Below, in pieces: positions 1 to 64,000 of a stretch of DNA of 64,000 bases. The position numbers were made by a program, and so were the translations under genes. This stretch comes from Planotetraspora silvatica. Its GTDB lineage: Bacteria > Actinomycetota > Actinomycetes > Streptosporangiales > Streptosporangiaceae. The notes beneath the pieces are model-generated. The model made no database searches, was not told where the DNA came from, and saw only the letters and a list, made by a program, of their open reading frames with translations. The stretch is taken from NCBI RefSeq assembly GCF_016863315.1, contig NZ_BOOQ01000013.1, forward strand, positions 1 to 64,000. The letters are read 5' to 3'. Each line of letters opens with the position of its first letter. Position 1 is the first letter of the stretch.

Positions 1-2
1 AG

Positions 3-83
3 GGCAACCCCTCGAGCTTACCCGTTCCAGCTCCACCACGCAAGTGGGAACCTGAAACCCGAGCCAGAAGGACCACACCATGA
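3..83 (+). CDS. possible 3' end of an upstream gene (partial)
   Basis: An open frame enters from the left edge and ends at a TGA that overlaps the next ATG as ATGA. The visible 26 residues are rich in Pro, Arg and Glu and match no domain I know. The ATGA junction and an AAGGA ribosome binding site (68-72) for the next ORF are the only support. It could be the tail of a gene lying mostly outside the window, or non-coding. Confidence 0.2.
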   Translation, partial: GNPSSLPVPAPPRKWEPETRARRTTP

Positions 84-178
84 ACACGAGCACCGGCACC
101 AGCCGGACGCACCCACGACACAACCATCGAAACGATCAGAAGGGGAGCGCCGAACCACGCCGACGACCACAAGATTAG
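80..178 (+). CDS. possible small ORF, 32 aa, unknown
   Basis: The ORF starts at an ATG seven bases after AAGGA and overlaps the preceding frame by ATGA. The product would be a basic, His/Arg/Thr-rich 32-residue peptide with no hydrophobic segment and no recognisable motif. Third-position GC is not strongly biased, which argues against coding. It is listed only because the start context is good. Confidence 0.2.
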   Translation: MNTSTGTSRTHPRHNHRNDQKGSAEPRRRPQD

Positions 179-527
179 CAGCCCTTGAGACCGCCTTGAT
201 CCGAAAGAGGACGCACGCCGGACTAGGGACATTGATCCCGGCTCCCCCTCATGTGGCTCACGAACCAGCTCACATGGCACACGAACCAGCCGGCCACACG
301 ACCCTGGTGCCGTTCACACCCCGGGCGCGCTGCATGACCCGGTTTCCCCTCGCCCAGGAACGCATCGATGCTTCCCGCTGTTGCCATCGGTGTATCGGTG
401 CGGCCGGCCGTACGGACACGGCAAGCTGGAAACGGCCTGCAGATCTGCCGGGAACAGTCAGCACACCGGCGTTGACGTCTGATCCAATTGTCGGATCTTT
501 CCTCAAAGAAGGGGTAGAAACGGAAAC
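179..527. other. gene-poor stretch upstream of the AI-2E permease
   Basis: No convincing gene is present; both strands hold short open frames without good starts or GC3 bias. Visible elements are an imperfect 21-bp direct repeat (249-269 and 270-290, each ending CACGAACCAGC) and a small inverted repeat GATCC-N7-GGATC (481-497) about 30 bases before the permease start. Either could belong to the permease promoter region, but no clear -35/-10 pair was found. Confidence 0.4.
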
Positions 528-1670
528 GTGCTTCCACAGCGGATTCCTCGCGCACTCATCGCCATGCTCGGCGCCGCAGCCGCTGTCGTCGCCCTGGCCG
601 GCATTCAGGCCGTCGGGTCCATCGTCGGCCCGGTGATCCTGGCACTCACGCTGGTCATCGCCGTCTCACCCCTTCGCGGCTGGCTTTCCCGCCATCGGGC
701 CCCGGTCTGGGTGCAGGTCGCCGTTCCGCTCGCGGTGGTCCTGCTCGTCCTGGCCGGCATGGTGGCGGTCCTGTCTCTCGCCGCCGCGCAACTCGCGATC
801 CTGGCGCCCACGTATTCGACGCAGTTCAGGTCGATGGTGTCCGATCTCCAGCACTGGGCCGCCGGTCTCGGCTACGGCAGCGATCAGCTGAACAAGGCGT
901 TGTCCTCGTTCGATCCGGGCAAGATGATCGAGGTCGCGCAGGGCGTGCTCAGCAGCCTCCTCGGAGTGTTGTCGAGTCTCTTCCTGATCGTGGTGCTGCT
1001 TCTCGCCATGAGCCTGGACGCTCCCGTGTTCTCCCGGATCGTCGACGCCGCGGCCGCGGAACGGCCGCAACTGGCCGAGGCGCTCAAGTCGTTCACGTCC
1101 CGCACCCGCCGCTACCTGGTGGTCTCGACCATCTTCGGGTTGATCTGCTCGGCCCTCGACGTCACGGTCCTGGCGATCCTCAGCGTCCCGCTCCCCCTGC
1201 TGTGGGGTGTGCTGGCGCTCATCACCAACTACATCCCGAACATCGGTTTCATCCTCGGGCTGGTGCCCCCTGCGCTCCTCGGCCTGCTCGACGGCGGCCC
1301 GAGGACGATGCTCCTCGTGATCATCGCGTACATCGCGATCAACGTCGTGATCCAGTCGTTCATCCAGCCGAAGTTCCTCGGCGACGCCGTGGGGCTCTCC
1401 ACCACGGCGACGTTCCTGTCGCTCATCATCTGGGCCTGGGTACTCGGCCCTCTCGGCGCGCTGCTGGCGATTCCGCTGAGCCTCCTGGTCCGGGCGTTGT
1501 TGATCGACAGCGATCCGGACAGCAAGTGGACAGCGGCCCTCATATCCGGCCGGCTGCCGGATCCACCCGCGAAATCATCGGCCGAGCCGTCCGGAACATC
1601 GTCAGAACCGTCGGCGGAAGCGCCCGCGGAGGGCGCGCCGGTGAAGGTTCAGCGGCCACCCCGCGCGTAA
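528..1670 (+). CDS. AI-2E family transporter (PF01594-like permease)
   Basis: This 380-residue integral membrane protein has the hydrophobic profile of the AI-2E/YdiK/PerM family: two adjacent N-terminal helices, one near residue 60-85, a soluble stretch, then a helix near 140-165 and a C-terminal group of helices from about 200 to 330. The region around LLWGVLALITNYIPNIG is the typical conserved motif. Residues from about 345 form a Ser/Ala/Pro/Glu tail. Members are proposed exporters of small molecules or Na+/H+ antiporters; the substrate cannot be told from sequence. The start is GTG at 528; an ATG at 564 is an alternative. Its only near neighbour on the same strand is the hypothetical gene nine bases downstream. 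Confidence 0.85.
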   Translation: MLPQRIPRALIAMLGAAAAVVALAGIQAVGSIVGPVILALTLVIAVSPLRGWLSRHRAPVWVQVAVPLAVVLLVLAGMVAVLSLAAAQLAILAPTYSTQFRSMVSDLQHWAAGLGYGSDQLNKALSSFDPGKMIEVAQGVLSSLLGVLSSLFLIVVLLLAMSLDAPVFSRIVDAAAAERPQLAEALKSFTSRTRRYLVVSTIFGLICSALDVTVLAILSVPLPLLWGVLALITNYIPNIGFILGLVPPALLGLLDGGPRTMLLVIIAYIAINVVIQSFIQPKFLGDAVGLSTTATFLSLIIWAWVLGPLGALLAIPLSLLVRALLIDSDPDSKWTAALISGRLPDPPAKSSAEPSGTSSEPSAEAPAEGAPVKVQRPPRA

Positions 1671-1679
1671 TGTCTGAGC

Positions 1680-2090
1680 ATGCGGCGATGGGACATCGAC
1701 GAACGCCAGACGGGCATTGCCGACGGGTCGGCGATGGACCCGCAGGTGCGGAAACTGCTTGAGACCATGCGGCGGGACGGCTGGGTGACCGAGGCCCCCG
1801 AGGAACACCTGCTCCCGCATCTGCGGCGTGCATGCGGCTCCGAATGGCTGCTCCTCGGCGAGCGTCTTCTCGACGACGGCGTCTACGAGGTCACGGTCTC
1901 GCTGTCCGGCGACCGAGAGGGCGTGCGCATCCACCGCGACGCGATCCGCCTGCTGTCCGCGATCGCCGAGCCCGCCTTCTTCGTACGGCAGAGCGAGCCC
2001 GGCGTGTTCGACTGCGTCACCGGAGTCCTGGACGGCGACCCGCCCGGCTTCAAGAGCCACGGCCACCTGGTCCGGCTGATCGTCAGATAG
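1680..2090 (+). CDS. hypothetical protein, 136 aa
   Basis: I do not recognise this protein. It is soluble, acidic, without signal peptide or membrane segment, and looks like one compact alpha/beta domain. An ATG at 1735 (MDPQVRKLLETM) is an alternative start that would remove a poorly structured N-terminus. It follows the AI-2E permease by nine bases and converges on the GT87-like gene, so it is probably co-transcribed with the permease. The gene has strong GC3 bias, supporting that it is coding. Confidence 0.6.
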   Translation: MRRWDIDERQTGIADGSAMDPQVRKLLETMRRDGWVTEAPEEHLLPHLRRACGSEWLLLGERLLDDGVYEVTVSLSGDREGVRIHRDAIRLLSAIAEPAFFVRQSEPGVFDCVTGVLDGDPPGFKSHGHLVRLIVR

Positions 2091-2104
2091 CGGAGGGCGC
2101 CGCG

Positions 2105-3433
2105 TCAGGCGTCCACACGGGCGACCGGGACACCGGTCGGGACGGCCTCGACTCCTTCGGACCTCCTGCGGCCCCACGGCATCGCCGCGATGAGCACGGG
2201 GAACAGGATGATCGAACTCATCGCCCAGGGCGAGTGCAACTCGCCCCACTTCTCCCCGGAGAACTGGGTCAGCACGAGATAGCCCACCGCCGACCAGGCG
2301 GCGCAGCCGATGACCGTGGGCCACGCCCAGCGGGTCGGCCGGGCGACGAGGAACGGCATGAACCACATCAGGTACTGCGCTCCGAGCCGTGGCGTGAAGA
2401 TCATGAAGGCCAGCACGATCGCGATCGTCACATCGATGGGATCGGCCTTGCGCCACCAGAGCAGGCAGAACACCACCGCGGCGTAGATCATGTACTGGCC
2501 GAGCTTCAGCGCCGTGGGGTTGAGGACCCAGTCGCCCCCGTTGAGGATCGCCGTCCATCCCCAGTCGCCGGTGATGGGGCGCACGTCGCCGGGCCGCAGG
2601 CCGATCGTCTTGAGGACCTCGGGCAGCTGACCCCATGCGGTCCACCCGCCGATGGGCAGCGTGAGCAGGAAGAAGACCGGCGGAATGCCCGCGGCGATCA
2701 GGGAGATCAGCCGGGAGCGCGGCCCGGGCAGGAGCAGGAGCATGCCGGGGATGAGGATCACCGGCCAGCTCTTCGCGCACAGCGCCATCCCCATCAGCAG
2801 ACCCGCCCAGACGGCCCGCCTCGTGGCGGCCCGATCGACGTCGACGGGATGGGTGAAGCGACGCAGCAGGTCACCCGGCCGCCGCCAGGGAAGGGTGGCC
2901 GACGGCCGCCAGCCGTCCGGGCCGCGCGCCACGACGTAGGCGGCGACGCCGAAGACCAGGGAGACGGGCTCGACCTGGCCGTGCACCGAGGCGACGAGGA
3001 TGGCGAGCGGGTTGCACGCGTACTGGAAGGCGCGGAGCTTCTGAGCGGAGCCTCCGGCGAGCTTGCCGACCAGCGGGATCAGCACGATGTCGGAGACGAC
3101 CGTGACGAGCCGGCCGGCGACCTCCCACGGGATGCCCAGCCACAGGAGCAGGCCGTACACGTAGGGGATGGTCGGCAGGAAGTGCCAGCCGCCGTTGCTC
3201 TCCAGCACCGGGTCGTGGTGTTGCACGATGGCCTCGCCGGCCGGTCTGAAGCTGTTGACGAAGTCGATCGGCTGCCAGCTGTCCTTGGCCGAGAGCACGA
3301 GGATCAGCACGCGGAAGCCCACGCCGATCGCGAGTGTGACGGCGAGTGAGGGCTTCCAGCCCTTCCACTGCGCGACGAGGGCGAGCACGACACCGGTGAC
3401 GAGGACGATGCCCGTCGGGATTGCGTAGTCCAT
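2105..3433 (-). CDS. GT87/DUF2029-like membrane mannosyltransferase
   Basis: The product is a 442-residue polytopic protein with about ten hydrophobic segments, fitting the GT-C fold glycosyltransferases of the DUF2029/GT87 group that transfer mannose from polyprenyl-phosphate-mannose in actinobacteria. An acidic/aromatic first loop after the second helix (DSWQPIDFVN) and repeated aromatic loop residues fit the family, but the catalytic Asp cannot be assigned. Start chosen at ATG 3433 (MDYAIPTG), directly before the first helix; an upstream GTG-led extension to 3535 is possible but looks non-coding. It diverges from the 33-aa peptide at 3561, and the 127-bp space between them probably holds both promoters. 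Confidence 0.7.
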   Translation of the reverse strand: MDYAIPTGIVLVTGVVLALVAQWKGWKPSLAVTLAIGVGFRVLILVLSAKDSWQPIDFVNSFRPAGEAIVQHHDPVLESNGGWHFLPTIPYVYGLLLWLGIPWEVAGRLVTVVSDIVLIPLVGKLAGGSAQKLRAFQYACNPLAILVASVHGQVEPVSLVFGVAAYVVARGPDGWRPSATLPWRRPGDLLRRFTHPVDVDRAATRRAVWAGLLMGMALCAKSWPVILIPGMLLLLPGPRSRLISLIAAGIPPVFFLLTLPIGGWTAWGQLPEVLKTIGLRPGDVRPITGDWGWTAILNGGDWVLNPTALKLGQYMIYAAVVFCLLWWRKADPIDVTIAIVLAFMIFTPRLGAQYLMWFMPFLVARPTRWAWPTVIGCAAWSAVGYLVLTQFSGEKWGELHSPWAMSSIILFPVLIAAMPWGRRRSEGVEAVPTGVPVARVDA

Positions 3434-3560
3434 GACGCTGCCAAGCCTGCCCGACAAACCAGTAAAGAGGCGACCCGGCTCCAGAATTCTTCGTCCCCCA
3501 CTACCGTCGGTCACCATTAGTTGTACTCTTGTCACTCAGCGTAACAAATGGGAGACTTCG

Positions 3561-3662
3561 ATGAAGATTCGCCTCTGGATCACCCTTGCCGTCGCCACGG
3601 TCGTGGGCATGTTGATCGGCCTGCTGGCCCCGACGCGAAGCGGCGGCCGGCGCGACGGGTAG
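3561..3662 (+). CDS. 33-aa single-span membrane peptide
   Basis: A short ORF with ATG at 3561 is preceded by GGGAGA (3550-3555) at good spacing. The product has a basic start (MKIR), one hydrophobic span of about 20 residues (LWITLAVATVVGMLIGLLAP) and a basic Arg-rich end, the layout of a small single-pass membrane protein. It lies between the divergent GT87-like gene and the convergent chitinase gene. No family is recognised. Because it is short, chance cannot be excluded, but the ribosome binding site and the clean hydrophobic helix make it worth annotating. Confidence 0.5.
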   Translation: MKIRLWITLAVATVVGMLIGLLAPTRSGGRRDG

Positions 3663-3711
3663 GGGGATTCCGTCGCGCCGGCCGCCGAGTCATGGCCGGC
3701 CGGCCCTGTGA

Positions 3712-5316
3712 TCAGAAGCCGGCGGTGATCCGGGTGAAGTCCCAGTCGTTCTGGGCGATGCCGCTGCAGTTGGAGACCACGCCGCCGCCCGGGCAACCGC
3801 GGTCACGGTTGACCGACCAGAAGGCGAGCCTGCCGAGCCCCTTCGACTTGGCGTAGTCGCGGATCTGGGTCCAGGTCGCCACCGAGGTCAGCTCCTGCTG
3901 GTCGGACAGGCCGTTCATGCCCGAGATGCCCATGTGCGCGTAGGCCTGGGCATCGGTCCAGCCCCAGGCTGTCTTGAGGGCGTTCTTCAGGCCTTCGGCC
4001 GCGTTCACGGTGTTCTGGTACATGTTCGCGCCGCCGCCGAAGTCGAACGGCATGATCGTGTAGTTGTCCACGTTGACGCCGAGCGCCTTCGACTGGTTGA
4101 TCAGGCGGGTGCCGTAGTAGGTCGGGCCCGTGGTGCTCGTGCCGAAGGTGATGACGACCTTGGTGTTCGGGTTGTTCTGCTTGATGATCTTCAGGCCGCC
4201 GAGGATGCGGTCCTGGACGGCCTCGTTCTCGAACTCGTCGCTGTTCTCGATGTCGAAGTCGACCGCGGCGGGGTTGTAGGCGTTGATGACCTGCTGGACG
4301 GCCCCGGCGAACGCGGACGACGACGAGCAGTTGGGCCCGAGCTTGTTGCCCGAGTAGCCGCCGAAGGAGATCTGCACGTTGCCGCCGGCGGCCTTGATCT
4401 GCGAGATCGCCGTGGCGTCGGCGCCGCCGGTCAGCGGGCGTGAGCTGTCCCAGGCGGGCGTGCATCCGCCGCCGGAGAGCATGAACGCCATGGTGAAGGC
4501 CTTGACGCCGGTGGCGTTCATGACCGTGGCCGGGCTCGGCGGGTTGCCCCAGCCCTCATAGAGGTACGGCGCGCCGGGCAGTTTGCCGCCACCGGTCGGA
4601 CAGCCCGTCGTGGTCGCGGTCGCCGCGCCGCTGGCGGCGGACTCACCCTGCCCGTTGTACGCCTTGACCGTGTAGGTGTGCGTGGTGCAGGTGCCCAGGC
4701 CGGAGATCGTGGCGCTCGTGCCGGTCACGGTCGCCCGTACGGTGGTGCCCTCATAGACCCGGTAGCCGGTGACGGTGCCGCTCGACGCTCCCCAGGACAG
4801 CGAGATCGACGCGTTGGCGGTGCCGGTGACCGTCGGGTTGCCCGGCTTGCCCGGAGCGCCCGCCGGCGGGGTCGGCGTGGGCGACGTGGTCGGACCGCCT
4901 CCGCCGCAGGAGGCGCCGTTCAGCGTGCAGTTGGCCGGTGCGGCGCCCGAACCGCCCGGGCTGCCGTTGAAGCCGAAGCTCGCCGTGCCGCCCGCCGGGA
5001 TGGTGCCGTTCCAGCCGAGGTTCGTGAAGGTGAAGTGCTGGCCGTTCCTGGTCATCGCGGCGTCCCAGACCGAGCCGACGCTGAATCCGGACGGCAGGTC
5101 GAACTCCACCCGCCAGGTGTTGATCGCCGACGACGTCCCGTTGGTGATCACATACTTGCCTTCGAAGCCGGTGCCCCAGTCCTGGGTCTTGGTGAACACC
5201 GCGGTGGCGGACGCCGCGTACGCGGGCGCGACGGCGACGATGCCGCCGACGATGGCGAGCGCCGCGGCGGCGATGACCGCACGGACGCGCAGGCCGGGGC
5301 CTGACCGTAGTTTCAT
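3712..5316 (-). CDS. secreted chitinase: CBM2 - FnIII - GH18
   Basis: The product (534 aa) hydrolyses chitin outside the cell. A signal peptide (about 1-34, ending AYA|AS) is followed by a CBM2 chitin/cellulose-binding domain (about 35-135, ending in a CTLNGASC element), a Thr/Pro linker, one fibronectin type III domain (about 155-245) and a GH18 barrel to the C-terminus. The catalytic segment is AVDFDIE; Glu near residue 358 is the proton donor, but the first Asp of DxxDxDxE is Ala here. Start chosen at ATG 5316 because GCGAGGAA lies just upstream. It is the last of four chitinase genes in one direction, 26 bases after the third, so the two are probably co-transcribed. Confidence 0.93.
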   Translation of the reverse strand: MKLRSGPGLRVRAVIAAAALAIVGGIVAVAPAYAASATAVFTKTQDWGTGFEGKYVITNGTSSAINTWRVEFDLPSGFSVGSVWDAAMTRNGQHFTFTNLGWNGTIPAGGTASFGFNGSPGGSGAAPANCTLNGASCGGGGPTTSPTPTPPAGAPGKPGNPTVTGTANASISLSWGASSGTVTGYRVYEGTTVRATVTGTSATISGLGTCTTHTYTVKAYNGQGESAASGAATATTTGCPTGGGKLPGAPYLYEGWGNPPSPATVMNATGVKAFTMAFMLSGGGCTPAWDSSRPLTGGADATAISQIKAAGGNVQISFGGYSGNKLGPNCSSSSAFAGAVQQVINAYNPAAVDFDIENSDEFENEAVQDRILGGLKIIKQNNPNTKVVITFGTSTTGPTYYGTRLINQSKALGVNVDNYTIMPFDFGGGANMYQNTVNAAEGLKNALKTAWGWTDAQAYAHMGISGMNGLSDQQELTSVATWTQIRDYAKSKGLGRLAFWSVNRDRGCPGGGVVSNCSGIAQNDWDFTRITAGF

Positions 5317-5342
5317 GGTTCCTCGCAGGGGGTCGGGGGGTG

Positions 5343-7025
<1,683 letters not shown>

Positions 7026-7046
7026 GAGACTCACTTTCCTGGCGAC

Positions 7047-7346
7047 CACCCCCCACCCCCCCTTCGCCGTGATCATGCACACCTTCGGAGAGAGTTCTGC
7101 TGACCTGGCAATTCACAATCCGTGATCATGCACACTTTCGGCGCCGGCCCGGCCGACCTGGGCGTTCGCCGTTCGTGATCATGCACGCCGGTCGAGCGTG
7201 CATGATCACGAACTGGGTTCCCGCAGGTCGTACGGCCTTCGGCCGAATCTGTGCATGATCACGATTGAGATTGCCGCTGGTCAGAACGGCTCCACCCGAA
7301 CCTGTGCATGATCACGCGCAAGGGGGGAGGGGGTGGGGGGAGGGGG
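7047..7346. repeat. mirror-symmetric 53-bp repeat array with flanking C- and G-tracts
   Basis: The intergenic space between two chitinase genes holds six copies of GTGATCATGCAC: three direct (7069, 7122, 7175) and three inverted (7198, 7251, 7304). Each set has an exact 53-bp period. The 41 bases between cores also align once the right half is reverse-complemented, with TTCGG (unit positions 16-20) and GACC (34-37) invariant in all four full units. The two centre copies form a perfect 18-bp stem (7171-7188 with 7196-7213) and a 7-base loop. A C-tract (7047-7062) lies at one end. At the other, 7322-7346 has four G-runs of 6, 5, 6 and 5 separated by single bases, a G-quadruplex motif. The whole region can fold on itself. 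Confidence 0.9.
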
Positions 7347-8780
7347 TCAGCCGGTGAAGGGTTTGAAGATGTTCGTGAACTCGTAGCTGGACTGGGCGAC
7401 GCCGCTGCAGGTGGGCGAGACGGTGCCGTTCGGGCAGCCGCCGTTGTCGCGGCCGACCGACCAGAACCCGATCCGGCCCACGTGGTTGGTCTGCGCGTAC
7501 GTCAGGAGCTTGCGGGCGTCGGCCTGGAAGGTGGTCTGGCCCGTGTCGTTCTTGCCGATCATCGGAGTGAGCCCGAGCAGCCGCTTGATCTGCGCGTCGG
7601 TCTTCGACGGCCAGATCTGCTTCATCTGCGTCACGGTCGCGTTCGCCGCGGAGACCATGGCGTCACCCCAGTTCCCGGAGAAGCCGAAGTCCATCAGCAT
7701 CGGGTTGACCATGACGTTGAGCCCCTTGGCCGCGGCGTCCTGGAGGATCTGCACCGAGAACGGGTCCATGCCGTAGTCCTGGCCGAGGACCCGCATCGTG
7801 TAGCTGATGGTGGTCCCGCGCTCGGTCTGGAGTTGCTTGAGCGCCGTGTTCACCTTGTTGACGTCGATCGAGGCCTCGATGTCGACGTCGAGGAAGTTGG
7901 TGCCGACCGTGTCGAGCACCTGCTTGTAGGCGGCGAGCAGCGCGGCCGAGGTGCCGCAGTTGTGCTCCAGGTACGGCCCGGCCGCTCCGCCGGTGGCGAC
8001 GATCACCTGGCCGCCCCTGGCCTGGAGAGCCTTGACGTCATTGATGATCCTTGAGTCGTTGACCGGGATCGTTCCGCCCCACGCAGGGTTGCAGCCGGTG
8101 CTGTCCCCGAGCGCGAACGCCAGCGTGTAGTTCTTCACCCCCGTCGCGTTGTATGCGCTGACCAGCGACGGCGTGGTCATCGTGATGTCGATGTACGGCG
8201 CGAAGGTGACGGCCCCCGGGTTCGGCGGCGGCCCCGTCGGCGTGGGTGTGGGGGTGGGAGTCGGCGTGGGTGTGGGAGTGGGCGTCGGCGTGGGCGGCAC
8301 CGAGCCCGGGCCGTCGAACACGATGTCGTCCGCGTAGTAGGTGCCCTGGCCGTACCAGCCGTTGACGTAGATCGTCACGCTGGTGGTGGAGGCCCCGGTG
8401 GTGAACGACGTGGACAACTGGGACCAGGCGGCGCCCGGCGCTCCCCAGGTCTCGGCGCTCACGCCGTTGCCGGTCGCGCCGAGGAAGACGTAGTTGCCGC
8501 GGACCCAGGACGACAGGGTGTACTTCGTCGACGGCTTGACGGTGATCGTCTGTTGGCAGCGGGCGTAGTCGCTCCCCGCGGGGGTGGCCGACAGCGCTTT
8601 CGTCCCTCCGTGCACGGGAGTGGAGACCGCCTGTGCCCCCGACGACCCCGAGCAGGTCCATCCGGTCAGGCCGGACTCGAATCCCGGGTTGGCCGCGATG
8701 TTCGCGGCGTACGCCGTGCCGGTCAGGAAGCCCACGAGTGCGACGGACGCCACGGCGCCCAGGGTGATGAGTTTCTTCAT
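7347..8780 (-). CDS. secreted chitinase: CBM4/9-like - PT linker - GH18
   Basis: A 477-residue exported chitinase: signal peptide (about 1-25, ending TAYA|A), a carbohydrate-binding domain beginning NIAANPGFESGLTGW (about 26-160), a (PT)n linker and a GH18 barrel with the segment LDVDIE (Glu near residue 302). The first Asp of DxxDxDxE is Asn. The binding domain is far more similar to that of the next chitinase (5343-7025) than the catalytic domains are to each other, which points to domain exchange. The start lies four bases after the stop of the preceding chitinase gene, so translation is probably coupled. Its stop abuts the G-tract of the mirror array. Confidence 0.93.
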   Translation of the reverse strand: MKKLITLGAVASVALVGFLTGTAYAANIAANPGFESGLTGWTCSGSSGAQAVSTPVHGGTKALSATPAGSDYARCQQTITVKPSTKYTLSSWVRGNYVFLGATGNGVSAETWGAPGAAWSQLSTSFTTGASTTSVTIYVNGWYGQGTYYADDIVFDGPGSVPPTPTPTPTPTPTPTPTPTPTGPPPNPGAVTFAPYIDITMTTPSLVSAYNATGVKNYTLAFALGDSTGCNPAWGGTIPVNDSRIINDVKALQARGGQVIVATGGAAGPYLEHNCGTSAALLAAYKQVLDTVGTNFLDVDIEASIDVNKVNTALKQLQTERGTTISYTMRVLGQDYGMDPFSVQILQDAAAKGLNVMVNPMLMDFGFSGNWGDAMVSAANATVTQMKQIWPSKTDAQIKRLLGLTPMIGKNDTGQTTFQADARKLLTYAQTNHVGRIGFWSVGRDNGGCPNGTVSPTCSGVAQSSYEFTNIFKPFTG

Positions 8781-8784
8781 GGCG

Positions 8785-10140
8785 TCATCCCGTGTACGAA
8801 GCGAAGATCTTGGAGAACTCGTAGGGCGACTGGGCGATGTTGGTGCACATGTAGAGCGCGCCGTTGCAGGCGTTGCGGTCCCGGGTCGTCTCCCAGAAGG
8901 CGAGCAGGCCGAGGTGCTTGCCCTTGGCGAAGGTCACGAGTTGCCGGGCGTCGTCCTGGTTGTAGATCCGGCCGTCGTCGTTTTGGCCGAGCATCGGCGT
9001 GACGCCGACCATGCGCCACACCTGGGCGTCGGTCAGGCTCGGGTACAGCGACTTGATCTGGGAGAACGTGCTGTTGGCCGCCTGGACCGCCGCGTCGCCG
9101 TAGTCGACCGGCTGGTAGTAGTCCATGGCCATCACGTTGACGACGTCGAGCTTGACGCCGGCGTCACGGGCGGACCTGACGACGTTCAGCCCGTCGGAGG
9201 TGAGTCCGTTCGGCAGGACCGGCAGGGTGAGCGAGATCTTCAGGTTGGGGTGGGCCTGCTGGAGCCGGGCGAGCGCCTGCGACCTGCGGGCGACCGATGC
9301 GGGCTCGGCCGTGGCCGCGCCCTCGATGTCGAGGTCGACGTAGTTCAGGCCGTACGCGTTGACCACGGCGTTGTACTCGTTGTACAGCGCGGTCACGTCG
9401 GTGCAGGCCTGGGCGAGCTCGATCCCGGTGGCGCCGCCGAAGGAGACCTTCACGTCACCGCCGCCGGCCCGGATCGCGTCGATCTGGTCCTTGCCCCACT
9501 GCTGCCTCGGGTCGTACGCGTTGAACCACATGGCCTTGCAGCTCGACGCGGTGACGAAGCCGAGCGTGAAGTTCTTCAGGCCGGAGGCCGATGCCATGGC
9601 GGTGAGGCTCGGGGTCGGCCAGGCGCCCATGTCCACGTACGGCGCGGTCCTGAGGTTCCCCGGGGACGGTGGTGTCGTCGGCGGCGGGGTGGGCGTGACC
9701 GTCGGCGTGGGAGTCGGCGTGGGAGTCGGCGTGGGAGTCGGCGTGGACCCCCCGCCTCCGCACGAAGCACCGTTGAGCTTGCAGTTCGCCGGGACGCCTG
9801 TGCCGGTGCTCACCCAGCCGAAGGCCGCGGAGGCTCCGGGGGCGAGGGTGCCGTTGTAGTCGCGGTTCTTGAACGAGTAGTGGTTGCCGGCCTTGGTCAG
9901 CAGCGCGTCCCAGTAGGAGCCGACCGACGACCCGGCCGGCAGGTCGAACTCGACCGTCCAGCCGGAGAGCGCGGCGCTCCCGGTGTTGGTGATCGTGTAT
10001 CTGGCCTGGTAGGCGGAGCCCCAGTCGGAGTCCTTGGAGAAGACGGCCGTGGCGGTGGCGGCCTGGGCGGGGAGGGCGACGAGGGCGAGCGCGACGGCGG
10101 CCACCGCCGCCAGCACACGCCAGATGAACCTGATCTGCAT
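8785..10140 (-). CDS. secreted chitinase: CBM2 - PT linker - GH18
   Basis: This is the first gene of the chitinase run. The 451-residue product has a signal peptide (1-27, ending AQA|A), a CBM2 domain (about 28-130, ending CKLNGASC), a (PT)n linker and a GH18 catalytic domain with YVDLDIEG (Glu near residue 273; the first Asp of the motif is Asn). The start ATG has AGAGG upstream. A perfect palindrome at 10292-10308, 152 bases upstream, is the candidate operator for this gene and the coupled downstream one. The CBM2 resembles that of the distal chitinase (3712-5316). Probable substrate: crystalline chitin. Confidence 0.93.
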   Translation of the reverse strand: MQIRFIWRVLAAVAAVALALVALPAQAATATAVFSKDSDWGSAYQARYTITNTGSAALSGWTVEFDLPAGSSVGSYWDALLTKAGNHYSFKNRDYNGTLAPGASAAFGWVSTGTGVPANCKLNGASCGGGGSTPTPTPTPTPTPTPTVTPTPPPTTPPSPGNLRTAPYVDMGAWPTPSLTAMASASGLKNFTLGFVTASSCKAMWFNAYDPRQQWGKDQIDAIRAGGGDVKVSFGGATGIELAQACTDVTALYNEYNAVVNAYGLNYVDLDIEGAATAEPASVARRSQALARLQQAHPNLKISLTLPVLPNGLTSDGLNVVRSARDAGVKLDVVNVMAMDYYQPVDYGDAAVQAANSTFSQIKSLYPSLTDAQVWRMVGVTPMLGQNDDGRIYNQDDARQLVTFAKGKHLGLLAFWETTRDRNACNGALYMCTNIAQSPYEFSKIFASYTG

Positions 10141-10535
10141 GTCACAACCTCTGGGGGGTGAGATGGGAGGTCATGGAACCCGTACGGCTGACGCCTCACG
10201 GAGGCGGCCGAGTAGGAACGGCGCCAGCCGTACGGCGCTTGTCGGCGTCTGGTGACGGGACGCAGTCTCGGAGGTGAACGAAGGTCTTTTTTTAGGAAAG
10301 TTTCCTAAGAGTTGATCGGATCGTAGCCCGGCCGACAGGGGGCGGCAAGGCCCAAACGGAAGGGAATTCTGACGAGCTCTGTCAGAGGTCCACGACTGGC
10401 GGGAAGCGTAGTCGTGGGCTTTTCTGACCTGCAACGGCGCGACCTTGAACGACCCTTGTCTCTGCCTCAAGCGCAGCCGCCGCGCTGACAGCGTTCTGCC
10501 AGGGGCGTGCCAGCGGGCGCCCCGATCCTCTGGAC
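10141..10535. other. divergent promoter region, chitinase versus ABC exporter
   Basis: No gene is seen here. Besides the 17-bp palindrome at 10292-10308 it contains a stem-loop TCTGAC-N7-GTCAGA (10368-10386) and an inverted repeat CCACGAC-N14-GTCGTGG (10390-10417) followed by GCTTTTCT, which could act as a terminator or as an operator for the ABC genes. No obvious ribosome binding site precedes the ABC start at 10536. Confidence 0.5.
10292..10308. promoter_or_regulatory. perfect 17-bp palindrome, putative chitinase operator
   Basis: TTAGGAAA-G-TTTCCTAA is a perfect inverted repeat with a single central base, AT-rich in an otherwise GC-rich region, 152 bases before the start of the first chitinase gene. 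Its position and symmetry fit a binding site for a dimeric repressor or activator of the chitinase operon. No regulator gene lies beside it, so the cognate factor is unknown. Confidence 0.6.
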
Positions 10536-11501
10536 ATGACCAACACGATCGAAGCCGAGGGCCTGGTCAAGAGGTACGGCGACAAGACGGCCCTCGACGG
10601 GGTGGACCTGGCGGCGCGGGCCGGCTCGGTTCTGGGCGTGCTCGGGCCGAACGGCGCGGGCAAGACGACGGCGGTCCGCATCCTGGCGACGCTCGTCGTC
10701 CCGGACGGGGGCAGTGCCAGGGTCGGCGGCCACGATGTGCGGAAGGAACCCGCGAAGGTACGCGAGCTGATCGGCCTGACCGGCCAGTACGCGTCGGTCG
10801 ACGAGAAACTGACCGGCAGGCAGAACCTGGTGATGATCGGCCGCCTGCTCGGCATGCCCAGGGCCGGCGCGCGGGCGAAGGCGGCGGGTCTCATCGACAG
10901 GTTCGGCCTGTCCGACGCCGCGGACCGGGCGGCGGGGACCTACTCGGGCGGCATGCGGCGCAGGCTCGACCTCGCCGTGAGCCTGGTCGGCGAGCCGTCG
11001 ATCATCTTCATGGACGAGCCGACCACCGGTCTCGACCCCCAGGTGCGCGCGGAACTGTGGGACGTCGTGCGCGAGCAGATCGCGAGGGGCGCCACCGTGC
11101 TCCTGACGACGCAGTACCTGGAGGAGGCCGACCAACTGGCCGACGAGATCGTGCTCATCGACCGGGGGAAGGTGAGCGCCAAGGGGACATCCGACCAGTT
11201 GAAGGCCCGTGCGGGAGACAGACGCCTGGAGATCCGGCCGGAGCACGACGCGGAGAAGGCCGAGCGGATTCTCGCCGAGATCACCGGGCTGAGCCCGCAT
11301 CACGGCGAGCACGGGCTGATCAGCGTGCCGGTCCTCGACCCCGCGCTCCCGTCCGCGGTGTTCCGCCGGCTCGACGACGCGGGGATCGTGCTCGCCGAGC
11401 ACGCGCTCCGCCGGCCCACCCTCGACGAGGCCTTCCTCGCGCTCGTCTCCACGCCCGCAGAAGCTCCCGCAGGAAGCCCGGCAGAAAGGCCGTCGGCATG
11501 A
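10536..11501 (+). CDS. DrrA-type ABC exporter ATP-binding protein
   Basis: The 321-residue product has a standard ABC nucleotide-binding domain: Walker A GPNGAGKTTA (about 40-49), signature YSGGMRRRLDLA (about 137), Walker B FMDEPTTGLD and the switch segment LLTTQYLEEAD. The extra C-terminal domain (from about 225) and the motif set match the daunorubicin-resistance DrrA subfamily, which energises export of drugs or lipids. It overlaps the permease gene by ATGA, so the two form an exporter. The C-terminus ends in a short Ala/Pro/Glu tail. The substrate is unknown; the AfsR-like regulator converging on this pair could be related but this is not shown. Confidence 0.9.
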   Translation: MTNTIEAEGLVKRYGDKTALDGVDLAARAGSVLGVLGPNGAGKTTAVRILATLVVPDGGSARVGGHDVRKEPAKVRELIGLTGQYASVDEKLTGRQNLVMIGRLLGMPRAGARAKAAGLIDRFGLSDAADRAAGTYSGGMRRRLDLAVSLVGEPSIIFMDEPTTGLDPQVRAELWDVVREQIARGATVLLTTQYLEEADQLADEIVLIDRGKVSAKGTSDQLKARAGDRRLEIRPEHDAEKAERILAEITGLSPHHGEHGLISVPVLDPALPSAVFRRLDDAGIVLAEHALRRPTLDEAFLALVSTPAEAPAGSPAERPSA

Positions 11502-12262
11502 CCACCCGCAACACCTTCGCCCAGGGGATGACGCTGACCTGGCGGAGCCTGGTGCCGCTCAGGAACCAGCCCGGGGAGCTGATCCAGTTACTCCTCCAGC
11601 CCATCTTCATGATTGTGATCTTCGTCGTGGTCTTCGGGGCGATGTCCGGCGACCAGGCCGGGGCGGTGCAGCATCTGCTTCCCGGCGTGCTCACCCAGGT
11701 CGCCCTCACCCAGACGATCACGACCGGCCTCCGTCTCGCCGAGGACATCGGCAACGGCGTGTTCGACCGGTTCCGGAGCATGCCGATCGCGAGATCCGCG
11801 CCACTGATGGGCAGGATCCTCGCCGACACGGCCACCATGACCCTGACCGTCGCGGTGGCGCTGCTCGTCGGCGCCGTGGTCGGCTTCCGGATCCGCACCT
11901 CGCCCCTGGAGGCCCTCGGGGGCGTCGCGCTGCTGCTGCTGTTCACGCTGGCGCTCGGCTGGGTGTCGGCGTGGCTCGGCCTGCGGGCGAAGTCCGCGGC
12001 CTCGATGCAGGGCATGGCCACGGCCGTCCTGCTCCCGCTGACCTTCGGCAGCACGGCCCTCATTCCGGCCGCGAACATGCCGGGCGTGCTCCAGTGGTGG
12101 GCGGCCCTGAACCCGGTCTCGCACCTGGCCGACTCCCTGCGCGCCCTGTTCACCGGCGGGCCCGTGGGAGCGCACATCTGGATCACCCTGGGCTGGGCCG
12201 GCGCGATCGCCGCCTGCTTCGTCCCGCTCGCCGTGCGCGCCTACTCGCGGAGGATCAGGTGA
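11498..12262 (+). CDS. DrrB-type ABC-2 permease
   Basis: This 254-residue membrane protein starts at the ATG overlapping the stop of the ATPase gene (ATGA). It has six hydrophobic segments and the ABC-2 family layout, with the conserved stretch ENGVFDRFRSMPI-like (here IGNGVFDRFRSMPIARS) between the second and third helices and a C-terminal NPVSHLADSLRALF segment. With the upstream ATPase it makes a minimal drug or lipid exporter. It ends ten bases from the stop of the convergent AfsR-like gene, with no clear terminator between. Confidence 0.9.
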   Translation: MTTRNTFAQGMTLTWRSLVPLRNQPGELIQLLLQPIFMIVIFVVVFGAMSGDQAGAVQHLLPGVLTQVALTQTITTGLRLAEDIGNGVFDRFRSMPIARSAPLMGRILADTATMTLTVAVALLVGAVVGFRIRTSPLEALGGVALLLLFTLALGWVSAWLGLRAKSAASMQGMATAVLLPLTFGSTALIPAANMPGVLQWWAALNPVSHLADSLRALFTGGPVGAHIWITLGWAGAIAACFVPLAVRAYSRRIR

Positions 12263-12271
12263 AAGGCGGGC

Positions 12272-15200
12272 TCACCCGCCCGTCGTCACCCGGCGGATGA
12301 TCTCCTCGGCCGGCAGCGCGCGTCCTCGCTCGTAGGCCTCGGCGAAGACGGCGCCCGCTCGGGCCTTCGCCGACTCCATCGCCCTGAGTGCGTCGGGGTC
12401 GGCGTGCCACCCCTCGTGTACGGCGTCCGCGGCGCCGAACAGGACGGCCGCCCTCTCCGCGCTCCCCTCCGCCAGGGCGACCATGGCGGACCCGGCGACG
12501 AGCAGGGCGAGGATCGGGACGTCGGGGTGGGTGCCGAGCGCCGCGACCGCCGCCCGGTGCTCGCGCTGAGCGCCGGCCAGGTCTCCCCTGTCCAGAAGAG
12601 CCCTGCCGTACCCGCCTCGCGCCATCGCGGCCTGCTGCGGGATCGTGACGTCGTCCAGCAGGGCCACGACGTCCTCGTAGGCGGCGACGGTGGCGCCGAG
12701 GTCTCCGCCGTGTCGCGCGACCTCGGCCTCCGCGATCCTGAGCTGGAGCAGGGTGTGGGACGACATGGCATCCGACAACCGGGCGCGCGCCGTGGCCAGG
12801 TCGCTCGTCGCGCCCTCGAGGTCCCCGGCCCCCATCCTGAGGTGCGCCAGCCGGGTGAGCGCCGAGATCGTGTCCTCCGGGCCCATCCACTCACCGGTCA
12901 GCGCGATGATCTCGTCGACGAGCTCGGACGGCAGGTCGCCGCGTCTGGCGCGGAGAGTGGCCAGTGCGAGCAGCGATTCGCTCAGGCCCCGGCGGTCGCC
13001 CGTTCTCCTGAACCCGGCCACCGCGGCCTCGAGGTCCCGCATGGGGTCGGCGGAGAGCCCCAGCGACCCCCCGCGGATCATCAGCGCGGAGTTGGCCAGC
13101 CAGGGGTCGTCCGACCCGGCGTACTCCTGCAGGAACGTGCGGGCGCGCTCGTCCTGACCGGACATGGCCGCGATGACCACGCGCACGATCAGCAACATCG
13201 GATGGACGGGGCCTTCGCGCTCTGCGGCGGCGATCAGGCTTTCCATCTCCCGGAACATGGCGTCGATCCGCTCACGATCGGCCATCGCATGGCCCAGCTG
13301 GACGGCGGCGACCCCGAATCGGCACGCGGCGTAGTGCCGGAGCAGGCCGGCGGGCGGCCGGTCGCCGACGAGGTCGATGACCCGGCCGGCCCAGACGGCC
13401 GCCTCGCTCCCGTATCCGCGCACCCACCAATACCAGCTCAGCTCGCCGCACAACCGCAGGGAGATCTCCACGTCGCCGGAGTCGATCGCCCAGCGGAGCG
13501 CGGCGTGGAGGTTGTCCTGTTCGGCGCCCAGCCGCGCGATCCAGTCCAGTTGCCCGGCTGCCCGCAGGTGCGGCTCGGCCTCCTCGGCGAGAGCCAGGAA
13601 GTGCCGGGCGTGCCGCCTGTGGAACTCGCCGGACTCCCCCGCCTCGGCGAGCCGCTCGAGCGCGTAGGCCCGGATCGTCTCCAGCATCCGGTACCGCCCG
13701 TCGTCGGTCACCTCGACCAGGGACTTGTCGACGAGCAGGGGAAGGGTCGCCGTCACCTCCCCCGGGTCGCCGCAGACCGACTCGGCGTCCTCGAGCGTGG
13801 CCCCGCCCGCGAACACGGCCAGCCGCCCGGCCAGGGCCCGCTCGTCGGGCATGAGCAGGTCCCAGCTCCACTCGACCACCGCGCGCAGCGTCCGCTGCCG
13901 CGGCAGTGCCGTACGGCTCCCGCCAGTGAGCAGGCGGAAGCGGTCGTCGAGCCTGGCCGCGAGCTGGGCGGGGCCGAGCGCCCGCAACCGCGCGGCGGCG
14001 AGCTCGATCGCCAGCGGCATCCCGTCGAGGCGGCGGCAGATCGTGACCACGGCGTCGACGTTCTCCTCGTCGAGCGTGAAGCCGGGCCGTACGGCGGCCG
14101 CCCGGTCGGCCAGCAACGCCACGGCCGGGTAGCCCGACGCGTCGGTGACCGTGGCGCCCGCGGGTGGCAGGCCGAGCGGCGGGATGGGGGCGAGCGTCTC
14201 TCCCGGGACGCCGAGCGGCTCCCGGCTGGTCGCCAGCACCCGCACGCCCGGGCACTCCCGGAGCAGGCGGTCGGCCAGCGCCGCCGCCGCGCCGACGACG
14301 TGCTCGCAGTTGTCCAGCACCAGCAGGGGAGCCCGGCCCGCGAGCGAGGTGACGAGATGCTCCACCGGATCCCGCGCGTCCTCCCGCCACTCCCCCGTGA
14401 CCACCCGATCACTCATGATCCCGAGAGCGTTCAGCACGGCATGGGGAACGTCGACGGCGTCGGTGACGGAGGCCAGCTCGACCAGCCAGGCGCCGTCGGG
14501 GTGCGGGCCGCCGTGCGGCTGCGCCGACACGCGCAGCGCGGTCTCGATCGCGAGCCTGGTCTTGCCCGCCCCTCCCGGCCCGATGATCGTGACCAGGCGC
14601 GTCCGCTTCAGCAGTACGCCGAGGTGGGCGACCTCGTCTCCGCGCCCCACGAACGTGGTGAGCGAGGCGCGCAGGGCCGAGGTGAGTGGCGCGCGCGGGG
14701 CCGTGGTCCGCCCGCCGTCCGGCCGGCCTCGCCGTACGCCGGGGATCTCTCCCCTGAGGACGGCGAGGTGGGCGCCGCGGAGGTCGGGTCCGGGATCGAC
14801 GCCGAGCTCGTCCGCGAGCGCCTGCCGGGTCTTGTCGTAGAGCGCGAGGGCCTCCGCCTGCCTGCCGCTTCGCGCGAGCACGCGCATGGCGAGCGCGCAG
14901 AGCCGTTCCCTCAGGGGGTGGGCGGCGGCCTCGGCGGACAGGTCGAGGTCACGCCCGAGCGAGAGATAGGCCTCGGCCCGGCTCTCCAGGGCCGCGAGCC
15001 GCTGCTCCTCGAGGGAGGTGGCGACGTTCGCCAGGTACGGCACGCCCAGGAGGTCGGTGAGCGCGGGCCCGCGCCACAGGGCGAGCGCCTCGTCGAGCGC
15101 GTCGGCGGCACGGGCGGGGTCGCCCGCCGTGTCACCGATGACACGAAGGGCCGCGAAGCGCTGGACGTCGACCTGCGTGGGGTCGACGTCCAGGACGTAG

Positions 15201-15457
15201 CCGCCGGCTCGCCAGACGACGGCGTCCGGACGCCTGAGGGCCGCCCGCAACCGTTTGACCAGTGTCTGCAGGGCGTTGGCCGCCGTCGCGGGCGGATCGT
15301 CGCCCCACAGCGCGTCCACGAGACCGTCGGCCGACACGACCTGTCCGGGCCGTACGGCGAGGACGGCCAGCAGCGCCCGCACGCGTGGTCCCGCGACGAC
15401 GATCCGCTCACCGTCGTCGTCCGTGACCTCCATCGCCCCCAGAAGGCTGACCCGCAT
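12272..15457 (-). CDS. AfsR/SARP-type regulator: winged helix - BTAD - NB-ARC - TPR
   Basis: The 1061-residue protein opens with an OmpR-like winged-helix DNA-binding domain (about 1-95) and a bacterial transcriptional activator domain (about 96-245), the SARP pair. A STAND-type ATPase follows, with Walker A GPGGAGKTRLA and Walker B LLVLDNCEHV. The C-terminal third is helical, TPR-like, with a 'tripartite' winged-helix linker before it. Such proteins activate secondary-metabolite or stress genes after ATP-dependent oligomerisation. Start at ATG 15457; an ATG three codons earlier is possible. It converges on the DrrAB-type exporter and lies 52 bases from the siderophore-interacting gene on the same strand. 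No biosynthetic cluster is visible in the window. Confidence 0.88.
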   Translation of the reverse strand: MRVSLLGAMEVTDDDGERIVVAGPRVRALLAVLAVRPGQVVSADGLVDALWGDDPPATAANALQTLVKRLRAALRRPDAVVWRAGGYVLDVDPTQVDVQRFAALRVIGDTAGDPARAADALDEALALWRGPALTDLLGVPYLANVATSLEEQRLAALESRAEAYLSLGRDLDLSAEAAAHPLRERLCALAMRVLARSGRQAEALALYDKTRQALADELGVDPGPDLRGAHLAVLRGEIPGVRRGRPDGGRTTAPRAPLTSALRASLTTFVGRGDEVAHLGVLLKRTRLVTIIGPGGAGKTRLAIETALRVSAQPHGGPHPDGAWLVELASVTDAVDVPHAVLNALGIMSDRVVTGEWREDARDPVEHLVTSLAGRAPLLVLDNCEHVVGAAAALADRLLRECPGVRVLATSREPLGVPGETLAPIPPLGLPPAGATVTDASGYPAVALLADRAAAVRPGFTLDEENVDAVVTICRRLDGMPLAIELAAARLRALGPAQLAARLDDRFRLLTGGSRTALPRQRTLRAVVEWSWDLLMPDERALAGRLAVFAGGATLEDAESVCGDPGEVTATLPLLVDKSLVEVTDDGRYRMLETIRAYALERLAEAGESGEFHRRHARHFLALAEEAEPHLRAAGQLDWIARLGAEQDNLHAALRWAIDSGDVEISLRLCGELSWYWWVRGYGSEAAVWAGRVIDLVGDRPPAGLLRHYAACRFGVAAVQLGHAMADRERIDAMFREMESLIAAAEREGPVHPMLLIVRVVIAAMSGQDERARTFLQEYAGSDDPWLANSALMIRGGSLGLSADPMRDLEAAVAGFRRTGDRRGLSESLLALATLRARRGDLPSELVDEIIALTGEWMGPEDTISALTRLAHLRMGAGDLEGATSDLATARARLSDAMSSHTLLQLRIAEAEVARHGGDLGATVAAYEDVVALLDDVTIPQQAAMARGGYGRALLDRGDLAGAQREHRAAVAALGTHPDVPILALLVAGSAMVALAEGSAERAAVLFGAADAVHEGWHADPDALRAMESAKARAGAVFAEAYERGRALPAEEIIRRVTTGG

Positions 15458-15509
15458 GACCGACATCCTGCCCGACGCCCTCCCCGGAAGGTGATTCGCG
15501 ACCGGCCGG

Positions 15510-16238
15510 TCAGTCCATGCCTCGCTTGCCGGGAGTCCAGAAAGGCTTGGTGACGACGCTCCTGCGCGGCCAGCCCCGCTCGGCGACGAGGTGCCGGCGG
15601 ACGGCCTGGAGGGTCCGCGCCTCACCGGCGAGGTAGGCGACTCCGGGCTCCCCCGGCAGGTCGAGCGCCTGCACGGCCTCCAGCAGGGCCGCCGAGGGGA
15701 CGTCCTGCCCCGTGCGCTCCACGCGCACGAGGTCGCGCGGGAGCGGCAGGTGGTCCTCCGCCGCGCCGGCTTCGGCCACCCCGTAGACCGGCGTGGCCGC
15801 CGGGATCTCTCCGAGCATCGGGCCGAAGGCGACGGAGGCGGTCTCGTCCCCGGCGAACAGGTGGTAGCCGCCCGGCCGTACGACGAAGTCGCCCTGGGGG
15901 CGGGAGAAGGTGACCTCCTGGCCGGGGGTGGCCCCCCTCGCCCAGGCGTTGCCGGGCGAGTCGCCCTCGTGGTCGAAGACGACCAGGTCGAGGGTGCCGG
16001 CGTCGGCGTCGGCGGCCCAGATCGAGTAGGTGCGCAGCACGTCGCCGATCGCTCCCCGCAGCCATGTCCTGGCGGCGAACATGTCGGTGACGTGCACCCG
16101 GACCTGCTGACCGGGCGTCCAGGCGAGACCCTTCAGCGCCGGTCCCGACAGGCGGACGCGGCGCATCCGCGGAGTGAGCAGGTGGACGTCCTCGATCACA
16201 CCCACGAGGAACAACATTTCGCGAAGGGCGCGGGCCAT
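15510..16238 (-). CDS. siderophore-interacting FAD-binding protein (ferric-siderophore reductase)
   Basis: The 242-residue product is a ViuB/SIP-type flavoprotein that reduces iron in imported ferric siderophores. An N-terminal FAD-binding barrel (about 15-115) contains RTYSIW, the flavin-binding RxYS motif, and the C-terminal SIP domain ends with WPRRSVVTKPFWTPGKRG, which is typical. Start at ATG 16238, preceded by GAGGGAGAT. No IdeR/DmdR iron box was found upstream; instead there are two unusual palindromes (16278-16291 and 16297-16313). No siderophore synthesis or transport gene lies nearby. Confidence 0.88.
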   Translation of the reverse strand: MARALREMLFLVGVIEDVHLLTPRMRRVRLSGPALKGLAWTPGQQVRVHVTDMFAARTWLRGAIGDVLRTYSIWAADADAGTLDLVVFDHEGDSPGNAWARGATPGQEVTFSRPQGDFVVRPGGYHLFAGDETASVAFGPMLGEIPAATPVYGVAEAGAAEDHLPLPRDLVRVERTGQDVPSAALLEAVQALDLPGEPGVAYLAGEARTLQAVRRHLVAERGWPRRSVVTKPFWTPGKRGMD

Positions 16239-16277
16239 GACGGATCTCCCTCGGTACGGCTGTCGCCCACACCCTAT

Positions 16278-16313
16278 CGAGATATATCGCGTCCAGCCTC
16301 CTCCTGGAGGAGG
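16278..16313. promoter_or_regulatory. two palindromes upstream of the SIP gene
   Basis: CGAGATATATCGCG (16278-16291) is a near-perfect AT-centred palindrome matching its complement at 12 of 14 positions, and CCTCCTCC-T-GGAGGAGG (16297-16313) is perfect apart from its central base. They lie 40 to 75 bases before the SIP start, where an operator would be expected. ATATC-type palindromes are known targets of PadR-family repressors; that assignment is a guess. The second may be a stem-loop rather than an operator. Confidence 0.45.
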
Positions 16314-16337
16314 AAGCCGGATCACATCAGCCCGATC

Positions 16338-16961
16338 TCACCAGGCGGTGGCGAGGGTGATCGCTCCCGCGCCCACGAGGGCGAAGGCCCACATCCGGTC
16401 GAGGTTGAACCACGCCTTCCGCAGGATCGTCAGGCCGGCGAACTCGTAGACGACGAGGGCGATGACCGTGGCCGTGACGAACATGGCCAGGGTGTGGATC
16501 CCCGCGACGACCATGCCGCCGGACAGGGCGCCGCCGCCGTGGTGATGCGCCCCCGCGGCCGTCGTGCCGGCCGGAAGCCGGGTGAGAACCGGCAACAACA
16601 TCAGGCCGGCGCCGTGCACCGACGACATGAGGAAGGACCAGGCCGCGAGTTGCGGAAGCGACACCCGCATGCCGACCCAGCGGAAATGCCGCTTGGACAG
16701 CAGGTGCCAGAGCCCGAAGCCCACGAGCAGCACGCCCGAGGCGATGCTGAGCACCGAGCCGGTGACCAGCGAGTCGGTGGCGCTGACGATGAGGACCACC
16801 AGCGCCACCGAGGCCAGATGCCCCAGCGCGATCACCGGCAGGGACTGCAGGAGCATGTCGCGGCTGCGTTCCTGCAGTCCCCTGGCGACCGCGAAGAGCC
16901 AGCCCATGGAGGGGTTGATGCCATGGAAGGCCCCGAGCAGGATGACCGCGGCGAGCGTCAC
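16338..16961 (-). CDS. polytopic membrane protein coupled to the SBP56 gene
   Basis: The start GTG overlaps the stop of the SBP56-like gene (GTGA), so it is translated together with it. The 207-residue protein has five or six membrane helices and no close family I can name. Several histidines sit in or next to the helices: FHGINPSMGW in the first, ALGHL, SSVHGAG, a HHHGGG loop near residue 120, and GIHTL. This resembles metal permeases of the NicO/UreH/TauE kind in outline only. Its link to SBP56 suggests that it moves a metal, a sulfur compound or a product for that enzyme. Confidence 0.65.
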   Translation of the reverse strand: MTLAAVILLGAFHGINPSMGWLFAVARGLQERSRDMLLQSLPVIALGHLASVALVVLIVSATDSLVTGSVLSIASGVLLVGFGLWHLLSKRHFRWVGMRVSLPQLAAWSFLMSSVHGAGLMLLPVLTRLPAGTTAAGAHHHGGGALSGGMVVAGIHTLAMFVTATVIALVVYEFAGLTILRKAWFNLDRMWAFALVGAGAITLATAW

Positions 16962-18346
16962 GGGTAGCAGTAGGAGTCGGAGGAGGCGTCGCCGCCCTGC
17001 AGCCGGGTCTGGTGTGGGCGCAGCCCCCGGAAGTCGTCGCCGTGCGGGAAGAACCTCTCGTCGAGGGTGAACCCCGCCGTGTCGACCTTGGCCATCCAGG
17101 CGCCGACGCCGTCGGGGTAGAACTGGTCGTCCCAGGAGCCGTAGAGGGAGTTCGTCATGTAGACCCGCCGGCCGTCGCGGCTGACCTCGATCATCTGCGG
17201 CCCGCCGGACAGCCTCCCTGACGGCGCGGCCGGATGGGGCGCCCGCCTGACGATGCCGCCGAGGTGGATCGAGCCCGTCTCGACCGGCTTGAACGGGTCG
17301 GACACGTCGTACTGCTTCAGCTCGCCCGTGCCCCAGCACGAGACGTAGAGGTACTTGTCGTCCACGGACAGGTCGATGTCGGTGACCAGCGGCGGCACGG
17401 CCCCGAACGGCTTGAGCACGTCGGGCAGGTCGTCGGCCGCCGCGGGCTCGGCCGGGATGTCGACGACCTTCCGCACGGCCCAGCGGGAGCCCTCCTCGTA
17501 CCAGACCCAGATCGAGGCCGACAGGTCCTCCACGTTCGTGACGACTCCGGCGAAGCCGTACTTCTTCCTGGGGTCGTGGGCGGGCCGCAACTCCAGGACC
17601 ATCTGATACTGGTCGCCCAGGTCGACCTCCTGCACGTGCCTGCGCCTGCGCAGATCCCAGAAGTGCAGCCGGTGGCCGTACTGGCGGCCGAGCAGCGACT
17701 CGCCCACCAGACCGTCCTCGATCATGGACGGGGTCCCCCACTCCGAGGTGACCATCACGTCGTGGTTGATGTGCCACCAGAAGTCGTAGGCGAGGTACTG
17801 CGGCCCCCGGTCGGACTCCCACCTGCCGAGCACCTCGAACGACGTGTGGTCGAGTACGGCGATGCCGCCGGGGCCCTCCTCGCCGTAGCCGCCGAGGGCC
17901 GAGACGTACAGTCCCTCCGGGCCGCAGTGGACGGTGTGCGGGCGGGAGTATCCGGCGCGCTTGCCGAGGTCCTCCGCCTCGATCACCTTGACGAGCTCGG
18001 GACTCACCAGGTCCTTGGTGTCGTACACGTAGATCCGGGACGAGCGCAGCCCCGGGACGATGAGGTAGCGCCGCTCGACGTGGGGATGCGGCGCGGAGGG
18101 GCACAGCGCGCTGCTGCACGCGTTCCAGCCGAAGTGGTGCAACTCGTCCCCGGTGTAGGGGAGGTCGGTCCAGCCGACGATCGCGCCGTAGGAATCGGAC
18201 TCGGGGTCGGTGTCCAGCACGGTCATTGCGTCGGGCCTGCTCGCGGAGCGGTCGAATGCGGCGACGTAGGCGAGCTTCTCCGCCGGGGCCGCGGCGGCAT
18301 CACGCGGAGACGGATAGAACGTAGGATCCGGCTTCCAGAGCGTCAT
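16958..18346 (-). CDS. selenium-binding protein SBP56 / methanethiol oxidase-like
   Basis: The 462-residue protein matches the SBP56 family over its whole length: DELHHFGWNACSSALC contains the Cys that binds selenium in animal SELENBP1, followed by PHTVHCGPEGLYVSALGG, WWHINHDVMVTSEWGTP and HLYVSCWGTGELKQYDV-like segments of the beta-propeller. Bacterial and human members are copper-dependent methanethiol oxidases, producing formaldehyde, H2S and H2O2. Start at ATG 18346 (MTLWKPDP), the usual family N-terminus. It forms a two-gene unit with the membrane protein downstream and is divergent from the LeuE-like gene. Confidence 0.9.
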   Translation of the reverse strand: MTLWKPDPTFYPSPRDAAAAPAEKLAYVAAFDRSASRPDAMTVLDTDPESDSYGAIVGWTDLPYTGDELHHFGWNACSSALCPSAPHPHVERRYLIVPGLRSSRIYVYDTKDLVSPELVKVIEAEDLGKRAGYSRPHTVHCGPEGLYVSALGGYGEEGPGGIAVLDHTSFEVLGRWESDRGPQYLAYDFWWHINHDVMVTSEWGTPSMIEDGLVGESLLGRQYGHRLHFWDLRRRRHVQEVDLGDQYQMVLELRPAHDPRKKYGFAGVVTNVEDLSASIWVWYEEGSRWAVRKVVDIPAEPAAADDLPDVLKPFGAVPPLVTDIDLSVDDKYLYVSCWGTGELKQYDVSDPFKPVETGSIHLGGIVRRAPHPAAPSGRLSGGPQMIEVSRDGRRVYMTNSLYGSWDDQFYPDGVGAWMAKVDTAGFTLDERFFPHGDDFRGLRPHQTRLQGGDASSDSYCYP

Positions 18347-18466
18347 ACGCCCAGAATCATTCGTAATTTCCCACCAGGTCAATGGGCATTTCCATGCCCT
18401 CACCTGCCGAGACCAAGATGAGTAGGGCACTATAACGGCGTATGTCGTAATTTTGGGGAGCGGAAT

Positions 18467-19123
18467 ATGTTCTTCGGGATCACCAATATCTGGGCCTACA
18501 TCGTCGGCACGTTTCTGATCATCTTGCTGCCCGGGCCGAACTCGGTGTTCGTGCTGACGACCGCGGCCCAGCGGGGAGTCCGGACCGGGTACCAGGCGGC
18601 GTGCGGCGTGTTCGCCGGAGACTCGGTGCTGATGTTCCTGTCGGCGGCCGGGGTCGCCTCGCTGCTGAAGTCCACCCCGATCCTCTTCACCGTGGTCAAG
18701 TACTCCGGGGCGGCCTACCTCGCGTGGATCGGCTTCGGCATGCTCCGGTCGGCGTGGAAGTCGTGGCGCTCGCCCGCCACCGTGTCGGCGGTCTCCGAGG
18801 AGGCCGCGCCGTCCAAGCGGGTGCGGCCCTTCCGCAAGGCGCTGAGCGTCAGCCTTCTCAACCCGAAGGCGATCCTCTTCTTCGTCGCCTTCTTCGTGCA
18901 GTTCGTCGACCCCTCGTACGGCGCGCCCGCGCTGTCCTTCCTCATCCTGGCCGCGATCGCGCAGATCTTCAGCTTCTGCTACCTGAGCGCGCTGATCTTC
19001 AGCGGCACCTACCTGGCCGGGCAGTTCCGGCAGCGACGCCGCCTCGCCGCGGGGCTCACCTCAGGCGTCGGCGCCGTCTTCCTCGGTTTCGGGGCGAAGC
19101 TGGCCACGGCGACCCTGAACTGA
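18467..19123 (+). CDS. LysE/RhtB-family exporter, LeuE-like
   Basis: This 218-residue protein has six membrane helices and the LysE-fold signature LLPGPNSVFVLTTAAQRG near the N-terminus. Segments such as YQAACGVFAGDSVLMFLSAAGVASLLKSTPILF and LNPKAILFFVAFFVQFVDP place it closest to the leucine exporter LeuE rather than to lysine exporters. It probably exports leucine or other hydrophobic amino acids across the cytoplasmic membrane. GGGGAG stands before the ATG at good spacing. It is divergent from the SBP56-like gene across 120 bases, and ends 30 bases from the convergent oxidoreductase gene. Confidence 0.9.
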   Translation: MFFGITNIWAYIVGTFLIILLPGPNSVFVLTTAAQRGVRTGYQAACGVFAGDSVLMFLSAAGVASLLKSTPILFTVVKYSGAAYLAWIGFGMLRSAWKSWRSPATVSAVSEEAAPSKRVRPFRKALSVSLLNPKAILFFVAFFVQFVDPSYGAPALSFLILAAIAQIFSFCYLSALIFSGTYLAGQFRQRRRLAAGLTSGVGAVFLGFGAKLATATLN

Positions 19124-19153
19124 CCGCCTCCCCACCTCCCACCTCCCTACCCC

Positions 19154-19996
19154 CTACCTTCGCGCCTCGGCGAGCGCGGCCTCGAAGGCGTCCATCTCAC
19201 GCTGGATCCGGTCGAGGCCCGCTGTGGGAAGCCATGGCATCACCCGGCTGACCCCGGCGTTCGCGTACTCCTCGATCACCTTCGGGTCGACGGGGAATCC
19301 GAGCACCATCACCTCGACCCGCCTGCCCGCCTCGGCGGCCCGGCGGAACAGTTCGGGGATGCGCTCCAGGACGCCCGGCCCGTAGTTGGGCATCCAGACG
19401 TCGCCGTAGGCGAGCACGCGGTCGAGCACACGCGGGCCGGTGCCTCCGACCAGGACGGGCGGGTACGGGCGCTGCGCGGGCTTGGGCCACGACCAGATCG
19501 AATCGAACGACACGAACTCGCCGTGGTACTTCGCCTCCTCCTGCGTCCAGATCTCGCGCATCGCCTCGATGTGCTCCTTCATCACGGCGAAACGGCGGCG
19601 CGGGTCGACCCCGTGGTGACGGATCTCGGGCTCGTTCCAGCCCGCCCCGACACCGAACTCGAAGCGCCCGCCCGTGAGGTGGTCGACGCTGGCGACCATC
19701 TTGGCCAGGGTTATCGGATCGCGCTGGGGAACCAGGCAGATGCCCGTCCCGACCCGCAGGCGCGTGGTGGCCAGGCCCGCTGCCGTCAACGCCACGAGGG
19801 GGTCGTAGGTGTGCCAGTACTTGGACGGCAGGTCGCCCCCACGCTCGTCCTTCACCCGCGTGCCCTTCGCCGGCACAGGGATGTGGGTGTGCTCGGCGAA
19901 CAGCAGCGCCTTGTGGCCGCGTTCCTCGACGAGGCGGGCGACGACCCCCGGGCCGGGGGCGTAATGCGTGGGGAAGTAGCCGAATCCAGATTCCAT
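19154..19996 (-). CDS. LLM-class (probably F420-dependent) oxidoreductase
   Basis: The 280-residue product is a luciferase-like TIM barrel of the actinobacterial TIGR03619 type: FAEHTHIP near the N-terminus, RLRVGTGICLVPQRDPITLAK, GGRFEFGVGAGWNEPE and a C-terminal PPVLVGGTGPRVLDR segment. These enzymes move hydride between coenzyme F420 (or FMN) and organic substrates; the substrate is unknown. It stands alone, convergent with the LeuE-like gene. The ATG at 19996 directly precedes the conserved first strand. Confidence 0.88.
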   Translation of the reverse strand: MESGFGYFPTHYAPGPGVVARLVEERGHKALLFAEHTHIPVPAKGTRVKDERGGDLPSKYWHTYDPLVALTAAGLATTRLRVGTGICLVPQRDPITLAKMVASVDHLTGGRFEFGVGAGWNEPEIRHHGVDPRRRFAVMKEHIEAMREIWTQEEAKYHGEFVSFDSIWSWPKPAQRPYPPVLVGGTGPRVLDRVLAYGDVWMPNYGPGVLERIPELFRRAAEAGRRVEVMVLGFPVDPKVIEEYANAGVSRVMPWLPTAGLDRIQREMDAFEAALAEARR

Positions 19997-20262
19997 GCCG
20001 CCAAATCAATCACCATTTCTTCCCCGTCCCCGGCGACACCCGGCTGACTGTCGTAAAGACCTGGCCAGCGCCCGGTTCGGGGCTTTCACGGCTTTGCGAC
20101 GCCATGCCGTACGGGCATGGGCCGGGGGCGACGACCCCGGCCGGATGGGCACAGGATCATGCGGGGGTCGGGTACGTTAGGCCACCGGTAAAGGCCTGCC
20201 CTCGTGTTTCCGGCAATTGCTGTGGGTAGGTGGAGGCCCTGCACCCGGTTCGATGGAGTGTC

Positions 20263-20934
20263 ATGAACCAATCGCCTTTCGTCCTGCCACGGCTCACCGC
20301 GATGCTCAAGCAGGCGGTCCCGCGGCTTCTGGAAGGCGTGGTCGCTCCCCTGGCGGTCTTCTACACCGCACTCGCGGTGCTCGGTCTGAACGGCGCGCTG
20401 GGTGCGGCGGTCGCATGGGTCTACATCGGGCTGTTGTGGCGGCTCGTCCGGCGCCGCCCGGTGCCGGGGACGATGGTCCTCGCGGCGATCGCGATCACCG
20501 CCCGCGCCGTCCTGGGGCTGTGGACCGGCAGCGCGGTGGTCTACTTCATCCAGCCCGAACTGGGCACGATCTGCATCAGCATGGCGTTCCTCGCGTCGGT
20601 GCGGCTGCGCCGCCCGCTCGTGCAGAAGCTCACCCTCGACTACATCCACCTGCCGTCGGTCGTGTTGCGGCATGAGCGGATCCGCAGGTTCTTCGCGCGC
20701 ATCACGCTGCTGTGGGCCTTCGTCCTGCTGACCAACTCGACCGTCAGCATCTGGCTGCTGCTGCACCAGTCCATCGGGACCTACCTGCTCGTGCGCACCG
20801 CCGCCGTCGCGGTCATCAGCGGGCTCGCGTTCCTCGGGTCGGCGTGGGCCTTCCGGCGGGTGCTGCACCGCCTGCACGCCGAGACCCCGGCCGTCGCCGC
20901 TCCCGCCGTCACGATTCCCGGCGTCTCCGGCTGA
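20263..20934 (+). CDS. VC0807-family-like membrane protein
   Basis: A 223-residue protein with about five to six membrane segments and short basic loops. The run of paired helices, the central loop with basic residues (RLRRPLVQKLTLDY) and the overall length fit the VC0807/septation protein A-like group of uncharacterised membrane proteins. Function is unknown. ATG 20263 follows GGAG at a six-base spacing. A strong hairpin (20935-20964) follows the stop directly. Neighbours give no hint of its role. Confidence 0.7.
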   Translation: MNQSPFVLPRLTAMLKQAVPRLLEGVVAPLAVFYTALAVLGLNGALGAAVAWVYIGLLWRLVRRRPVPGTMVLAAIAITARAVLGLWTGSAVVYFIQPELGTICISMAFLASVRLRRPLVQKLTLDYIHLPSVVLRHERIRRFFARITLLWAFVLLTNSTVSIWLLLHQSIGTYLLVRTAAVAVISGLAFLGSAWAFRRVLHRLHAETPAVAAPAVTIPGVSG

Positions 20935-20964
20935 GCCGCCCCGGCCGTCACCGGCCGGAGCGGC
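20935..20964. terminator. hairpin between two convergent genes
   Basis: GCCGC-c-CCGGCCG-tcac-CGGCCGG-a-GCGGC gives twelve pairs around one C/A mismatch and a four-base loop. It starts right after the stop of the membrane-protein gene and lies 30 bases from the end of the convergent SnoaL-like gene. It has no T-tract, which is usual for actinomycete terminators, and could serve both directions. Confidence 0.65.
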
Positions 20965-20994
20965 TTGGTCGCGCGGGCCTGCCCGGTGCTACGT

Positions 20995-21450
20995 CTAGAG
21001 CGTGTGGGTGCGGACGGCGTCGTCGCCGTGGGTGCGCCGGACCTCGAACGCCAGGGCGGTCACCTTCCAGCCCTCGGCCTGCCGTACCAGCCTGAGCCGG
21101 TAGACGCCCCAGACCTCCCAGATGCCCCCGCCGAGCTCGGCGTCGAGCACGTTGTAGGCGTACCCCTTCGCGGTCACGCCCGCCTCGGCGCCGTCGACGT
21201 TGATGGCGTAGTTGCTGACCGTGTGGAAGCTCTGCTTCTTCGCGTGCAGTCCCGTGTTCCAGCCGTCGACCAGCTGGGCGGAGGTCACCGTCGAGGGCTT
21301 CCCGCCGTTCAGGGCGGTGAAGTCGACGGCGACCTCGTCATCGAAGAGCTCCTGGCAGACGGGCCAGTTCTTCGCGTCCGTCGTGTCGAAGACCGCGGTA
21401 ACGACGTCCTCGATCTCGGCCCGGTCAACCAGTGCGGCGATCTCATCCAT
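20995..21450 (-). CDS. SnoaL/NTF2-like domain protein
   Basis: The 151-residue protein has the cone-shaped NTF2/SnoaL-like fold pattern: an N-terminal helix pair (EIAALVDRAEIEDVVTAVFDTTDAKNWPVCQELF), then DDEVAVDF and a run of beta strands ending GWKVTALAFEVRRTHG. Members of this 'nuclear transport factor 2 family' group are small-molecule isomerases, dehydratases or binding proteins; the specific reaction cannot be predicted. Start at ATG 21450; a longer frame upstream looks non-coding. It is divergent from the P-loop protein gene. Confidence 0.8.
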   Translation of the reverse strand: MDEIAALVDRAEIEDVVTAVFDTTDAKNWPVCQELFDDEVAVDFTALNGGKPSTVTSAQLVDGWNTGLHAKKQSFHTVSNYAINVDGAEAGVTAKGYAYNVLDAELGGGIWEVWGVYRLRLVRQAEGWKVTALAFEVRRTHGDDAVRTHTL

Positions 21451-21619
21451 GCGGATCACTATGCACCATGCGCCCCGCTCCTGAGGACGGCGAACCCGTG
21501 ATCGGACGAGGACCGACGGTAAACACGTCGAGGGCGGTAGAACGCACGGCGGCGCCATTCAACGCATGATGGGGACCAGGGCACCACCGGGAACCACCCA
21601 ATCCAGCGAGGTGCACACC

Positions 21620-22228
21620 ATGGCCGCCGACTCGGTCGCCCCGAGTTCCATCGACGACCTGCACTACCCCGCCCGTTCACTGGTGCTCCTCGCGGGGCTG
21701 CCAGGTGCGGGAAAGAGCACACTGCTGCGACGGCTGTACGGCCTGCGCTGCGACGAGACGGAGCCGGTACCCGACGGCAGGGGGGCATGGGTGATCGACT
21801 CCTACCAGTCCCGCAACCTGTGGGCGCCCTACCTCGGGCCGATCCCCCCACGCCTGCGGACCCCGCTGGTGCACGCCACCCATGTGTGGCGCATCGCGCG
21901 GGCGATGACACGAGGACAGGCCGTCGTCGCGCACACGCGCGGCACCTGGCCGCATCTCCTCCACGGCTTCGCGTGGCTCGCCCGCCGGAGCGGCACGCAG
22001 ATGCACCTGATCCTGCTCGACGTCGAGCCGGATGTCGCCCTGGCCGGCCAGCGCATCCGTGGCCGCACCGTCACCAGGGTCGTCTTCGCCCGGCACCGCC
22101 GGCGATGGCGGGCGCTGATACGGCAGGCCCGCACCGGGGCACTCCCTCCGGCCGACAGCGTCACCGTGCTCGACCGGCCCGCCGCGGACCTGCTCGGCGC
22201 CATCCGCTTCGGGCGACCCCGCGGATAG
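21620..22228 (+). CDS. P-loop ATPase / small kinase-like protein
   Basis: The 202-residue protein has one clear motif, a Walker A GLPGAGKST at residues 26-34, followed by the layout of Zeta/polynucleotide-kinase-like P-loop kinases: a short substrate-binding segment, VVAHTRGTW in place of a Walker B-like strand, LILLDVEPDVALAGQRIRGR and a basic lid helix. It probably phosphorylates a small molecule or nucleic acid end; no partner antitoxin gene is adjacent. Start chosen at ATG 21620 with GCGAGGTG upstream; ATG 21566 is possible. It is followed by the SDR gene in the same direction. Confidence 0.7.
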   Translation: MAADSVAPSSIDDLHYPARSLVLLAGLPGAGKSTLLRRLYGLRCDETEPVPDGRGAWVIDSYQSRNLWAPYLGPIPPRLRTPLVHATHVWRIARAMTRGQAVVAHTRGTWPHLLHGFAWLARRSGTQMHLILLDVEPDVALAGQRIRGRTVTRVVFARHRRRWRALIRQARTGALPPADSVTVLDRPAADLLGAIRFGRPRG

Positions 22229-22301
22229 GCGACGAGGGCCGTACGGGCCGAGACCGGGTCACTTCCAGGCGCCGAGCCCCCCCGTGATAGGACGGACGAC
22301 C

Positions 22302-23027
22302 ATGGGAACAGCACTGGTCACCGGAGCTTCACGGGGTCTCGGCGCGGTCATCGCCGAACGGCTCGCGGCCGACGGCCTGCACGTGGCCGTCAACTACGCG
22401 CACGACACCGCGGGGGCCTCGGCCGTGGTCGAACGCGTCCAGGCCGCCGGCGGCTCCGCGCGCCTGGCCCGGTTCGACGTCACGGACGAGCAGTCCGTAC
22501 GGCAGGCCGTCGCCGAGATCGGGCCGATCGACGTGGTGGTCAACAACGCCACCGGGCCGCAGCCGCTCATGCCCGTGGAGGAGCAGACCTGGCAGGACCA
22601 CCTCGACCAGTTGCACTTCTTCGTCAAGGCTCCGCTCCTCATCCTGCAGGCCGTCCTGCCCGCCATGCGCGCCGCCGGGTCCGGCCGGATCGTCAACGTC
22701 GGCAGCGAGGTCACCGACCTCGGGAACGCCGACTACGGGCACTACGTGTCCGCGAAGGCCGCGATGCACGGCCTCACCCGGTCATGGGCCCGCGAGCTCG
22801 GCCCGTACGGCATCACGGTGAACACGGTCGAGCCCGGCTGGATCCCCGTGGAACGCCACGAGGGCACGCCGGCGGCCGAGTACGACGACTACATGAGGAA
22901 CCTGCCCCTCGGGCACATGGGCGTGCCCATCGACGTGGCCGAGGCCGTGGCCTTCCTCGCCTCCCCCGGTTCCCGGTTCATCACCGGCCAGCGTCTCGCC
23001 GTCAACGGCGGCAAGACGATGACCTGA
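22302..23027 (+). CDS. SDR-family oxidoreductase (FabG-like)
   Basis: The 241-residue protein is a classical short-chain dehydrogenase: cofactor motif TGASRGLG (residues 7-14), VVNNAT, the catalytic Ser segment VNVGSEV, YVSAK with the active Tyr and Lys, and the C-terminal FITGQRLAVNGGKTM. An Asn in place of the usual acidic residue after the second strand fits NADPH use. The substrate is unknown; 3-oxoacyl-type or sugar substrates are common in this subgroup. It lies 73 bases after the P-loop gene, and AGGACGG stands upstream of the ATG. Confidence 0.88.
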   Translation: MGTALVTGASRGLGAVIAERLAADGLHVAVNYAHDTAGASAVVERVQAAGGSARLARFDVTDEQSVRQAVAEIGPIDVVVNNATGPQPLMPVEEQTWQDHLDQLHFFVKAPLLILQAVLPAMRAAGSGRIVNVGSEVTDLGNADYGHYVSAKAAMHGLTRSWARELGPYGITVNTVEPGWIPVERHEGTPAAEYDDYMRNLPLGHMGVPIDVAEAVAFLASPGSRFITGQRLAVNGGKTMT

Positions 23028-23209
23028 GCCGATCGGAGATTCACCTGAAGACGAACCGACGATGAGCCATCGACCGCCTGACCGCGAGCTGATGACGAGC
23101 TGATCGGCCGCACGCGCGGCGGGCATTAGTCCCGCGTTCGACCTCCGGTTGCTGACATGAGGCATTTCGGCCATGACGCCATGTCTTCATTCAGCTGAAG
23201 GGAGGGCGC

Positions 23210-24013
23210 ATGACTGTGCTCGCGGCGGCCATGGCGCTGCTCGGTTCGCTTTTCTTCGCTCTGGGTGCGGCGTTCCAGCAGCATGAGGCGTCGGGCGCCG
23301 CCGGACCCGGCATGCTCGCTCTGCTGCGCCGGCCGCGCTGGCTGATCGGCACGGGAGCGGTCGCCCTCGGCGGCGGCCTGCACATCGTCGCGCTGAGCGC
23401 GGGCCCGCTGATCGTCGTGCAGCCGATGGGCGTCGCCAGCCTCCTGTTCGCCCTGCCGATCGCGGCCGCGCTGCACGGCCGCAGGCCCGCCGGGAGCGAA
23501 CTCGTCGCCGCGGCCGTGGTGGGCGTGGGCCTGATCGGCCTCGTGGTGCTCATTCCCCCCACCGCGCCGGCGCCCCACATGGACGACGCCAGTGCGCTCG
23601 GGCTGCTCGCCGCCGCCGTCCTCACGGCCCTCACCTGCTTCGGGCTGGCCAAGAGCATCGGCGGCGCCGGCCGTCCCGCGCTGCTCGCGGTCGCTGCGGG
23701 GGTGCTGTACGGCTCGTGCGCCACGGTCACCCGTGTGATCGTCGACGGTGGCGGCGGCCATCTCTGGCTCCTGGCCGTCCTTCCGATCCCGGTGCTCGCG
23801 GCGCTGAGCCTGCTTCAGCGGGCCTACGCCGGCCGTCATTTCGCGGTGGCCTACGCCACCCTGCAACTCACGGACCCCCTCACGGCGGTCGCCTGCGGAG
23901 CCCTGCTACTCGGAGAGCCCCTGCCGACGAACGTGACCGCCGCCGTGGTGGCGGCACTGGTCGCCGGAGCCGGAACCGTCGCCCTCGCCCGGACCACCCC
24001 CCTCACCGGATGA
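23210..24013 (+). CDS. DMT-superfamily (EamA-like) permease
   Basis: A 267-residue protein with about nine or ten membrane helices arranged as two internal repeats, with GPLIVVQPMGVASLLFALPIAA and LQLTDPLTAVACGALLLGEPLP as the matching conserved segments of each half. This is the drug/metabolite transporter pattern. GAAGGGAGG precedes the ATG. The GT4 gene follows after 33 bases, and the pair is probably co-transcribed; such a pair may flip and decorate a lipid-linked or soluble glycoside, but this is inference. Confidence 0.85.
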   Translation: MTVLAAAMALLGSLFFALGAAFQQHEASGAAGPGMLALLRRPRWLIGTGAVALGGGLHIVALSAGPLIVVQPMGVASLLFALPIAAALHGRRPAGSELVAAAVVGVGLIGLVVLIPPTAPAPHMDDASALGLLAAAVLTALTCFGLAKSIGGAGRPALLAVAAGVLYGSCATVTRVIVDGGGGHLWLLAVLPIPVLAALSLLQRAYAGRHFAVAYATLQLTDPLTAVACGALLLGEPLPTNVTAAVVAALVAGAGTVALARTTPLTG

Positions 24014-24046
24014 CCCCCCACACCGGATGACGCAGATCGGAGCCCG

Positions 24047-25285
24047 ATGAACGCCGTCCCCGCCCCCTCCAGCCCGGACCTGCCGGGAGCGCAGCCGTCC
24101 CTCGCCGTGGCCCCGGCCCCGGCGCGACGCCGCAGGGTGCTGATCGCCACCGACACCTACCCGCCCGACGTGAACGGCGCGTCGTACTTCACCCACCGCC
24201 TCGCGGGAGGACTGGCCGCGCGCGGCGCCGACGTCCACGTGGTGTGCGCGTCCGACGAAGGCCGCCCGCGCACGGAGATCGTGGGCGGCGTGATGGTCCA
24301 CCGGCTGTGGTCGGCGCGGCTGCCCCTGCACCCGACGATGCGGATCAGCCTCCCCGCGGGCCTGAAGCGCACGATGGCGCACCTGATCGGCAGGGCCCGC
24401 CCGGACGTCGTCCACGTTCAGGGACACTTCATGATCGGCCGCGCGGCCCTCGCGGCGGCAGGCGGGGCGGGCCTGCCCGTGGTGGCCACCAACCACTTCA
24501 TGCCGGACAACCTCTTCCAGTTCGCGCGCGTCCCTGCGGGCCTGCGGGCCCGCGCCGGAGACATGGCCTGGCAGGACCTGACCCGGATCTTCGCCCGCGC
24601 CCACCGCGTCACCACGCCCACGCGGATCGCCGCCCGGCTGCTGGTCGACAAGGGGTTCCCGCACGAGGTGGAGGCGGTCTCCTGCGGCATCGACCTGCAG
24701 CGGTTCCAGCGCCAGCCGCAGGAGTGGGCGCGGCGGCGGTTCGGCCTGGCCGACAGGCCCACCGTCCTGTTCGTCGGCCGCCTGGACGAGGAGAAGCGAC
24801 TCGAGGACCTCATCCGGGCGCTGCCGTACGTGCTGAACCACGTCGACGCGCAGGCGGTCCTGGTCGGCACCGGCGGGAAGCGTCAGGACCTGGAGCGGCT
24901 CGCCACCCGGATCGGAGTGGGCGAGCGCGTGCGGTTCCTGGGGTTCATCCCCGACGCCGACCTGCCACAGGTCTACTCGGCCGCGGACGTGTTCGCCATG
25001 CCCGGCGTCGCCGAGCTGCAGAGCATCGCGACACTCGAGGCGATGGCCGCCGGCCTTCCGATCGTGGCGGCGGACGCCATGGCGCTTCCCCACCTCGTGT
25101 CCGGAAACGGCTTCCTCTACCGGCCGGGGGACGCCAAGGAGATGGCCCGGCATCTCACCGGCATCCTGACCTCCGGCGAGGCGCACGCGACCATGGCCAA
25201 GGCGAGTCTCGCCATCGCCGCCACCCACGATCACCAGCGATCTCTTGCTCGGTTCGAGGAGATCTACACGGAGCTCCTCGCGTGA
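24047..25285 (+). CDS. GT4-family glycosyltransferase
   Basis: The 412-residue protein is a retaining GT-B glycosyltransferase: TDTYPPDVNGASYFTHRLA at the N-terminal acceptor domain, then TVLFVGRLDEEKRLEDLIRALP, VRFLGFIPDADLPQVYSAADVFAMPG and ELQSIATLEAMAAGLPIVA, which holds the sugar-nucleotide-binding E-x7-E-type motif. Close relatives in actinobacteria act in phosphatidylinositol mannoside or other glycolipid synthesis, using GDP-mannose or UDP-sugars. The sugar and acceptor are not fixed by the sequence. It acts at the cytoplasmic face of the membrane and probably shares a transcript with the DMT permease. Confidence 0.88.
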   Translation: MNAVPAPSSPDLPGAQPSLAVAPAPARRRRVLIATDTYPPDVNGASYFTHRLAGGLAARGADVHVVCASDEGRPRTEIVGGVMVHRLWSARLPLHPTMRISLPAGLKRTMAHLIGRARPDVVHVQGHFMIGRAALAAAGGAGLPVVATNHFMPDNLFQFARVPAGLRARAGDMAWQDLTRIFARAHRVTTPTRIAARLLVDKGFPHEVEAVSCGIDLQRFQRQPQEWARRRFGLADRPTVLFVGRLDEEKRLEDLIRALPYVLNHVDAQAVLVGTGGKRQDLERLATRIGVGERVRFLGFIPDADLPQVYSAADVFAMPGVAELQSIATLEAMAAGLPIVAADAMALPHLVSGNGFLYRPGDAKEMARHLTGILTSGEAHATMAKASLAIAATHDHQRSLARFEEIYTELLA

Positions 25286-25325
25286 AAAGACCCTATTTTC
25301 GCAAGAAATCAGTTAATGTCCGTTC

Positions 25326-26198
25326 ATGCCCGGCGCTTATTTTCCCCGCATTCAGACCGTCTCGGGTGCGGTCCCCGTCTCCGAGATCGACGGCCCGGTG
25401 CTTGCCCGTGAGCATCTGCGCACCGACACCCGGTGGGGAATCGGCGTCGCCTCCGACCCGTACCGCTGGATCGACGAGGAGAAGTACGTCGTCGCCGAAC
25501 TCAAGAAGCTGGCGTCCGACCGCGGGCTGAGCCTCGTCGTCGAGCACACCTGCATCGGCATGGCCCGCGACCCCGCGTCGCTCGGCCGCATGGCCACGGG
25601 CAGCCGGGTCGCCGTGGTCGCCGCCACGGGCTTCGCCCCCGAGCCGTTCTCCGGTGACGCCGTCCGGCGATACAGCGTGGACGACCTGACCTCGGACCTT
25701 CTGCACGAGATCGGGGCGGGGCTCGACGGCGCGGGGTCGCGGCCGGGGCTCATCGTGGCGACCGCCTGGGACGAGACGCCGACGGCGGCCGAGGAGCGTG
25801 CGCTGATCGCCGCCGCCCGGGCCTGCCTGCGCACCGATCTGCCGGTCGCGACCGAGGGACTGGGCCTGCTGGAACTCCTGCTCTCCCACGGGGTGCCGCC
25901 CCGGCGGCTCAGCGCGCGGACGGCCGACACGCCGGCGCAGCGGAAGATCGCGGAGACGGGCGCCTATGTCAGCGTCGACGACGCCGAGCACGTCCTGGCG
26001 CTCCTCGACGCCGGCCACGCCGAACGCGTGCTGCTCAGCAGCGGCGTGTCCCGCCGGGAGCACCTCGCCGACTACGGCGGGCAGGGGTACGGCAGGCTGT
26101 TCGATACGATCCTCCCCGCCCTGAGCGAGGCCGGCGTGGACGACGACACCCAGCGCCTGATCACCCACGAGAACCCCCTGCGCTGGCTGGCCGGCTGA
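25326..26198 (+). CDS. phosphotriesterase-family protein lacking metal ligands
   Basis: Over its 290 residues the protein aligns with the phosphotriesterase (PTE) amidohydrolase family: IQTVSGAVPVSE at the start, EHTCIGMARDP, VVAATGFAPE, a GAYVSVDD segment and GYGRLFDTILPALSEAG...ENPLRWLAG at the end. The metal-binding residues are mostly gone: HxH is REH, the strand-5 His is replaced in PVATEGLG, the strand-6 His in LSARTAD, and the strand-8 Asp in LLSSGVS. It is likely a non-metal pseudoenzyme or has a changed activity. There is no ribosome binding site, so a leaderless message is possible. It converges on the polyamine operon with a two-base gap. Confidence 0.75.
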   Translation: MPGAYFPRIQTVSGAVPVSEIDGPVLAREHLRTDTRWGIGVASDPYRWIDEEKYVVAELKKLASDRGLSLVVEHTCIGMARDPASLGRMATGSRVAVVAATGFAPEPFSGDAVRRYSVDDLTSDLLHEIGAGLDGAGSRPGLIVATAWDETPTAAEERALIAAARACLRTDLPVATEGLGLLELLLSHGVPPRRLSARTADTPAQRKIAETGAYVSVDDAEHVLALLDAGHAERVLLSSGVSRREHLADYGGQGYGRLFDTILPALSEAGVDDDTQRLITHENPLRWLAG

Positions 26199-26200
26199 CT

Positions 26201-27604
26201 TCAGGAGTCGAAGCCGAGCCCGAACGCGTCGAGCGTGCGCAGCCAGGCGTTGCGCCGCCCCTCCTGCGCGTCGGACCTGGCCAGCGACCATCGCGTGAGC
26301 TGGATGACGCCCGACCTGAGCGGCTCGGGCGGGAACGGCACGGGCTTGCGCCGGACCATGCGCAACCGGGTCCGCTCGGTCCGCTCTCCGGAGAGCAGGT
26401 CGAGCATCACGTTGGCCCCGAAGCGGGTGGCCCCGACCCCGAGGCCGGTGTAGCCGGCGGCGTAGGCGAGGCGAGAGCCGTACGCGGTGCCGAAGAAGGC
26501 GCTGAACCTGCTGCAGGTGTCGATGACCCCGCCCCACTTGTGGCTGAACCTCACCCCTTCGAGCTGCGGGAACGTCTCGTAGAAGTGCCGCGCGAGCGTC
26601 TCGAACGTGGCGTCGCGCTGGTCGTGCCCGGCCGTGATCAGGCCGCCGTTGTAGTAGACCGCGTCGTATCCGCCCCACAGGATCCGGTTGTCGTCGGTCA
26701 GCCGGTAGTAGTGGAACTGGTTGCCCGAGTCGCCCAGCCCCTGCCGGTTACGCCAGCCGATCTCGGCCAGCCGTTCCGCCGGCACCGGCTCGGTCATCAG
26801 CACGTAGTCGTAGACCGGCACGAGGAAGTGCCTCAGCCTGCTCAGCAGCGGAGCGAAGGCGCCCGTGCCCAGGGCGACCATGCTCGCCCGCACCATGCCG
26901 AGCGGCGTCCCGAGTTCGAGGAGGCTCCCGCCGTCCCGCAGCGACCTGACCGGGGTGCGCTCGAAGACGCGCACCCCGAGCCGCAGGCAGGCGTCCCGGA
27001 GTCCCCAGGCGAGCCGGGCGGGATCGACCATGGCCGCCCCGTCCCGGTCCCACAGGCCGCCCAGGTAGGTCGGGGAGTCGACCTCGGCCCGCATCTGCTC
27101 GCGGTCGAGGCGCTCCATCCGCAGACCGAGCGACGCGCCCAGCGCGGCCTCCTCGTCGAGGCCGCCGAGCTCCCAGTCCCGCGTGGCGACGCGCACCTCA
27201 CCGGTGCGCTCGAACGAGCAGTCGACGCCGTGCCTGGCGAGGGACGCCTCGATCTCGTCGAGGTTCTCCCGCCCGAGACGGTCGAGCGTGCCGATCTCCT
27301 CCGGCCACCGGTCCAGCCCGTTGCCGAGGCCGTGGGTGATGCTCGCCGCGCAGAAGCCGCCGTTCCTGCCGGACGCGGCCCAGCCGATCTCGCGGCCCTC
27401 CAGCAGGACGACGTCCAGCGACGGGTCGCGCTCCTTGGCCATGAGCGCGGTCCACAGGCCGGAGAAGCCGCCTCCGACGACGGCCAGGTCGGCGCTGACC
27501 TGGCCGACCAGTCGCGGCGACGGCTCGGGCGCGATCGCGCGATCCAGCCAGTACGGCTTGCGCTCCGCGTCAGCGAGCGCCTTCAGCGGATCCACACATT
27601 CCAC
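26201..27604 (-). CDS. FAD-dependent amine oxidase (PuuB-like, DAO family)
   Basis: The 467-residue flavoprotein has the dinucleotide motif VVGGGFSGLWTAL (about 42-54), LEGREIGWAASGRNGGFC typical of gamma-glutamylputrescine oxidases, and the C-terminal FAD-contact segment YAAGYTGLGVGATRFGANVM. It probably oxidises putrescine or a derivative to an aminoaldehyde with release of H2O2 and ammonia. It is the last gene of the polyamine operon, 12 bases after potC. No gamma-glutamylputrescine synthetase (PuuA) gene is seen in the operon, so free putrescine or another amine may be the substrate. Confidence 0.85.
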   Translation of the reverse strand: MECVDPLKALADAERKPYWLDRAIAPEPSPRLVGQVSADLAVVGGGFSGLWTALMAKERDPSLDVVLLEGREIGWAASGRNGGFCAASITHGLGNGLDRWPEEIGTLDRLGRENLDEIEASLARHGVDCSFERTGEVRVATRDWELGGLDEEAALGASLGLRMERLDREQMRAEVDSPTYLGGLWDRDGAAMVDPARLAWGLRDACLRLGVRVFERTPVRSLRDGGSLLELGTPLGMVRASMVALGTGAFAPLLSRLRHFLVPVYDYVLMTEPVPAERLAEIGWRNRQGLGDSGNQFHYYRLTDDNRILWGGYDAVYYNGGLITAGHDQRDATFETLARHFYETFPQLEGVRFSHKWGGVIDTCSRFSAFFGTAYGSRLAYAAGYTGLGVGATRFGANVMLDLLSGERTERTRLRMVRRKPVPFPPEPLRSGVIQLTRWSLARSDAQEGRRNAWLRTLDAFGLGFDS

Positions 27605-27616
27605 TTCCCCGGAGAG

Positions 27617-28405
27617 CTACGCGCGGCGACGGCGAGCCGCGACGATGTTGACGACGGCGATCAGGAGACCGGCCGCGAAGATGAGCGTCCCCATGATGTT
27701 GACCTGCGGAGGGATGCCCACACGGGTGACGCCCCAGATCCACAGCGGGAACGTCGTCGTACCACCCGCGGTGAAGTTGGTGATCACGAAGTCGTCGATC
27801 GACAGGGCGAACGCCAGCATCGACCCCGCCAGCACACCCGGGAAGATCATCGGCAGCGTGACCAGCCGGAAGGTGTCCCACGTGCTCGCGCCGAGGTCCC
27901 GTGCGGCTTCCTCGAGCGAGGTGTCCAGCGTCATCACCCGGGCCCGCACCGTCACGGCCACGAAGGAGATCGAGAACATGACGTGGGCGATGACGATCGT
28001 CGGGAACCCCTCCGGCAAACCCAGCGTGATGAACAGGGAATGCAGGGACGCTCCCATCACGATCTCGGCGCAGGAGATCGCGGCGAACATCACCAGCGTC
28101 AGGAGCGCCGCCCCGCGGAAGCGGTAACGGCCGAGGGCCAGCCCGATGAGCGACCCGAGCACGCCCGCGATCACCATCGTCAGCACGGCGATGAGGAGGG
28201 AGTTCACCAGCGCCTGGGTGAGCGCGTCGATCTCGAACAACTGGCCGTACCACTTGAGGGTGAACCCCTGGAAGGTGGTGTTGAACCGGCCCTTGGTGTC
28301 GTTGAACCCGAAAAGGATCATGACCGCGATCGGCACCACGAGCCAGGCGATGACCAGCCAGGTGTATATCTGGAGGCCACGCCCCCGGAACAGTCCGCGG
28401 CTCAT
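27617..28405 (-). CDS. potC: polyamine ABC transporter permease PotC
   Basis: A 262-residue permease with six membrane helices and the EAA loop (EEAARDLGASTWDTFRLVTLPMIFPGVLAG) that contacts the ATPase. The short periplasmic segment KGRFNTTFQGFTLKWYGQLF is typical of PotC/YdcV permeases. It partners PotB and PotA in importing putrescine or spermidine. Its ATG overlaps the potB stop (ATGA), so expression is coupled. Confidence 0.9.
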   Translation of the reverse strand: MSRGLFRGRGLQIYTWLVIAWLVVPIAVMILFGFNDTKGRFNTTFQGFTLKWYGQLFEIDALTQALVNSLLIAVLTMVIAGVLGSLIGLALGRYRFRGAALLTLVMFAAISCAEIVMGASLHSLFITLGLPEGFPTIVIAHVMFSISFVAVTVRARVMTLDTSLEEAARDLGASTWDTFRLVTLPMIFPGVLAGSMLAFALSIDDFVITNFTAGGTTTFPLWIWGVTRVGIPPQVNIMGTLIFAAGLLIAVVNIVAARRRRA

Positions 28406-29265
28406 CTCGCGGCCACCTCCAGCACATCCTCGGTGCCGAGGGCCCTCGCGTACGCGAAGATGCCGATCAGCAGCAATGCCATGAGCGTGAACGACAGGGC
28501 CGACGCGACCGGGTAGTCCTGGTTGACCAGGAACTGGTTCTGGATGACGTTGCCGATCATGGTGGTGTTGGTCCCGCCGAGGACGGACGAGTTGACGTAG
28601 TCAGAGCTGGCGGGCACGAACGTCATGAGCACCCCGGCGAACACCCCGGGCAGTGACAGCGGCAGCACCACCCGCAGGAACGTGTGGAACCTGCTCGCGT
28701 AGAGGTCCTGCGCGGCCTCGAGGAGCCGTGGGTCGATCCGCTCCAGCGCGACGTACATCGGCAGGATCATGAACGGCAGGAAGTTGTAGGACAGGCCGCC
28801 GATCACCGCGTACGGCGTGGCCAGGACGCGGAAGTCCTGCGGGAGCAGTCCCGCGTCCCGCAGCGGGCCGAGCAGGATGCCGTTGTCCGACAGCAGGAAC
28901 TGCCAGGAGATCGTCCGCAGCACGAACGACACGAGGAACGGCAGCAGCACCAGGAACAGGTAGACGGACTTGTTGTTGCCGCCCTTGAAGGCGATCCAGT
29001 ACGCCACCGGGAAGCCGATGAGGATCTGGATGACCGTGGCGGCCAGGCCGTACAGCAGGGACCTGATGATCTGGTCGTGGTAGGTGGTCACCCCGTCGAC
29101 GTAGCTGTGCCAGTTCCACGTGAAGGCGAAGCCGTCGACCACGTTCCCCGACTGCAACGACAGCGACAACATCACGAGCGTCGGGACGACGAAGAAGATC
29201 GCCAGCCAGAGCCCGCCCGGGAAGATCAGCGCGTACGGCGTGAGCCGGGCTCTGAGCGTCCTCAT
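28402..29265 (-). CDS. potB: polyamine ABC transporter permease PotB
   Basis: The 287-residue permease has six membrane helices, with the EAA loop at LEAAQDLYASRFHTFLRVVLPLSLPGVFAG and the family segment VASALSFTLMALLLIGIFAYARALG at the C-terminus. Together with PotC it forms the membrane channel of the polyamine importer. The start overlaps the stop of a 13-codon ORF (29262-29303) that itself overlaps the potD stop, and GAGGAGGAGG directly before the ATG is the ribosome binding site. Confidence 0.9.
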   Translation of the reverse strand: MRTLRARLTPYALIFPGGLWLAIFFVVPTLVMLSLSLQSGNVVDGFAFTWNWHSYVDGVTTYHDQIIRSLLYGLAATVIQILIGFPVAYWIAFKGGNNKSVYLFLVLLPFLVSFVLRTISWQFLLSDNGILLGPLRDAGLLPQDFRVLATPYAVIGGLSYNFLPFMILPMYVALERIDPRLLEAAQDLYASRFHTFLRVVLPLSLPGVFAGVLMTFVPASSDYVNSSVLGGTNTTMIGNVIQNQFLVNQDYPVASALSFTLMALLLIGIFAYARALGTEDVLEVAAR

Positions 29266-29303
29266 GCCTCCTCCTCAGCCAAGGGCACGTCGTGCTCGCT
29301 CAT
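29262..29303 (-). CDS. 13-codon bridging ORF between potD and potB
   Basis: The ATG overlaps the potD stop and the TGA overlaps the potB ATG, so both junctions read ATGA. The peptide would be MSEHDVPLAEEEA, its Glu run encoded by the potB ribosome binding site GAGGAGGAGG. The likely role is to let ribosomes pass from potD to potB (coupling) rather than to make a functional peptide. It may also be chance. Confidence 0.3.
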   Translation of the reverse strand: MSEHDVPLAEEEA

Positions 29304-30559
29304 GCCGTGGTGATCGCTTGGAAGATGTTCTCGTACTGCTTCTGCTCGTCGGTGTTCTTGAAGTTGCGGTAGCTGCGCAGCTTGGCGTAGTCCGCCTCCG
29401 AGGGGAACACCAGCGGGCTGGCGGCGACCTCTTCGAGGGTCTTCTTGTCGTCGCCCGACGCCGCGTCGGCGTCCGCCTTGATGATGGCCTGGGCCGCCGG
29501 CACGGGCGTGACGTAGTTGATGTACTCGGCGAGGCTCGCCGCGACCTTGGGGTCGTAGAAGAAGTCCATCAGCATGATCGCGTCGACGGGGTTGGCCGCC
29601 GTCTTCGGGATCATCATGTTGTCGGTCCAGATCGTGGCGCCCTCGTCGGGGATCACGAACTTCAGGTCCGTGCCGTCGGAGACGTTCTTCTGGAAGATGT
29701 CGCCGGACCAGGCCTGGCACATCCAGATGTCGCCCTTGCTCAGCGGGTCAACATACGACTGATCGTAATATTTCCGCACAATTCCGGCGTCACGCTGCTC
29801 CTTGAGCTTGGCGGCGGCCTTCTCCCAGTCGGCGGGCGTCGACTTCTCCGGGTCGATGCCCAGCAGGAACATCCCGAAGTTGCCGATCTCCTGGGAGTCG
29901 GCCATCATGCCGACCTTGCCCTTGTACTTGGGGTCCCACATAGCGGCGTAGCTGGTGGGCGGCGTGTCGATGTACTTCGGGTTGTAGGCGATGCCCGTCA
30001 TGCCCGACGTCCACGGGATGCTGTAGACGTTGCCCGGGTCGAACGCCTCGGACTTGTACCGCGGGCCCGCGTTCGCCGCGAAGTTCGGCAGCTTGCTGTG
30101 GTCGAGCGCCACGAGGTAGCCGAGCTCGACGAGCTGGCTGAACTGGATGCCGTTGGTGACGACCATGAGGTCGTAGTTGATCGACTGGCCGGCGGCGAGC
30201 AGCGGCTGGATCTTGGCGAACCAGCTGGCGTTCTCCTGGATGACCTCGCTGTAGGTCACCGAGATGCCGGTCTGGCCGGTGAACTGCTTGAGCTCCGGCT
30301 GCTTGGGGTCCATGTAGAGCGGCCAGTTGGCGAAGTCGACGTGGCCGTTCTTGACCTTGCCGGACCAGTACTGCTGGACCGCCGACTGCGCCTCGGCCGA
30401 GGAGGTGGGCTTGGCCACACGCTTGCCCTGAACGCCACAGGCGGCCAGCGCGAGACCTGCCGCCGACAGGCCGGCGAGGCGGAACGCGTCACGACGGCCG
30501 AGACGGCGCTGCGTCATGCCACGGAGGAAAGCGGGGTCCTGATTGCGGAAGTCGTTCAT
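29300..30559 (-). CDS. potD: polyamine-binding lipoprotein PotD (Tat-exported)
   Basis: The 419-residue protein is the extracellular substrate-binding component. Its N-terminus has a twin-arginine signal (RRLGRRDAFRLAG) leading into a lipobox LAAC, so it should be exported folded by Tat and lipidated. The mature part has the PotD/PotF fold markers: VDFANWPLYMDP, YDLMVVTNG, SIPWTSGMTGIAYNP, WMCQAWSGD and AANPVDAIMLMDFFYDP. Trp and Asp residues in the latter two usually hold the diamine. The start ATG 30559 follows AGGAGC. It lies between potA and potB in the operon. Confidence 0.92.
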   Translation of the reverse strand: MNDFRNQDPAFLRGMTQRRLGRRDAFRLAGLSAAGLALAACGVQGKRVAKPTSSAEAQSAVQQYWSGKVKNGHVDFANWPLYMDPKQPELKQFTGQTGISVTYSEVIQENASWFAKIQPLLAAGQSINYDLMVVTNGIQFSQLVELGYLVALDHSKLPNFAANAGPRYKSEAFDPGNVYSIPWTSGMTGIAYNPKYIDTPPTSYAAMWDPKYKGKVGMMADSQEIGNFGMFLLGIDPEKSTPADWEKAAAKLKEQRDAGIVRKYYDQSYVDPLSKGDIWMCQAWSGDIFQKNVSDGTDLKFVIPDEGATIWTDNMMIPKTAANPVDAIMLMDFFYDPKVAASLAEYINYVTPVPAAQAIIKADADAASGDDKKTLEEVAASPLVFPSEADYAKLRSYRNFKNTDEQKQYENIFQAITTA

Positions 30560-30590
30560 AGGGGTTCGTGCTCCTGGTATTTCGAGGGAG

Positions 30591-31739
30591 TTACCGCAGC
30601 ACGTAGGAGTGCTGGGGCTGCCAGGACAGCCAGACCGCGTCGCCTCGCTCGGCCGTGATGGTGCTGTCGTGCGCGTTCTGCTGGAAGACGGTGATCTCGG
30701 CGCCATCGGCGAGTACCACGGCGTAACTGTTGGAGGTGCCCAGGTAGACGACCTCGGAGACGGTGCCCTGGACGACGCTGAAGTCGCCTTCGGGCTGCTC
30801 GGTCGAGATTGTGATCTTCTCCGGGCGGACGGTGAGCTCCAGGGTGTCGCCCGCGGAGACCGCCCCCTCGACGGGTGCGAGGATCCGGTCGGCGGCACCG
30901 AGCGCCAGCACGGCCGTCGAGCCGTTGACCTTGTCGACGGTCCCGCTGAGCAGGTTCGACGTGCCGATGAACCCGGCGACGAACTTGGTGGCCGGCCGCT
31001 CGTAGATCTCCCGGGGAGCCGCGAGCTGGTCCACCAGGCCATCGTTCATGACGGCGATGCGGTCGCTCATCGTGAGCGCCTCACCCTGGTCGTGGGTCAC
31101 GTAGACGAACGTGATGCCGACGTCGCGCTGGATGCGCTTGAGCTCGATCTGCATGGCCTGGCGCAGCTTGAGGTCGAGCGCGCCGAGCGGCTCGTCCAGG
31201 AGCAGGGCGCGGGGCCGGTTGACGAGCGCGCGGGCGAGGGCCACACGCTGCTGCTGGCCGCCGGACATCTCCTTGGGGCGGCGCTTCTCCCGGCCGGTGA
31301 GGTCGACGACCTCGAGGATCTCCCCCACGCGCCGCTGGATCTCAGCGGTCTCCACGCTCTTGCGCTTGAGTCCGAACGCCACGTTCTCCCAGACGTTCAT
31401 GTGGGGGAAGAGCGCGTAGGACTGGAAGACCATGTTCACATCACGCTTGTTCGGGGGGACGCTCGTGACGTCCTGCCCGTGCAGCCGGACCACGCCCTGT
31501 GTCGGGTCCTCGAATCCGGCGATCATCCGCATGCTGGTGGTCTTGCCACACCCAGAGGGGCCGAGGAGGGAGAAGAACTCGCCCTCCGTGATGGCCAGGC
31601 TCACGCCTTTGACTGCCCGTACGACCTCGCCGTGCGAGGTGTACTCCTTCACGACGTTGTCGAGCTCGATGGCGGGCGTCTGTTGTGAACCGGGGGCAGC
31701 CGAAGCGGCTGCCCCCGGGCCCGCCTGGATTTCTGTCAT
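30591..31739 (-). CDS. potA: polyamine ABC transporter ATP-binding protein PotA
   Basis: The 382-residue ATPase has Walker A GPSGCGKTTS, the Q-loop MVFQSYALFPHMNV, signature MSGGQQQRVALARAL, Walker B LLLDEPLGALD and a C-terminal TOBE domain (from about 240) as in PotA/CUT1-type importers. It powers PotBC. The ATG at 31739 has GAGGGAT upstream; a TTG at 31763 is an alternative start. It is the second gene of the operon, 49 bases after the aldehyde dehydrogenase. Confidence 0.92.
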   Translation of the reverse strand: MTEIQAGPGAAASAAPGSQQTPAIELDNVVKEYTSHGEVVRAVKGVSLAITEGEFFSLLGPSGCGKTTSMRMIAGFEDPTQGVVRLHGQDVTSVPPNKRDVNMVFQSYALFPHMNVWENVAFGLKRKSVETAEIQRRVGEILEVVDLTGREKRRPKEMSGGQQQRVALARALVNRPRALLLDEPLGALDLKLRQAMQIELKRIQRDVGITFVYVTHDQGEALTMSDRIAVMNDGLVDQLAAPREIYERPATKFVAGFIGTSNLLSGTVDKVNGSTAVLALGAADRILAPVEGAVSAGDTLELTVRPEKITISTEQPEGDFSVVQGTVSEVVYLGTSNSYAVVLADGAEITVFQQNAHDSTITAERGDAVWLSWQPQHSYVLR

Positions 31740-31788
31740 TCCAGGCTTATCCCTCTTTATCAATAGGTCGTACGGCTCCCGCCGCGGC

Positions 31789-33222
31789 CTATTCGCCGAT
31801 GTAGTGCATGACGTGCTTGACGCGGGTGTAGTCGTGGAGGCCGAAGACCGAAAGGTCCTTTCCGTACCCGGAATGCTTGAAGCCGCCGTGCGGCATCTCC
31901 GACACGAAGGGGATGTGCGTGTTCACCCACACCACGCCGAAGTCGAGCCTCTTGGACACCCGCATGGCCCGGCCGTGGTCGGAGGTCCAGACCGAGCCGG
32001 AAAGTCCGTACCTGACGCCGTTGGCCTTGGCCACCGCGTCGGCCTCGTCGGTGAAGGTCTGGATCGTCATGACCGGGCCGAAGATCTCGTCCTGGATCAT
32101 CTCGTCGTCCTGACGGAGCCCGTCGACGACGGTGGGGGCGAAGAAGTAGCCCTTGTCCCCGACCTGGTGACCGCCGGTGAGCACGGTGGCGTGCTCGGGC
32201 ACGCGCTCGAAGAACCCCTGAACCCGCGTGAGCTGGTTGGGGTTGTTCAGCGGGCCGAAGTAGGCCTCCTCGTCGTCGAGGCCGCCCATCCGGGTGTTCG
32301 CGGCGGCCTGCGCGAGCGCGGCGGCGAACTCGTCGTGGATGCCCTCCTGGACGATGACGCGGCAGGCGGCGGTGCAGTCCTGGCCCGCGTTGTAGAGGCC
32401 GGCGCCCGCGATCGCCTCGGCGGCGGCGTTGATGTCCTTGACGTCGTCGAATACGACGACGGGGGCCTTGCCGCCCAGTTCCAGGTGTACGCGCTTGAGG
32501 TCGTCGGCGGCCGACCTGGCCACGGCCATTCCCGCGCCGACCGAGCCGGTGATCGCCACCATGTCGGCGGTGGGGTGGCCGACGACGAGGGCGCCGGTCT
32601 CACGGTCGCCGGTGACGACGTTGAAGACGCCGGGGGGAAGCACGTCGCCGATGATCTCGGCGAGCTTGATCGTGGAGACCGGCGTGGTGTCCGACGGCTT
32701 GAGGACGATCGTGTTGCCCGCGGCCAGGGCCGGCGCGATCTTCCACACGGCCATCATCATCGGGTAGTTCCACGGCGTGACCTGGCCGATGACGCCGATC
32801 GGCTCGTGCCGGATCATCGAAGTGTGGTCGGCGAGGAACTCCCCTGCCGTGGGGCCCTCCAGCGTGCGGGCCGCTCCGGCGAAGAAGCGGAAGTGATCGG
32901 CGGCGATCGGGGTCTCGTCCTCCGCCATCCGCGCGCGAGGCTTGCCGGTGTTACGGCACTCCGCCTCGTTGATCTCGTCGGCGCGGGCCTCGATGGCATC
33001 GGCGATCTTCAGGAGGAAACCGGCGCGCTCGCCGGGGGTCGTCTGTCCCCACGTCTCGAAGGCGGCCGCCGCGGCGGCGTAGGCCGCGTCGACGTCGTCC
33101 TGACCGGACACGGGCGCCTGGGCGTAGACCTCGCCGGTCGTGGGATCGACCACATCCGAGAACCGGCCACTGACGGCGTCGACGAACTTCCCGTTCACGA
33201 AGTTCTGCAGACGGGTGGTCAC
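31789..33222 (-). CDS. aldehyde dehydrogenase, probably gamma-aminobutyraldehyde dehydrogenase
   Basis: The 477-residue enzyme has the NAD-binding and catalytic elements of class ALDH: PWNYPMMMAVWKIAPALAAGN, GSVGAGMAVA, general base Glu in LELGGKAPVVVF and nucleophile Cys in NAGQDCTAACRV. QDCTA in place of the common GQ.C.A fits 4-aminobutyraldehyde (1-pyrroline) dehydrogenases of the PuuC/PatD type, which make GABA from putrescine. The GTG start at 33222 is preceded by an excellent AAGGAGGG. It is the first gene of the polyamine operon and is divergent from the Lrp-type regulator, whose binding sites probably lie in the shared upstream region. Confidence 0.9.
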   Translation of the reverse strand: MTTRLQNFVNGKFVDAVSGRFSDVVDPTTGEVYAQAPVSGQDDVDAAYAAAAAAFETWGQTTPGERAGFLLKIADAIEARADEINEAECRNTGKPRARMAEDETPIAADHFRFFAGAARTLEGPTAGEFLADHTSMIRHEPIGVIGQVTPWNYPMMMAVWKIAPALAAGNTIVLKPSDTTPVSTIKLAEIIGDVLPPGVFNVVTGDRETGALVVGHPTADMVAITGSVGAGMAVARSAADDLKRVHLELGGKAPVVVFDDVKDINAAAEAIAGAGLYNAGQDCTAACRVIVQEGIHDEFAAALAQAAANTRMGGLDDEEAYFGPLNNPNQLTRVQGFFERVPEHATVLTGGHQVGDKGYFFAPTVVDGLRQDDEMIQDEIFGPVMTIQTFTDEADAVAKANGVRYGLSGSVWTSDHGRAMRVSKRLDFGVVWVNTHIPFVSEMPHGGFKHSGYGKDLSVFGLHDYTRVKHVMHYIGE

Positions 33223-33287
33223 CGTTGCCCTCCTTGCGAGGTAGCTGAATGTCGCGACTCTGGCAGACAAAAAAACCAACTACAAGT

Positions 33288-33378
33288 GATTTCGTGGTTA
33301 AGATACCAAATCGCTACGAAATCGCTTGACAGGAGCATCGAAGCTGACAACATGTCAGACCTGAAGCGCAACATGTCA
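33288..33378. promoter_or_regulatory. repeat-rich control region between lrp-type gene and polyamine operon
   Basis: This AT-rich stretch has an inverted repeat GATTTCGT (33288-33295) and ACGAAATC (33316-33323), a direct repeat of AAATCGCT 11 bases apart (33308 and 33319), and CAACATGTCA twice at exactly 21 bases (33348 and 33369). Repeats spaced by one or two helical turns fit the multimeric binding of an Lrp/AsnC regulator, here the product of the divergent gene. A TTGACA (33326-33331) may be a -35 element for that gene; no good -10 was found. Confidence 0.6.
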
Positions 33379-33436
33379 AAAACCGGCGTGTAACACAGGG
33401 CCGCTACGGCGACTCGAAGAGAGGATCCCCCCGAGG

Positions 33437-33925
33437 ATGACGACACCGCCGAAGGCACGCGCGACCGCCCAGGGCGGGCCCGTGGTCCTCGATGAGATCT
33501 CCAAGCAGATCATCGAACAACTGCAGATGGACGGGCGCAAGCCGTACGCCGCGATCGGCAAGGCGGTGGGCTTATCGGAGGCGGCGGTGCGCCAGCGCGT
33601 GCAACGCCTGCTGGACCTCGGAGTGATGCAGATCGTCGCGGTCACCGACCCGCTCACGCTCGGCTTCCCGCGGCAGGCGATGATCGGCATCAAGTGCGAG
33701 GGCGATCTGGAGACGGTTGCCGACGAGTTGTCGCGCATCGAGGAGATCGACTACGTCGTCCTGACCGCGGGTTCCGTGGACATCATGGTCGAGGTCGTCT
33801 GCGAGGGCGACAGCCACCTGCTGGAGATCCTCGGCAAGATCCGCGCGATCCCCAGCGTGCGCGCCACCGAGACGTTCGTCTATCTCAAGCTGCACAAGCA
33901 GACCTATTCGTGGGGCACCCGCTGA
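33437..33925 (+). CDS. Lrp/AsnC-family regulator of the polyamine operon
   Basis: The 162-residue regulator has an N-terminal helix-turn-helix (about 18-75; LSEAAVRQRVQRLLDLGVMQI includes the recognition helix) and a C-terminal RAM effector domain (about 80-150; VLTAGSVDIMVEVVCEGDSHLLEIL). Such proteins form octamers that sense amino acids or related compounds. Divergence from the aldehyde dehydrogenase gene and repeats between them suggest that it controls the polyamine operon, possibly with a polyamine or GABA as effector. The final codons TATTCG...CGCTGA are repeated downstream (see the 23-bp repeat). Confidence 0.9.
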   Translation: MTTPPKARATAQGGPVVLDEISKQIIEQLQMDGRKPYAAIGKAVGLSEAAVRQRVQRLLDLGVMQIVAVTDPLTLGFPRQAMIGIKCEGDLETVADELSRIEEIDYVVLTAGSVDIMVEVVCEGDSHLLEILGKIRAIPSVRATETFVYLKLHKQTYSWGTR

Positions 33926-34004
33926 TCTATTCGGCGGGCACGCGTTGAACTGTTCAACCTGTTCGGCGGGCACCCGTTGATCTATTCGGCGGGCAGTCGC
34001 TGAC
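33904..34004. repeat. 23-bp repeat made from the end of the lrp-type gene
   Basis: Four 23-bp copies are present: 33904-33926 (the last codons and stop of the regulator gene), 33927-33949, 33959-33981 and 33982-34004, with nine extra bases between the second and third. All share CT(A/G)TTCG, GGGCA and a TGA. The last two lie inside the convergent cyclase gene and encode its C-terminal residues. The third copy differs from the first at only a few positions, so duplication looks fairly recent. Confidence 0.8.
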
Positions 34005-34649
34005 GCGCGGGCCGATGCGGGCCACGGCCCGAACCGGGGCGCCGTCGGCGCCCTCCAGGCGCAGGGGCAGCAGTGACACCTCGATCGGCCGGCCCTCCTC
34101 CTGCGCGTCGACGAGCCGATCGAGGCCCCGCAGGTTCTCGGCGATCACGGCGTGCGCACCGCACAGCACCCGATGGGCCGGCAGTTCCTCCGCGGGCGTC
34201 GGGTCCACGCTGAGCGCGTCGATCCCCACGGTGCGGATGCCCGACCCGACGATGAGCTCCGCCGCCTCCGCGGTGAGCCACGGATGCCGCAGGTAGTCCT
34301 CACTCCCCCACATGGCCGCCCACCCCGTGGCGATCAGGAGGATCGTTCCCGCCCGGAGGTGCGGCGCCACGAGGTCGGGGGTGATCGGCGCGCGCGGCGG
34401 CAGGCCCCTGGCGTCCACGATCTCGGCCGGGCCGATGAAGCGCTCCAGCGGCAGGTCGTCGAGCCTGGGGAGCGCGTCGTCGATGTGGTACGGAGCGTCC
34501 ACGTGAGTCCCCGACTGGGACCCGAGATGCAGCCCGAGGACGTTGACGCCCTCTCCCGCCACGGTGAGCGCCGGGCGGACGTCCACCTCCGGATCGCCGG
34601 GATAGACCGGCATCCCCGTCACGATGGGCACCGACAAGTCGACGATCAT
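33954..34649 (-). CDS. cyclase-family (kynurenine formamidase-like) metallohydrolase
   Basis: The 231-residue protein belongs to the PF04199 cyclase family, which includes arylformamidase KynB and isatin hydrolase. The metal-binding motif reads QSGTHVDAPYH; the first His of HxGTHxDxPxH is Gln here, the others are kept. Other family signs are MIVDLSVPIVTGMPVYPGDP at the start and IRTVGIDALSVDP near residue 140. The start ATG overlaps the nitrilase stop (ATGA), so the two are coupled, perhaps for hydrolysis of two C-N bonds in one pathway. The last 14 residues come from the 23-bp repeat and are probably not functional. Confidence 0.85.
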   Translation of the reverse strand: MIVDLSVPIVTGMPVYPGDPEVDVRPALTVAGEGVNVLGLHLGSQSGTHVDAPYHIDDALPRLDDLPLERFIGPAEIVDARGLPPRAPITPDLVAPHLRAGTILLIATGWAAMWGSEDYLRHPWLTAEAAELIVGSGIRTVGIDALSVDPTPAEELPAHRVLCGAHAVIAENLRGLDRLVDAQEEGRPIEVSLLPLRLEGADGAPVRAVARIGPRVSDCPPNRSTGARRTG

Positions 34650-35614
34650 GATCGCGCCGCGGCTTCCTCTGCCACGTGCAGATCCCGTTCCTGTGCCGCG
34701 TACCGGTCCTGCGCTTCATTCACGCACAAGTCCGGTTCCCTCATCGCGCACGGGCTCGATTCTCTTGTCGCGTACAGGTCTTCTTTTGTCGCGTACAGGT
34801 CTCTTGTCGCGTACAGGTCCGGCCGCCGGTCCCTGTACACGTCGTTGCGCGGGCCCGTGGCCTTGTCCCGCGCGGAGGAGAGGTCGCAGTCGGCGATCAG
34901 CACGGCGGGACGGTCCTGGAGGACGGGTCCCGCCAGCGGGTAGCCGTCCGGTCCCATGATCGACGATCCGGAGACCCAGCCCACCCCTCGCTCGGCGGAG
35001 CACCGGTCGGCCACCGCGACGAACATCCGGTTGGAGGCCGCCGCGACCTGGGCATGTGCGACGAGGACGGGCCTCTCCCCCGCGGGTACGGGTGACGCCG
35101 GCCAGTTCGTGGAGACGGCGAGCACGTCCGCCCCCGCGAGCCCGACCGAACGCACCCACTCGGGGAACTCCAGGTCGTAGCAAACCATCATCGCGACGCG
35201 GCCGATCGCCGTGTCGACGACGGGGGCGGGACCCTCGCCCGGCACGAACACGTCCTGCTCGGCGTCCCAGAGATGGACCTTGCGATAGACCGCACGCAAC
35301 CCGCCGGCGTCGACCAGGGCCTGGCTGTTATGGACCCGCCCCTCGGCGAGCTCACAGAATCCACCGACGATCACCAGGTCGTGGGCCCGTGCCAGCCGCG
35401 CCCACTCCGAGAGGGTCCGGCCGTCGGCGGGCTCGGCCGACGCCCTGGCCTCGGCCGCTCCGGAGAAGACATAGCCGCTGTTGACCAGTTCGGGCAGGAC
35501 GACGAGCCGCGCTCCGGCCGCGGCGGCCTCCGCGACGGCGGCGGACGCCGCCGCCCGGTTCTCCTCAGCCCTTCCCACCTGGAGAGCGAGTTGGGCGACG
35601 GCCACCTTCGTCAT
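34646..35614 (-). CDS. carbon-nitrogen hydrolase (nitrilase superfamily) with repeat tail
   Basis: The 322-residue enzyme has the full catalytic triad: Glu42 (LPELVNSGY), Lys112 (YRKVHLW) and Cys145 (VCYDLEFPE). It hydrolyses amides or N-carbamoyl groups; near the polyamine operon, N-carbamoylputrescine amidase is an attractive but unproven guess. The family domain ends near residue 265. The remaining ~55 residues are repeats of about seven residues (DLYATRD, LYATKED, LYATRES), encoded by three copies of TTGTCGCGTACAGGTC (read on the + strand, about 34760-34830). Both ends of the gene overlap neighbours by ATGA. Confidence 0.85.
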   Translation of the reverse strand: MTKVAVAQLALQVGRAEENRAAASAAVAEAAAAGARLVVLPELVNSGYVFSGAAEARASAEPADGRTLSEWARLARAHDLVIVGGFCELAEGRVHNSQALVDAGGLRAVYRKVHLWDAEQDVFVPGEGPAPVVDTAIGRVAMMVCYDLEFPEWVRSVGLAGADVLAVSTNWPASPVPAGERPVLVAHAQVAAASNRMFVAVADRCSAERGVGWVSGSSIMGPDGYPLAGPVLQDRPAVLIADCDLSSARDKATGPRNDVYRDRRPDLYATRDLYATKEDLYATRESSPCAMREPDLCVNEAQDRYAAQERDLHVAEEAAARS

Positions 35615-35763
35615 GGCCGTCCATCCGCAGCAGCAGTGGTCGTGACCACAGAGGTCACGTGGCCGGATGTCATGTGGCCACGGGTCATGCGATCGGCGGT
35701 CATGCGATCGGCGGTCGTGGCGTCCACGCTTGCGCGATCGGGGGTCATGCCGTCAGGCGTCAT
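35611..35763 (-). CDS. 50-aa pentapeptide-repeat small ORF coupled to the nitrilase gene
   Basis: An ATG at 35763 stands eight bases after GGAG, and the frame runs 50 codons to a TGA that overlaps the nitrilase ATG as ATGA. The product is built of five-residue units encoded by 15-bp DNA repeats: MTPDG, MTPDR, then TTADR, MTADR, MTRGH, MTSGH. There is no signal or membrane segment. It starts 36 bases after the DivIVA-like gene, so it may be a real small protein or a translated leader that couples the two genes. I know no family like it. Confidence 0.45.
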   Translation of the reverse strand: MTPDGMTPDRASVDATTADRMTADRMTRGHMTSGHVTSVVTTTAAADGRP

Positions 35764-35799
35764 ACGGTGTCTCCATCTCGGACGGCTTCGTGTTCAGCT

Positions 35800-36807
35800 C
35801 TATCCTCGACGCTCCAGCACACCGGCCAGTTCGGCGAGGAAGCGGTCGACCTCACCGATCGCGTAGCCGGGCCGGAAAACCACCGTCGTGAACGTGGCCG
35901 TCCTTATCTGCTCCGCCGTGACCGGCCGGTCGGTGGTGCGACGCAGGGTGGCGACGACCCTGTCGAGCAGAGCGTCGACGTCCTGCTCCCGATAGCCCAA
36001 GCCGAGCCGTCCCGGCCGGAACGCCATCTGTTCCACCCGCGTCGCCGCGGCCTCCCACTCGTCCTCCGGGCCGGCGCCGACCAGCACCTCCCGCCCAGCC
36101 TGCGCTCCACTCGCGCCGCCCTTGGCCTGCGCTCCACTCCTGTCCCTGGATTCGGCGTGCGCTCCACTACTCGCGCCGCCCTTGGCTGGCGCTCCGGTGC
36201 TGTCCCTGGATTCGGCGTGCTCTCCGCCGTGCTCCTTGGCCTCGCCAGTCCTGCCCACGCCGGCCTTGCGGCTTCCAACCCTGTCGTCGTCGCGTGCGTC
36301 CGGCCCGGCGCCACCCCGCGTACCCACACCGGCCTCGTCACGCATTTCCGGGCCGGCGCCCTCCCGCGAGCCCGGCCTGATTCCGAACGTGAACTCCGCG
36401 TCTTGGCCGGCGCCGCCGAATCGGCTCGAACCGACTTCGCGCTCGGGGCTCAGTGTCGTCTCGGCTTCCGCGCCGGGCTCCTCGGACAAGGCAGGCTCGC
36501 CGTGCTCTTCACCTGCCTGCCGTACGGCATCGAGGTCAGCGCGATCCTCGCCCGAGGGCAGATCCGCGGCCGGGAGATCTCGGGTCTCCACCGCGACGAT
36601 GAACGCGTCGAGAGCGAAGTCCACCGCCGTCTCGTTATAGCCACCGAGCTTGACGCCGAACTTGGCGCGGCGGATCTCATCGGCCGTGACCGGCGGACCG
36701 TCGAGGTGACCGCGGCCGAGCGTCCGCTCAATCCTCAGAATCAGCTCGTCGACCTGCTCGGGGTCGTAGCCGAGCCGGACACCGATGACGCGTGGAAAGC
36801 GATTCAC
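35800..36807 (-). CDS. DivIVA-like protein with domains at both ends
   Basis: The 335-residue protein has two DivIVA-like modules: one at the N-terminus (IGVRLGYDPEQVDELILRI followed by VTADEIRRAKFGVKLGGYN) and one at the C-terminus (RLGLGYREQDVDALLDRV, then VTAEQIRTATFTTVVFRPGY). Each has the EIR..xF..GY..xEVD pattern that marks membrane-curvature-sensing DivIVA/GpsB-type domains. Between them lies about 150 residues of low-complexity, charged sequence with duplicated blocks (HAESRDSTGAPAKGGAS and HAESRDRSGAQAKGGAS). The GTG start has GGGAGAGG upstream. A role in polar growth or septum placement is likely by family. Confidence 0.75.
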   Translation of the reverse strand: MNRFPRVIGVRLGYDPEQVDELILRIERTLGRGHLDGPPVTADEIRRAKFGVKLGGYNETAVDFALDAFIVAVETRDLPAADLPSGEDRADLDAVRQAGEEHGEPALSEEPGAEAETTLSPEREVGSSRFGGAGQDAEFTFGIRPGSREGAGPEMRDEAGVGTRGGAGPDARDDDRVGSRKAGVGRTGEAKEHGGEHAESRDSTGAPAKGGASSGAHAESRDRSGAQAKGGASGAQAGREVLVGAGPEDEWEAAATRVEQMAFRPGRLGLGYREQDVDALLDRVVATLRRTTDRPVTAEQIRTATFTTVVFRPGYAIGEVDRFLAELAGVLERRG

Positions 36808-36946
36808 ACACCTCTCCCATCCGTCGCGTGGTCGAGTAGATCCATTGTGTCGGTGAATCGAACACGAAGGGAGTCCCCCGGCCCCCACTGGCACCACGTG
36901 CGATCTACAGGACGCACGAAGTCTGTACGGATAAGCTGCGAACTCT

Positions 36947-37834
36947 ATGCGTGTGATCAATCTGTCCTTCCGTTATGGAAGGCGGACTCCCTGGGTGTTG
37001 TCAGACGCCGGGTTTGTTCTCAGCCCCGGCGACGTGACCGAGGTCGTAGGACCGAACGGCACGGGCAAGTCCACTCTGTTGCGCCTGCTCGCCGGGCTCC
37101 TCAGACCGGTCAAGGGCACCATCGACGAGCGTCCGGACGTCGTCGGATACGCGCCCGAGCGGTTCCCGGCGGCCCAGCCGTTCACGGTCGCCGCATACCT
37201 GCGCCATATGGCCGCTATCCGGGGAACCGACCCGCGGCGGATCGACGAATGGTCGGGGCGGCTCGGCATGGATCAGCTGATGGGGCATCGCCTGCCTGAT
37301 CTCTCCAAGGGCAGCGCCCACAAGGTGGGGCTCGCTCAGGCTCTGCTCTGTGAGCCGGGGTTGCTCATCCTCGATGAACCGTTCGCGGGTCTGGATGCCG
37401 CGACCCGGGCCGAGTTGCCACAGATCATCGGCGAGGTCTCCGCCAGAGGCGGCATCGTCGTCGTCAGTGACCATCAGGGCGAACTGCGTGCGCTCCCCGA
37501 CCTACGGAGGCACGAGGTCAGAGACGGGACGATTCGAGAGCTCCCCAGAAACGCCGGGCCAGCCGCCGGGATGCGCGTCACCGCACAGAACGGCACCGCA
37601 CCGGACATCACCCCACAGGGCATCACCCAGCAGGACGACAGCACACGTGATGACAGCACACGAGACGGCACGGCGCACGGAATCATGGTGCAGGGAGTCG
37701 CTGTGCTGGAGGACGGTTCCCCGGCCGTCACCGTGCTCGAAGTCGCCGTCGTGACGTCGAAGGCAGAGGAACTGGCGAACCGCCTGCGCGCCGAGGGACA
37801 CGTGGTCCAGATCGCACGGGAGGCGGCCGAATGA
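36947..37834 (+). CDS. ABC transporter ATP-binding protein
   Basis: A 295-residue ATPase with Walker A GPNGTGKSTLL, a signature region LSKGSAHKVGLAQAL (the usual LSGGQ reads LSKGS), and Walker B LLILDEPFAGLD. It resembles ATPases of ABC-2 exporters. After residue 200 the sequence becomes low-complexity (TPQGITQQDDSTRDDSTRDGT) before a short compact end. The ATG has no ribosome binding site; TAAGCT at 36932 lies nine bases upstream, so the message may be nearly leaderless. The permease gene overlaps by ATGA. Substrate unknown. Confidence 0.82.
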   Translation: MRVINLSFRYGRRTPWVLSDAGFVLSPGDVTEVVGPNGTGKSTLLRLLAGLLRPVKGTIDERPDVVGYAPERFPAAQPFTVAAYLRHMAAIRGTDPRRIDEWSGRLGMDQLMGHRLPDLSKGSAHKVGLAQALLCEPGLLILDEPFAGLDAATRAELPQIIGEVSARGGIVVVSDHQGELRALPDLRRHEVRDGTIRELPRNAGPAAGMRVTAQNGTAPDITPQGITQQDDSTRDDSTRDGTAHGIMVQGVAVLEDGSPAVTVLEVAVVTSKAEELANRLRAEGHVVQIAREAAE

Positions 37835-38493
37835 TCGCACTGGCACGCTTCCGGCTCGCGGGATACGCACGCTCGCATCGGGCTCTTCAGCCGCTCATCG
37901 CGCTACTCCCCCTACTGGCGATTCTGTACGCGACACCGGTCCCCGCCGGTGAGGAACTGGGAGCGATGGCCGACTCGGCCGGGATTCTCCTGCCCGTGTT
38001 CGCCTGGGCGGCTCGCGGGCTCCTCGACACCGAGCCGGATGAGCAGCGGATGATCTCCATCGTCGCCGACCGCCGAGGGGAACTGCTGAGCGGGATCATC
38101 GCGGCCTGCGTCTTCGATCTGGGTCTGACGGTGATCGGTGAACTCGCTCTGCTGGCGCGTCTTTCCGCCGACCCCGGCATCGGTGCGGTCATGGTCGGGG
38201 TGTGCCTGCACCTGTTCTCCGTCATCGCCGGAGTAGCGCTCGGAGCATTGACGAGCCGTCCGATCCTTCCGTCCCCCGCCGCGTCGAATCTGGTCCTGAT
38301 CCTTGGTTATCTGGCGATACTGCTGGTCAGCGCGTCAGGAGCGCGGTGGCTGACGGTCCCCGTCATGAGCTGGATGAAGGACGGCCACCACGACGTCCTC
38401 ATGGGACATCTGCCCCTGCTCGCCGTACAGTCCCTGCTCTGGCCGCTGCTCGGACTCGCGGGGTACACCTGGCTGCGCCGTACCCGACCCTGA
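37831..38493 (+). CDS. membrane partner of the ABC ATPase
   Basis: The 220-residue protein has six hydrophobic segments and no recognised family. It overlaps the ATPase gene by ATGA, so it is almost certainly its permease. The first segment is preceded by a basic stretch, which places the N-terminus in the cytoplasm. Length and helix number fit half-size ABC-2 permeases. Confidence 0.75.
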   Translation: MIALARFRLAGYARSHRALQPLIALLPLLAILYATPVPAGEELGAMADSAGILLPVFAWAARGLLDTEPDEQRMISIVADRRGELLSGIIAACVFDLGLTVIGELALLARLSADPGIGAVMVGVCLHLFSVIAGVALGALTSRPILPSPAASNLVLILGYLAILLVSASGARWLTVPVMSWMKDGHHDVLMGHLPLLAVQSLLWPLLGLAGYTWLRRTRP

Positions 38494-38561
38494 CCGAACG
38501 GCAGGAGGGGTCAACTCCCGGATATGAGAACGGCGCGCCCCGGAAGGCATGCATTGAAGGG

Positions 38562-38590
38562 TTGTTTCGATCGTACGTTCGACATATGAT
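38562..38590 (+). promoter_or_regulatory. LexA (SOS box)-controlled promoter of the DUF222-HNH gene
   Basis: TTGTTT (38562-38567) and TATGAT (38585-38590) form a -35/-10 pair with an exact 17-base spacer. TCGATCGTACGTTCGA (38567-38582) lies in the spacer and matches the mycobacterial SOS box TCGAAC-N4-GTTCGA at 11 of 12 fixed positions. LexA bound there would block RNA polymerase. Genes of the 13E12 (DUF222-HNH) family in Mycobacterium tuberculosis are known members of the LexA regulon. Confidence 0.85.
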
Positions 38591-38737
38591 TGGGGCGGCC
38601 GTTACAGGTGAGCTTGGTTGGGCGGGCCGTTGAGGCCGTACGCCCCGTGATGAAGCAGTCGATTTCCATGAAGTGGAGTCCCGATCGCCGCTCGATCGGG
38701 AAGTCGGTCGCTTTCGTCTCCGGGGAGGAGGCCCGCC

Positions 38738-40852
38738 GTGTCCACAACATCCGCATTCGCATGCGCATCCGCAGGTCCGGCCGCGGTTCCTCCGCCCGTC
38801 CCCTTGCGTACGGATCATCCGCTGCCGACCCCTGACGGCTTGGCCTCGTTGCCGCCAGGCGTGGAGTTGGCGGAAGCCCTGGCGAATATCGACGAGCGTC
38901 GGGTATCGGGGTTCGACACGGTCGAGGTACTGAAAGCGGCCTACCGGCAGTTGTGCCACGATCGAGCCCGGTTTCTCGCGGTCTTGCTGGAGGTCGGGCT
39001 GCGAGAGCACTTCTCCGGCGACTCGGTGAGACGGCTTGAGGTGCCGGACGAGTTCAGCCCGGATGAGGCGCGCGCGGCACTGGTGTGGTCACGCCGCCGC
39101 GCCGATTCCACCTTCGAGCTGGCATGGGGCGTGCACCGCCGACTGCCCCAGCTGGGTGAGGCGATGTCGCGCGGTGACCTGGATGAGCCGCGAGCGGCGG
39201 CGTTCATTCGGTGGACCGCGGGCCTGACTCCCCAGCAGGCCGAGATGGTCTGCGCGCAACTGGTGCCGGGGGCAGGCCGGCTGACCGTCGGCGCGTTGAT
39301 CGAGCAGATCCAGAGGCTGGTTCTGGCGATCGACCCCGAGTGGGCGCAGAAGCGCTACACAGAGGCGATCCGCCGACGCCGCGTGGTGGGGAGCCGCAAC
39401 GAGGACGGCACTGCGACCGTGTCAGGCCTGGACCTGCCGTTGGACCGGGCGGCCGCCGGTTGCGAGCGGATCGATGATCTGGCCCGCGCGTGCAAACGCG
39501 CAGGGGACAGGCGCCCGATCGACCATATCCGCACCGACCTGTTCCTCGGCTCTCTGGACGGGTCGCTCGAAGCTCTCACGGACAAAGAGATCGTCGCTCA
39601 CGTCCTCAAGCATCCTTTCGTCGATCAGAGCGACGATCGGAGTGATGACGCCGGCGCCGACCACGCCAGTCGGCCGACCGGCCGGAAGCCTGCACGATCC
39701 CCGCACAGGGATCCGGCATCACCGCGCCCCGACGCGGCTCAGCGCGCCCGACCCGGAAACGACCGGCCTCGAAACGACCGGCCCAGATCCGATCAAGCGG
39801 AATCTGAACGGCCGGATCCTGTTCAGCCCGAGCATGCTGAACCCGGATCTGTTCAGCACAAGCCTGTGCCGGGCAACGGGGCCGGCCGGGCGGTTCGTGA
39901 GATCCGGGTGGAGCTGACCACCCTGCTCGGGCTCGACGAGCACCCTGCCGAGGTGCCCGGTTGGGGGATCATCCACGCTGGTCTGGCCCGCGAGATGGTC
40001 TCCGGCATGCTCGCCGGCGAATGGCGGTTCGCGGTCTGCACCGACGACGGCCGACTCCTGTACAGCGGGATAACGCGGCATCGCCCCTGCGTCCCCTCTG
40101 AGCGCCCCTCGCGGGACATCCGGCACAGCGGCATCGTCGAGCTTCAAATCACCAGATCTCGCCTGAACGACATCGTGGAGGGGAACGGCTCCTTGGGATT
40201 GTGGACGTCGCTCCTCACCGACCTTGTCCACAGGACCAGGCGCCATCTCCAAGCAACCGACGACACGACCAGGAGCAGCAGCGACGTCAGCGCCGACCCC
40301 ACGAGTGCCCGACGACGAGCGAGTGCGGTCTTACGCCGATATGTCCAGATGCGGGGCCGATGCTGTTCATGGCCCGGCTGCCGCATGCCTGCGACGAGGA
40401 CCGACCAAGACCACGCTGCCGACTGGGCCGGCGGAGGATTGACCACCGAAGACAATCTGCATCTGGCCTGCCGTCACGACCACCGCGCCAAACACGACGG
40501 CGGCTGGCGTGTGACCATGCCCGATCCCGGCGTGATCCTGTGGAGCAGCCCGCTCGGCCACAGCTATCCCACCCGTCTCCCACCGATCATGTTCGGCACC
40601 CTCGACCCGCGGCCTCGCGACTGGCCGGACTCACCGCCCGGCCGCATTCCTGATGACGCCCACCCCTTGGTGACCGGCTTGAAACCGCACAGTCCGCGGA
40701 CAAGCACTCGACAGCCATGCAATCCACAGCAGCCCAGTCCGCCGTCACGCAGCGAGGAGGGCCCCGATGACGGAGACACCCAGGCCCACGCCCCGGACCC
40801 GCAACCGATCACTCCCCTGCTCGGACAGGAGACAGATGCGCCCCCGTTCTGA
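38738..40852 (+). CDS. DUF222 (13E12-type) protein with C-terminal HNH nuclease domain
   Basis: The 704-residue protein has an N-terminal DUF222 region (about 45-290), a low-complexity middle (about 300-380, with repeated NDRPR-like units), and an HNH domain near residues 540-600. In the HNH domain two Cys pairs (RCCSWPGC and the later AC in NLHLACRHDH) surround DHAADWAGGG with the catalytic His, then N and H. This is the 13E12 repeat family, found in many copies in actinomycetes and thought to be mobile or DNA-repair related. The GTG start follows GGGGAGGAGG. An SOS promoter lies about 150 bases upstream. Confidence 0.9.
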   Translation: MSTTSAFACASAGPAAVPPPVPLRTDHPLPTPDGLASLPPGVELAEALANIDERRVSGFDTVEVLKAAYRQLCHDRARFLAVLLEVGLREHFSGDSVRRLEVPDEFSPDEARAALVWSRRRADSTFELAWGVHRRLPQLGEAMSRGDLDEPRAAAFIRWTAGLTPQQAEMVCAQLVPGAGRLTVGALIEQIQRLVLAIDPEWAQKRYTEAIRRRRVVGSRNEDGTATVSGLDLPLDRAAAGCERIDDLARACKRAGDRRPIDHIRTDLFLGSLDGSLEALTDKEIVAHVLKHPFVDQSDDRSDDAGADHASRPTGRKPARSPHRDPASPRPDAAQRARPGNDRPRNDRPRSDQAESERPDPVQPEHAEPGSVQHKPVPGNGAGRAVREIRVELTTLLGLDEHPAEVPGWGIIHAGLAREMVSGMLAGEWRFAVCTDDGRLLYSGITRHRPCVPSERPSRDIRHSGIVELQITRSRLNDIVEGNGSLGLWTSLLTDLVHRTRRHLQATDDTTRSSSDVSADPTSARRRASAVLRRYVQMRGRCCSWPGCRMPATRTDQDHAADWAGGGLTTEDNLHLACRHDHRAKHDGGWRVTMPDPGVILWSSPLGHSYPTRLPPIMFGTLDPRPRDWPDSPPGRIPDDAHPLVTGLKPHSPRTSTRQPCNPQQPSPPSRSEEGPDDGDTQAHAPDPQPITPLLGQETDAPPF

Positions 40853-41141
40853 TCAACGGACCTGGATCGACACAGGCCGGATCAACACAGGCCCGATCGA
40901 CACAGGCCCGATCGACACAGGCCCGATCGACACAGACCGGATCGACACAGACCGGATCAACACGGGCCTGAACAGAGCCTGGAGCACCGCTCGAATCCGT
41001 AAATCAGCCCGGGCACCGTCAGAAACAGGAAGGCGTCAGAAACAGGGCACCGTCGCAAGCCCTCCGGAAGCCCTGGGGAGCCGTCGCGAGCCGTCAGAAA
41101 CCGGAGGGCGTCAGGGTGCGGGCGTGGCAGCCGCGAGTTGA
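40767..41141 (+). CDS. possible 124-aa ORF with pentapeptide repeats
   Basis: ATG 40767 lies five bases after GAGGAGGG, inside the 3' end of the HNH gene in another frame, and the ORF runs to 41141, overlapping the end of convergent rlmN by 31 bases. Its centre is a five-residue repeat ([15 protein letters not shown]) from 15-bp DNA units. GC3 bias is weak. The good ribosome binding site is the main reason to list it; it may well be non-coding. Confidence 0.3.
40864..41110. repeat. 15-bp tandem repeats between the HNH gene and rlmN
   Basis: From 40864 to about 40975 the unit GATCGACACAGGCCC (with GATCAACACAGGCCG variants) occurs about seven times at an exact 15-base period. Further on, CGTCAGAAAC occurs three times (about 41026, 41036-41046 and 41090) in a looser repeat. 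The stretch separates the HNH gene from the convergent rlmN gene. No hairpin terminator was seen. Confidence 0.85.
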
Positions 41142-42229
41142 CCACACGCGCCGTCGATCTCGCGGCCCCGGGTGTCACGAACGGTGACCGCGACGCCGTG
41201 GGACTCCAGCCTCCGGACGAAGGCGCGCTCGTCCTCGGGACGCGAGGCGGTCCACTTCGACCCCGGCGTGGGATTGAGGGGGATCAGATTGACGTGGACG
41301 AGCTTGCCCTTGAGGAGACGGCCGAGCAGGTCCGCGCGCCATTCCTGGTCGTTGATGTCCTTGATCAGGGCGTACTCGATGGAGACGCGACGCTTGGTCT
41401 TCGCCGCATAGTCCCAGGCGGCGCCGAGCACCTCGGCGACCTTCCACCGGGTGTTGATGGGGACGAGCGTGTCGCGAAGCTCGTCGTCGGGGGCGTGCAG
41501 TGAGACGGCCAGCGTGACGGGGAGGCCCTCCGCTGCGAGCTTCTCGATCGCGGGCACCAGGCCGACGGTCGACACCGTCACGCCGCGGGCGGAGATGCCC
41601 AGGCCCTCGGGAGCCGGATCGACCAGGCGGCGGACGGCGCCGATCACGGCCTTGTAGTTGGCCATCGGCTCGCCCATGCCCATGAAGACGATGTTGCTCA
41701 CCCGGGCGGGGCCACCGGGGACATCGCCTCTGGCAAGCGCCCGGGCACCCGCGACGACCTGCTCGACGATCTCCGCCGTGGACATGTTCCGGGTCAGCCC
41801 GGCCTGACCGGTGGCGCAGAACGGGCAGTTCATCCCGCAGCCGGCCTGGGAGGAGACGCACATCGTCACCCGGTCGGGGTAACGCATCAGCACCGACTCG
41901 ACGAGGGAGCCGTCGAACAGCTTCCACAACGTCTTACGGGTCATGCCGTCGTCACAGGTGATCTCGCGGACAGGCGTCAGCAGGGACGGCATGAGCTGGG
42001 ACACCAGCCGCTCGCGGCTGTCGCCAGGCAGGTCGGTCATCTCCTCCGGAGACCCGGTGAGCTTGGCGAAGTAGTGACGGGAGAGCTGGTCGGCACGGAA
42101 CGGCTTCTCACCGAGCTCCGTGACGGCCGCCCTGCGCTCGGCCATGGTGAGATCGGCCAGATGGCGTTGCGGCTTGGCCCGGCGCGGCGCGACGAACGTC
42201 AGCTGGCCGGTCTTGGGCTGGTCGCTCAC
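41111..42229 (-). CDS. rlmN: 23S rRNA A2503 / tRNA A37 methyltransferase RlmN
   Basis: The 372-residue radical-SAM enzyme methylates C2 of A2503 in 23S r[17 protein letters not shown] holds the CxxxCxxC cluster ligands; the methyl-carrying Cys pair is completed by Cys in DGACGQL at the C-terminus. GMGEPMANY and VSLHAPDD are further family motifs. The GTG start at 42229 follows GGAAGG. The gene lies, as is usual in actinomycetes, downstream of cdsA, but here a divergent SUFU-domain gene intervenes. Confidence 0.95.
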
Positions 42230-42306
42230 GCAAAACCTTCCGATCTCCTGCAGATGTGGTCTTAACGGCTGCCCAAAGCAGCCTTATTCTGGCGGTGATT
42301 CCGGAG

Positions 42307-43350
42307 GTGAGATTGGACAGGGCATCCGTCGTGCTCACCAGCCCCAACCCCTACGGGAGCCGCACTCTCACCATCGAACGCGATCGGGCATCCTCAGTAG
42401 CTTACCTGCGCGGATCAAAGGGAACCGTCCACGGAGCCGTCTGGCTGGCCAACCACGGTCCGGCCCCGGAGACGGTGGATCTCGCGCGGGCCAACGCCGG
42501 GCTGCCGCCCGTGATGCCCCGTGTGAACACCGTCAACCCTTCCGGTACGCCGCCGCTCGACGCCGCCGCACTGTCCGTGCTCTGGTTCGAGGAGGGGGAC
42601 GGCGTCGCCATCTTCGAGAACGGCGAACTGCTGGCCGTCATTCCAGGCTGGTCGGATCTGGAACGTGGCATGCCGGGCTACGCCAGGGACGCCGTGGGCG
42701 AATCGCCCTTCGCCTGGTCACTCGCCGAGGCGATGGAAGGGCTGTCGCCTCGTGTGGCCAAAGCCCGGGCGTACTGGCAGTGGCGGGAGGCCGAGGGCAG
42801 TTGGTCGTCGTTCCAGCAGTTCGTCATGGGCCACCTGGACAGCAGGCTCGGCCCGCCCGGACGCTACTGGGACGTCAGCGGCGCCAGGCTTCCTGTGGTC
42901 GGAGTGACTGAGCGGCCCGCCGGTTACGGCAGGGACTACACCGTGTTGTCCACGGTCGGCATGAGCTGTCAGCGGATGCCGACGGCGGAGCTCTACGACA
43001 CCGCCTGCCGCATAGAGCTCGCCATCGCGACCCGGCAGGACCCGGGGGTGGCCACCCGGGTGCTGCTCTGGCTGGGCCAGTACCCGTGGCGGTCGGTGAC
43101 CTGGCTGGGGCATGGCCATACGGCCCGTTGGTTTCAGGGCCCGGGCACGTTCCCACTGGACGGCGGCCACCAGGGAGTGATCATGCTGGCCGACCCGGTC
43201 GGCCTGCCCGACCTGTCTGGATTCGCTTTCGGGGGCGAATCCGTACGGTGGCTGTGGCTGCTTCCGCTCACCGACACCGAACTCCGACTGGCCCAGGACC
43301 AGGGGCACCAGGTGCTCTCCGACCGCCTGGCCGTACAGAGCCGGATCTGA
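42307..43350 (+). CDS. suppressor-of-fused (SUFU) domain protein
   Basis: The 347-residue protein resembles bacterial SUFU-domain proteins (PF05076) in its second half: DYTVLSTVGMSCQRMP, ELAIATRQDPG-like segment and FAFGGESVRWLWLLPLTDTE. The first half (VLTSPNPYGSRTLTIERD) is a separate beta-rich domain. In bacteria these domains occur in immunity or contact-dependent systems, but no toxin gene is adjacent. The start is unsure: GTG 42307 is used here, while GTG 42256, 42295 and 42331 are possible. It is inserted between rlmN and cdsA. Confidence 0.7.
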   Translation: MRLDRASVVLTSPNPYGSRTLTIERDRASSVAYLRGSKGTVHGAVWLANHGPAPETVDLARANAGLPPVMPRVNTVNPSGTPPLDAAALSVLWFEEGDGVAIFENGELLAVIPGWSDLERGMPGYARDAVGESPFAWSLAEAMEGLSPRVAKARAYWQWREAEGSWSSFQQFVMGHLDSRLGPPGRYWDVSGARLPVVGVTERPAGYGRDYTVLSTVGMSCQRMPTAELYDTACRIELAIATRQDPGVATRVLLWLGQYPWRSVTWLGHGHTARWFQGPGTFPLDGGHQGVIMLADPVGLPDLSGFAFGGESVRWLWLLPLTDTELRLAQDQGHQVLSDRLAVQSRI

Positions 43351-43399
43351 CCGCGAGCGTGCGCAGGCGGCGCGGACGGACCGGCCCGGGAACCACGGA

Positions 43400-44533
43400 C
43401 TAGCCCACGAACAACGTGAGCAACAGCCAGATGGGGACGAGCGTGAAGAGCAGGGAGTCGAGGCGGTCCATCACGCCGCCGTGGCCCGGGAGGAGGGTGC
43501 CCATGTCCTTGATGCCGAGATCGCGCTTGATGACCGACTCGATCAAGTCGCCGAGGGTCGCGCAGACGACGACCACGGCTCCGAGGACGCCGCCCTGCCA
43601 GTACGCGCCGCCCAGCAGTAAGTGAACCAGTAACGCGCCGGCCACGACGCAGGCGAGCGCGGATCCGGCGAAGCCTTCCCAGGTCTTCTTCGGGCTGATG
43701 AGCGGCGACATCCGATGCTTGCCGAACAGGATCCCGGCGAAATAGCCGCCGATGTCGCTGCAGACGGTCACCGCGATGAAGATGAGCACACGGTGGGAGC
43801 CGTCGTCCACCTTGAGGAGCAACGGGACGAAACCCGCGAGAAGCGAGGGGTAGACGGCGATGAAGAGCCCGGCCGTGGCGTCCCTGACGAAGCCGTCCGT
43901 GCCCTGGAACATCCGCCAGGCCAGCACCACCATCGCGGTCACCGCGAAAGCGCCGACGAGGAAGGCGGGGCCGCCCCAGTAGGGACCGACGACCATCGCC
44001 GTCATGCCGGCGAGGAGCGGGAGCGTAGGCACCCGGATCCCGCGGGCCGCGACGGCCTTGGTGAGCTCGTGGACGCCCACGCCGACCGCGGCGAGGACGA
44101 CGAGGAGGAAGAGGACCTTGATGGTGTAGAGCGAGGCGATGACCGCTGCGCCCAGAGCGACGCCGACGGCCACGGCCGCGGGAAGGTTCCGCCCCGTACG
44201 GCTCCCGCCACCGGGAGCCCCCGCGGGCCCGGTGCCCGCCGGGCCGGGTTCCCCGCCTCCGGAACCGTTCATGCCGCCACCGAGAGCGCCACCGAGACCG
44301 CCACCGAGACCATCGGCGTGACCGTCGCCACGGCCATCGGCGCGATCATCACTCCGGCCCTCACCACGACCATTGCCAGATCCGGCACCGGAATCAGCAC
44401 CCGAATCAGCACCACGGCCGTCATCGTGACCGTTGCCATGGCCACCGTTGTGGCGCTCGGCATCGCCGTCGCCGGAGACACCGGTCACGCCATCCGCGGA
44501 ATAGCGGTCTCCGGCGGCAGCCGTTCCGTCCAA
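43400..44533 (-). CDS. cdsA: phosphatidate cytidylyltransferase CdsA with low-complexity N-terminus
   Basis: The enzyme makes CDP-diacylglycerol from CTP and phosphatidic acid in the membrane. The signature is intact: SVIKRDLGIKDMGTLLPGHGG then MDR near the C-terminus, after eight or so membrane helices from residue 115. The first ~110 residues are a Gly/Asp/His/Arg-rich stretch (ADSGADSGAGSGNGRGEG and similar) not found in the core family. The TTG start at 44533 has AGGA upstream; internal starts such as the Met at MNGSGGG would give a shorter protein. A 22-bp hairpin lies just upstream. Confidence 0.93.
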   Translation of the reverse strand: MDGTAAAGDRYSADGVTGVSGDGDAERHNGGHGNGHDDGRGADSGADSGAGSGNGRGEGRSDDRADGRGDGHADGLGGGLGGALGGGMNGSGGGEPGPAGTGPAGAPGGGSRTGRNLPAAVAVGVALGAAVIASLYTIKVLFLLVVLAAVGVGVHELTKAVAARGIRVPTLPLLAGMTAMVVGPYWGGPAFLVGAFAVTAMVVLAWRMFQGTDGFVRDATAGLFIAVYPSLLAGFVPLLLKVDDGSHRVLIFIAVTVCSDIGGYFAGILFGKHRMSPLISPKKTWEGFAGSALACVVAGALLVHLLLGGAYWQGGVLGAVVVVCATLGDLIESVIKRDLGIKDMGTLLPGHGGVMDRLDSLLFTLVPIWLLLTLFVG

Positions 44534-44553
44534 AGCGTCCTACTCCCTATACA

Positions 44554-44606
44554 CGTGATCCTTGTGCCGCGCTGTACTCACCGGACAGCGCGGCACAAGG
44601 ATCACG
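44554..44606. terminator. 22-bp perfect hairpin between frr and cdsA
   Basis: 44554-44575 and 44585-44606 are perfectly complementary over 22 bases, with a nine-base loop (ACTCACCGG). The stem contains GATCCTTGTGCCGCGC. There is no T-tract in either direction. It lies 21 bases upstream of the cdsA start and 28 bases after frr, so it probably terminates or attenuates read-through from frr into cdsA. Confidence 0.85.
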
Positions 44607-44633
44607 GTCGTGCCATGGCCTCACATCGAGATC

Positions 44634-45191
44634 TCAGACCTCGAGCAGCTCGGCTTCCTTGTGCTTCAGCAGGTCATCGATCTTAGCGACGTGCTTCTGA
44701 GTGAGGTCGTCGAGCTCCTTGACCGCGCGATGCACCTCGTCCTCGCCCGCCTCGCCGTCCTTGACCAGCTTGTCGAGCGTCTCCTTGGCATGACGGCGGA
44801 TGTTCCGCACGGAGATCCGGCTGTTCTCCGCCTTGGTGCGGGCGACCTTGATGTACTCCTTGCGGCGCTCCTCGGAGAGCTCGGGGAACACCACGCGGAT
44901 CACCTGCCCGTCGTTGCCCGGGTTGACGCCGAGGTCACTGTCGCGGATGGCCTTCTCGATCGCCGTCATCGCGCCCTTGTCGTACGGCTGCAGCAGGACC
45001 ATGCGTGCCTCGGGCACGTGGAAGGACGCAAGCTGCTGGATCGGGGTGGGCGATCCGTAGTAGTCCACGTTGATCTTGTTGAACATGGAGGGCGTGACAC
45101 GGCCGGTGCGGATGCCCGCGAAGTCGTCCTTGGCGACCGTCACCGCCTTGTCCATCTTCTCTTCGGCCTCGAAGAGCGTTTCGTCGATCAC
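44634..45191 (-). CDS. frr: ribosome recycling factor
   Basis: The 185-residue protein is full length for RRF. It splits post-termination ribosomes together with EF-G. Motifs include [28 protein letters not shown] and [18 protein letters not shown]. The GTG start at 45191 follows GGGAG, nine bases after the pyrH stop, so it is co-transcribed with pyrH. Confidence 0.96.
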
Positions 45192-45200
45192 TGCGGCTCC

Positions 45201-46022
<822 letters not shown>

Positions 46023-46856
46023 CTAAGCCTGGCCGACCTTGAAGCGGGTGAAGGCCAAGACCTTCACGCCCGCCTCGGCGGCGACCTTCGCGACCGTCTT
46101 CTTGTTGTCCTTCACGAAAGTCTGCTCCAGCAGCGTGAAGTCCTTGAACCAGCCGTTGAGACGACCATCGGCGATCTTGGCGATGGCGGCTTCCGGCTTG
46201 CCCTCCTCGCGAGTCATCTGCTCGAAGAGGGACCGCTCCTTCTCGACGACGTCGGCGGGCACCTCGGCGGGGCTGAGGTACTTCGGCGCCATCGCGGCGG
46301 CGTGCTGGGCGATGTCCTTGCCGACCGCGGAGTTCTCCTGGTCGAGCTGGATGAGCACGCCCACGGCCGGGGGAAGCTGCGGGTCGGTCTTGTGCATGTA
46401 GGAGGTGATGAAGCCACCCTCCAGCACCGAGAACCGGCGGATCTCGATCTTCTCACCCAGCGCGGCGTTGGCCTCGTCCAGGTGCTCCTTGACGGTCTTG
46501 CCGTTCAGGTCGGACTCGAGCAGCGTCGGCACGTCGCTGGGCTTGGTCGCCAGGATGTGCGCGACGATGTCGGCCGCGAGCTGCTGGAAGCGCTCGCCCT
46601 TCGCGACGAAGTCGGTCTCACAGTTGAGCTCGAGCAGCGCGGCGAGGGAGTCACCCTCGTGCTTGACGGCCACGAGGCCGTTGGAGGCGGTGCGGGTCTC
46701 CCGCTTGCCGACGTCCTTGGCGCCCTTGAGACGCAGGAGGTCGACCGCCTTGTCGAAGTCGCCCTCGGACTCCTCAAGCGCCTTCTTGCAGTCCATCATG
46801 CCGGCGGCGGTCAGCTCACGAAGCCGCTTGACGTCGGCCATGTTCACGGAAGCCAT
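46023..46856 (-). CDS. tsf: elongation factor Ts
   Basis: The 277-residue protein exchanges GDP for GTP on EF-Tu. The N-terminal UBA-like module (VKRLRELTAAGMMDCKKALEE) and the core motif LNCETDFVAKGE are intact. GAAGAGGAAA precedes the ATG. Two hairpins (46900-46975) separate it from rpsB upstream, which could reduce read-through and set a lower level for EF-Ts. Confidence 0.97.
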   Translation of the reverse strand: MASVNMADVKRLRELTAAGMMDCKKALEESEGDFDKAVDLLRLKGAKDVGKRETRTASNGLVAVKHEGDSLAALLELNCETDFVAKGERFQQLAADIVAHILATKPSDVPTLLESDLNGKTVKEHLDEANAALGEKIEIRRFSVLEGGFITSYMHKTDPQLPPAVGVLIQLDQENSAVGKDIAQHAAAMAPKYLSPAEVPADVVEKERSLFEQMTREEGKPEAAIAKIADGRLNGWFKDFTLLEQTFVKDNKKTVAKVAAEAGVKVLAFTRFKVGQA

Positions 46857-46899
46857 TGTCCTATTTCCTCTTCGGGAACCCAGGTGAGATCAGATGTCT

Positions 46900-46975
46900 C
46901 GTGGTGGGCGTGGGCGCCGGGCGCGCACGCCCACCACGGTGGAGCCTTGAGGTCCGCACGGCATTCCGTGCGGAC
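46900..46975. terminator. two hairpins in the rpsB-tsf spacer
   Basis: The first stem pairs CGTGGTGGGCGTG (46900-46912) with CACGCCCACCACG (46926-46938), 13 bp with a 13-base loop. The second pairs GTCCGCACGG (46952-46961) with CCGTGCGGAC (46966-46975), 10 bp with a CATT loop. Neither has a T-tract. On the coding strand they fall directly after the rpsB stop, so they probably act as an attenuator or RNA-processing signal within the operon. Confidence 0.75.
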
Positions 46976-46982
46976 GCCGGGG

Positions 46983-47948
46983 CTACGCCTGCTCTTCGGT
47001 GGCGGGAGCCTCGGCGGCCGGAGCCTCAGCCTCGGTCGCGGCCTCGGCGGGAGCGGCCTCCTCGGCCAGAGCCTCAGCCGGAGCGGCCTCTTCAGCAGGA
47101 GCCTCAGCCGGAGCGGCGTCCTCAGCCGGAGCCTCGGCTGCGGCCTCGGCGGGAGCGGCCTCAGCGGAGGCGCCCTCGAGCAGCTCGCGCTCCCACTCGG
47201 CGAGCGGCTCGACCTCGGCGGTGCCACTGGGCTTCTCGTCACCGCGACCGGCGCCGGCGCGGGTCATCAGACCGTCGGCCACGGCGTCGGCGATCACGCG
47301 GGTGAGAAGGCTGACGGCGCGGATCGCGTCGTCGTTACCCGGGATCGGGTAGTCGACCTCGTCCGGGTCGCAGTTGGTGTCCAGGATCGCGACGACCGGG
47401 ATGCCAAGCTTCTTGGCCTCGTTGATCGCGATGTGCTCCTTCTTGGTGTCCACGATCCAGATCGCGCTCGGAACGCGGGCCATGTCCCGGATACCGCCGA
47501 GCGTGCGCTCGAGCTTCTCCTTCTCACGGCGGCGCATCAGGAGCTCCTTCTTGGTGAGCCCGGACGCGGCCACGTTCTCGAAGTCGAGCTCCTCGAGCTC
47601 CTTCAGACGCTGGAGCCTCTTGTGAACCGTGGAGAAGTTGGTGAGCATGCCACCCAGCCAGCGCTGGTTCACGTACGGCATGCCGACGCGGGACGCCTGC
47701 TCGGAGATGGACTCCTGGGCCTGCTTCTTCGTGCCGATGAACATGATGGAACCGCCGTGGGCGACGGTCTCCTTCACGAAGTCATAGGCGCGGTCGATGA
47801 AGGACAGCGACTTCTGCAGGTCGATGATGTAGATGCCGTTGCGCTCGGTGAAGATGAAGCGCTTCATCTTCGGGTTCCACCGGCGAGTCTGGTGGCCGAA
47901 GTGAACGCCGCTCTCGAGCAGCTGTCGCATGGTGACGACAGGGGCCAT
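46983..47948 (-). CDS. rpsB: 30S ribosomal protein S2 with Ala/Glu/Pro tail
   Basis: The 321-residue S2 has the normal core (about 1-235): [48 protein letters not shown] and [13 protein letters not shown]. The last ~85 residues are an acidic tail of about ten-residue repeats ([20 protein letters not shown]). Actinomycete S2 proteins often have such tails, here unusually long. The ATG has GGAGG at 9 bases. An unusual 350-bp space upstream may hold its promoter and leader. Confidence 0.96.
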
Positions 47949-48121
47949 GGTGTGGTCCTCCATGGTTGTGTGCCCGGGGGCACGGTCTCGGTTGGTCGCA
48001 CGAACCACATGGTTCGCACCCTGACGCCCCGGGCCGTCACCGCCGGACAAGGTCCGGACCGAGGCGACGACTCGTGAATGGGCGCGTGAATTCGGCCCGC
48101 TAGAGCAGGCCGTCGTACAGT
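47949..48121. promoter_or_regulatory. rpsB leader and promoter region
   Basis: Besides the ribosome binding site this stretch has a perfect stem CGAACCA-CA-TGGTTCG (48001-48016), a CCGGAC-AAG-GTCCGG hairpin (about 48046-48060) and a GTGCCC/GGGCAC inverted repeat near 47970-47985. Structured leaders before rpsB are known to bind S2 for feedback control in several bacteria; whether this one does is inference. No gene is present. Confidence 0.4.
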
Positions 48122-48380
48122 CTACCCGGATCCGTCCCCGCTGATGACCGGCGACGTGACCGTGCCTGCCACCGCGTCGCCGTCCTCTGCCGAACCGGCC
48201 GCCGTGGAACCCGAGTCCGTGGAACCTGCGCTCGCGGAATCGGCCGCCGTGGAACCCGAGTCCGGGGAACCTGAGCTCGCGGAACCGGCCGCCGTGGAAC
48301 CTTAGCCGGTGGAATCCGAGCCCGCGGAACCGGCCGCCGTGAAGCCTGCGTTCGCGGAATCCGAGGCCGCAGAACCCGCG
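48122..48380. repeat. 15/45-bp minisatellite at the end of the ArsR-type gene
   Basis: Units of 15 bases built around GGAACC (for example CCGTGGAACCCGAGT) are arranged in a 45-base higher-order repeat of about four copies. The 3' end of the regulator gene runs into it. Past the TAA (48302-48304) the same frame stays open for about 60 further codons of Gly/Ser/Thr/Ala repeats to a TAG at 48122-48124, so the TAA looks like a recent stop within the repeat. Confidence 0.8.
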
Positions 48381-48985
48381 CCTGGACCGCCGGCGCCGCG
48401 TGGCGCCCAAGGGAAGAGCCGGAGCTGGAACTCCGCGAGCCGCGCCCCCACGGGGGCGTTCTCCCCCGTGCGTTCCGCGGCCCGGTAGGGGATGATCAAC
48501 TCGTTGATCCGCTCCGCGAGAGCCCTGAGTTCCTCGGCGTCGACAAGGAGCGTCGCGTGGGTCAGCCACGCGGCCGCCCGCCATTCATGCGGCTCTCGGT
48601 CCGACTGCGCGAGATATGCGCTCAACCGCTGGGCCGCGTCGGCCAGGACCGTGTCGATCACCGCCCTCCGAGCCTCGAACAGCTCAGGTGTGATCCCGTC
48701 CTCGGGTTCGTTGAAGCCCCATCCCCGTTGCAGGGCCCGCCAGACCCGCTCCCTGCCGTCACCCCTGGGCGGCGCCTCTTCGACAAGTCCGTTCTTCGCC
48801 AGCGTGCGCAGGTGATAGCTGCACGCGCTCGGAGACAACCCCGTGACCTGCGCACACTCCGTGGCCGTCGCAGGCCCCTCCGACTGGAGCCGGGACAGGA
48901 TGGCCAGCCGCGCGGGATGCGCCAGCGCACGGAGAACGCCGGCGTCATTGACCTGCCGGTAACCCTCCGCCTTCGAGGTGGTCAT
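48302..48985 (-). CDS. ArsR-type winged-helix regulator of the MFS gene
   Basis: The 227-residue protein has an ArsR-like winged helix (about 10-85): [51 protein letters not shown]. No metal-binding Cys motif is visible, so it likely senses an organic ligand through the C-terminal helical domain (about 95-190). The last 25 residues are a repeat-derived Ser/Ala/Gly tail. Start at ATG 48985; no ribosome binding site is seen. It is divergent from an MFS exporter and probably represses it and itself by binding the paired inverted repeats at 49014-49051. Confidence 0.85.
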
Positions 48986-49013
48986 GTCGCACACGCTACT
49001 CGCCGATCAGATG

Positions 49014-49051
49014 TGAAGTATTGCCTTCATAACTGTGAAGTATTAGCTTCA
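49014..49051. promoter_or_regulatory. paired operator overlapping the MFS promoter
   Basis: TGAAG-N6-CTTCA occurs twice, at 49014-49029 and 49036-49051, exactly 22 bases (two turns) apart and with nearly the same spacer (TATTGC, TATTAG). TTGCCT (49021-49026) and TAGCTT (49044-49049) form a -35/-10 pair with a 17-base spacer, one in each repeat. The predicted start falls at about the MFS ATG (49057). The site is the natural target of the divergent ArsR-type regulator. Confidence 0.85.
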
Positions 49052-49056
49052 TAGTT

Positions 49057-50382
49057 ATGAAGGAGATGCTTCACGATGCCCGGGACGCCCATCCGAACGT
49101 CCCCCTGCGGCGTCAACGGGACTACCGGTTCCTCTGGTCCGCCCGAGCGATCTCGGAGACCGGAAGCGAGGTCACCAGGCTCGCCGTGCCGCTGACCGCG
49201 GCCACCGCGCTCCACGCCTCCCCGATCCAGATGGGCCTGCTCACGGCCGCGTCGACGTTCCCGTACCTGCTCGTCGGCCTGCCGTCGGGTGCGCTGGCCG
49301 ACCGGGTGGGCCGTCGCAGACCGGTGATGACGTCGTGCGAGACGGTCGCCGGCCTGGCCACGCTCTCGGTGCCGGCGGCATGGCTGGGCGGGGTGCTGAC
49401 CCTCCCCTGGCTGATCGCGGCCGCCTTCGTCGTCGGCGTCTGCGCGGTGGTGTTCCGCTCGTTCAACACGCCCCACCTCACCGCCGTGGTCGCGGAGCCC
49501 CAGCGGACGGCGGCGCTCGCGGGCTTCCAGTCGGTGTACTCCGTCGCCCAGATCAGCGGGCCGGGTCTCGCGGGCCTGCTCGTCGCCCTGCTCACCGCCC
49601 CCGTCGCGATCCTGGTCGACGGGTTCTCCTTCCTCGCGTCCGCGCTCTGCCTCCGGGCCATCCGCGCGCCCGAGCGCGAGGCCGGCACCCGCGGGGCCGG
49701 AATCGGCCGTGAGATCGCCGAGGGCATGCGCGTCCTGACCAGGCATCCGGTGCTGCGCACCCTCTGCGTCACCGGAATGGTCGTCAACACGCTCGGCGCG
49801 GCCCAGCTCGCGCTCTACGTGGTCTTCGCGGTCCGCGTCCTCGGCCTTCCTGGCAGCCTGGTCGGCATCACGGCGACCGGTTTCGGCGTCGGCGGCCTGC
49901 TCGGCGCCGTCCTCGCACCCCGGCTCACCCGCCGGTACGGCGAAAGCCGGGTATTGCTCGGCTCCGTGCTGTTCTTCCCGATCGGATTCATCGGCACGGC
50001 CGCCGCGCACGGCCCGATCTGGCTGGTGATCGGTCAGCTCTGCGTCACAGAGGTGATCACCGGAGTGGCCATCGTGTGCTTCAGCATCTGTGCGGGGGCC
50101 ACGACGATGCGCGAGGCTCCGGCCGGACTGCTCGGCCGGGTGAACGCCTCGACCCAGTTCGCCGTCCAGGGCGTAATGGCTGTGGGCGGTCTCCTCGGCG
50201 GCCTGCTCGGGGAGTCGCTCGGGCTCCGGCCCGCCTTGTGGGTGGGTGCGGCGGCCTCGCTGCTCGTCATCCCCTGCCTGTGGTTGTCGCCCATCCGGCG
50301 GCATGCTCGCCCTGCAGGGGAGGAGCACTCGCCCAGTACGGCTCGGCCCCCTCGATCAGCCCCGGAGGCCTCACGTACGTGA
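49057..50382 (+). CDS. MFS exporter (12 TM, drug-efflux type)
   Basis: The 441-residue protein has twelve predicted membrane helices and the MFS loop motif GALADRVGRRRP between helices 2 and 3. LTAVVAEPQRTAALAGFQSVYSVAQISGPGLAGLL resembles the EntS/MFS_3 drug-exporter group. The ATG at 49057 coincides with the predicted transcription start, so the message may be leaderless; an ATG at 49066 follows GAAGGAG without spacing. The 3' end overlaps the convergent CoA-transferase gene by 116 bases; the overlapping part encodes a Pro/Ser/Arg tail. Confidence 0.88.
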   Translation: MKEMLHDARDAHPNVPLRRQRDYRFLWSARAISETGSEVTRLAVPLTAATALHASPIQMGLLTAASTFPYLLVGLPSGALADRVGRRRPVMTSCETVAGLATLSVPAAWLGGVLTLPWLIAAAFVVGVCAVVFRSFNTPHLTAVVAEPQRTAALAGFQSVYSVAQISGPGLAGLLVALLTAPVAILVDGFSFLASALCLRAIRAPEREAGTRGAGIGREIAEGMRVLTRHPVLRTLCVTGMVVNTLGAAQLALYVVFAVRVLGLPGSLVGITATGFGVGGLLGAVLAPRLTRRYGESRVLLGSVLFFPIGFIGTAAAHGPIWLVIGQLCVTEVITGVAIVCFSICAGATTMREAPAGLLGRVNASTQFAVQGVMAVGGLLGGLLGESLGLRPALWVGAAASLLVIPCLWLSPIRRHARPAGEEHSPSTARPPRSAPEASRT

Positions 50383-51649
50383 GGGTCCCGAACGCGCTGC
50401 CCATGGTCGCCAGCAGGTCGTCCACCCGCGGTTCGGGGGCGTCACCGGCGGTGCGCCCCAGGCCGTCGAGCCACGCCGCGGTCCTCGCCAGCGCGACCTC
50501 GACATGCCAGGAACCGCCCTCGTCCGTACGGCGCAGCAACCCGGCGACCGCGCCGAAGGCGGCGAGGAAGCCGGTCGCGTGGTCGAGCGCCTGCGCCGGG
50601 AGCGGCACGGGCCTGGAGCCGTCGCCGTTCTCGTGGGCGATGCCGGAGACCATCTGCACCAGGCTGTCGAAGCCTCGCCTGCTCGCCCACGGGCCGCGGG
50701 AGCCGTACGCGGAGATGTCCACGGACACGATCCCCGGCCGCAGGGCGGCGAGATCGTCGGCGCCGAACCCCTTGTCCCGCAGGGCCCCTGGCCGATAGGC
50801 CTGGATCACCACGTCGGCCTGCCTGACGAGGTCACGCAACACGCCGGGCTCCGTCCTGAGGTCGACGTGACACGATCGCTTGCCGAAGGCGGTCTCCACG
50901 ACCAGCCCCGGCACCTCGGGAAGGTGCGCGGCGCCCACACGCAGGACCTCGGCGCCGTGCGCGGCGAGGATCCGGGCCGCCACCGGTCCCGCGATCACCC
51001 TCGTCAGATCGAGGACCCGCACACCGCTCAGCGGCCGCGGCACATCGGCGGCTCCCCCTGCCGTGCCATGGGCCGGCGTGGCGGGTGCGGGAAGGGATGA
51101 CAGGCCGACGAGCGGCAGTCGCGCGACCGCCTTCCCCTGTGGATGCGCGAGCCAGTCCTGCCTGTCGCGCAGCACGGCCGCGCACCCGCCCTCGCGGATC
51201 ACCGCCTCCTCGACGTCGGTGCCGGTACGGCCGGCGCAGGCCGCCGAGACGTCGTCCCTACCCGCGCCGGCGTCCAGCCTCAGCGCACGGAGGGCGGCGT
51301 CGCGGTGATGGTCGAAGTTGCAGTGCAACTTGATCCAGCCGTCGGAGGTCCGGTAGTCCCCCGACAGGGGCGCCCAAAGAACGGCCCTCTCCCCGTCGAT
51401 CCGGAAGTGGCGCTCACTCTGGAAGGCGGCCGCCGCGTGCCGGACGTCCACGCTCACATCCGCGGCCGGAGCGCCTTCGCGTCGGCCCCAGTACGCGGCG
51501 ACGGCCGCGGTCACGGCGCCAACAGAGGCGGCCGCGGCCGTGTCGACGCGGAAGACGGAGGGAAGCACAGGGTCGTCGCCGGTCACCCGCACATCCGGGA
51601 GAGCGATTCCCGCGTCCTCGCCCAACCGCTTGATCAGGCCCTCGATCAC
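50267..51649 (-). CDS. class III CoA-transferase (CaiB/BaiF family)
   Basis: The 460-residue protein has a partial first domain and the typical core from about residue 200: RVLDLTRVIAGPVAARILAAHGAEVLRV, GKRSCHVDLRTEPG, DVVIQAYRPGALRDKGFG and ISAYGSRGPWASRRGFD. These enzymes move CoA between carboxylic acids. The catalytic Asp of the family lies shortly after this core; here the best candidate is in FDSLVQM. The GTG start follows GGGGAGA. The C-terminal part (to GEHAAGW) lies within the overlap with the MFS gene. The substrate is unknown. Confidence 0.85.
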   Translation of the reverse strand: MIEGLIKRLGEDAGIALPDVRVTGDDPVLPSVFRVDTAAAASVGAVTAAVAAYWGRREGAPAADVSVDVRHAAAAFQSERHFRIDGERAVLWAPLSGDYRTSDGWIKLHCNFDHHRDAALRALRLDAGAGRDDVSAACAGRTGTDVEEAVIREGGCAAVLRDRQDWLAHPQGKAVARLPLVGLSSLPAPATPAHGTAGGAADVPRPLSGVRVLDLTRVIAGPVAARILAAHGAEVLRVGAAHLPEVPGLVVETAFGKRSCHVDLRTEPGVLRDLVRQADVVIQAYRPGALRDKGFGADDLAALRPGIVSVDISAYGSRGPWASRRGFDSLVQMVSGIAHENGDGSRPVPLPAQALDHATGFLAAFGAVAGLLRRTDEGGSWHVEVALARTAAWLDGLGRTAGDAPEPRVDDLLATMGSAFGTLTYVRPPGLIEGAEPYWASAPPLQGEHAAGWATTTGRG

Positions 51650-51781
51650 GCTCGTCTCCCCTGCTAAAGAGAAACCGGCCTACTAATCGGGGTGCGCCTC
51701 CCCGGCCGGAGTCCACAAGATCCCTGGCGTCATCCACAGTCTTCGCCGGTTACCCACAGATCTGTCCACAGCCACGGGCGA

Positions 51782-52567
51782 TCACACCGAGAGCAGTTCC
51801 TCCGGCAGCGGGTCACCCAGCGCCCAGGATCGGATCATCGCCGTGAAGAGCTCGGGCTTCTCCCCGTTCCACCCGTGGCCGACGCCGGGCGCCAGGCGAG
51901 CCTGCCCCTCGGGGAAGGCCGCGGCGATGCCCGCCAGCGACCGCCTGATCAGCTCGTGCTCGTTCTCCCCCGCGACGGCGAGGACCCGACACGGGGAGTC
52001 CTTCGACTGATCGGGCACCCGGAAATCCAGGACCTCCTCGTTGACCCTGCGAAAGGCCTGCCGGGTCATGGCGCGGACCGCGGCGCGATAGCCCTCGAAG
52101 TCCTCCGGCGGCACGCCGAGATTGCGGGCGTTGGCCCGCACCACGGGCCCCCAGCCGATGATCGGCCCCATCACCCTGCCGATGAGCCGCATCGTGCCTG
52201 GATTGGGGAAGGGCAGGACGTTGACCCCGCTCACGACGGCGCTGCTCAGGAGCTCTGGGCTGGTGGCGGCCAGGTGTGCGGCGACGTATCCGCCCAGGGA
52301 CAGCCCGACCACGTGGGCCTTCCCGTCCGGTGTCCGTGCCGAGATCGTCTCGGCCACGAGCTCGGCCGTGTCGGCGATCGAGACCCATGGGTGGGCGTTG
52401 CTCCGCCCGTGGCCGGGAAGGTCGGGCACCAGAACCCGCAGGTCGGCGGCGAGAGCGGGGATCTGCCTCTTCCACATCCAGCCGCTGGTTCCCGCACCGT
52501 GGAGCAGCACCACCGCCGGCCCGTCATCGGGCCCCGCATCCTGGACAAAGATCGCCATAGGCGTCAT
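51782..52567 (-). CDS. alpha/beta hydrolase
   Basis: The 261-residue protein has the standard alpha/beta hydrolase elements: VVLLHGAGTSGWMWKRQ (oxyanion hole HG), VPDLPGHGRS, nucleophile Ser in VVGLSLGGYVAAHLA, Asp-containing CRVLAVAGENEHE, and the catalytic His in GVGHGWNGEKPE. Substrate unknown; esterase, lactonase or haloperoxidase-type reactions are possible. Start chosen at ATG 52567 with GAGGACG upstream; ATG 52558 is an alternative. It diverges from the YraN gene. Confidence 0.88.
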   Translation of the reverse strand: MTPMAIFVQDAGPDDGPAVVLLHGAGTSGWMWKRQIPALAADLRVLVPDLPGHGRSNAHPWVSIADTAELVAETISARTPDGKAHVVGLSLGGYVAAHLAATSPELLSSAVVSGVNVLPFPNPGTMRLIGRVMGPIIGWGPVVRANARNLGVPPEDFEGYRAAVRAMTRQAFRRVNEEVLDFRVPDQSKDSPCRVLAVAGENEHELIRRSLAGIAAAFPEGQARLAPGVGHGWNGEKPELFTAMIRSWALGDPLPEELLSV

Positions 52568-52707
52568 GCTCGCACGTCCTCGCGCCGGTGCCGCCGCCAG
52601 CCTGTGGATGACGGGTCTGTGGATGAGCGGCCATGTCCACAGAATCCAGTTCTGTCGCTCCGCGCCAGGGGACGCCCTAGGAAGGTCTGGGGCCGGAGGT
52701 GGTCCCA

Positions 52708-53061
52708 TTGGCCGCGAAAGATCAGCTGGGCAGGTACGGCGAGCAGCTCGCCGCGGACTTTCTGGTGGCACGGGGCATGAGCGTCCTGGCCCGCAACTGG
52801 CGCTGTCCTGAGGGTGAGATCGACATCGTCGCGCGTGACGGGAACGCGATGGTCGTCGTGGAGGTGAAGACCCGCTCGAGTCGACGTCACGGCACGGCGT
52901 TCGAGGCGGTCACGCACGACAAGCTCGTACGGCTGCGCTCCCTGGCGCGACTGTGGCTGGCGACGCAGGCGGAGCGGTTCGACACGGTGCGGGTCGACGT
53001 GGTCGCCCTGGAGCGGTTCGCGGGCGACTTCTCCCTCCGCCACGAGCGCGGGGTGATCTGA
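52708..53061 (+). CDS. YraN/UPF0102 family nuclease-like protein
   Basis: The 117-residue protein has the Holliday-junction-resolvase-like fold of UPF0102: GRYGEQLAADFLVARG, then GEIDIVARDG and VVVEVKTRSS, which carry the D-ExK nuclease signature. The role is unproven; DNA processing is likely from its constant link to YifB and DprA. Start chosen at TTG 52708, eight bases after GGAGG; GTG 52699 would overlap that site. It is the first gene of the yraN - yifB - dprA - xerC run, and the next starts one base after its stop. Confidence 0.9.
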   Translation: MAAKDQLGRYGEQLAADFLVARGMSVLARNWRCPEGEIDIVARDGNAMVVVEVKTRSSRRHGTAFEAVTHDKLVRLRSLARLWLATQAERFDTVRVDVVALERFAGDFSLRHERGVI

Positions 53062-53062
53062 C

Positions 53063-54706
53063 ATGACGGTCGCGAGGACGCGATGCGTCGCCCTGGTCGG
53101 CGTGACCGGGCACATCATCGAGATCGAGGCCGACGTCGGCCCCGGGATGGTCGGCACGCACTTCATCGGCCTCCTGGACACCGCGATCACCGAGTCTCGC
53201 GGGCGTGTCCGTTCCGCGTTGATCAACAGTCGCTTCGAGTGGCCGGACGCCAGGGTGACGGTCAGCCTGTTCCCCGCGAGCCTCCCGAAGCGCGGGTCGA
53301 TCTTCGACCTGGCGATCGCGATCGCCGTCCTCGGCGCGGCGGGCGCGGTCCCGGCCCAGCGCGTGGCCGAGCCCGTGTTTCTCGGCGAGCTCGGGCTGGA
53401 CGGCCGCGTGCGGCCGGTCAGGGGCGTGCTGCCCGCCGTGTTGTCCGCAGCCGAGGCGGGGGCGCGCACCGTCGTGGTGCCCTCGCTCAACGCCGCTGAG
53501 GCGTCCCTGGTGCCCGGCCTGACCGTGGTGCCGGTCGCCACCCTCTCCGAACTCGTGGGCTGGCTGCGCTCGGGTGATCTCCACAGCCTGGCGGTCGTCG
53601 CGGACGCCGCCACGCTGGAAGGCGACGGGCCCCACCCGGACGGCCCCGCATGGGTCGGAGGGGGGACGGCCCGGACCGGCGGAGTCACCGTCCGCACCGG
53701 CCCTCGAGGCGAGCAGCCGCCCGGCGGCCGGCCCTACGGCGCGCCGGAGGTCGATCTGCGCGACGTCGCGGGCCAGCCCATGGGACGCAAGGCTCTGGAG
53801 GTGTGCGCGGCGGGAGGCCACAACCTGTGGATGCTCGGCCCGGCGGGCACCGGCAAGACCATGCTCGCCGAGCGGCTGCCGACGCTGTTGCCGGCGCTCT
53901 CCCAGGATCAGGCGCTGGAGGTCACCGCCATCCACTCGGTCGCGGGGACTCTCCCACGCGGCCGTCCGCTGCTCGCCAGGCCTCCCTTCATGGCCCCGCA
54001 TCACACGGCGACGGTGGCGGCCGTCGTCGGCGGAGGCGCGGGCGGCCTGGTCCGGCCCGGCGCGGTGTCGCTCTCGCATCGGGGCGTGCTCTTCCTCGAC
54101 GAGGCCCCGGAATTCGGCTCCGGCGTGCTCGACTCGCTCCGGCAGCCCCTCGAATCAGGCACGGTGACGATCTCCCGGGCGACGAACACGGTCACCTTTC
54201 CCGCGCGTTTCATGCTGGTGCTGGCCGCCAATCCCTGTCCGTGCGGGCGCAACGGCTCACCGGGGAGTGCCTGCGACTGCACGCCGACCATGCGGCGGCG
54301 CTATCTCGCCCGGCTGTCCGGCCCCCTTCTGGACCGCATCGACGTGAAGGTCAGAGTCGGCCGGGCGACCCGGGCCGAGTTGCTCGCCGATCGGCGGTTC
54401 GCCGAATCCAGCTCCGTGGTGGCCGAGCGTGTCCTCTTCGCCCGTGAGCGTGCCGCCAAACGTCTGGCGGGCACACCGTGGCAGACCAACGCGGAAGTGT
54501 CGTCGGCGGCGCTGCACACCGATTTCCGGCTGCCGGGCGGCGCCCTCGCGCCCCTGCATCGAGGGCTCGACCAGGGCACACTCAGCACGCGCGGGCTGGA
54601 CCGGATCCTGCGCGTCGCCTGGACGCTCACGGACCTCGAGGGCAAGGACCGCCCCGGCGAGGCCGAGACGTCGGCGGCGCTGGGGATGTGGCTGGGGGTG
54701 GAGTGA
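53063..54706 (+). CDS. YifB/ComM-family AAA+ ATPase (Mg-chelatase-like)
   Basis: The 547-residue protein begins with a ribosomal-S5-fold/Lon-like domain (about 20-170) followed by an AAA+ ATPase with GPAGTGKTMLAERLPTLLP, Walker B VLFLDEAPEF, and the Cys-rich insert NPCPCGRNGSPGSACDC typical of ComM/YifB. ComM is a branch-migration helicase that aids recombination of imported DNA. The link to dprA agrees with such a role. It is 2 bases after YraN and overlaps dprA at TGATG. Confidence 0.93.
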   Translation: MTVARTRCVALVGVTGHIIEIEADVGPGMVGTHFIGLLDTAITESRGRVRSALINSRFEWPDARVTVSLFPASLPKRGSIFDLAIAIAVLGAAGAVPAQRVAEPVFLGELGLDGRVRPVRGVLPAVLSAAEAGARTVVVPSLNAAEASLVPGLTVVPVATLSELVGWLRSGDLHSLAVVADAATLEGDGPHPDGPAWVGGGTARTGGVTVRTGPRGEQPPGGRPYGAPEVDLRDVAGQPMGRKALEVCAAGGHNLWMLGPAGTGKTMLAERLPTLLPALSQDQALEVTAIHSVAGTLPRGRPLLARPPFMAPHHTATVAAVVGGGAGGLVRPGAVSLSHRGVLFLDEAPEFGSGVLDSLRQPLESGTVTISRATNTVTFPARFMLVLAANPCPCGRNGSPGSACDCTPTMRRRYLARLSGPLLDRIDVKVRVGRATRAELLADRRFAESSSVVAERVLFARERAAKRLAGTPWQTNAEVSSAALHTDFRLPGGALAPLHRGLDQGTLSTRGLDRILRVAWTLTDLEGKDRPGEAETSAALGMWLGVE

Positions 54707-55923
54707 TGGGGACGCCGCTCGACTCCGGCACGCGGACGCGGGAGGACGACCGCACGGCCAGGGTCGCGCTCATGCGGATGGCCGAGGCGGGCGATCCGGT
54801 CATGGGCCGCCTGATCGCCTGGTGCGGCCCCCGGCAGGCGCTGGAGCAGGTCCGCCGAGGGTCGCTGGATCCGGATTTCGCCACGAAGGAGAACGAACTG
54901 GCCGAGCGATCGAGGCGGCGGTCCGACCTGGCGCGACTGGTCGCGGCCTGGGCCGCCCGCTACACCGACCCGGACGCCGATCTGGCTCTGGGGCGGGAGC
55001 GGGGAGCCCGGCTGATCATTCCCGGCGACTCCGAGTGGCCCACCCAGCTGGACGATCTCGGTGACGCCCGGCCCTTCGGGCTCTGGCTGGACGGCCAGGC
55101 GAACCTGCGCTTCGCCTGCCTGCGGTCTGTCGCGATCGTCGGCGCGAGGGCCGCGACGCCTTATGGCGTCCAGGTGGCCGCCCAGCTCGGGTCGGAGCTC
55201 AGCATCCGGGGATGGACGGTCGTCAGCGGCGGCGCCTACGGCATCGACGCCGCGGCCCATCGCGGGGCCCTCGCGGGCGGCTCGCCCACGGTGGTCACCC
55301 TGGCCTGCGGGGTCGACGAGTGCTACCCCCGCGCTCACGAAGATCTCTTCCGCGTGGTCCGGTCCCAGGGTGTGGTCGTCAGCGAATGGCCGCCCGGCGC
55401 CCACCCGACGCGGCCGCGCTTCCTGGTCAGGAACCGCGTGATCGCGGCGCTGTCGCGCGGGACGATCGTCGTGCAGGCGGCCGCCCGCAGCGGCGCGCTC
55501 AACACCGCGACGCACGCGGCCGGGCTGAACAGGCATCTGATGGCCGTGCCCGGACCGATCACCGCCGTGACCTCCGAGGGCTGCCACATGCTGATCCGTT
55601 CCGGCAAGGCCGTGTGCGTGACCTCGCATGAAGAGGTGATCGACCTCGTCGGCTCGATCGGCGCCGACCTCGCGCCGGAGCGCCGAGGACCGATCCGGCC
55701 GCGTGACGAGCTGAACGACGAGACCAGACGTGTGCTCGAGGCCGTGCCCGCGCGCGGAGGCGCCGGACCGGCCGTGATCGCCGTCGCAGCCGGAGTCGAT
55801 CTCACCACGGCGATCGGCTGCCTCGGCGGTCTCGCCGCCGCCGGTTTCGTCGAGCCCGTCGCCCGTGGATGGCGCCTGCGGCGGCAGGCGGACCTCCAGG
55901 GCCGGGGAGATCACGCTCGCTAG
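54706..55923 (+). CDS. dprA: DNA-processing protein DprA
   Basis: The 405-residue protein has the DprA Rossmann core: SVAIVGARAATPYG, VSGGAYGIDAAAHRGAL, TVVTLACGVDECYPRAHEDLF and FLVRNRVIAALSRGTIVVQAA. It loads RecA onto single-stranded DNA. The C-terminal winged helix is present (AIGCLGGLAAAGFVEPVARGWRL). The ATG shares its A with the YifB stop (TGATG). Confidence 0.94.
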   Translation: MGTPLDSGTRTREDDRTARVALMRMAEAGDPVMGRLIAWCGPRQALEQVRRGSLDPDFATKENELAERSRRRSDLARLVAAWAARYTDPDADLALGRERGARLIIPGDSEWPTQLDDLGDARPFGLWLDGQANLRFACLRSVAIVGARAATPYGVQVAAQLGSELSIRGWTVVSGGAYGIDAAAHRGALAGGSPTVVTLACGVDECYPRAHEDLFRVVRSQGVVVSEWPPGAHPTRPRFLVRNRVIAALSRGTIVVQAAARSGALNTATHAAGLNRHLMAVPGPITAVTSEGCHMLIRSGKAVCVTSHEEVIDLVGSIGADLAPERRGPIRPRDELNDETRRVLEAVPARGGAGPAVIAVAAGVDLTTAIGCLGGLAAAGFVEPVARGWRLRRQADLQGRGDHAR

Positions 55924-55924
55924 C

Positions 55925-56857
55925 ATGGAGGCCATGACCGGCGACATCGTGGTCCGCGGCACCGGGGAGACGGCTGAAGCCGTCCTGGCCCTGTTCGAGC
56001 GGCATCTGCGCCTGGAAAGGGACCTGTCGCCGCACACTGTGCGGGCCTACGTCGGGGACATCACCTCACTGCTCGGTCATCTCCGGGCCGCCGGTCATGC
56101 GAGCCTCGACACCCTGGACGTGAGCGCCCTGCGGGACTGGCTCGGCGATCAGCACCAGGCGGGGCGTTCCCGTGCGACTCTCGCACGCCGCACCGCCTGC
56201 GCCCGGGTCTTCACGGCCTTCTGCCACCGCCGGGGCTGGCTGGCCGTGGATCCCGGGCTGCTCCTGGGCACCGCGAAGTCGAACCGGTCGTTGCCCGCCG
56301 TCCTCGACCAGGCGGAGGCCGAAGCCGTGCTCGCCCTTGACGGGCCCGGCGATCCCAAGGACCTCCGCGATCAGGCGATCATGGAAGTCCTGTACGCCAC
56401 AGGCGTCCGGGTGAGCGAGCTGTGCGGGCTCGACGTGGACGACGTCGACCGGGAACGCACGACCCTGCGGGTGATGGGCAAGGGGCGCAAGGAGCGCACC
56501 GTGCCCTTCGGGCTTCCGGCTCTCCGCGCCCTGGACGCCTGGTGCGTCCGGGGCCGCCCGCTGTGGATCCGCGAGGGCACCGGCCCCGCTCTGTTCCTCG
56601 GAGTCAGGGGCGGCCGCATCGATCAGGGCACCGTGCGGCGTGTCGTGCACGCCCGCCTCGGCCGGGCGGAGACCACGGACATGGGGCCGCACGGGCTCCG
56701 GCATACGGCCGCGACGCACATGCTGGAAGGCGGCGCCGATCTGCGCAGCGTCCAGGAGATGCTCGGCCACGCCTCCCTGGCCACCACCCAGGTCTACACC
56801 CACGTCTCGATCGAGCGGCTCAGGACCGCCTACCGCCAGGCCCACCCCCGCGCCTGA
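55925..56857 (+). CDS. xerC: tyrosine recombinase XerC
   Basis: The 310-residue protein has the SAM-like N-domain (LSPHTVRAYVGDITSLLGHL) and a catalytic domain with Arg in GVRVSELCGL, Lys in VMGKGRKERTVP, HGLRHTAATHML (HxxR), GH in LGHASLATTQ and the nucleophile Tyr in VYTHVS. It resolves chromosome dimers at dif with a partner. Start at 55925, two bases after dprA; ATG 55934 is possible. Its 3' end overlaps the convergent M23 gene by 38 bases. In Streptomyces whiG is often found at this place, here XerC is. Confidence 0.92.
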   Translation: MEAMTGDIVVRGTGETAEAVLALFERHLRLERDLSPHTVRAYVGDITSLLGHLRAAGHASLDTLDVSALRDWLGDQHQAGRSRATLARRTACARVFTAFCHRRGWLAVDPGLLLGTAKSNRSLPAVLDQAEAEAVLALDGPGDPKDLRDQAIMEVLYATGVRVSELCGLDVDDVDRERTTLRVMGKGRKERTVPFGLPALRALDAWCVRGRPLWIREGTGPALFLGVRGGRIDQGTVRRVVHARLGRAETTDMGPHGLRHTAATHMLEGGADLRSVQEMLGHASLATTQVYTHVSIERLRTAYRQAHPRA

Positions 56858-57821
56858 CCGTTCTCGCGGGCATTCTCGCGGGCAGAGCTCGACAGCCGAG
56901 GCCCCCGCGCCGCGCTCGGCGGACGGTCAGGATTCCCATCAGGAAGGCGGCCGCCGCTCCGGCCGGCACGGTGTGAAGACTCGCCGGTACGGCGTGACGG
57001 CCCGCCGACTCCGCCGATCCTGCCGGTCCCGACAGACCCGACGATCCCGACAAACTCGACGGGCCCGACAGGGAGTCCGCCGTGGACAAGACCGGCCGCG
57101 CCCCCGACGACCGCGGTGCCGTGGACGAGTTCGGCCCTGGTCTCGACGGTCTCGACGGTGAGGGTGCCGTGGATGAGACCGGCCCTACCCCCGACGGCGA
57201 CCATGGCCGGTCGGCGGCACTCGGGGCCACGCGACCGCGGACCCGAAGCGCGAGCCGCAGGGGCACCCGGCCTCCCCACCTGGGCAACAGGCGCACGTGG
57301 CCGGAGCCGAACAGGACAAGCGGGTCGAGGTAGCTCTCTCCCCGCAGGAGGCCCCAGTGCAGGCATGTCACCCGGCAGTGACCCGTCACGGGCTCCAGGA
57401 CGCCGATCTTCTCCCCCGCCGCCACGGCTTGGCCCGGCCGTACCGTGGGGCGGACCGGAAGGTAGGTGGTCCGGAGCCCACCCGGATGGACGATCGTGAC
57501 AGCGCCCCTGCCGCCGACTGATCCGGCGAAACCCACGGTCCCGGCCCCGGCGGCACGGATCTCCGCGCCCGGCCGCGCCGCGACGTCGACCCCCCGGTGC
57601 CCGGCGAGCCAGGGCTCAGCCGGAGGGTCGAAGCGTCTCGTCACAGCTCGCCCACCCTCGACCGGCCATCGCCACTCGGGCGGATCCGCCGTCTCGGCGG
57701 CCGCCGGCGCCGCCAGGACGGCGGGCAGAGCCAGACCAGCGGACACAGCCAGGCCAGCGGACAGAACCAGGACGGCACGGAAGAGAAGCAGCCCGAAGAC
57801 GATCAAGTGAGCGCGACGCAT
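56820..57821 (-). CDS. M23-family (LytM) peptidase with long low-complexity tail
   Basis: The secreted, 333-residue protein has a signal peptide (about 1-40), then an M23 domain: GHRGVDVAA gives the HxxxD zinc motif, GHCRVTCLHWGLLRGE the HxH motif. These peptidases cut peptide bridges in cell wall. Homologues end just after YLDPLVLFGSGHVRLLP; here a further ~125 residues follow, rich in Ser/Pro/Arg with repeats (VSSTAPSPS, NSSTAPRSS, LSTADSLSG) and a hydrophobic stretch AGAAAAFLMGILTVRR near the C-terminus, which might anchor it. ATG 57821 was chosen at the start of the signal peptide. Confidence 0.85.
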   Translation of the reverse strand: MRRAHLIVFGLLLFRAVLVLSAGLAVSAGLALPAVLAAPAAAETADPPEWRWPVEGGRAVTRRFDPPAEPWLAGHRGVDVAARPGAEIRAAGAGTVGFAGSVGGRGAVTIVHPGGLRTTYLPVRPTVRPGQAVAAGEKIGVLEPVTGHCRVTCLHWGLLRGESYLDPLVLFGSGHVRLLPRWGGRVPLRLALRVRGRVAPSAADRPWSPSGVGPVSSTAPSPSRPSRPGPNSSTAPRSSGARPVLSTADSLSGPSSLSGSSGLSGPAGSAESAGRHAVPASLHTVPAGAAAAFLMGILTVRRARRGGLGCRALPARMPARTVRRGGGPGGRRS

Positions 57822-57886
57822 GCCAGAACACTGCGCCAAGACCTGCGGCCGGAAGCCGCCGAACGCCGCTCTGTGGACGACCGGCC

Positions 57887-58045
57887 TGCGTGAGCAGACA
57901 AGCGTGGGCATGCGAACAGGCCGCCGACCTGAGCTGACCGCGTAAGCAGACCACCAGCCCGAGCTGATCGCGCGAGCAGGCCGTCGCCGACCTAAGCCGA
58001 CCATCGGCCTGAGCTGATCATGCGAGCAGACCACCAGCCTGCAGG
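57887..58045. repeat. 30-bp tandem repeats downstream of the DUF2469 gene
   Basis: Units start at 57911, 57941, 57971 and 58021 with the consensus GCGNGAGCAGRCC followed by RCCAGCC and YGAGCTGAYC (30 bases); a partial copy lies at 57887. The third has a 20-base insert. The repeats fill the space between the DUF2469 stop and the M23 start, where a terminator would be expected. No reading frame or promoter was identified. Confidence 0.8.
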
Positions 58046-58065
58046 CCGTCAGCCCGGGCCGGCCG

Positions 58066-58389
58066 TCAGTTGGAGAAACCCTCCTTGGGCATCTCGAGAT
58101 CGGGCTTGGCCAGTTCTTCGACGTTGACGTCCTTGAAGGTGACAACTCGGACGTTCTTGACGAACCTGGCCGGACGGTACATGTCCCACACCCAGGCGTC
58201 CTGCATCTTCACGTCGAAGAAGACATCCCCGTTCTCAGCCGTGCGGACATCGAGATCCACGGAGTTGGTCAGGTAGAAGCGCCGCTCGGTCTCGACAACG
58301 TAGGTGAACAGCCCGACCACGTCGCGGTACTCCCGGTAGAGCTGCAACTCCATCTCGGTCTCGTACTTTTCGAGATCCTCCGCGCTCAT
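58066..58389 (-). CDS. DUF2469 family protein
   Basis: The 107-residue acidic protein matches DUF2469 along its length (MSAEDLEKYETEMELQLYREYRDVVGLF at the start, WVWDMYRPARFVKNVRVVTFKDVNVEEL near the end). The family is restricted to actinobacteria and is always near rnhB and the trmD/rplS genes; its function is unknown. It starts 39 bases after rnhB, so it belongs to the same transcript. Confidence 0.95.
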   Translation of the reverse strand: MSAEDLEKYETEMELQLYREYRDVVGLFTYVVETERRFYLTNSVDLDVRTAENGDVFFDVKMQDAWVWDMYRPARFVKNVRVVTFKDVNVEELAKPDLEMPKEGFSN

Positions 58390-58428
58390 CCCGGTCCTCC
58401 TCTTCCACTCCCCGTCGAGATCGCCCTC

Positions 58429-59154
58429 TCAGACGACACCGGCCCCAACCTCATTCTCGCGCATGTCCCCATCCTGCCTGGCCCATGGGCTCGCATCCCG
58501 GAGCGGCGAGCCACGAGTCACCCTCGCCACCGTCACGAACGAGAACCGATGATGCGCGGTCGGTCCGTGAACGCCCAAAGCCCGCCGATGAGCGGGCGTG
58601 ACGTACCCCTTGTGCTCGGCGAAGCCGTACTCGGGGTGGACACCGTCCAGATTGTGCATCATGCGGTCCCTGGTCACCTTGGCCACGATCGACGCGGCCG
58701 CCACACAGGCCGCGACCTGATCGCCCTTCCACACCGCGAGCGACGGGACGGGAAGACCGGGGACGGGAAACCCGTCGATCAGCACATATCCGAGATCGAT
58801 CTCCAGACCGGCCACGGCCCTGCGCATGCCGGCGATGTTGCACTTGTGCAGGCCGCGCGTGTCGATCTCCCCCGGAGGTATCACCACGACGCTCACGGCC
58901 TTGGCCGAGGCGAGAACCTGATCGTACAGGCGTTCGCGCACGGCCTCGGTCAGGAGCTTGGAGTCGGCCAGACCGTCGATCTCCCGGCCCAGCACCACCG
59001 CCGCGACCACCAGCGGCCCGGCACAGGCTCCCCGCCCGGCCTCGTCCACCCCGGCGACGGGCGTGAGCCCTCGTCGGGCGAGAGCACGCTCGTAGCCGTA
59101 GAGTCCCGAATCCCGCCGTACGACACTGGGTCGCGGGCGATACGCAGCTGTCAT
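58429..59154 (-). CDS. rnhB: ribonuclease HII
   Basis: The 241-residue enzyme cleaves RNA in RNA-DNA hybrids. [22 protein letters not shown] has the first Asp-Glu pair, LADSKLL and [11 protein letters not shown] carry the rest of the active site, and [15 protein letters not shown] completes it. Start chosen at ATG 59154; an in-frame ATG at 59178 is possible. It lies downstream of the two lepB genes. Confidence 0.95.
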
Positions 59155-59232
59155 GACGACAAGCAGATTACGCTCCATTCGGGCCCTGCGGTACGGCGAG
59201 AGCGCACTCGATCGGGGCGAGCGCAGGTCAGC

Positions 59233-59826
59233 TCAGTGGATTGCCGAGAAAGTCGCGGGCGGGGACAGGAAGGATCCGCGGGAAAGCGGCCAATAGCGGA
59301 CGAAGGCCCGGCCGATCACGTCATCCTCCGAGATCGTCCCCTCGTGCCCGTCGTCGACGAACGACCGGGAATCCTGGGAGTCGTCGCGGTGATCGCCCAT
59401 CAGCCAGAGACGGCCTGCGGGGACCCTGACGTCGAAGCGCCCGTCCGAGGGAGAGGCGCCCGGGTACACGTAGCCGCCCTGCTCGTCGAGGGGGGTGCCG
59501 TTGACCGTGATCCGATTCCGCGCGTCGCAGCACCTCACGGTGTCGCCGCCCTTGGCGATCACCCGCTTGATGGTGTCCTCTCCCGTCCAGCCCTTGAAGA
59601 CGACGATGTCGCCGCGATCCACGTCACCGAACCGGTAGGCGAGCTTGTTCACCAGCACCCGGTCGTTGATGAGGAGCGTGTTCTCCATCGACTCGGACGG
59701 GATGTAGAACGACTGCAGCGCGAACACATGGACGAGGACCGCCACGGCGACGCCGCCCAGCAGGAACAGGATCGACTCCCGAGTGCCTGAGCGCTTCGCC
59801 GCCGGGGGGTCCTTCTCTTCGGCCAT
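59233..59826 (-). CDS. lepB: type I signal peptidase (copy 2 of the tandem)
   Basis: The 197-residue membrane protease removes signal peptides. After one N-terminal helix (about 18-38) come PSESMENT with the nucleophile Ser and DTIKRVIA with the general base Lys, then GDHRDDSQDSRSF. It lacks the C-terminal helix of its neighbour. It lies ten bases after the paralogous gene upstream. Such tandem lepB copies are common in actinomycetes, where they may share substrates. Confidence 0.94.
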   Translation of the reverse strand: MAEEKDPPAAKRSGTRESILFLLGGVAVAVLVHVFALQSFYIPSESMENTLLINDRVLVNKLAYRFGDVDRGDIVVFKGWTGEDTIKRVIAKGGDTVRCCDARNRITVNGTPLDEQGGYVYPGASPSDGRFDVRVPAGRLWLMGDHRDDSQDSRSFVDDGHEGTISEDDVIGRAFVRYWPLSRGSFLSPPATFSAIH

Positions 59827-59836
59827 GATGAGCCGG

Positions 59837-60685
59837 CTATCGCCTGGTCAGGCGGCGGCGCAACGCGATGATCGGGATCGCTCCGGCGAACCCGGCGGCC
59901 AAGGGGGCGGCTCCGGCCGCGACCTGGAGCGCGGGCTGGGAGAACGTCTCGGGAATCGGCAGGATCTTCGCCCGGTCGAACGGCCAGACGATCACGAACG
60001 CCCGCCCGATCACCTTGTCGATGGGGATGGTCCCGCCGCCCGGATCGCCGACGTGCGACCGGGAGTCGAGGGAGACCGACCGGTGGTCGCCCATCACCCA
60101 GAGCCGGTCCGGCGGCACCTTCACCTCGAAGTCGCTCTGCGAGGGCTGATCACCGGGGTAGAGGTAGGCCTTCTCGTCGATCGCGGTGCCGTTCACCGTG
60201 ACCCGGCCCTGGGCATCGCAACACTTGATCGTGTCGCCGGGCACGCCGATGACCCGCTTGATGTAGTCCTTCTCCCCCGGGACCACGCCGAACGCCGTGC
60301 CGACCCACCGGAAGAACGCGGCCACGGGGTTCGACGGCTCCTCCAGCTGGATCTCGGGATCCCAGGAGTCCACGCCGCTGAACACCACGACGTCACCGCG
60401 CTCGATGTCACGCACGCGATAGACGAGCTTGTTGACGAGCACCCTGTCGTTCTTGAGGAGGGTGTCCTCCATGGACTCAGAAGGGATGTAGAAGGCCTGG
60501 ACCACGAACGACTTGATGAGCAGCGCGAGGAGTAGCGCGACCACGATCAGGACGGGCAACTCCCGCCAGAACGAGCCCTTCTTCCCCTCGCCGCCCTTGG
60601 CGGCCTGCTGGGTGTCTTCCGCGACCACGTCCACCCCGTCCTCGGCGGGCAGGTGCACTTCGAACTCCTGCCCCTCGTTAGTCAT
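59837..60685 (-). CDS. lepB: type I signal peptidase (copy 1 of the tandem)
   Basis: The 282-residue protein has an N-terminal cytoplasmic part, one helix (about 40-60), the nucleophile Ser in PSESMEDT, the Lys in DYIKRVIG and a second helix near the C-terminus (AAPLAAGFAGAIPIIAL), as in Streptomyces SipX/Z-type enzymes with two anchors. The RCCDAQGRVTVNG-like region (here KCCDAQGRVTVNG) matches that of the other copy. It is downstream of rplS, with a terminator (60745-60781) between. Confidence 0.94.
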   Translation of the reverse strand: MTNEGQEFEVHLPAEDGVDVVAEDTQQAAKGGEGKKGSFWRELPVLIVVALLLALLIKSFVVQAFYIPSESMEDTLLKNDRVLVNKLVYRVRDIERGDVVVFSGVDSWDPEIQLEEPSNPVAAFFRWVGTAFGVVPGEKDYIKRVIGVPGDTIKCCDAQGRVTVNGTAIDEKAYLYPGDQPSQSDFEVKVPPDRLWVMGDHRSVSLDSRSHVGDPGGGTIPIDKVIGRAFVIVWPFDRAKILPIPETFSQPALQVAAGAAPLAAGFAGAIPIIALRRRLTRR

Positions 60686-60744
60686 CGGTGCTGAGCCTAA
60701 ATGATGTCCCTGGCAGTCACCGCCGGGGACTCGGCATCACCGGC

Positions 60745-60781
60745 AAAAAGAAAATGGCCCGCGCCACCTGGCACGGGCCAT
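60745..60781 (-). terminator. rho-independent terminator after rplS
   Basis: On the minus strand an ATGGCCCG / CGGGCCAT stem with an inner GCCA/TGGC stem (one mismatch between them) is followed by TTTTCTTTTT, the only classical T-tract terminator seen in the window. It ends the trmD-rplS transcript 15 bases after the rplS stop and separates it from the lepB genes. Confidence 0.9.
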
Positions 60782-60795
60782 CGTCACGGCCTGGT

Positions 60796-61158
60796 CTACT
60801 TCGCGGGGAGCGCGTCGCGCTTCTCGCGGATGCGGGCGGCCTTGCCCCGCAGGTCACGCATGTAGTACAGCTTCGCCCTGCGGACGTCGCCGCGGGTGAC
60901 CACGGTGATCTTCTCGATCACCGGGCTGTGCACCGGGAAGGTACGCTCGACGCCGACGCCGTAGCTGACCTTGCGAACGGTGAACGTCTCACGGGCGCCA
61001 CCGCCCTGGCGGCGCAGGACGAATCCCTTGAACACCTGGATACGGGACCGGTTGCCCTCGACGACGCGGACGTGGACCTCCAGCGTGTCGCCGGGCCGGA
61101 ACGCCGGTACGTCACTCCGGAGAGCGGCCTTCTCGAGCTCCTGGATCTGCGTGTGCAT
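60796..61158 (-). CDS. rplS: 50S ribosomal protein L19
   Basis: The 120-residue protein has the L19 motifs [44 protein letters not shown] and [19 protein letters not shown]. It binds at the 30S-50S interface. ATG 61158 is preceded by AGAGGAA. A small hairpin (61279-61297) lies in the 170-bp space after trmD. Confidence 0.97.
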
Positions 61159-61278
61159 GGCAGCGGTTCCTCTTGACATGGGCGCGCGGAGGTCCGCCCG
61201 GCCGATCTGGGAAGGTCGGCAGCGAGGGGGACACGCACGCTTGGCTTGATACGTCTGACTTGCTACGTACTGTTTGTG

Positions 61279-61297
61279 GACCGGGCCTCGCCCGGTC
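61279..61297. other. small hairpin between trmD and rplS
   Basis: GACCGGGC-CTC-GCCCGGTC is a perfect 8-bp stem with a three-base loop, about 120 bases before rplS. It could be an attenuator, a processing site or a leader element for L19. Confidence 0.5.
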
Positions 61298-61329
61298 ACG
61301 CCGCCACAATGAAAATCGGCAGCAGCGAC

Positions 61330-62154
61330 TCAGTTTGCCATATCTTCCGGCCCCGCGCGAAACGCGTCGCCGGAAGCCTTGCGCTCCAGCTCTTCCAGGA
61401 CGCGCCTGTCGTGCGCGTCCAGGGTTCCGGAGTCGAGTCTCGCGAGGAGTTCCGGCCGCTTCTCCAAGGTACGGCGGAACGCCTCGTCGCGGCGCCACCG
61501 GGCGATCTTGCCGTGGTGGCCGGACAGGAGGATCTCCGGCACCTCGCGGCCACGCCACACGGGCGGCTTGGTGTAGACGGGCCCCTCCAGCAGGTTGGCC
61601 ATCGCCCCCGGCGCGAAGGAGTCGTCCGAGACCGAGCACGCGTTGCCGAGGACCCCCGGCAGCAGGCGGCCGACGGCCTCGACGATGACGAGGACGGCCG
61701 CCTCTCCCCCGGCCAGGACGTAGTCGCCGATGCTGACCTCGTCGACCCGCAGGCGGGAGCCGTACTCGGCCATGACCCGGGAGTCGATGCCCTCATAACG
61801 GGCGGGGGTGAACAGCAGCCAGGGCTCCCTGGCGTACTCCAGCGCCACTTCCTGGGTGAACGGCCGGCCACTCGGCGTGGGCACGATCATCCGGGGCGGC
61901 ACCGACACGTCGCCTTCCGGCCGGCCCTGGGCGACCACGGCGTCGATCGCCTCGCCCCAGATCTCCGGCTTCATCACCATTCCGGGGCCGCCGCCGTACG
62001 GCGTGTCGTCGACGGTCTTGTGGATGTCGCGGGCCCAGTCACGGAGCTGGTGCAGCCGGATGTCCAGGATGCCGCGGTCGCGGGCCTTGCCCATGAGCGA
62101 GACGTCCAGCGGCGCGAAGTACTCCGGGAAGATCGAGATGATGTCGACGCGCAC
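61330..62154 (-). CDS. trmD: tRNA (guanine37-N1)-methyltransferase TrmD
   Basis: The 274-residue SPOUT-class methyltransferase modifies G37 next to the anticodon. DTPYGGGPGMVMKPE, RYEGIDSRVMAEYG and SIGDYVLAGGEAAVLVI form the knotted SAM site. The C-terminal domain is as usual. The GTG start follows GGGAGG, 13 bases after rimM. Confidence 0.97.
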   Translation of the reverse strand: MRVDIISIFPEYFAPLDVSLMGKARDRGILDIRLHQLRDWARDIHKTVDDTPYGGGPGMVMKPEIWGEAIDAVVAQGRPEGDVSVPPRMIVPTPSGRPFTQEVALEYAREPWLLFTPARYEGIDSRVMAEYGSRLRVDEVSIGDYVLAGGEAAVLVIVEAVGRLLPGVLGNACSVSDDSFAPGAMANLLEGPVYTKPPVWRGREVPEILLSGHHGKIARWRRDEAFRRTLEKRPELLARLDSGTLDAHDRRVLEELERKASGDAFRAGPEDMAN

Positions 62155-62167
62155 GGGCCCGGCCTCC

Positions 62168-62686
62168 CTACTCCGACTCGCCGAGATCGAACAGGCCCGG
62201 CGGGGCGGCGACGACGAGCAGGCCCTTCTCGAGGTCGATCTCGGGTACGAGCGCCTTGACGAACGGCACGTAGACCTCGTCCCGGGACGGGCGGCGCACC
62301 ACCAGCAGGTCCTGGCCGTGGTGGAGGACCTCGGCGACCTCCCCCACGCTCTCCCCGTCGGTCGTCACGACGGTGAGGCCCACGAGTTGGTGATCGTGGA
62401 ACTCGTCCGGATCGTCCAGCGCGGGGATGTCGGCGGAGTCGACCACCAGCAGCGTGCCGCGCAGCGTCTCCGCGGCGTCCCTGTCGTGCACGCCGGCGAT
62501 GGCGAGCAGCAGGATCCCGGCGTTCCAGCGAGCCCGCTCGACCACGAGCGGCCCCAGACCTGCGGGTTCGGTGGCCAGAGCCGTACCAGGGGCGAAACGC
62601 TGCTCGGGGTCGTCGGTGCGCACCTCGATCGTGACCTCGCCCCGCACTCCGTGCGGCCGGCCGATCCTGCCCACGACTAGCTGCAC
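62168..62686 (-). CDS. rimM: 16S rRNA-processing protein RimM
   Basis: The 172-residue protein has the N-terminal RimM barrel (VVGRIGRPHGVRGEVTIEVRTD) and the PRC barrel (VDSADIPALDDPDEFHDHQLVGL to PFVKALVPEID). It assists 30S maturation with S19. GTG start at 62686. It precedes trmD by 13 bases. Confidence 0.95.
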   Translation of the reverse strand: MQLVVGRIGRPHGVRGEVTIEVRTDDPEQRFAPGTALATEPAGLGPLVVERARWNAGILLLAIAGVHDRDAAETLRGTLLVVDSADIPALDDPDEFHDHQLVGLTVVTTDGESVGEVAEVLHHGQDLLVVRRPSRDEVYVPFVKALVPEIDLEKGLLVVAAPPGLFDLGESE

Positions 62687-62751
62687 TTGTCGCCTTCCTC
62701 CGAACGTCTGTGGAACCTCGGTCGCGACGTCGTCACGGCCCCTGAAACGAA

Positions 62752-62781
62752 CCGGGGGACCCTCGCATGAGGGTCCCCCGG
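62752..62781. terminator. 12-bp hairpin between khpA and rimM
   Basis: CCGGGGGACCCT (62752-62763) pairs perfectly with AGGGTCCCCCGG (62770-62781) around a six-base loop. On the coding strand it is followed by TTCGTTTC. It lies 14 bases after the khpA stop and so may terminate or attenuate transcription within this ribosomal cluster. Confidence 0.75.
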
Positions 62782-62795
62782 CCGTACGGTTCTAC

Positions 62796-63038
62796 TCAGC
62801 GGGCCTCGTCCAGATCGACCAGGTCGACCCGCACGTACTTGCCGTCGGCCAAGGCGGTCACCACGGTGCGCAGCGCCTTCGCCGTACGGCCCCCGCGGCC
62901 GATTACCTTGCCGAGGTCCTCGGGATGTACCCGAACCTCGAGGACGCGCCCGGTGCGAATGCGCCGGGCTCGGACCCGGACCTCGTCGGGATGCTCGACG
63001 ATGCCCTTAACCAGGTGCTCGAGGGCTTCCTCGAGCAC
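62796..63038 (-). CDS. khpA: KH-domain RNA-binding protein KhpA
   Basis: The 80-residue protein has one KH domain: EEALEHLVKGIVEHPDEVRVR, VHPEDLGKVIGRGGRTAKALRTVV with the GxxG loop. KhpA works with KhpB on RNAs in cell division and translation. The GTG start (63038) is one base after the rpsP stop. It forms a unit with rpsP, as in most actinomycetes. Confidence 0.95.
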   Translation of the reverse strand: MLEEALEHLVKGIVEHPDEVRVRARRIRTGRVLEVRVHPEDLGKVIGRGGRTAKALRTVVTALADGKYVRVDLVDLDEAR

Positions 63039-63039
63039 C

Positions 63040-63489
63040 TCAGGACCCGCCTTCCGGCTTCTCCTCGGCGGCGGGCGCCTCAGTGGTCTCTTCGGCCTTG
63101 GCCGGCTTCTTGGCCTTCTTCGGCGTGGTGGCGGCACCGGTGTCGCTGGACAGCGACTCCTTGGCCGCGGCCTCGTAGGCGGCGTGACGGTCGGCCTTCG
63201 GCTCGGCGACCAGGAGCGGCGCCGGAGCGGCCTCGCCCTTGAACTTCTGCCAGTCGCCGGTCAGCTTGAAAAGCTTGAGAACCGGGTCGGTCGGCTGTGC
63301 GCCGACGCTCAGCCAGTACTGTGCCCGGTCGGAGTTCACCTCGATGCGCGAGGGGTGCTCCTTCGGGTGGTACAGGCCGATCTCTTCGATCGCACGGCCG
63401 TCACGCTTGGTGCGGCTGTCGGCGACGACGATGCGGTACTGCGGGTTACGGATCATCCCGAGCCGCTTGAGCTTGATCTTGACTGCCAC
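63040..63489 (-). CDS. rpsP: 30S ribosomal protein S16
   Basis: The 149-residue protein has the S16 core (1-85; [26 protein letters not shown]-like start and [11 protein letters not shown]) and an Ala/Lys/Glu-rich tail of ~60 residues, as is usual in actinomycetes. Start GTG 63489. The upstream space contains a TCTCATCG-N9-CGATGAGA hairpin (63530-63554) and a bulged GGCGGG/CCCGCC hairpin near 63580-63603. Confidence 0.96.
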
Positions 63490-63721
63490 GGGTGTGGTCT
63501 CTCCTGCATTAGAGCGTGGGTGAGCGGTGTCTCATCGAGTGGGGCACGATGAGAGCCCGCCCGAGGGACAGACGCGACCGGCGGGGGTGAGAGGGCACCC
63601 GCCATGGCCACGATGTTCCAGCTAGACATTCTGCCAGACACTCACAGGTGCTCGGCCAATCGCCGCCGATGTGACGTCGACGAATTCGTGATCGAGACGC
63701 GGATCGGCGGCCGGAGAAGGC

Positions 63722-64000
63722 TTACTGCTGGCCGGGGAGCTTGAACTTGGACGGGTCGAACCCGGGCGGAAGCTGCAGATTGCCGAGCGCGCCGCCACGA
63801 GGCTGGGGGGTCTCCTCCGCCCCGGACTTGATCTGCCCCGCCTTGCGGGGGTCGCCGCTCACACGGCGGCCCTTCTTGGCCTTCTGCGCCTTCTGCGCCT
63901 TGTTCCGGCCTCCCGGCATGCCGGGGATCCCCATGCCCTGGCTCATCCGCTTCATCATCTTCTGCGCTTCGAAGAAACGGACCACGAGTCCGCTCACCTC
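63722..64000 (-). CDS. ffh: signal recognition particle protein Ffh, C-terminal end (partial)
   Basis: The last 92 codons of the gene are present; the rest lies beyond the right edge. They code for the end of the methionine-rich M domain (SGLVVRFFEAQKMMKRMSQGMGIPGMPGG), which binds signal peptides and 4.5S RNA, and a basic Lys/Gly/Pro tail. Frame and neighbour rpsP agree with ffh. TAA stop at 63722-63724. Confidence 0.9.
   Translation of the reverse strand, partial: EVSGLVVRFFEAQKMMKRMSQGMGIPGMPGGRNKAQKAQKAKKGRRVSGDPRKAGQIKSGAEETPQPRGGALGNLQLPPGFDPSKFKLPGQQ

Follow-up and report, generated by a model that had tools for sequence, protein, structure and literature searches.

The mirrored repeat array at 7046-7346 of the window, the 64,000-nucleotide stretch of Planotetraspora silvatica DNA analysed here, belongs to a family of arrays that is real, widely distributed in one genus and its close relatives and, judged by comparison between genomes, under selection. 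Our preferred reading, to which we give a probability of roughly 0.4, is that the arrays of this Planotetraspora-wide family are helically phased sites for a dedicated protein, which would form a directional transcription fence at the ends of genes.

In the window, the 12-mer GTGATCATGCAC is found exactly at 7069, 7122 and 7175 on the plus strand and at 7198, 7251 and 7304 on the minus strand, with the cores 53 bp apart in both halves. With one mismatch allowed, the window has 6 matches vs. 0.29 expected, and none of 100 shuffles reached 6. The plus arm begins with a C-rich, G-poor tract outside its first core (7046-7068) and continues with unit 1 (7069-7121; core at 7069-7080, then TTCGG and a GACCTG block), unit 2 (7122-7174; core at 7122-7133) and a terminal core that has no unit after it (7175-7186). 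The minus arm has the same parts: a C-tract (7316-7346), seen on the plus strand as G-runs of 6, 5, 6 and 5 that are one 13-mer occurring twice, unit 1 (7263-7315; core at 7304-7315), unit 2 (7210-7262; core at 7251-7262) and a terminal core (7198-7209). By eye, TTCGG and GACC are found in all four complete 53-bp units, and the two terminal cores build a central hairpin (7171-7213), with an 18-bp perfect stem between 7171-7188 and 7196-7213 and a loop of 7 nt. The initial annotation had described the six mirrored copies with their 53-bp spacing, the central stem and the C- or G-rich ends, and all of these are present in the sequence.

The array had also been placed between two chitinase genes of the same strand, which holds in part. 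Both neighbours lie on the minus strand, and the downstream gene (5343-7025, start codon uncertain) has Pfam matches to GH18 and CBM_4_9; the upstream gene (7347-8780) matches CBM_4_9 only, and its chitinase label is therefore by resemblance. The minus arm is in sense orientation, its C-tract right after the stop codon of the upstream gene, while the plus arm precedes the downstream gene and points away from it. The region 3712-10140 of the window is a chitinase-like cluster of four adjacent same-strand genes with carbohydrate-binding domains, with GH18 matches in three of the four, one under the Pfam cut-off.

The array is not a one-off duplication. The P. silvatica genome (8.66 Mb) contains 698 exact copies of the 12-mer (360 + 338) vs. 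0 of a reversed-pattern control, 203 + 174 pairs of them lie exactly 53 bp apart, and similar arrays recur in related genomes, the absence of which would, by the initial annotation, have pointed to such a duplication. We examined stretches of P. silvatica (400 kb, G000:C2:1-400000), another Planotetraspora genome (G104, 382 kb), Planotetraspora sp. A-T 1434 (G059, 400 kb; assigned to another genus, g59, in the genome collection), P. thailandica (G022, 400 kb) and G051 (320 kb), with genes called by a codon-usage script, so that gene starts are approximate. The P. silvatica stretch holds 13 arrays, which would give an estimated 280 or so genome-wide if they were evenly spread. In a logo of 60 P. 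silvatica units, chosen by the 12-mer with at most two mismatches, positions 1-10 and 12 are nearly invariant (GTGATCATGC.C), followed by TTCG at 16-19, YGACCWG at 33-39, a weaker AAC.C at 45-48 and a C at 53; G059 units have TTCC in place of TTCG. The alignments thus show a unit that recurs every 53 (sometimes 52) bp and consists of the fixed core GTGATCATGC, a few bases that differ between species, TTCG (or TTCC) and GACCWG.

Five helical turns at 10.5 bp amount to 52.5 bp. The five stretches, of which those of P. silvatica and G104 are orthologous and hence not independent, yielded 225 spacings of 40-66 bp between neighbouring exact cores: 192 are 53 bp and 24 are 52 bp, with four of 54, two of 51 and three elsewhere, in agreement with the earlier suggestion that the spacing is close to five turns. 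Arms with more than one core hold 2-5 of them, the last without a following unit.

The arrays are intergenic, as first proposed, and their arms lie at the edges of the gaps, by the gene ends: excluding G104, and array-free gaps below 60 bp, they are present in 20 of the 89 regions between convergent genes, in 41 of the 384 between tandem genes and in just 2 of the 153 between divergent genes. Two-armed arrays invariably face inward (27/27, plus 6/6 in G104, 33/33 in total, as counted by a script that leaves cores more than 230 bp apart unjoined). The 39 one-armed arrays comprise 27 that follow a gene 3′ end in sense and 12 that face a 5′ end; those in tandem gaps show a modest 3′-end preference (18 vs. 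10), the other two 5′-facing arrays being in divergent gaps. The first core often contains the stop codon (at distance -3 in 12 of 63 stop-side arms), and in four of the 63, at distance -34, the stop codon is the TGA of the second block. The 20 nt before the arms are C-rich and G-poor both on the stop side (C 0.53, G 0.21; 63 arms) and on the start side (C 0.49, G 0.23; 25 arms), and 60 of 93 arms have a run of at least four Cs within 30 nt before the first core, compared with 61/321, 53/297 and 43/254 (17-19%) at arm-free stop codons. The G-quadruplex ends noted in the window do not generalize, since four C-runs of at least three in the 40 nt before the arm were seen in only 15 of 93 arms. 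As side observations, G051:C1:178960-179715 and G022:C8:201565-202431 exemplify called genes that start within an innermost core (with a VIMQ... start) and genes with an array on either side.

This placement would equally suit a role in DNA topology. Some E. coli BIMEs are held to bind gyrase or a nucleoid protein and to absorb positive supercoils between convergent genes, and the arrays might do the same. The preference for convergent regions and 3′ gene ends, with avoidance of divergent regions, is consistent with such a role, as are phased multi-site arrays, which suit the wrapping of DNA. It leaves the inward arms without a reason, however, and an even spread along the chromosome, although not a strict prediction, is unsupported in four samples (P = 0.06, 0.06, 0.51 and 0.62). 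We consider this explanation doubtful, for a further reason given below with the spelling of the core.

The initial annotation saw one long cruciform or RNA fold in the window array, and the region 7040-7360 indeed folds very strongly (-208.6 kcal/mol vs. a shuffle mean of -132.7). If pairing were what selection keeps, facing units should match best in pairing register. At variable positions they do not: the match is 0.386 in register (n = 44) vs. 0.381 out of register (n = 76), which argues against a long hairpin or cruciform as the selected form; the two halves of the window array pair because they share one consensus. Units of different arrays match at 0.356 and same-arm neighbours at 0.469, the highest value, and tandem duplication therefore occurs. 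Within units, it is mostly neighbouring positions that share the strongest mutual information, and among the weaker distant couplings no nested run of pairing positions is apparent. Seven folded 53-base units, one of them the assembled consensus, gave z-scores of -2.4 to +1.0 and no shared hairpin, and a hairpin within the unit was likewise rejected. A search of 6900-7500 against Rfam gave no family, the sole hit at E ≤ 1 scoring 15.8 bits vs. a gathering score of 79.

The initial annotation had suggested a terminator or insulator, which is a possible role; an intrinsic bidirectional terminator would have a hairpin between convergent genes. Short hairpins made by the two innermost cores, like the one in the window, are present in part of the two-armed arrays, and many arrays have no central hairpin. 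At plus-to-minus junctions the 10-mer cores are 24 or 25 bp apart in 9 of 27 cases, the commonest class. Mean hairpin z-scores at 15 two-armed centres and at 29 one-armed ends are -0.53 and -0.40, compared with -0.09 at 85 outer flanks; a hairpin following the terminal core is clear in few arrays only and was rejected as a rule. Nor do the arrays clearly replace hairpin terminators. Strong hairpins occur in 5 of 20 convergent gaps with arrays vs. 22 of 79 without, and a comparison of mean hairpin excess between array and array-free gaps, a weak test, gave p = 0.044 (one-sided, pooled) with no single species of three reaching this alone; a comparison that included G104 leaned the same way. The lack of a clear replacement is in keeping with a topological role and counts against our own reading of the arrays as fences.

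An element acting in the 3′ untranslated RNA, either as a long hairpin or as an array of protein-binding RNA sites, would account for the strong fold of the window region, for the position of most arms in sense after a stop codon and for the stop codon within the first core. Two observations by eye are also in its favour: inverted-pair forms in other genera have long stems, and in one G059 array (114751) both innermost cores depart from the consensus in the same way. On the other side stand the lack of any advantage in pairing register, the neighbour-neighbour nature of most couplings and the 12 of 39 one-armed arrays that do not follow a gene 3′ end. Together with the inverted second block of G051, described below, these make an RNA element decidedly unlikely.

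Comparison with the second Planotetraspora genome, G104, shows that selection, so far as substitution patterns can tell, holds the core in place. Eleven of the 13 P. silvatica arrays are matched by order with G104 arrays and align at 82-97% identity; the other two fall, by offset, beyond the G104 contig. In 51 units, picked for having at most two mismatches in the P. silvatica core, positions 1-10 show substitutions at 4 of 502 sites (0.8%), as against 92/646 and 85/649 (13-14%) at spacer positions 20-32 and 40-52. Position 11 changed in 11 of 51 units, position 12 in 3 of 51 and positions 13-15 at 29 of 151 sites. Whole units have been gained or lost between the arrays of the two genomes.

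Other comparisons suggest that the arrays can also be lost. P. phitsanulokensis (G077) has 136 8-mer pairs at 53-bp spacing vs. 564-694 in four congeners, from which we conclude that the arrays are not essential. At the aroF-thiI gap (80 loci, five of them without aroF nearby), the four Planotetraspora loci among the remaining 75 carry arrays or remnants, and six others show one core with a mismatch. P. phitsanulokensis has only remnants here, yet its ThiI is closer to that of P. silvatica (96% identity) than is that of P. thailandica (90%), so that it seems to have lost arrays. The arms at aroF-thiI flank a central hairpin that has been kept, a similar one being visible by eye in the Microbispora corallina gap, and the array is therefore not the sole stop signal there. 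The G059 gap has some 900 bp of other sequence on the minus-arm side.

Hundreds of copies, growth by tandem duplication, a simple inverted-pair form in other genera and the few pairs in P. phitsanulokensis could all be explained by a selfish or historical repeat, a REP-like inverted element that was spread through the family and enlarged by unequal exchange, with no function for the host. The recent mobility raised in the initial annotation is not borne out, however, since all 11 arrays that could be compared were matched in the second species. No array matches were found in plasmid and phage records, and viral contigs gave three single pairs only, not arrays. The P. silvatica genome also lacks a match to the Y1 (RAYT-type) transposase. 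Old copies keep the core, the spacing and, at shared places, their species' own spelling, which disfavours a dead repeat; we regard this explanation as unlikely.

That spelling is the main reason for invoking a protein that reads the arrays. P. thailandica has only 1 + 1 pairs of the 12-mer at 53 bp and 353 + 341 pairs of the inner 8-mer, and its units read GTGATCATGCAGAAGTTCG. When units are chosen solely by their 10-mer core, position 12 holds a C in 53/53 P. silvatica, 52/53 G104 and 34/38 G059 units, and G in 53/54 P. thailandica units; position 14 is G in 37/53 P. silvatica units and A in 52/54 P. thailandica units. Of the five arrays in a 100-kb stretch of P. thailandica, four occupy the same orthologous gene gaps as P. 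silvatica arrays. At one shared locus, two units are clearly of common descent, differing at 7 and 4 of their 38 spacer positions and, within positions 11-15, at 2 and 4 of five. As positions 11 and 13-15 also drift within the P. silvatica lineage, a trans-acting reader is supported chiefly by the set-wide shift at position 12, and the difference in any single orthologous unit is, on these alignments, the weaker proof. A spelling that differs in step across a whole sister species suggests that a DNA-binding protein reads the arrays. For a general topoisomerase, a change of site spelling between sister species would be unexpected, and a role in supercoiling or nucleoid structure, which fits the location of the arrays just as well as a fence does, fits this species-wide spelling less well.

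Outside Planotetraspora, the family was followed with the 11-mer CGTGATCATGC in 120 family genomes. It is enriched in Planotetraspora genomes (320-974 copies) and in G059 (854), and also in G050 (230), G090 (178), G089 (158), G025 (124), G051 (56) and G048 (52), the rest having 1-39. Among 297 genomes of the order, 11 have 8-mer pairs, six of them 136-694 and the others 1-10: G119, G186 (Microbispora sp. H11081), G193 and G243, these four of genus g65, and G169. The 14-letter site is present in 170 of 345 class genomes, among the matches listed in 1-3 copies each except in P. silvatica; most of these listed matches are one recurring word, GTGATCATGCAGGACTTC, coding-like in appearance. Among 396 phylum genomes, the 8-mer pair was found in that of P. 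silvatica only.

Some loci in G089 and G025 are, by eye, simple inverted pairs with long stems, and a simple inverted pair, like those still seen in other genera of the family, was probably enlarged by tandem duplication into the inward pairs of Planotetraspora. In G051 the arrays have a 41-bp unit (13 of 17 same-strand spacings below 120 bp); both two-armed arrays face inward and most arrays have a C-tract. Their second block is turned around: of 14 units, 8 have CWGGTC and not one has GACCWG, whereas the ratio of GACCWG to CWGGTC is 33 to 2 in 56 P. silvatica units, 28 to 1 in 54 of G104, 20 to 1 in 59 of P. thailandica and 12 to 0 in 57 of G059. That a block can turn up in reverse complement fits naturally with double-stranded DNA but not with RNA, which also counts against the RNA element considered above. 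Our data thus point to double-stranded DNA sites read by a putative protein that would have co-evolved with them.

In G051:C1, by eye, the outermost core of four arrays (L266, L267, L272 and L273) reads GTGATCTTGC, with GTGATCATGC commoner among the inner cores; array position therefore has its own spelling. G050 has dense, irregular intergenic clusters with 11 (G050:C107 6379-7270) and 8 (G050:C124 200-735) exact cores, many of them then followed by a GTTGTTCG-like stretch, which adjoin genes for alanine dehydrogenase, glycerate kinase and molybdopterin enzymes. We looked for a cognate protein gene beside four G050 site clusters and rejected this candidate position, the eight neighbours being seven enzymes and one response regulator.

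We found no description of these arrays in the open-access literature searched, and compared them with known systems. As already noted in the initial annotation, they are not CRISPR-like: a CRISPR array has identical repeats in one direction with unrelated spacers, whereas here the spacers share TTCG and GACCWG and two-armed arrays are inverted. REP/BIME elements, as described in PMC2817692 and PMC3733652, resemble the arrays in their many extragenic, species-specific copies, often in opposite orientation, mostly downstream of genes and between convergent or same-direction genes. Their unit is a 20-40 bp palindrome in regularly spaced copies of alternating orientation, however, whereas ours is a 53-bp non-palindromic site in runs of one direction that invert once in two-armed arrays, with arms that are not paired by selection and a spacing near five helical turns. 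The arrays are thus nearest in form to REP/BIME, although three of the four defining features tested were absent. RAYT (Y1 transposase, PF01797) was sought in 12 genomes and gave no match in P. silvatica, G104, P. kaengkrachanensis (G125), P. phitsanulokensis or G059, with matches elsewhere in P. thailandica (4), G065 (10) and G119 (3); CGTC-type REPs lack a dedicated RAYT, according to PMC3733652.

In evolution, the arrays are nearest to the DNA uptake sequence dialects of the Neisseriaceae, in which, according to PMC3630211, a short genome-wide word has species-specific spellings. A signal of this kind for a competence receptor would explain one core with species-specific spellings and inverted pairs at gene ends. 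Uptake words are scattered singly and also within genes, however, whereas exact cores are phased and mostly lie inside arrays (71/75, 76/79, 110/128 and 65/73, with 0, 0, 5 and 3 of the rest in called genes), and strict 53-bp phasing has no role in uptake; this explanation is hardly credible. An ARG-box-like occurrence of the 12-mer in a Streptomyces ArgR paper (PMC5839063) was taken as chance.

Oriented protein sites that act from one side are known from Tus-Ter, RTP and the rDNA terminator boxes bound by TTF-I, the last being tandem and downstream of a gene. These systems serve few loci, whereas the arrays are at many. No match to Tus (PF05472) or RTP (PF02334) was found in the P. silvatica genome, the E. 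coli and B. subtilis controls being recovered, and RAYT, Tus and RTP were rejected as the cognate protein. Mycobacterial MIRU, too, are short tandem repeats between genes; some measure about 53 bp, and they can meet stop codons, but they occur at few loci and are not known to be mirrored; here both likeness and difference are of general description, not of sequence.

In the fence that we propose, several molecules of the putative protein would align on one face of an arm and, so aligned, would oppose from one direction an RNA polymerase leaving the gene, so that it does not enter the intergenic stretch or the gene opposite. Release of the stalled polymerase by Rho factor may be aided by the C-rich RNA transcribed immediately upstream of the fence. 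Besides the hairpins that are not clearly replaced, the kept hairpin at aroF-thiI and the few pairs in P. phitsanulokensis, further observations count against this reading or burden it. One-armed arrays that face 5′ ends (10) or lie in divergent gaps (2) need antisense transcription as a target for the fence. Five arms far from gene ends have no C-tract (C 0.32, G 0.32) and count against it. So does an array at G000:C2:87440-87792, whose neighbours, both on one strand, resemble by eye a solute-binding-protein gene and a permease gene; it may be inside an operon and recalls the REP element between malE and malF. The fullest form of the proposal, a dedicated fence system in which one fast-evolving putative protein makes two DNA contacts, assembles on phased arrays at the ends of hundreds of genes, marks intergenic regions inward from both edges and can change its site genome-wide within a genus, is one that we put forward tentatively, as possible rather than probable. 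It would parallel the uptake-signal dialects, where receptor and word differ together.

The arrays bear on how high-GC bacteria separate neighbouring genes. The 53-bp and 41-bp units, like the flipped second block, are natural variants for examining the mode of binding. Should a single protein read the arrays, actinobacteria would have in it a genome-wide boundary factor, and the differences between sister species would be a visible record of a protein and some 700 sites changing together.
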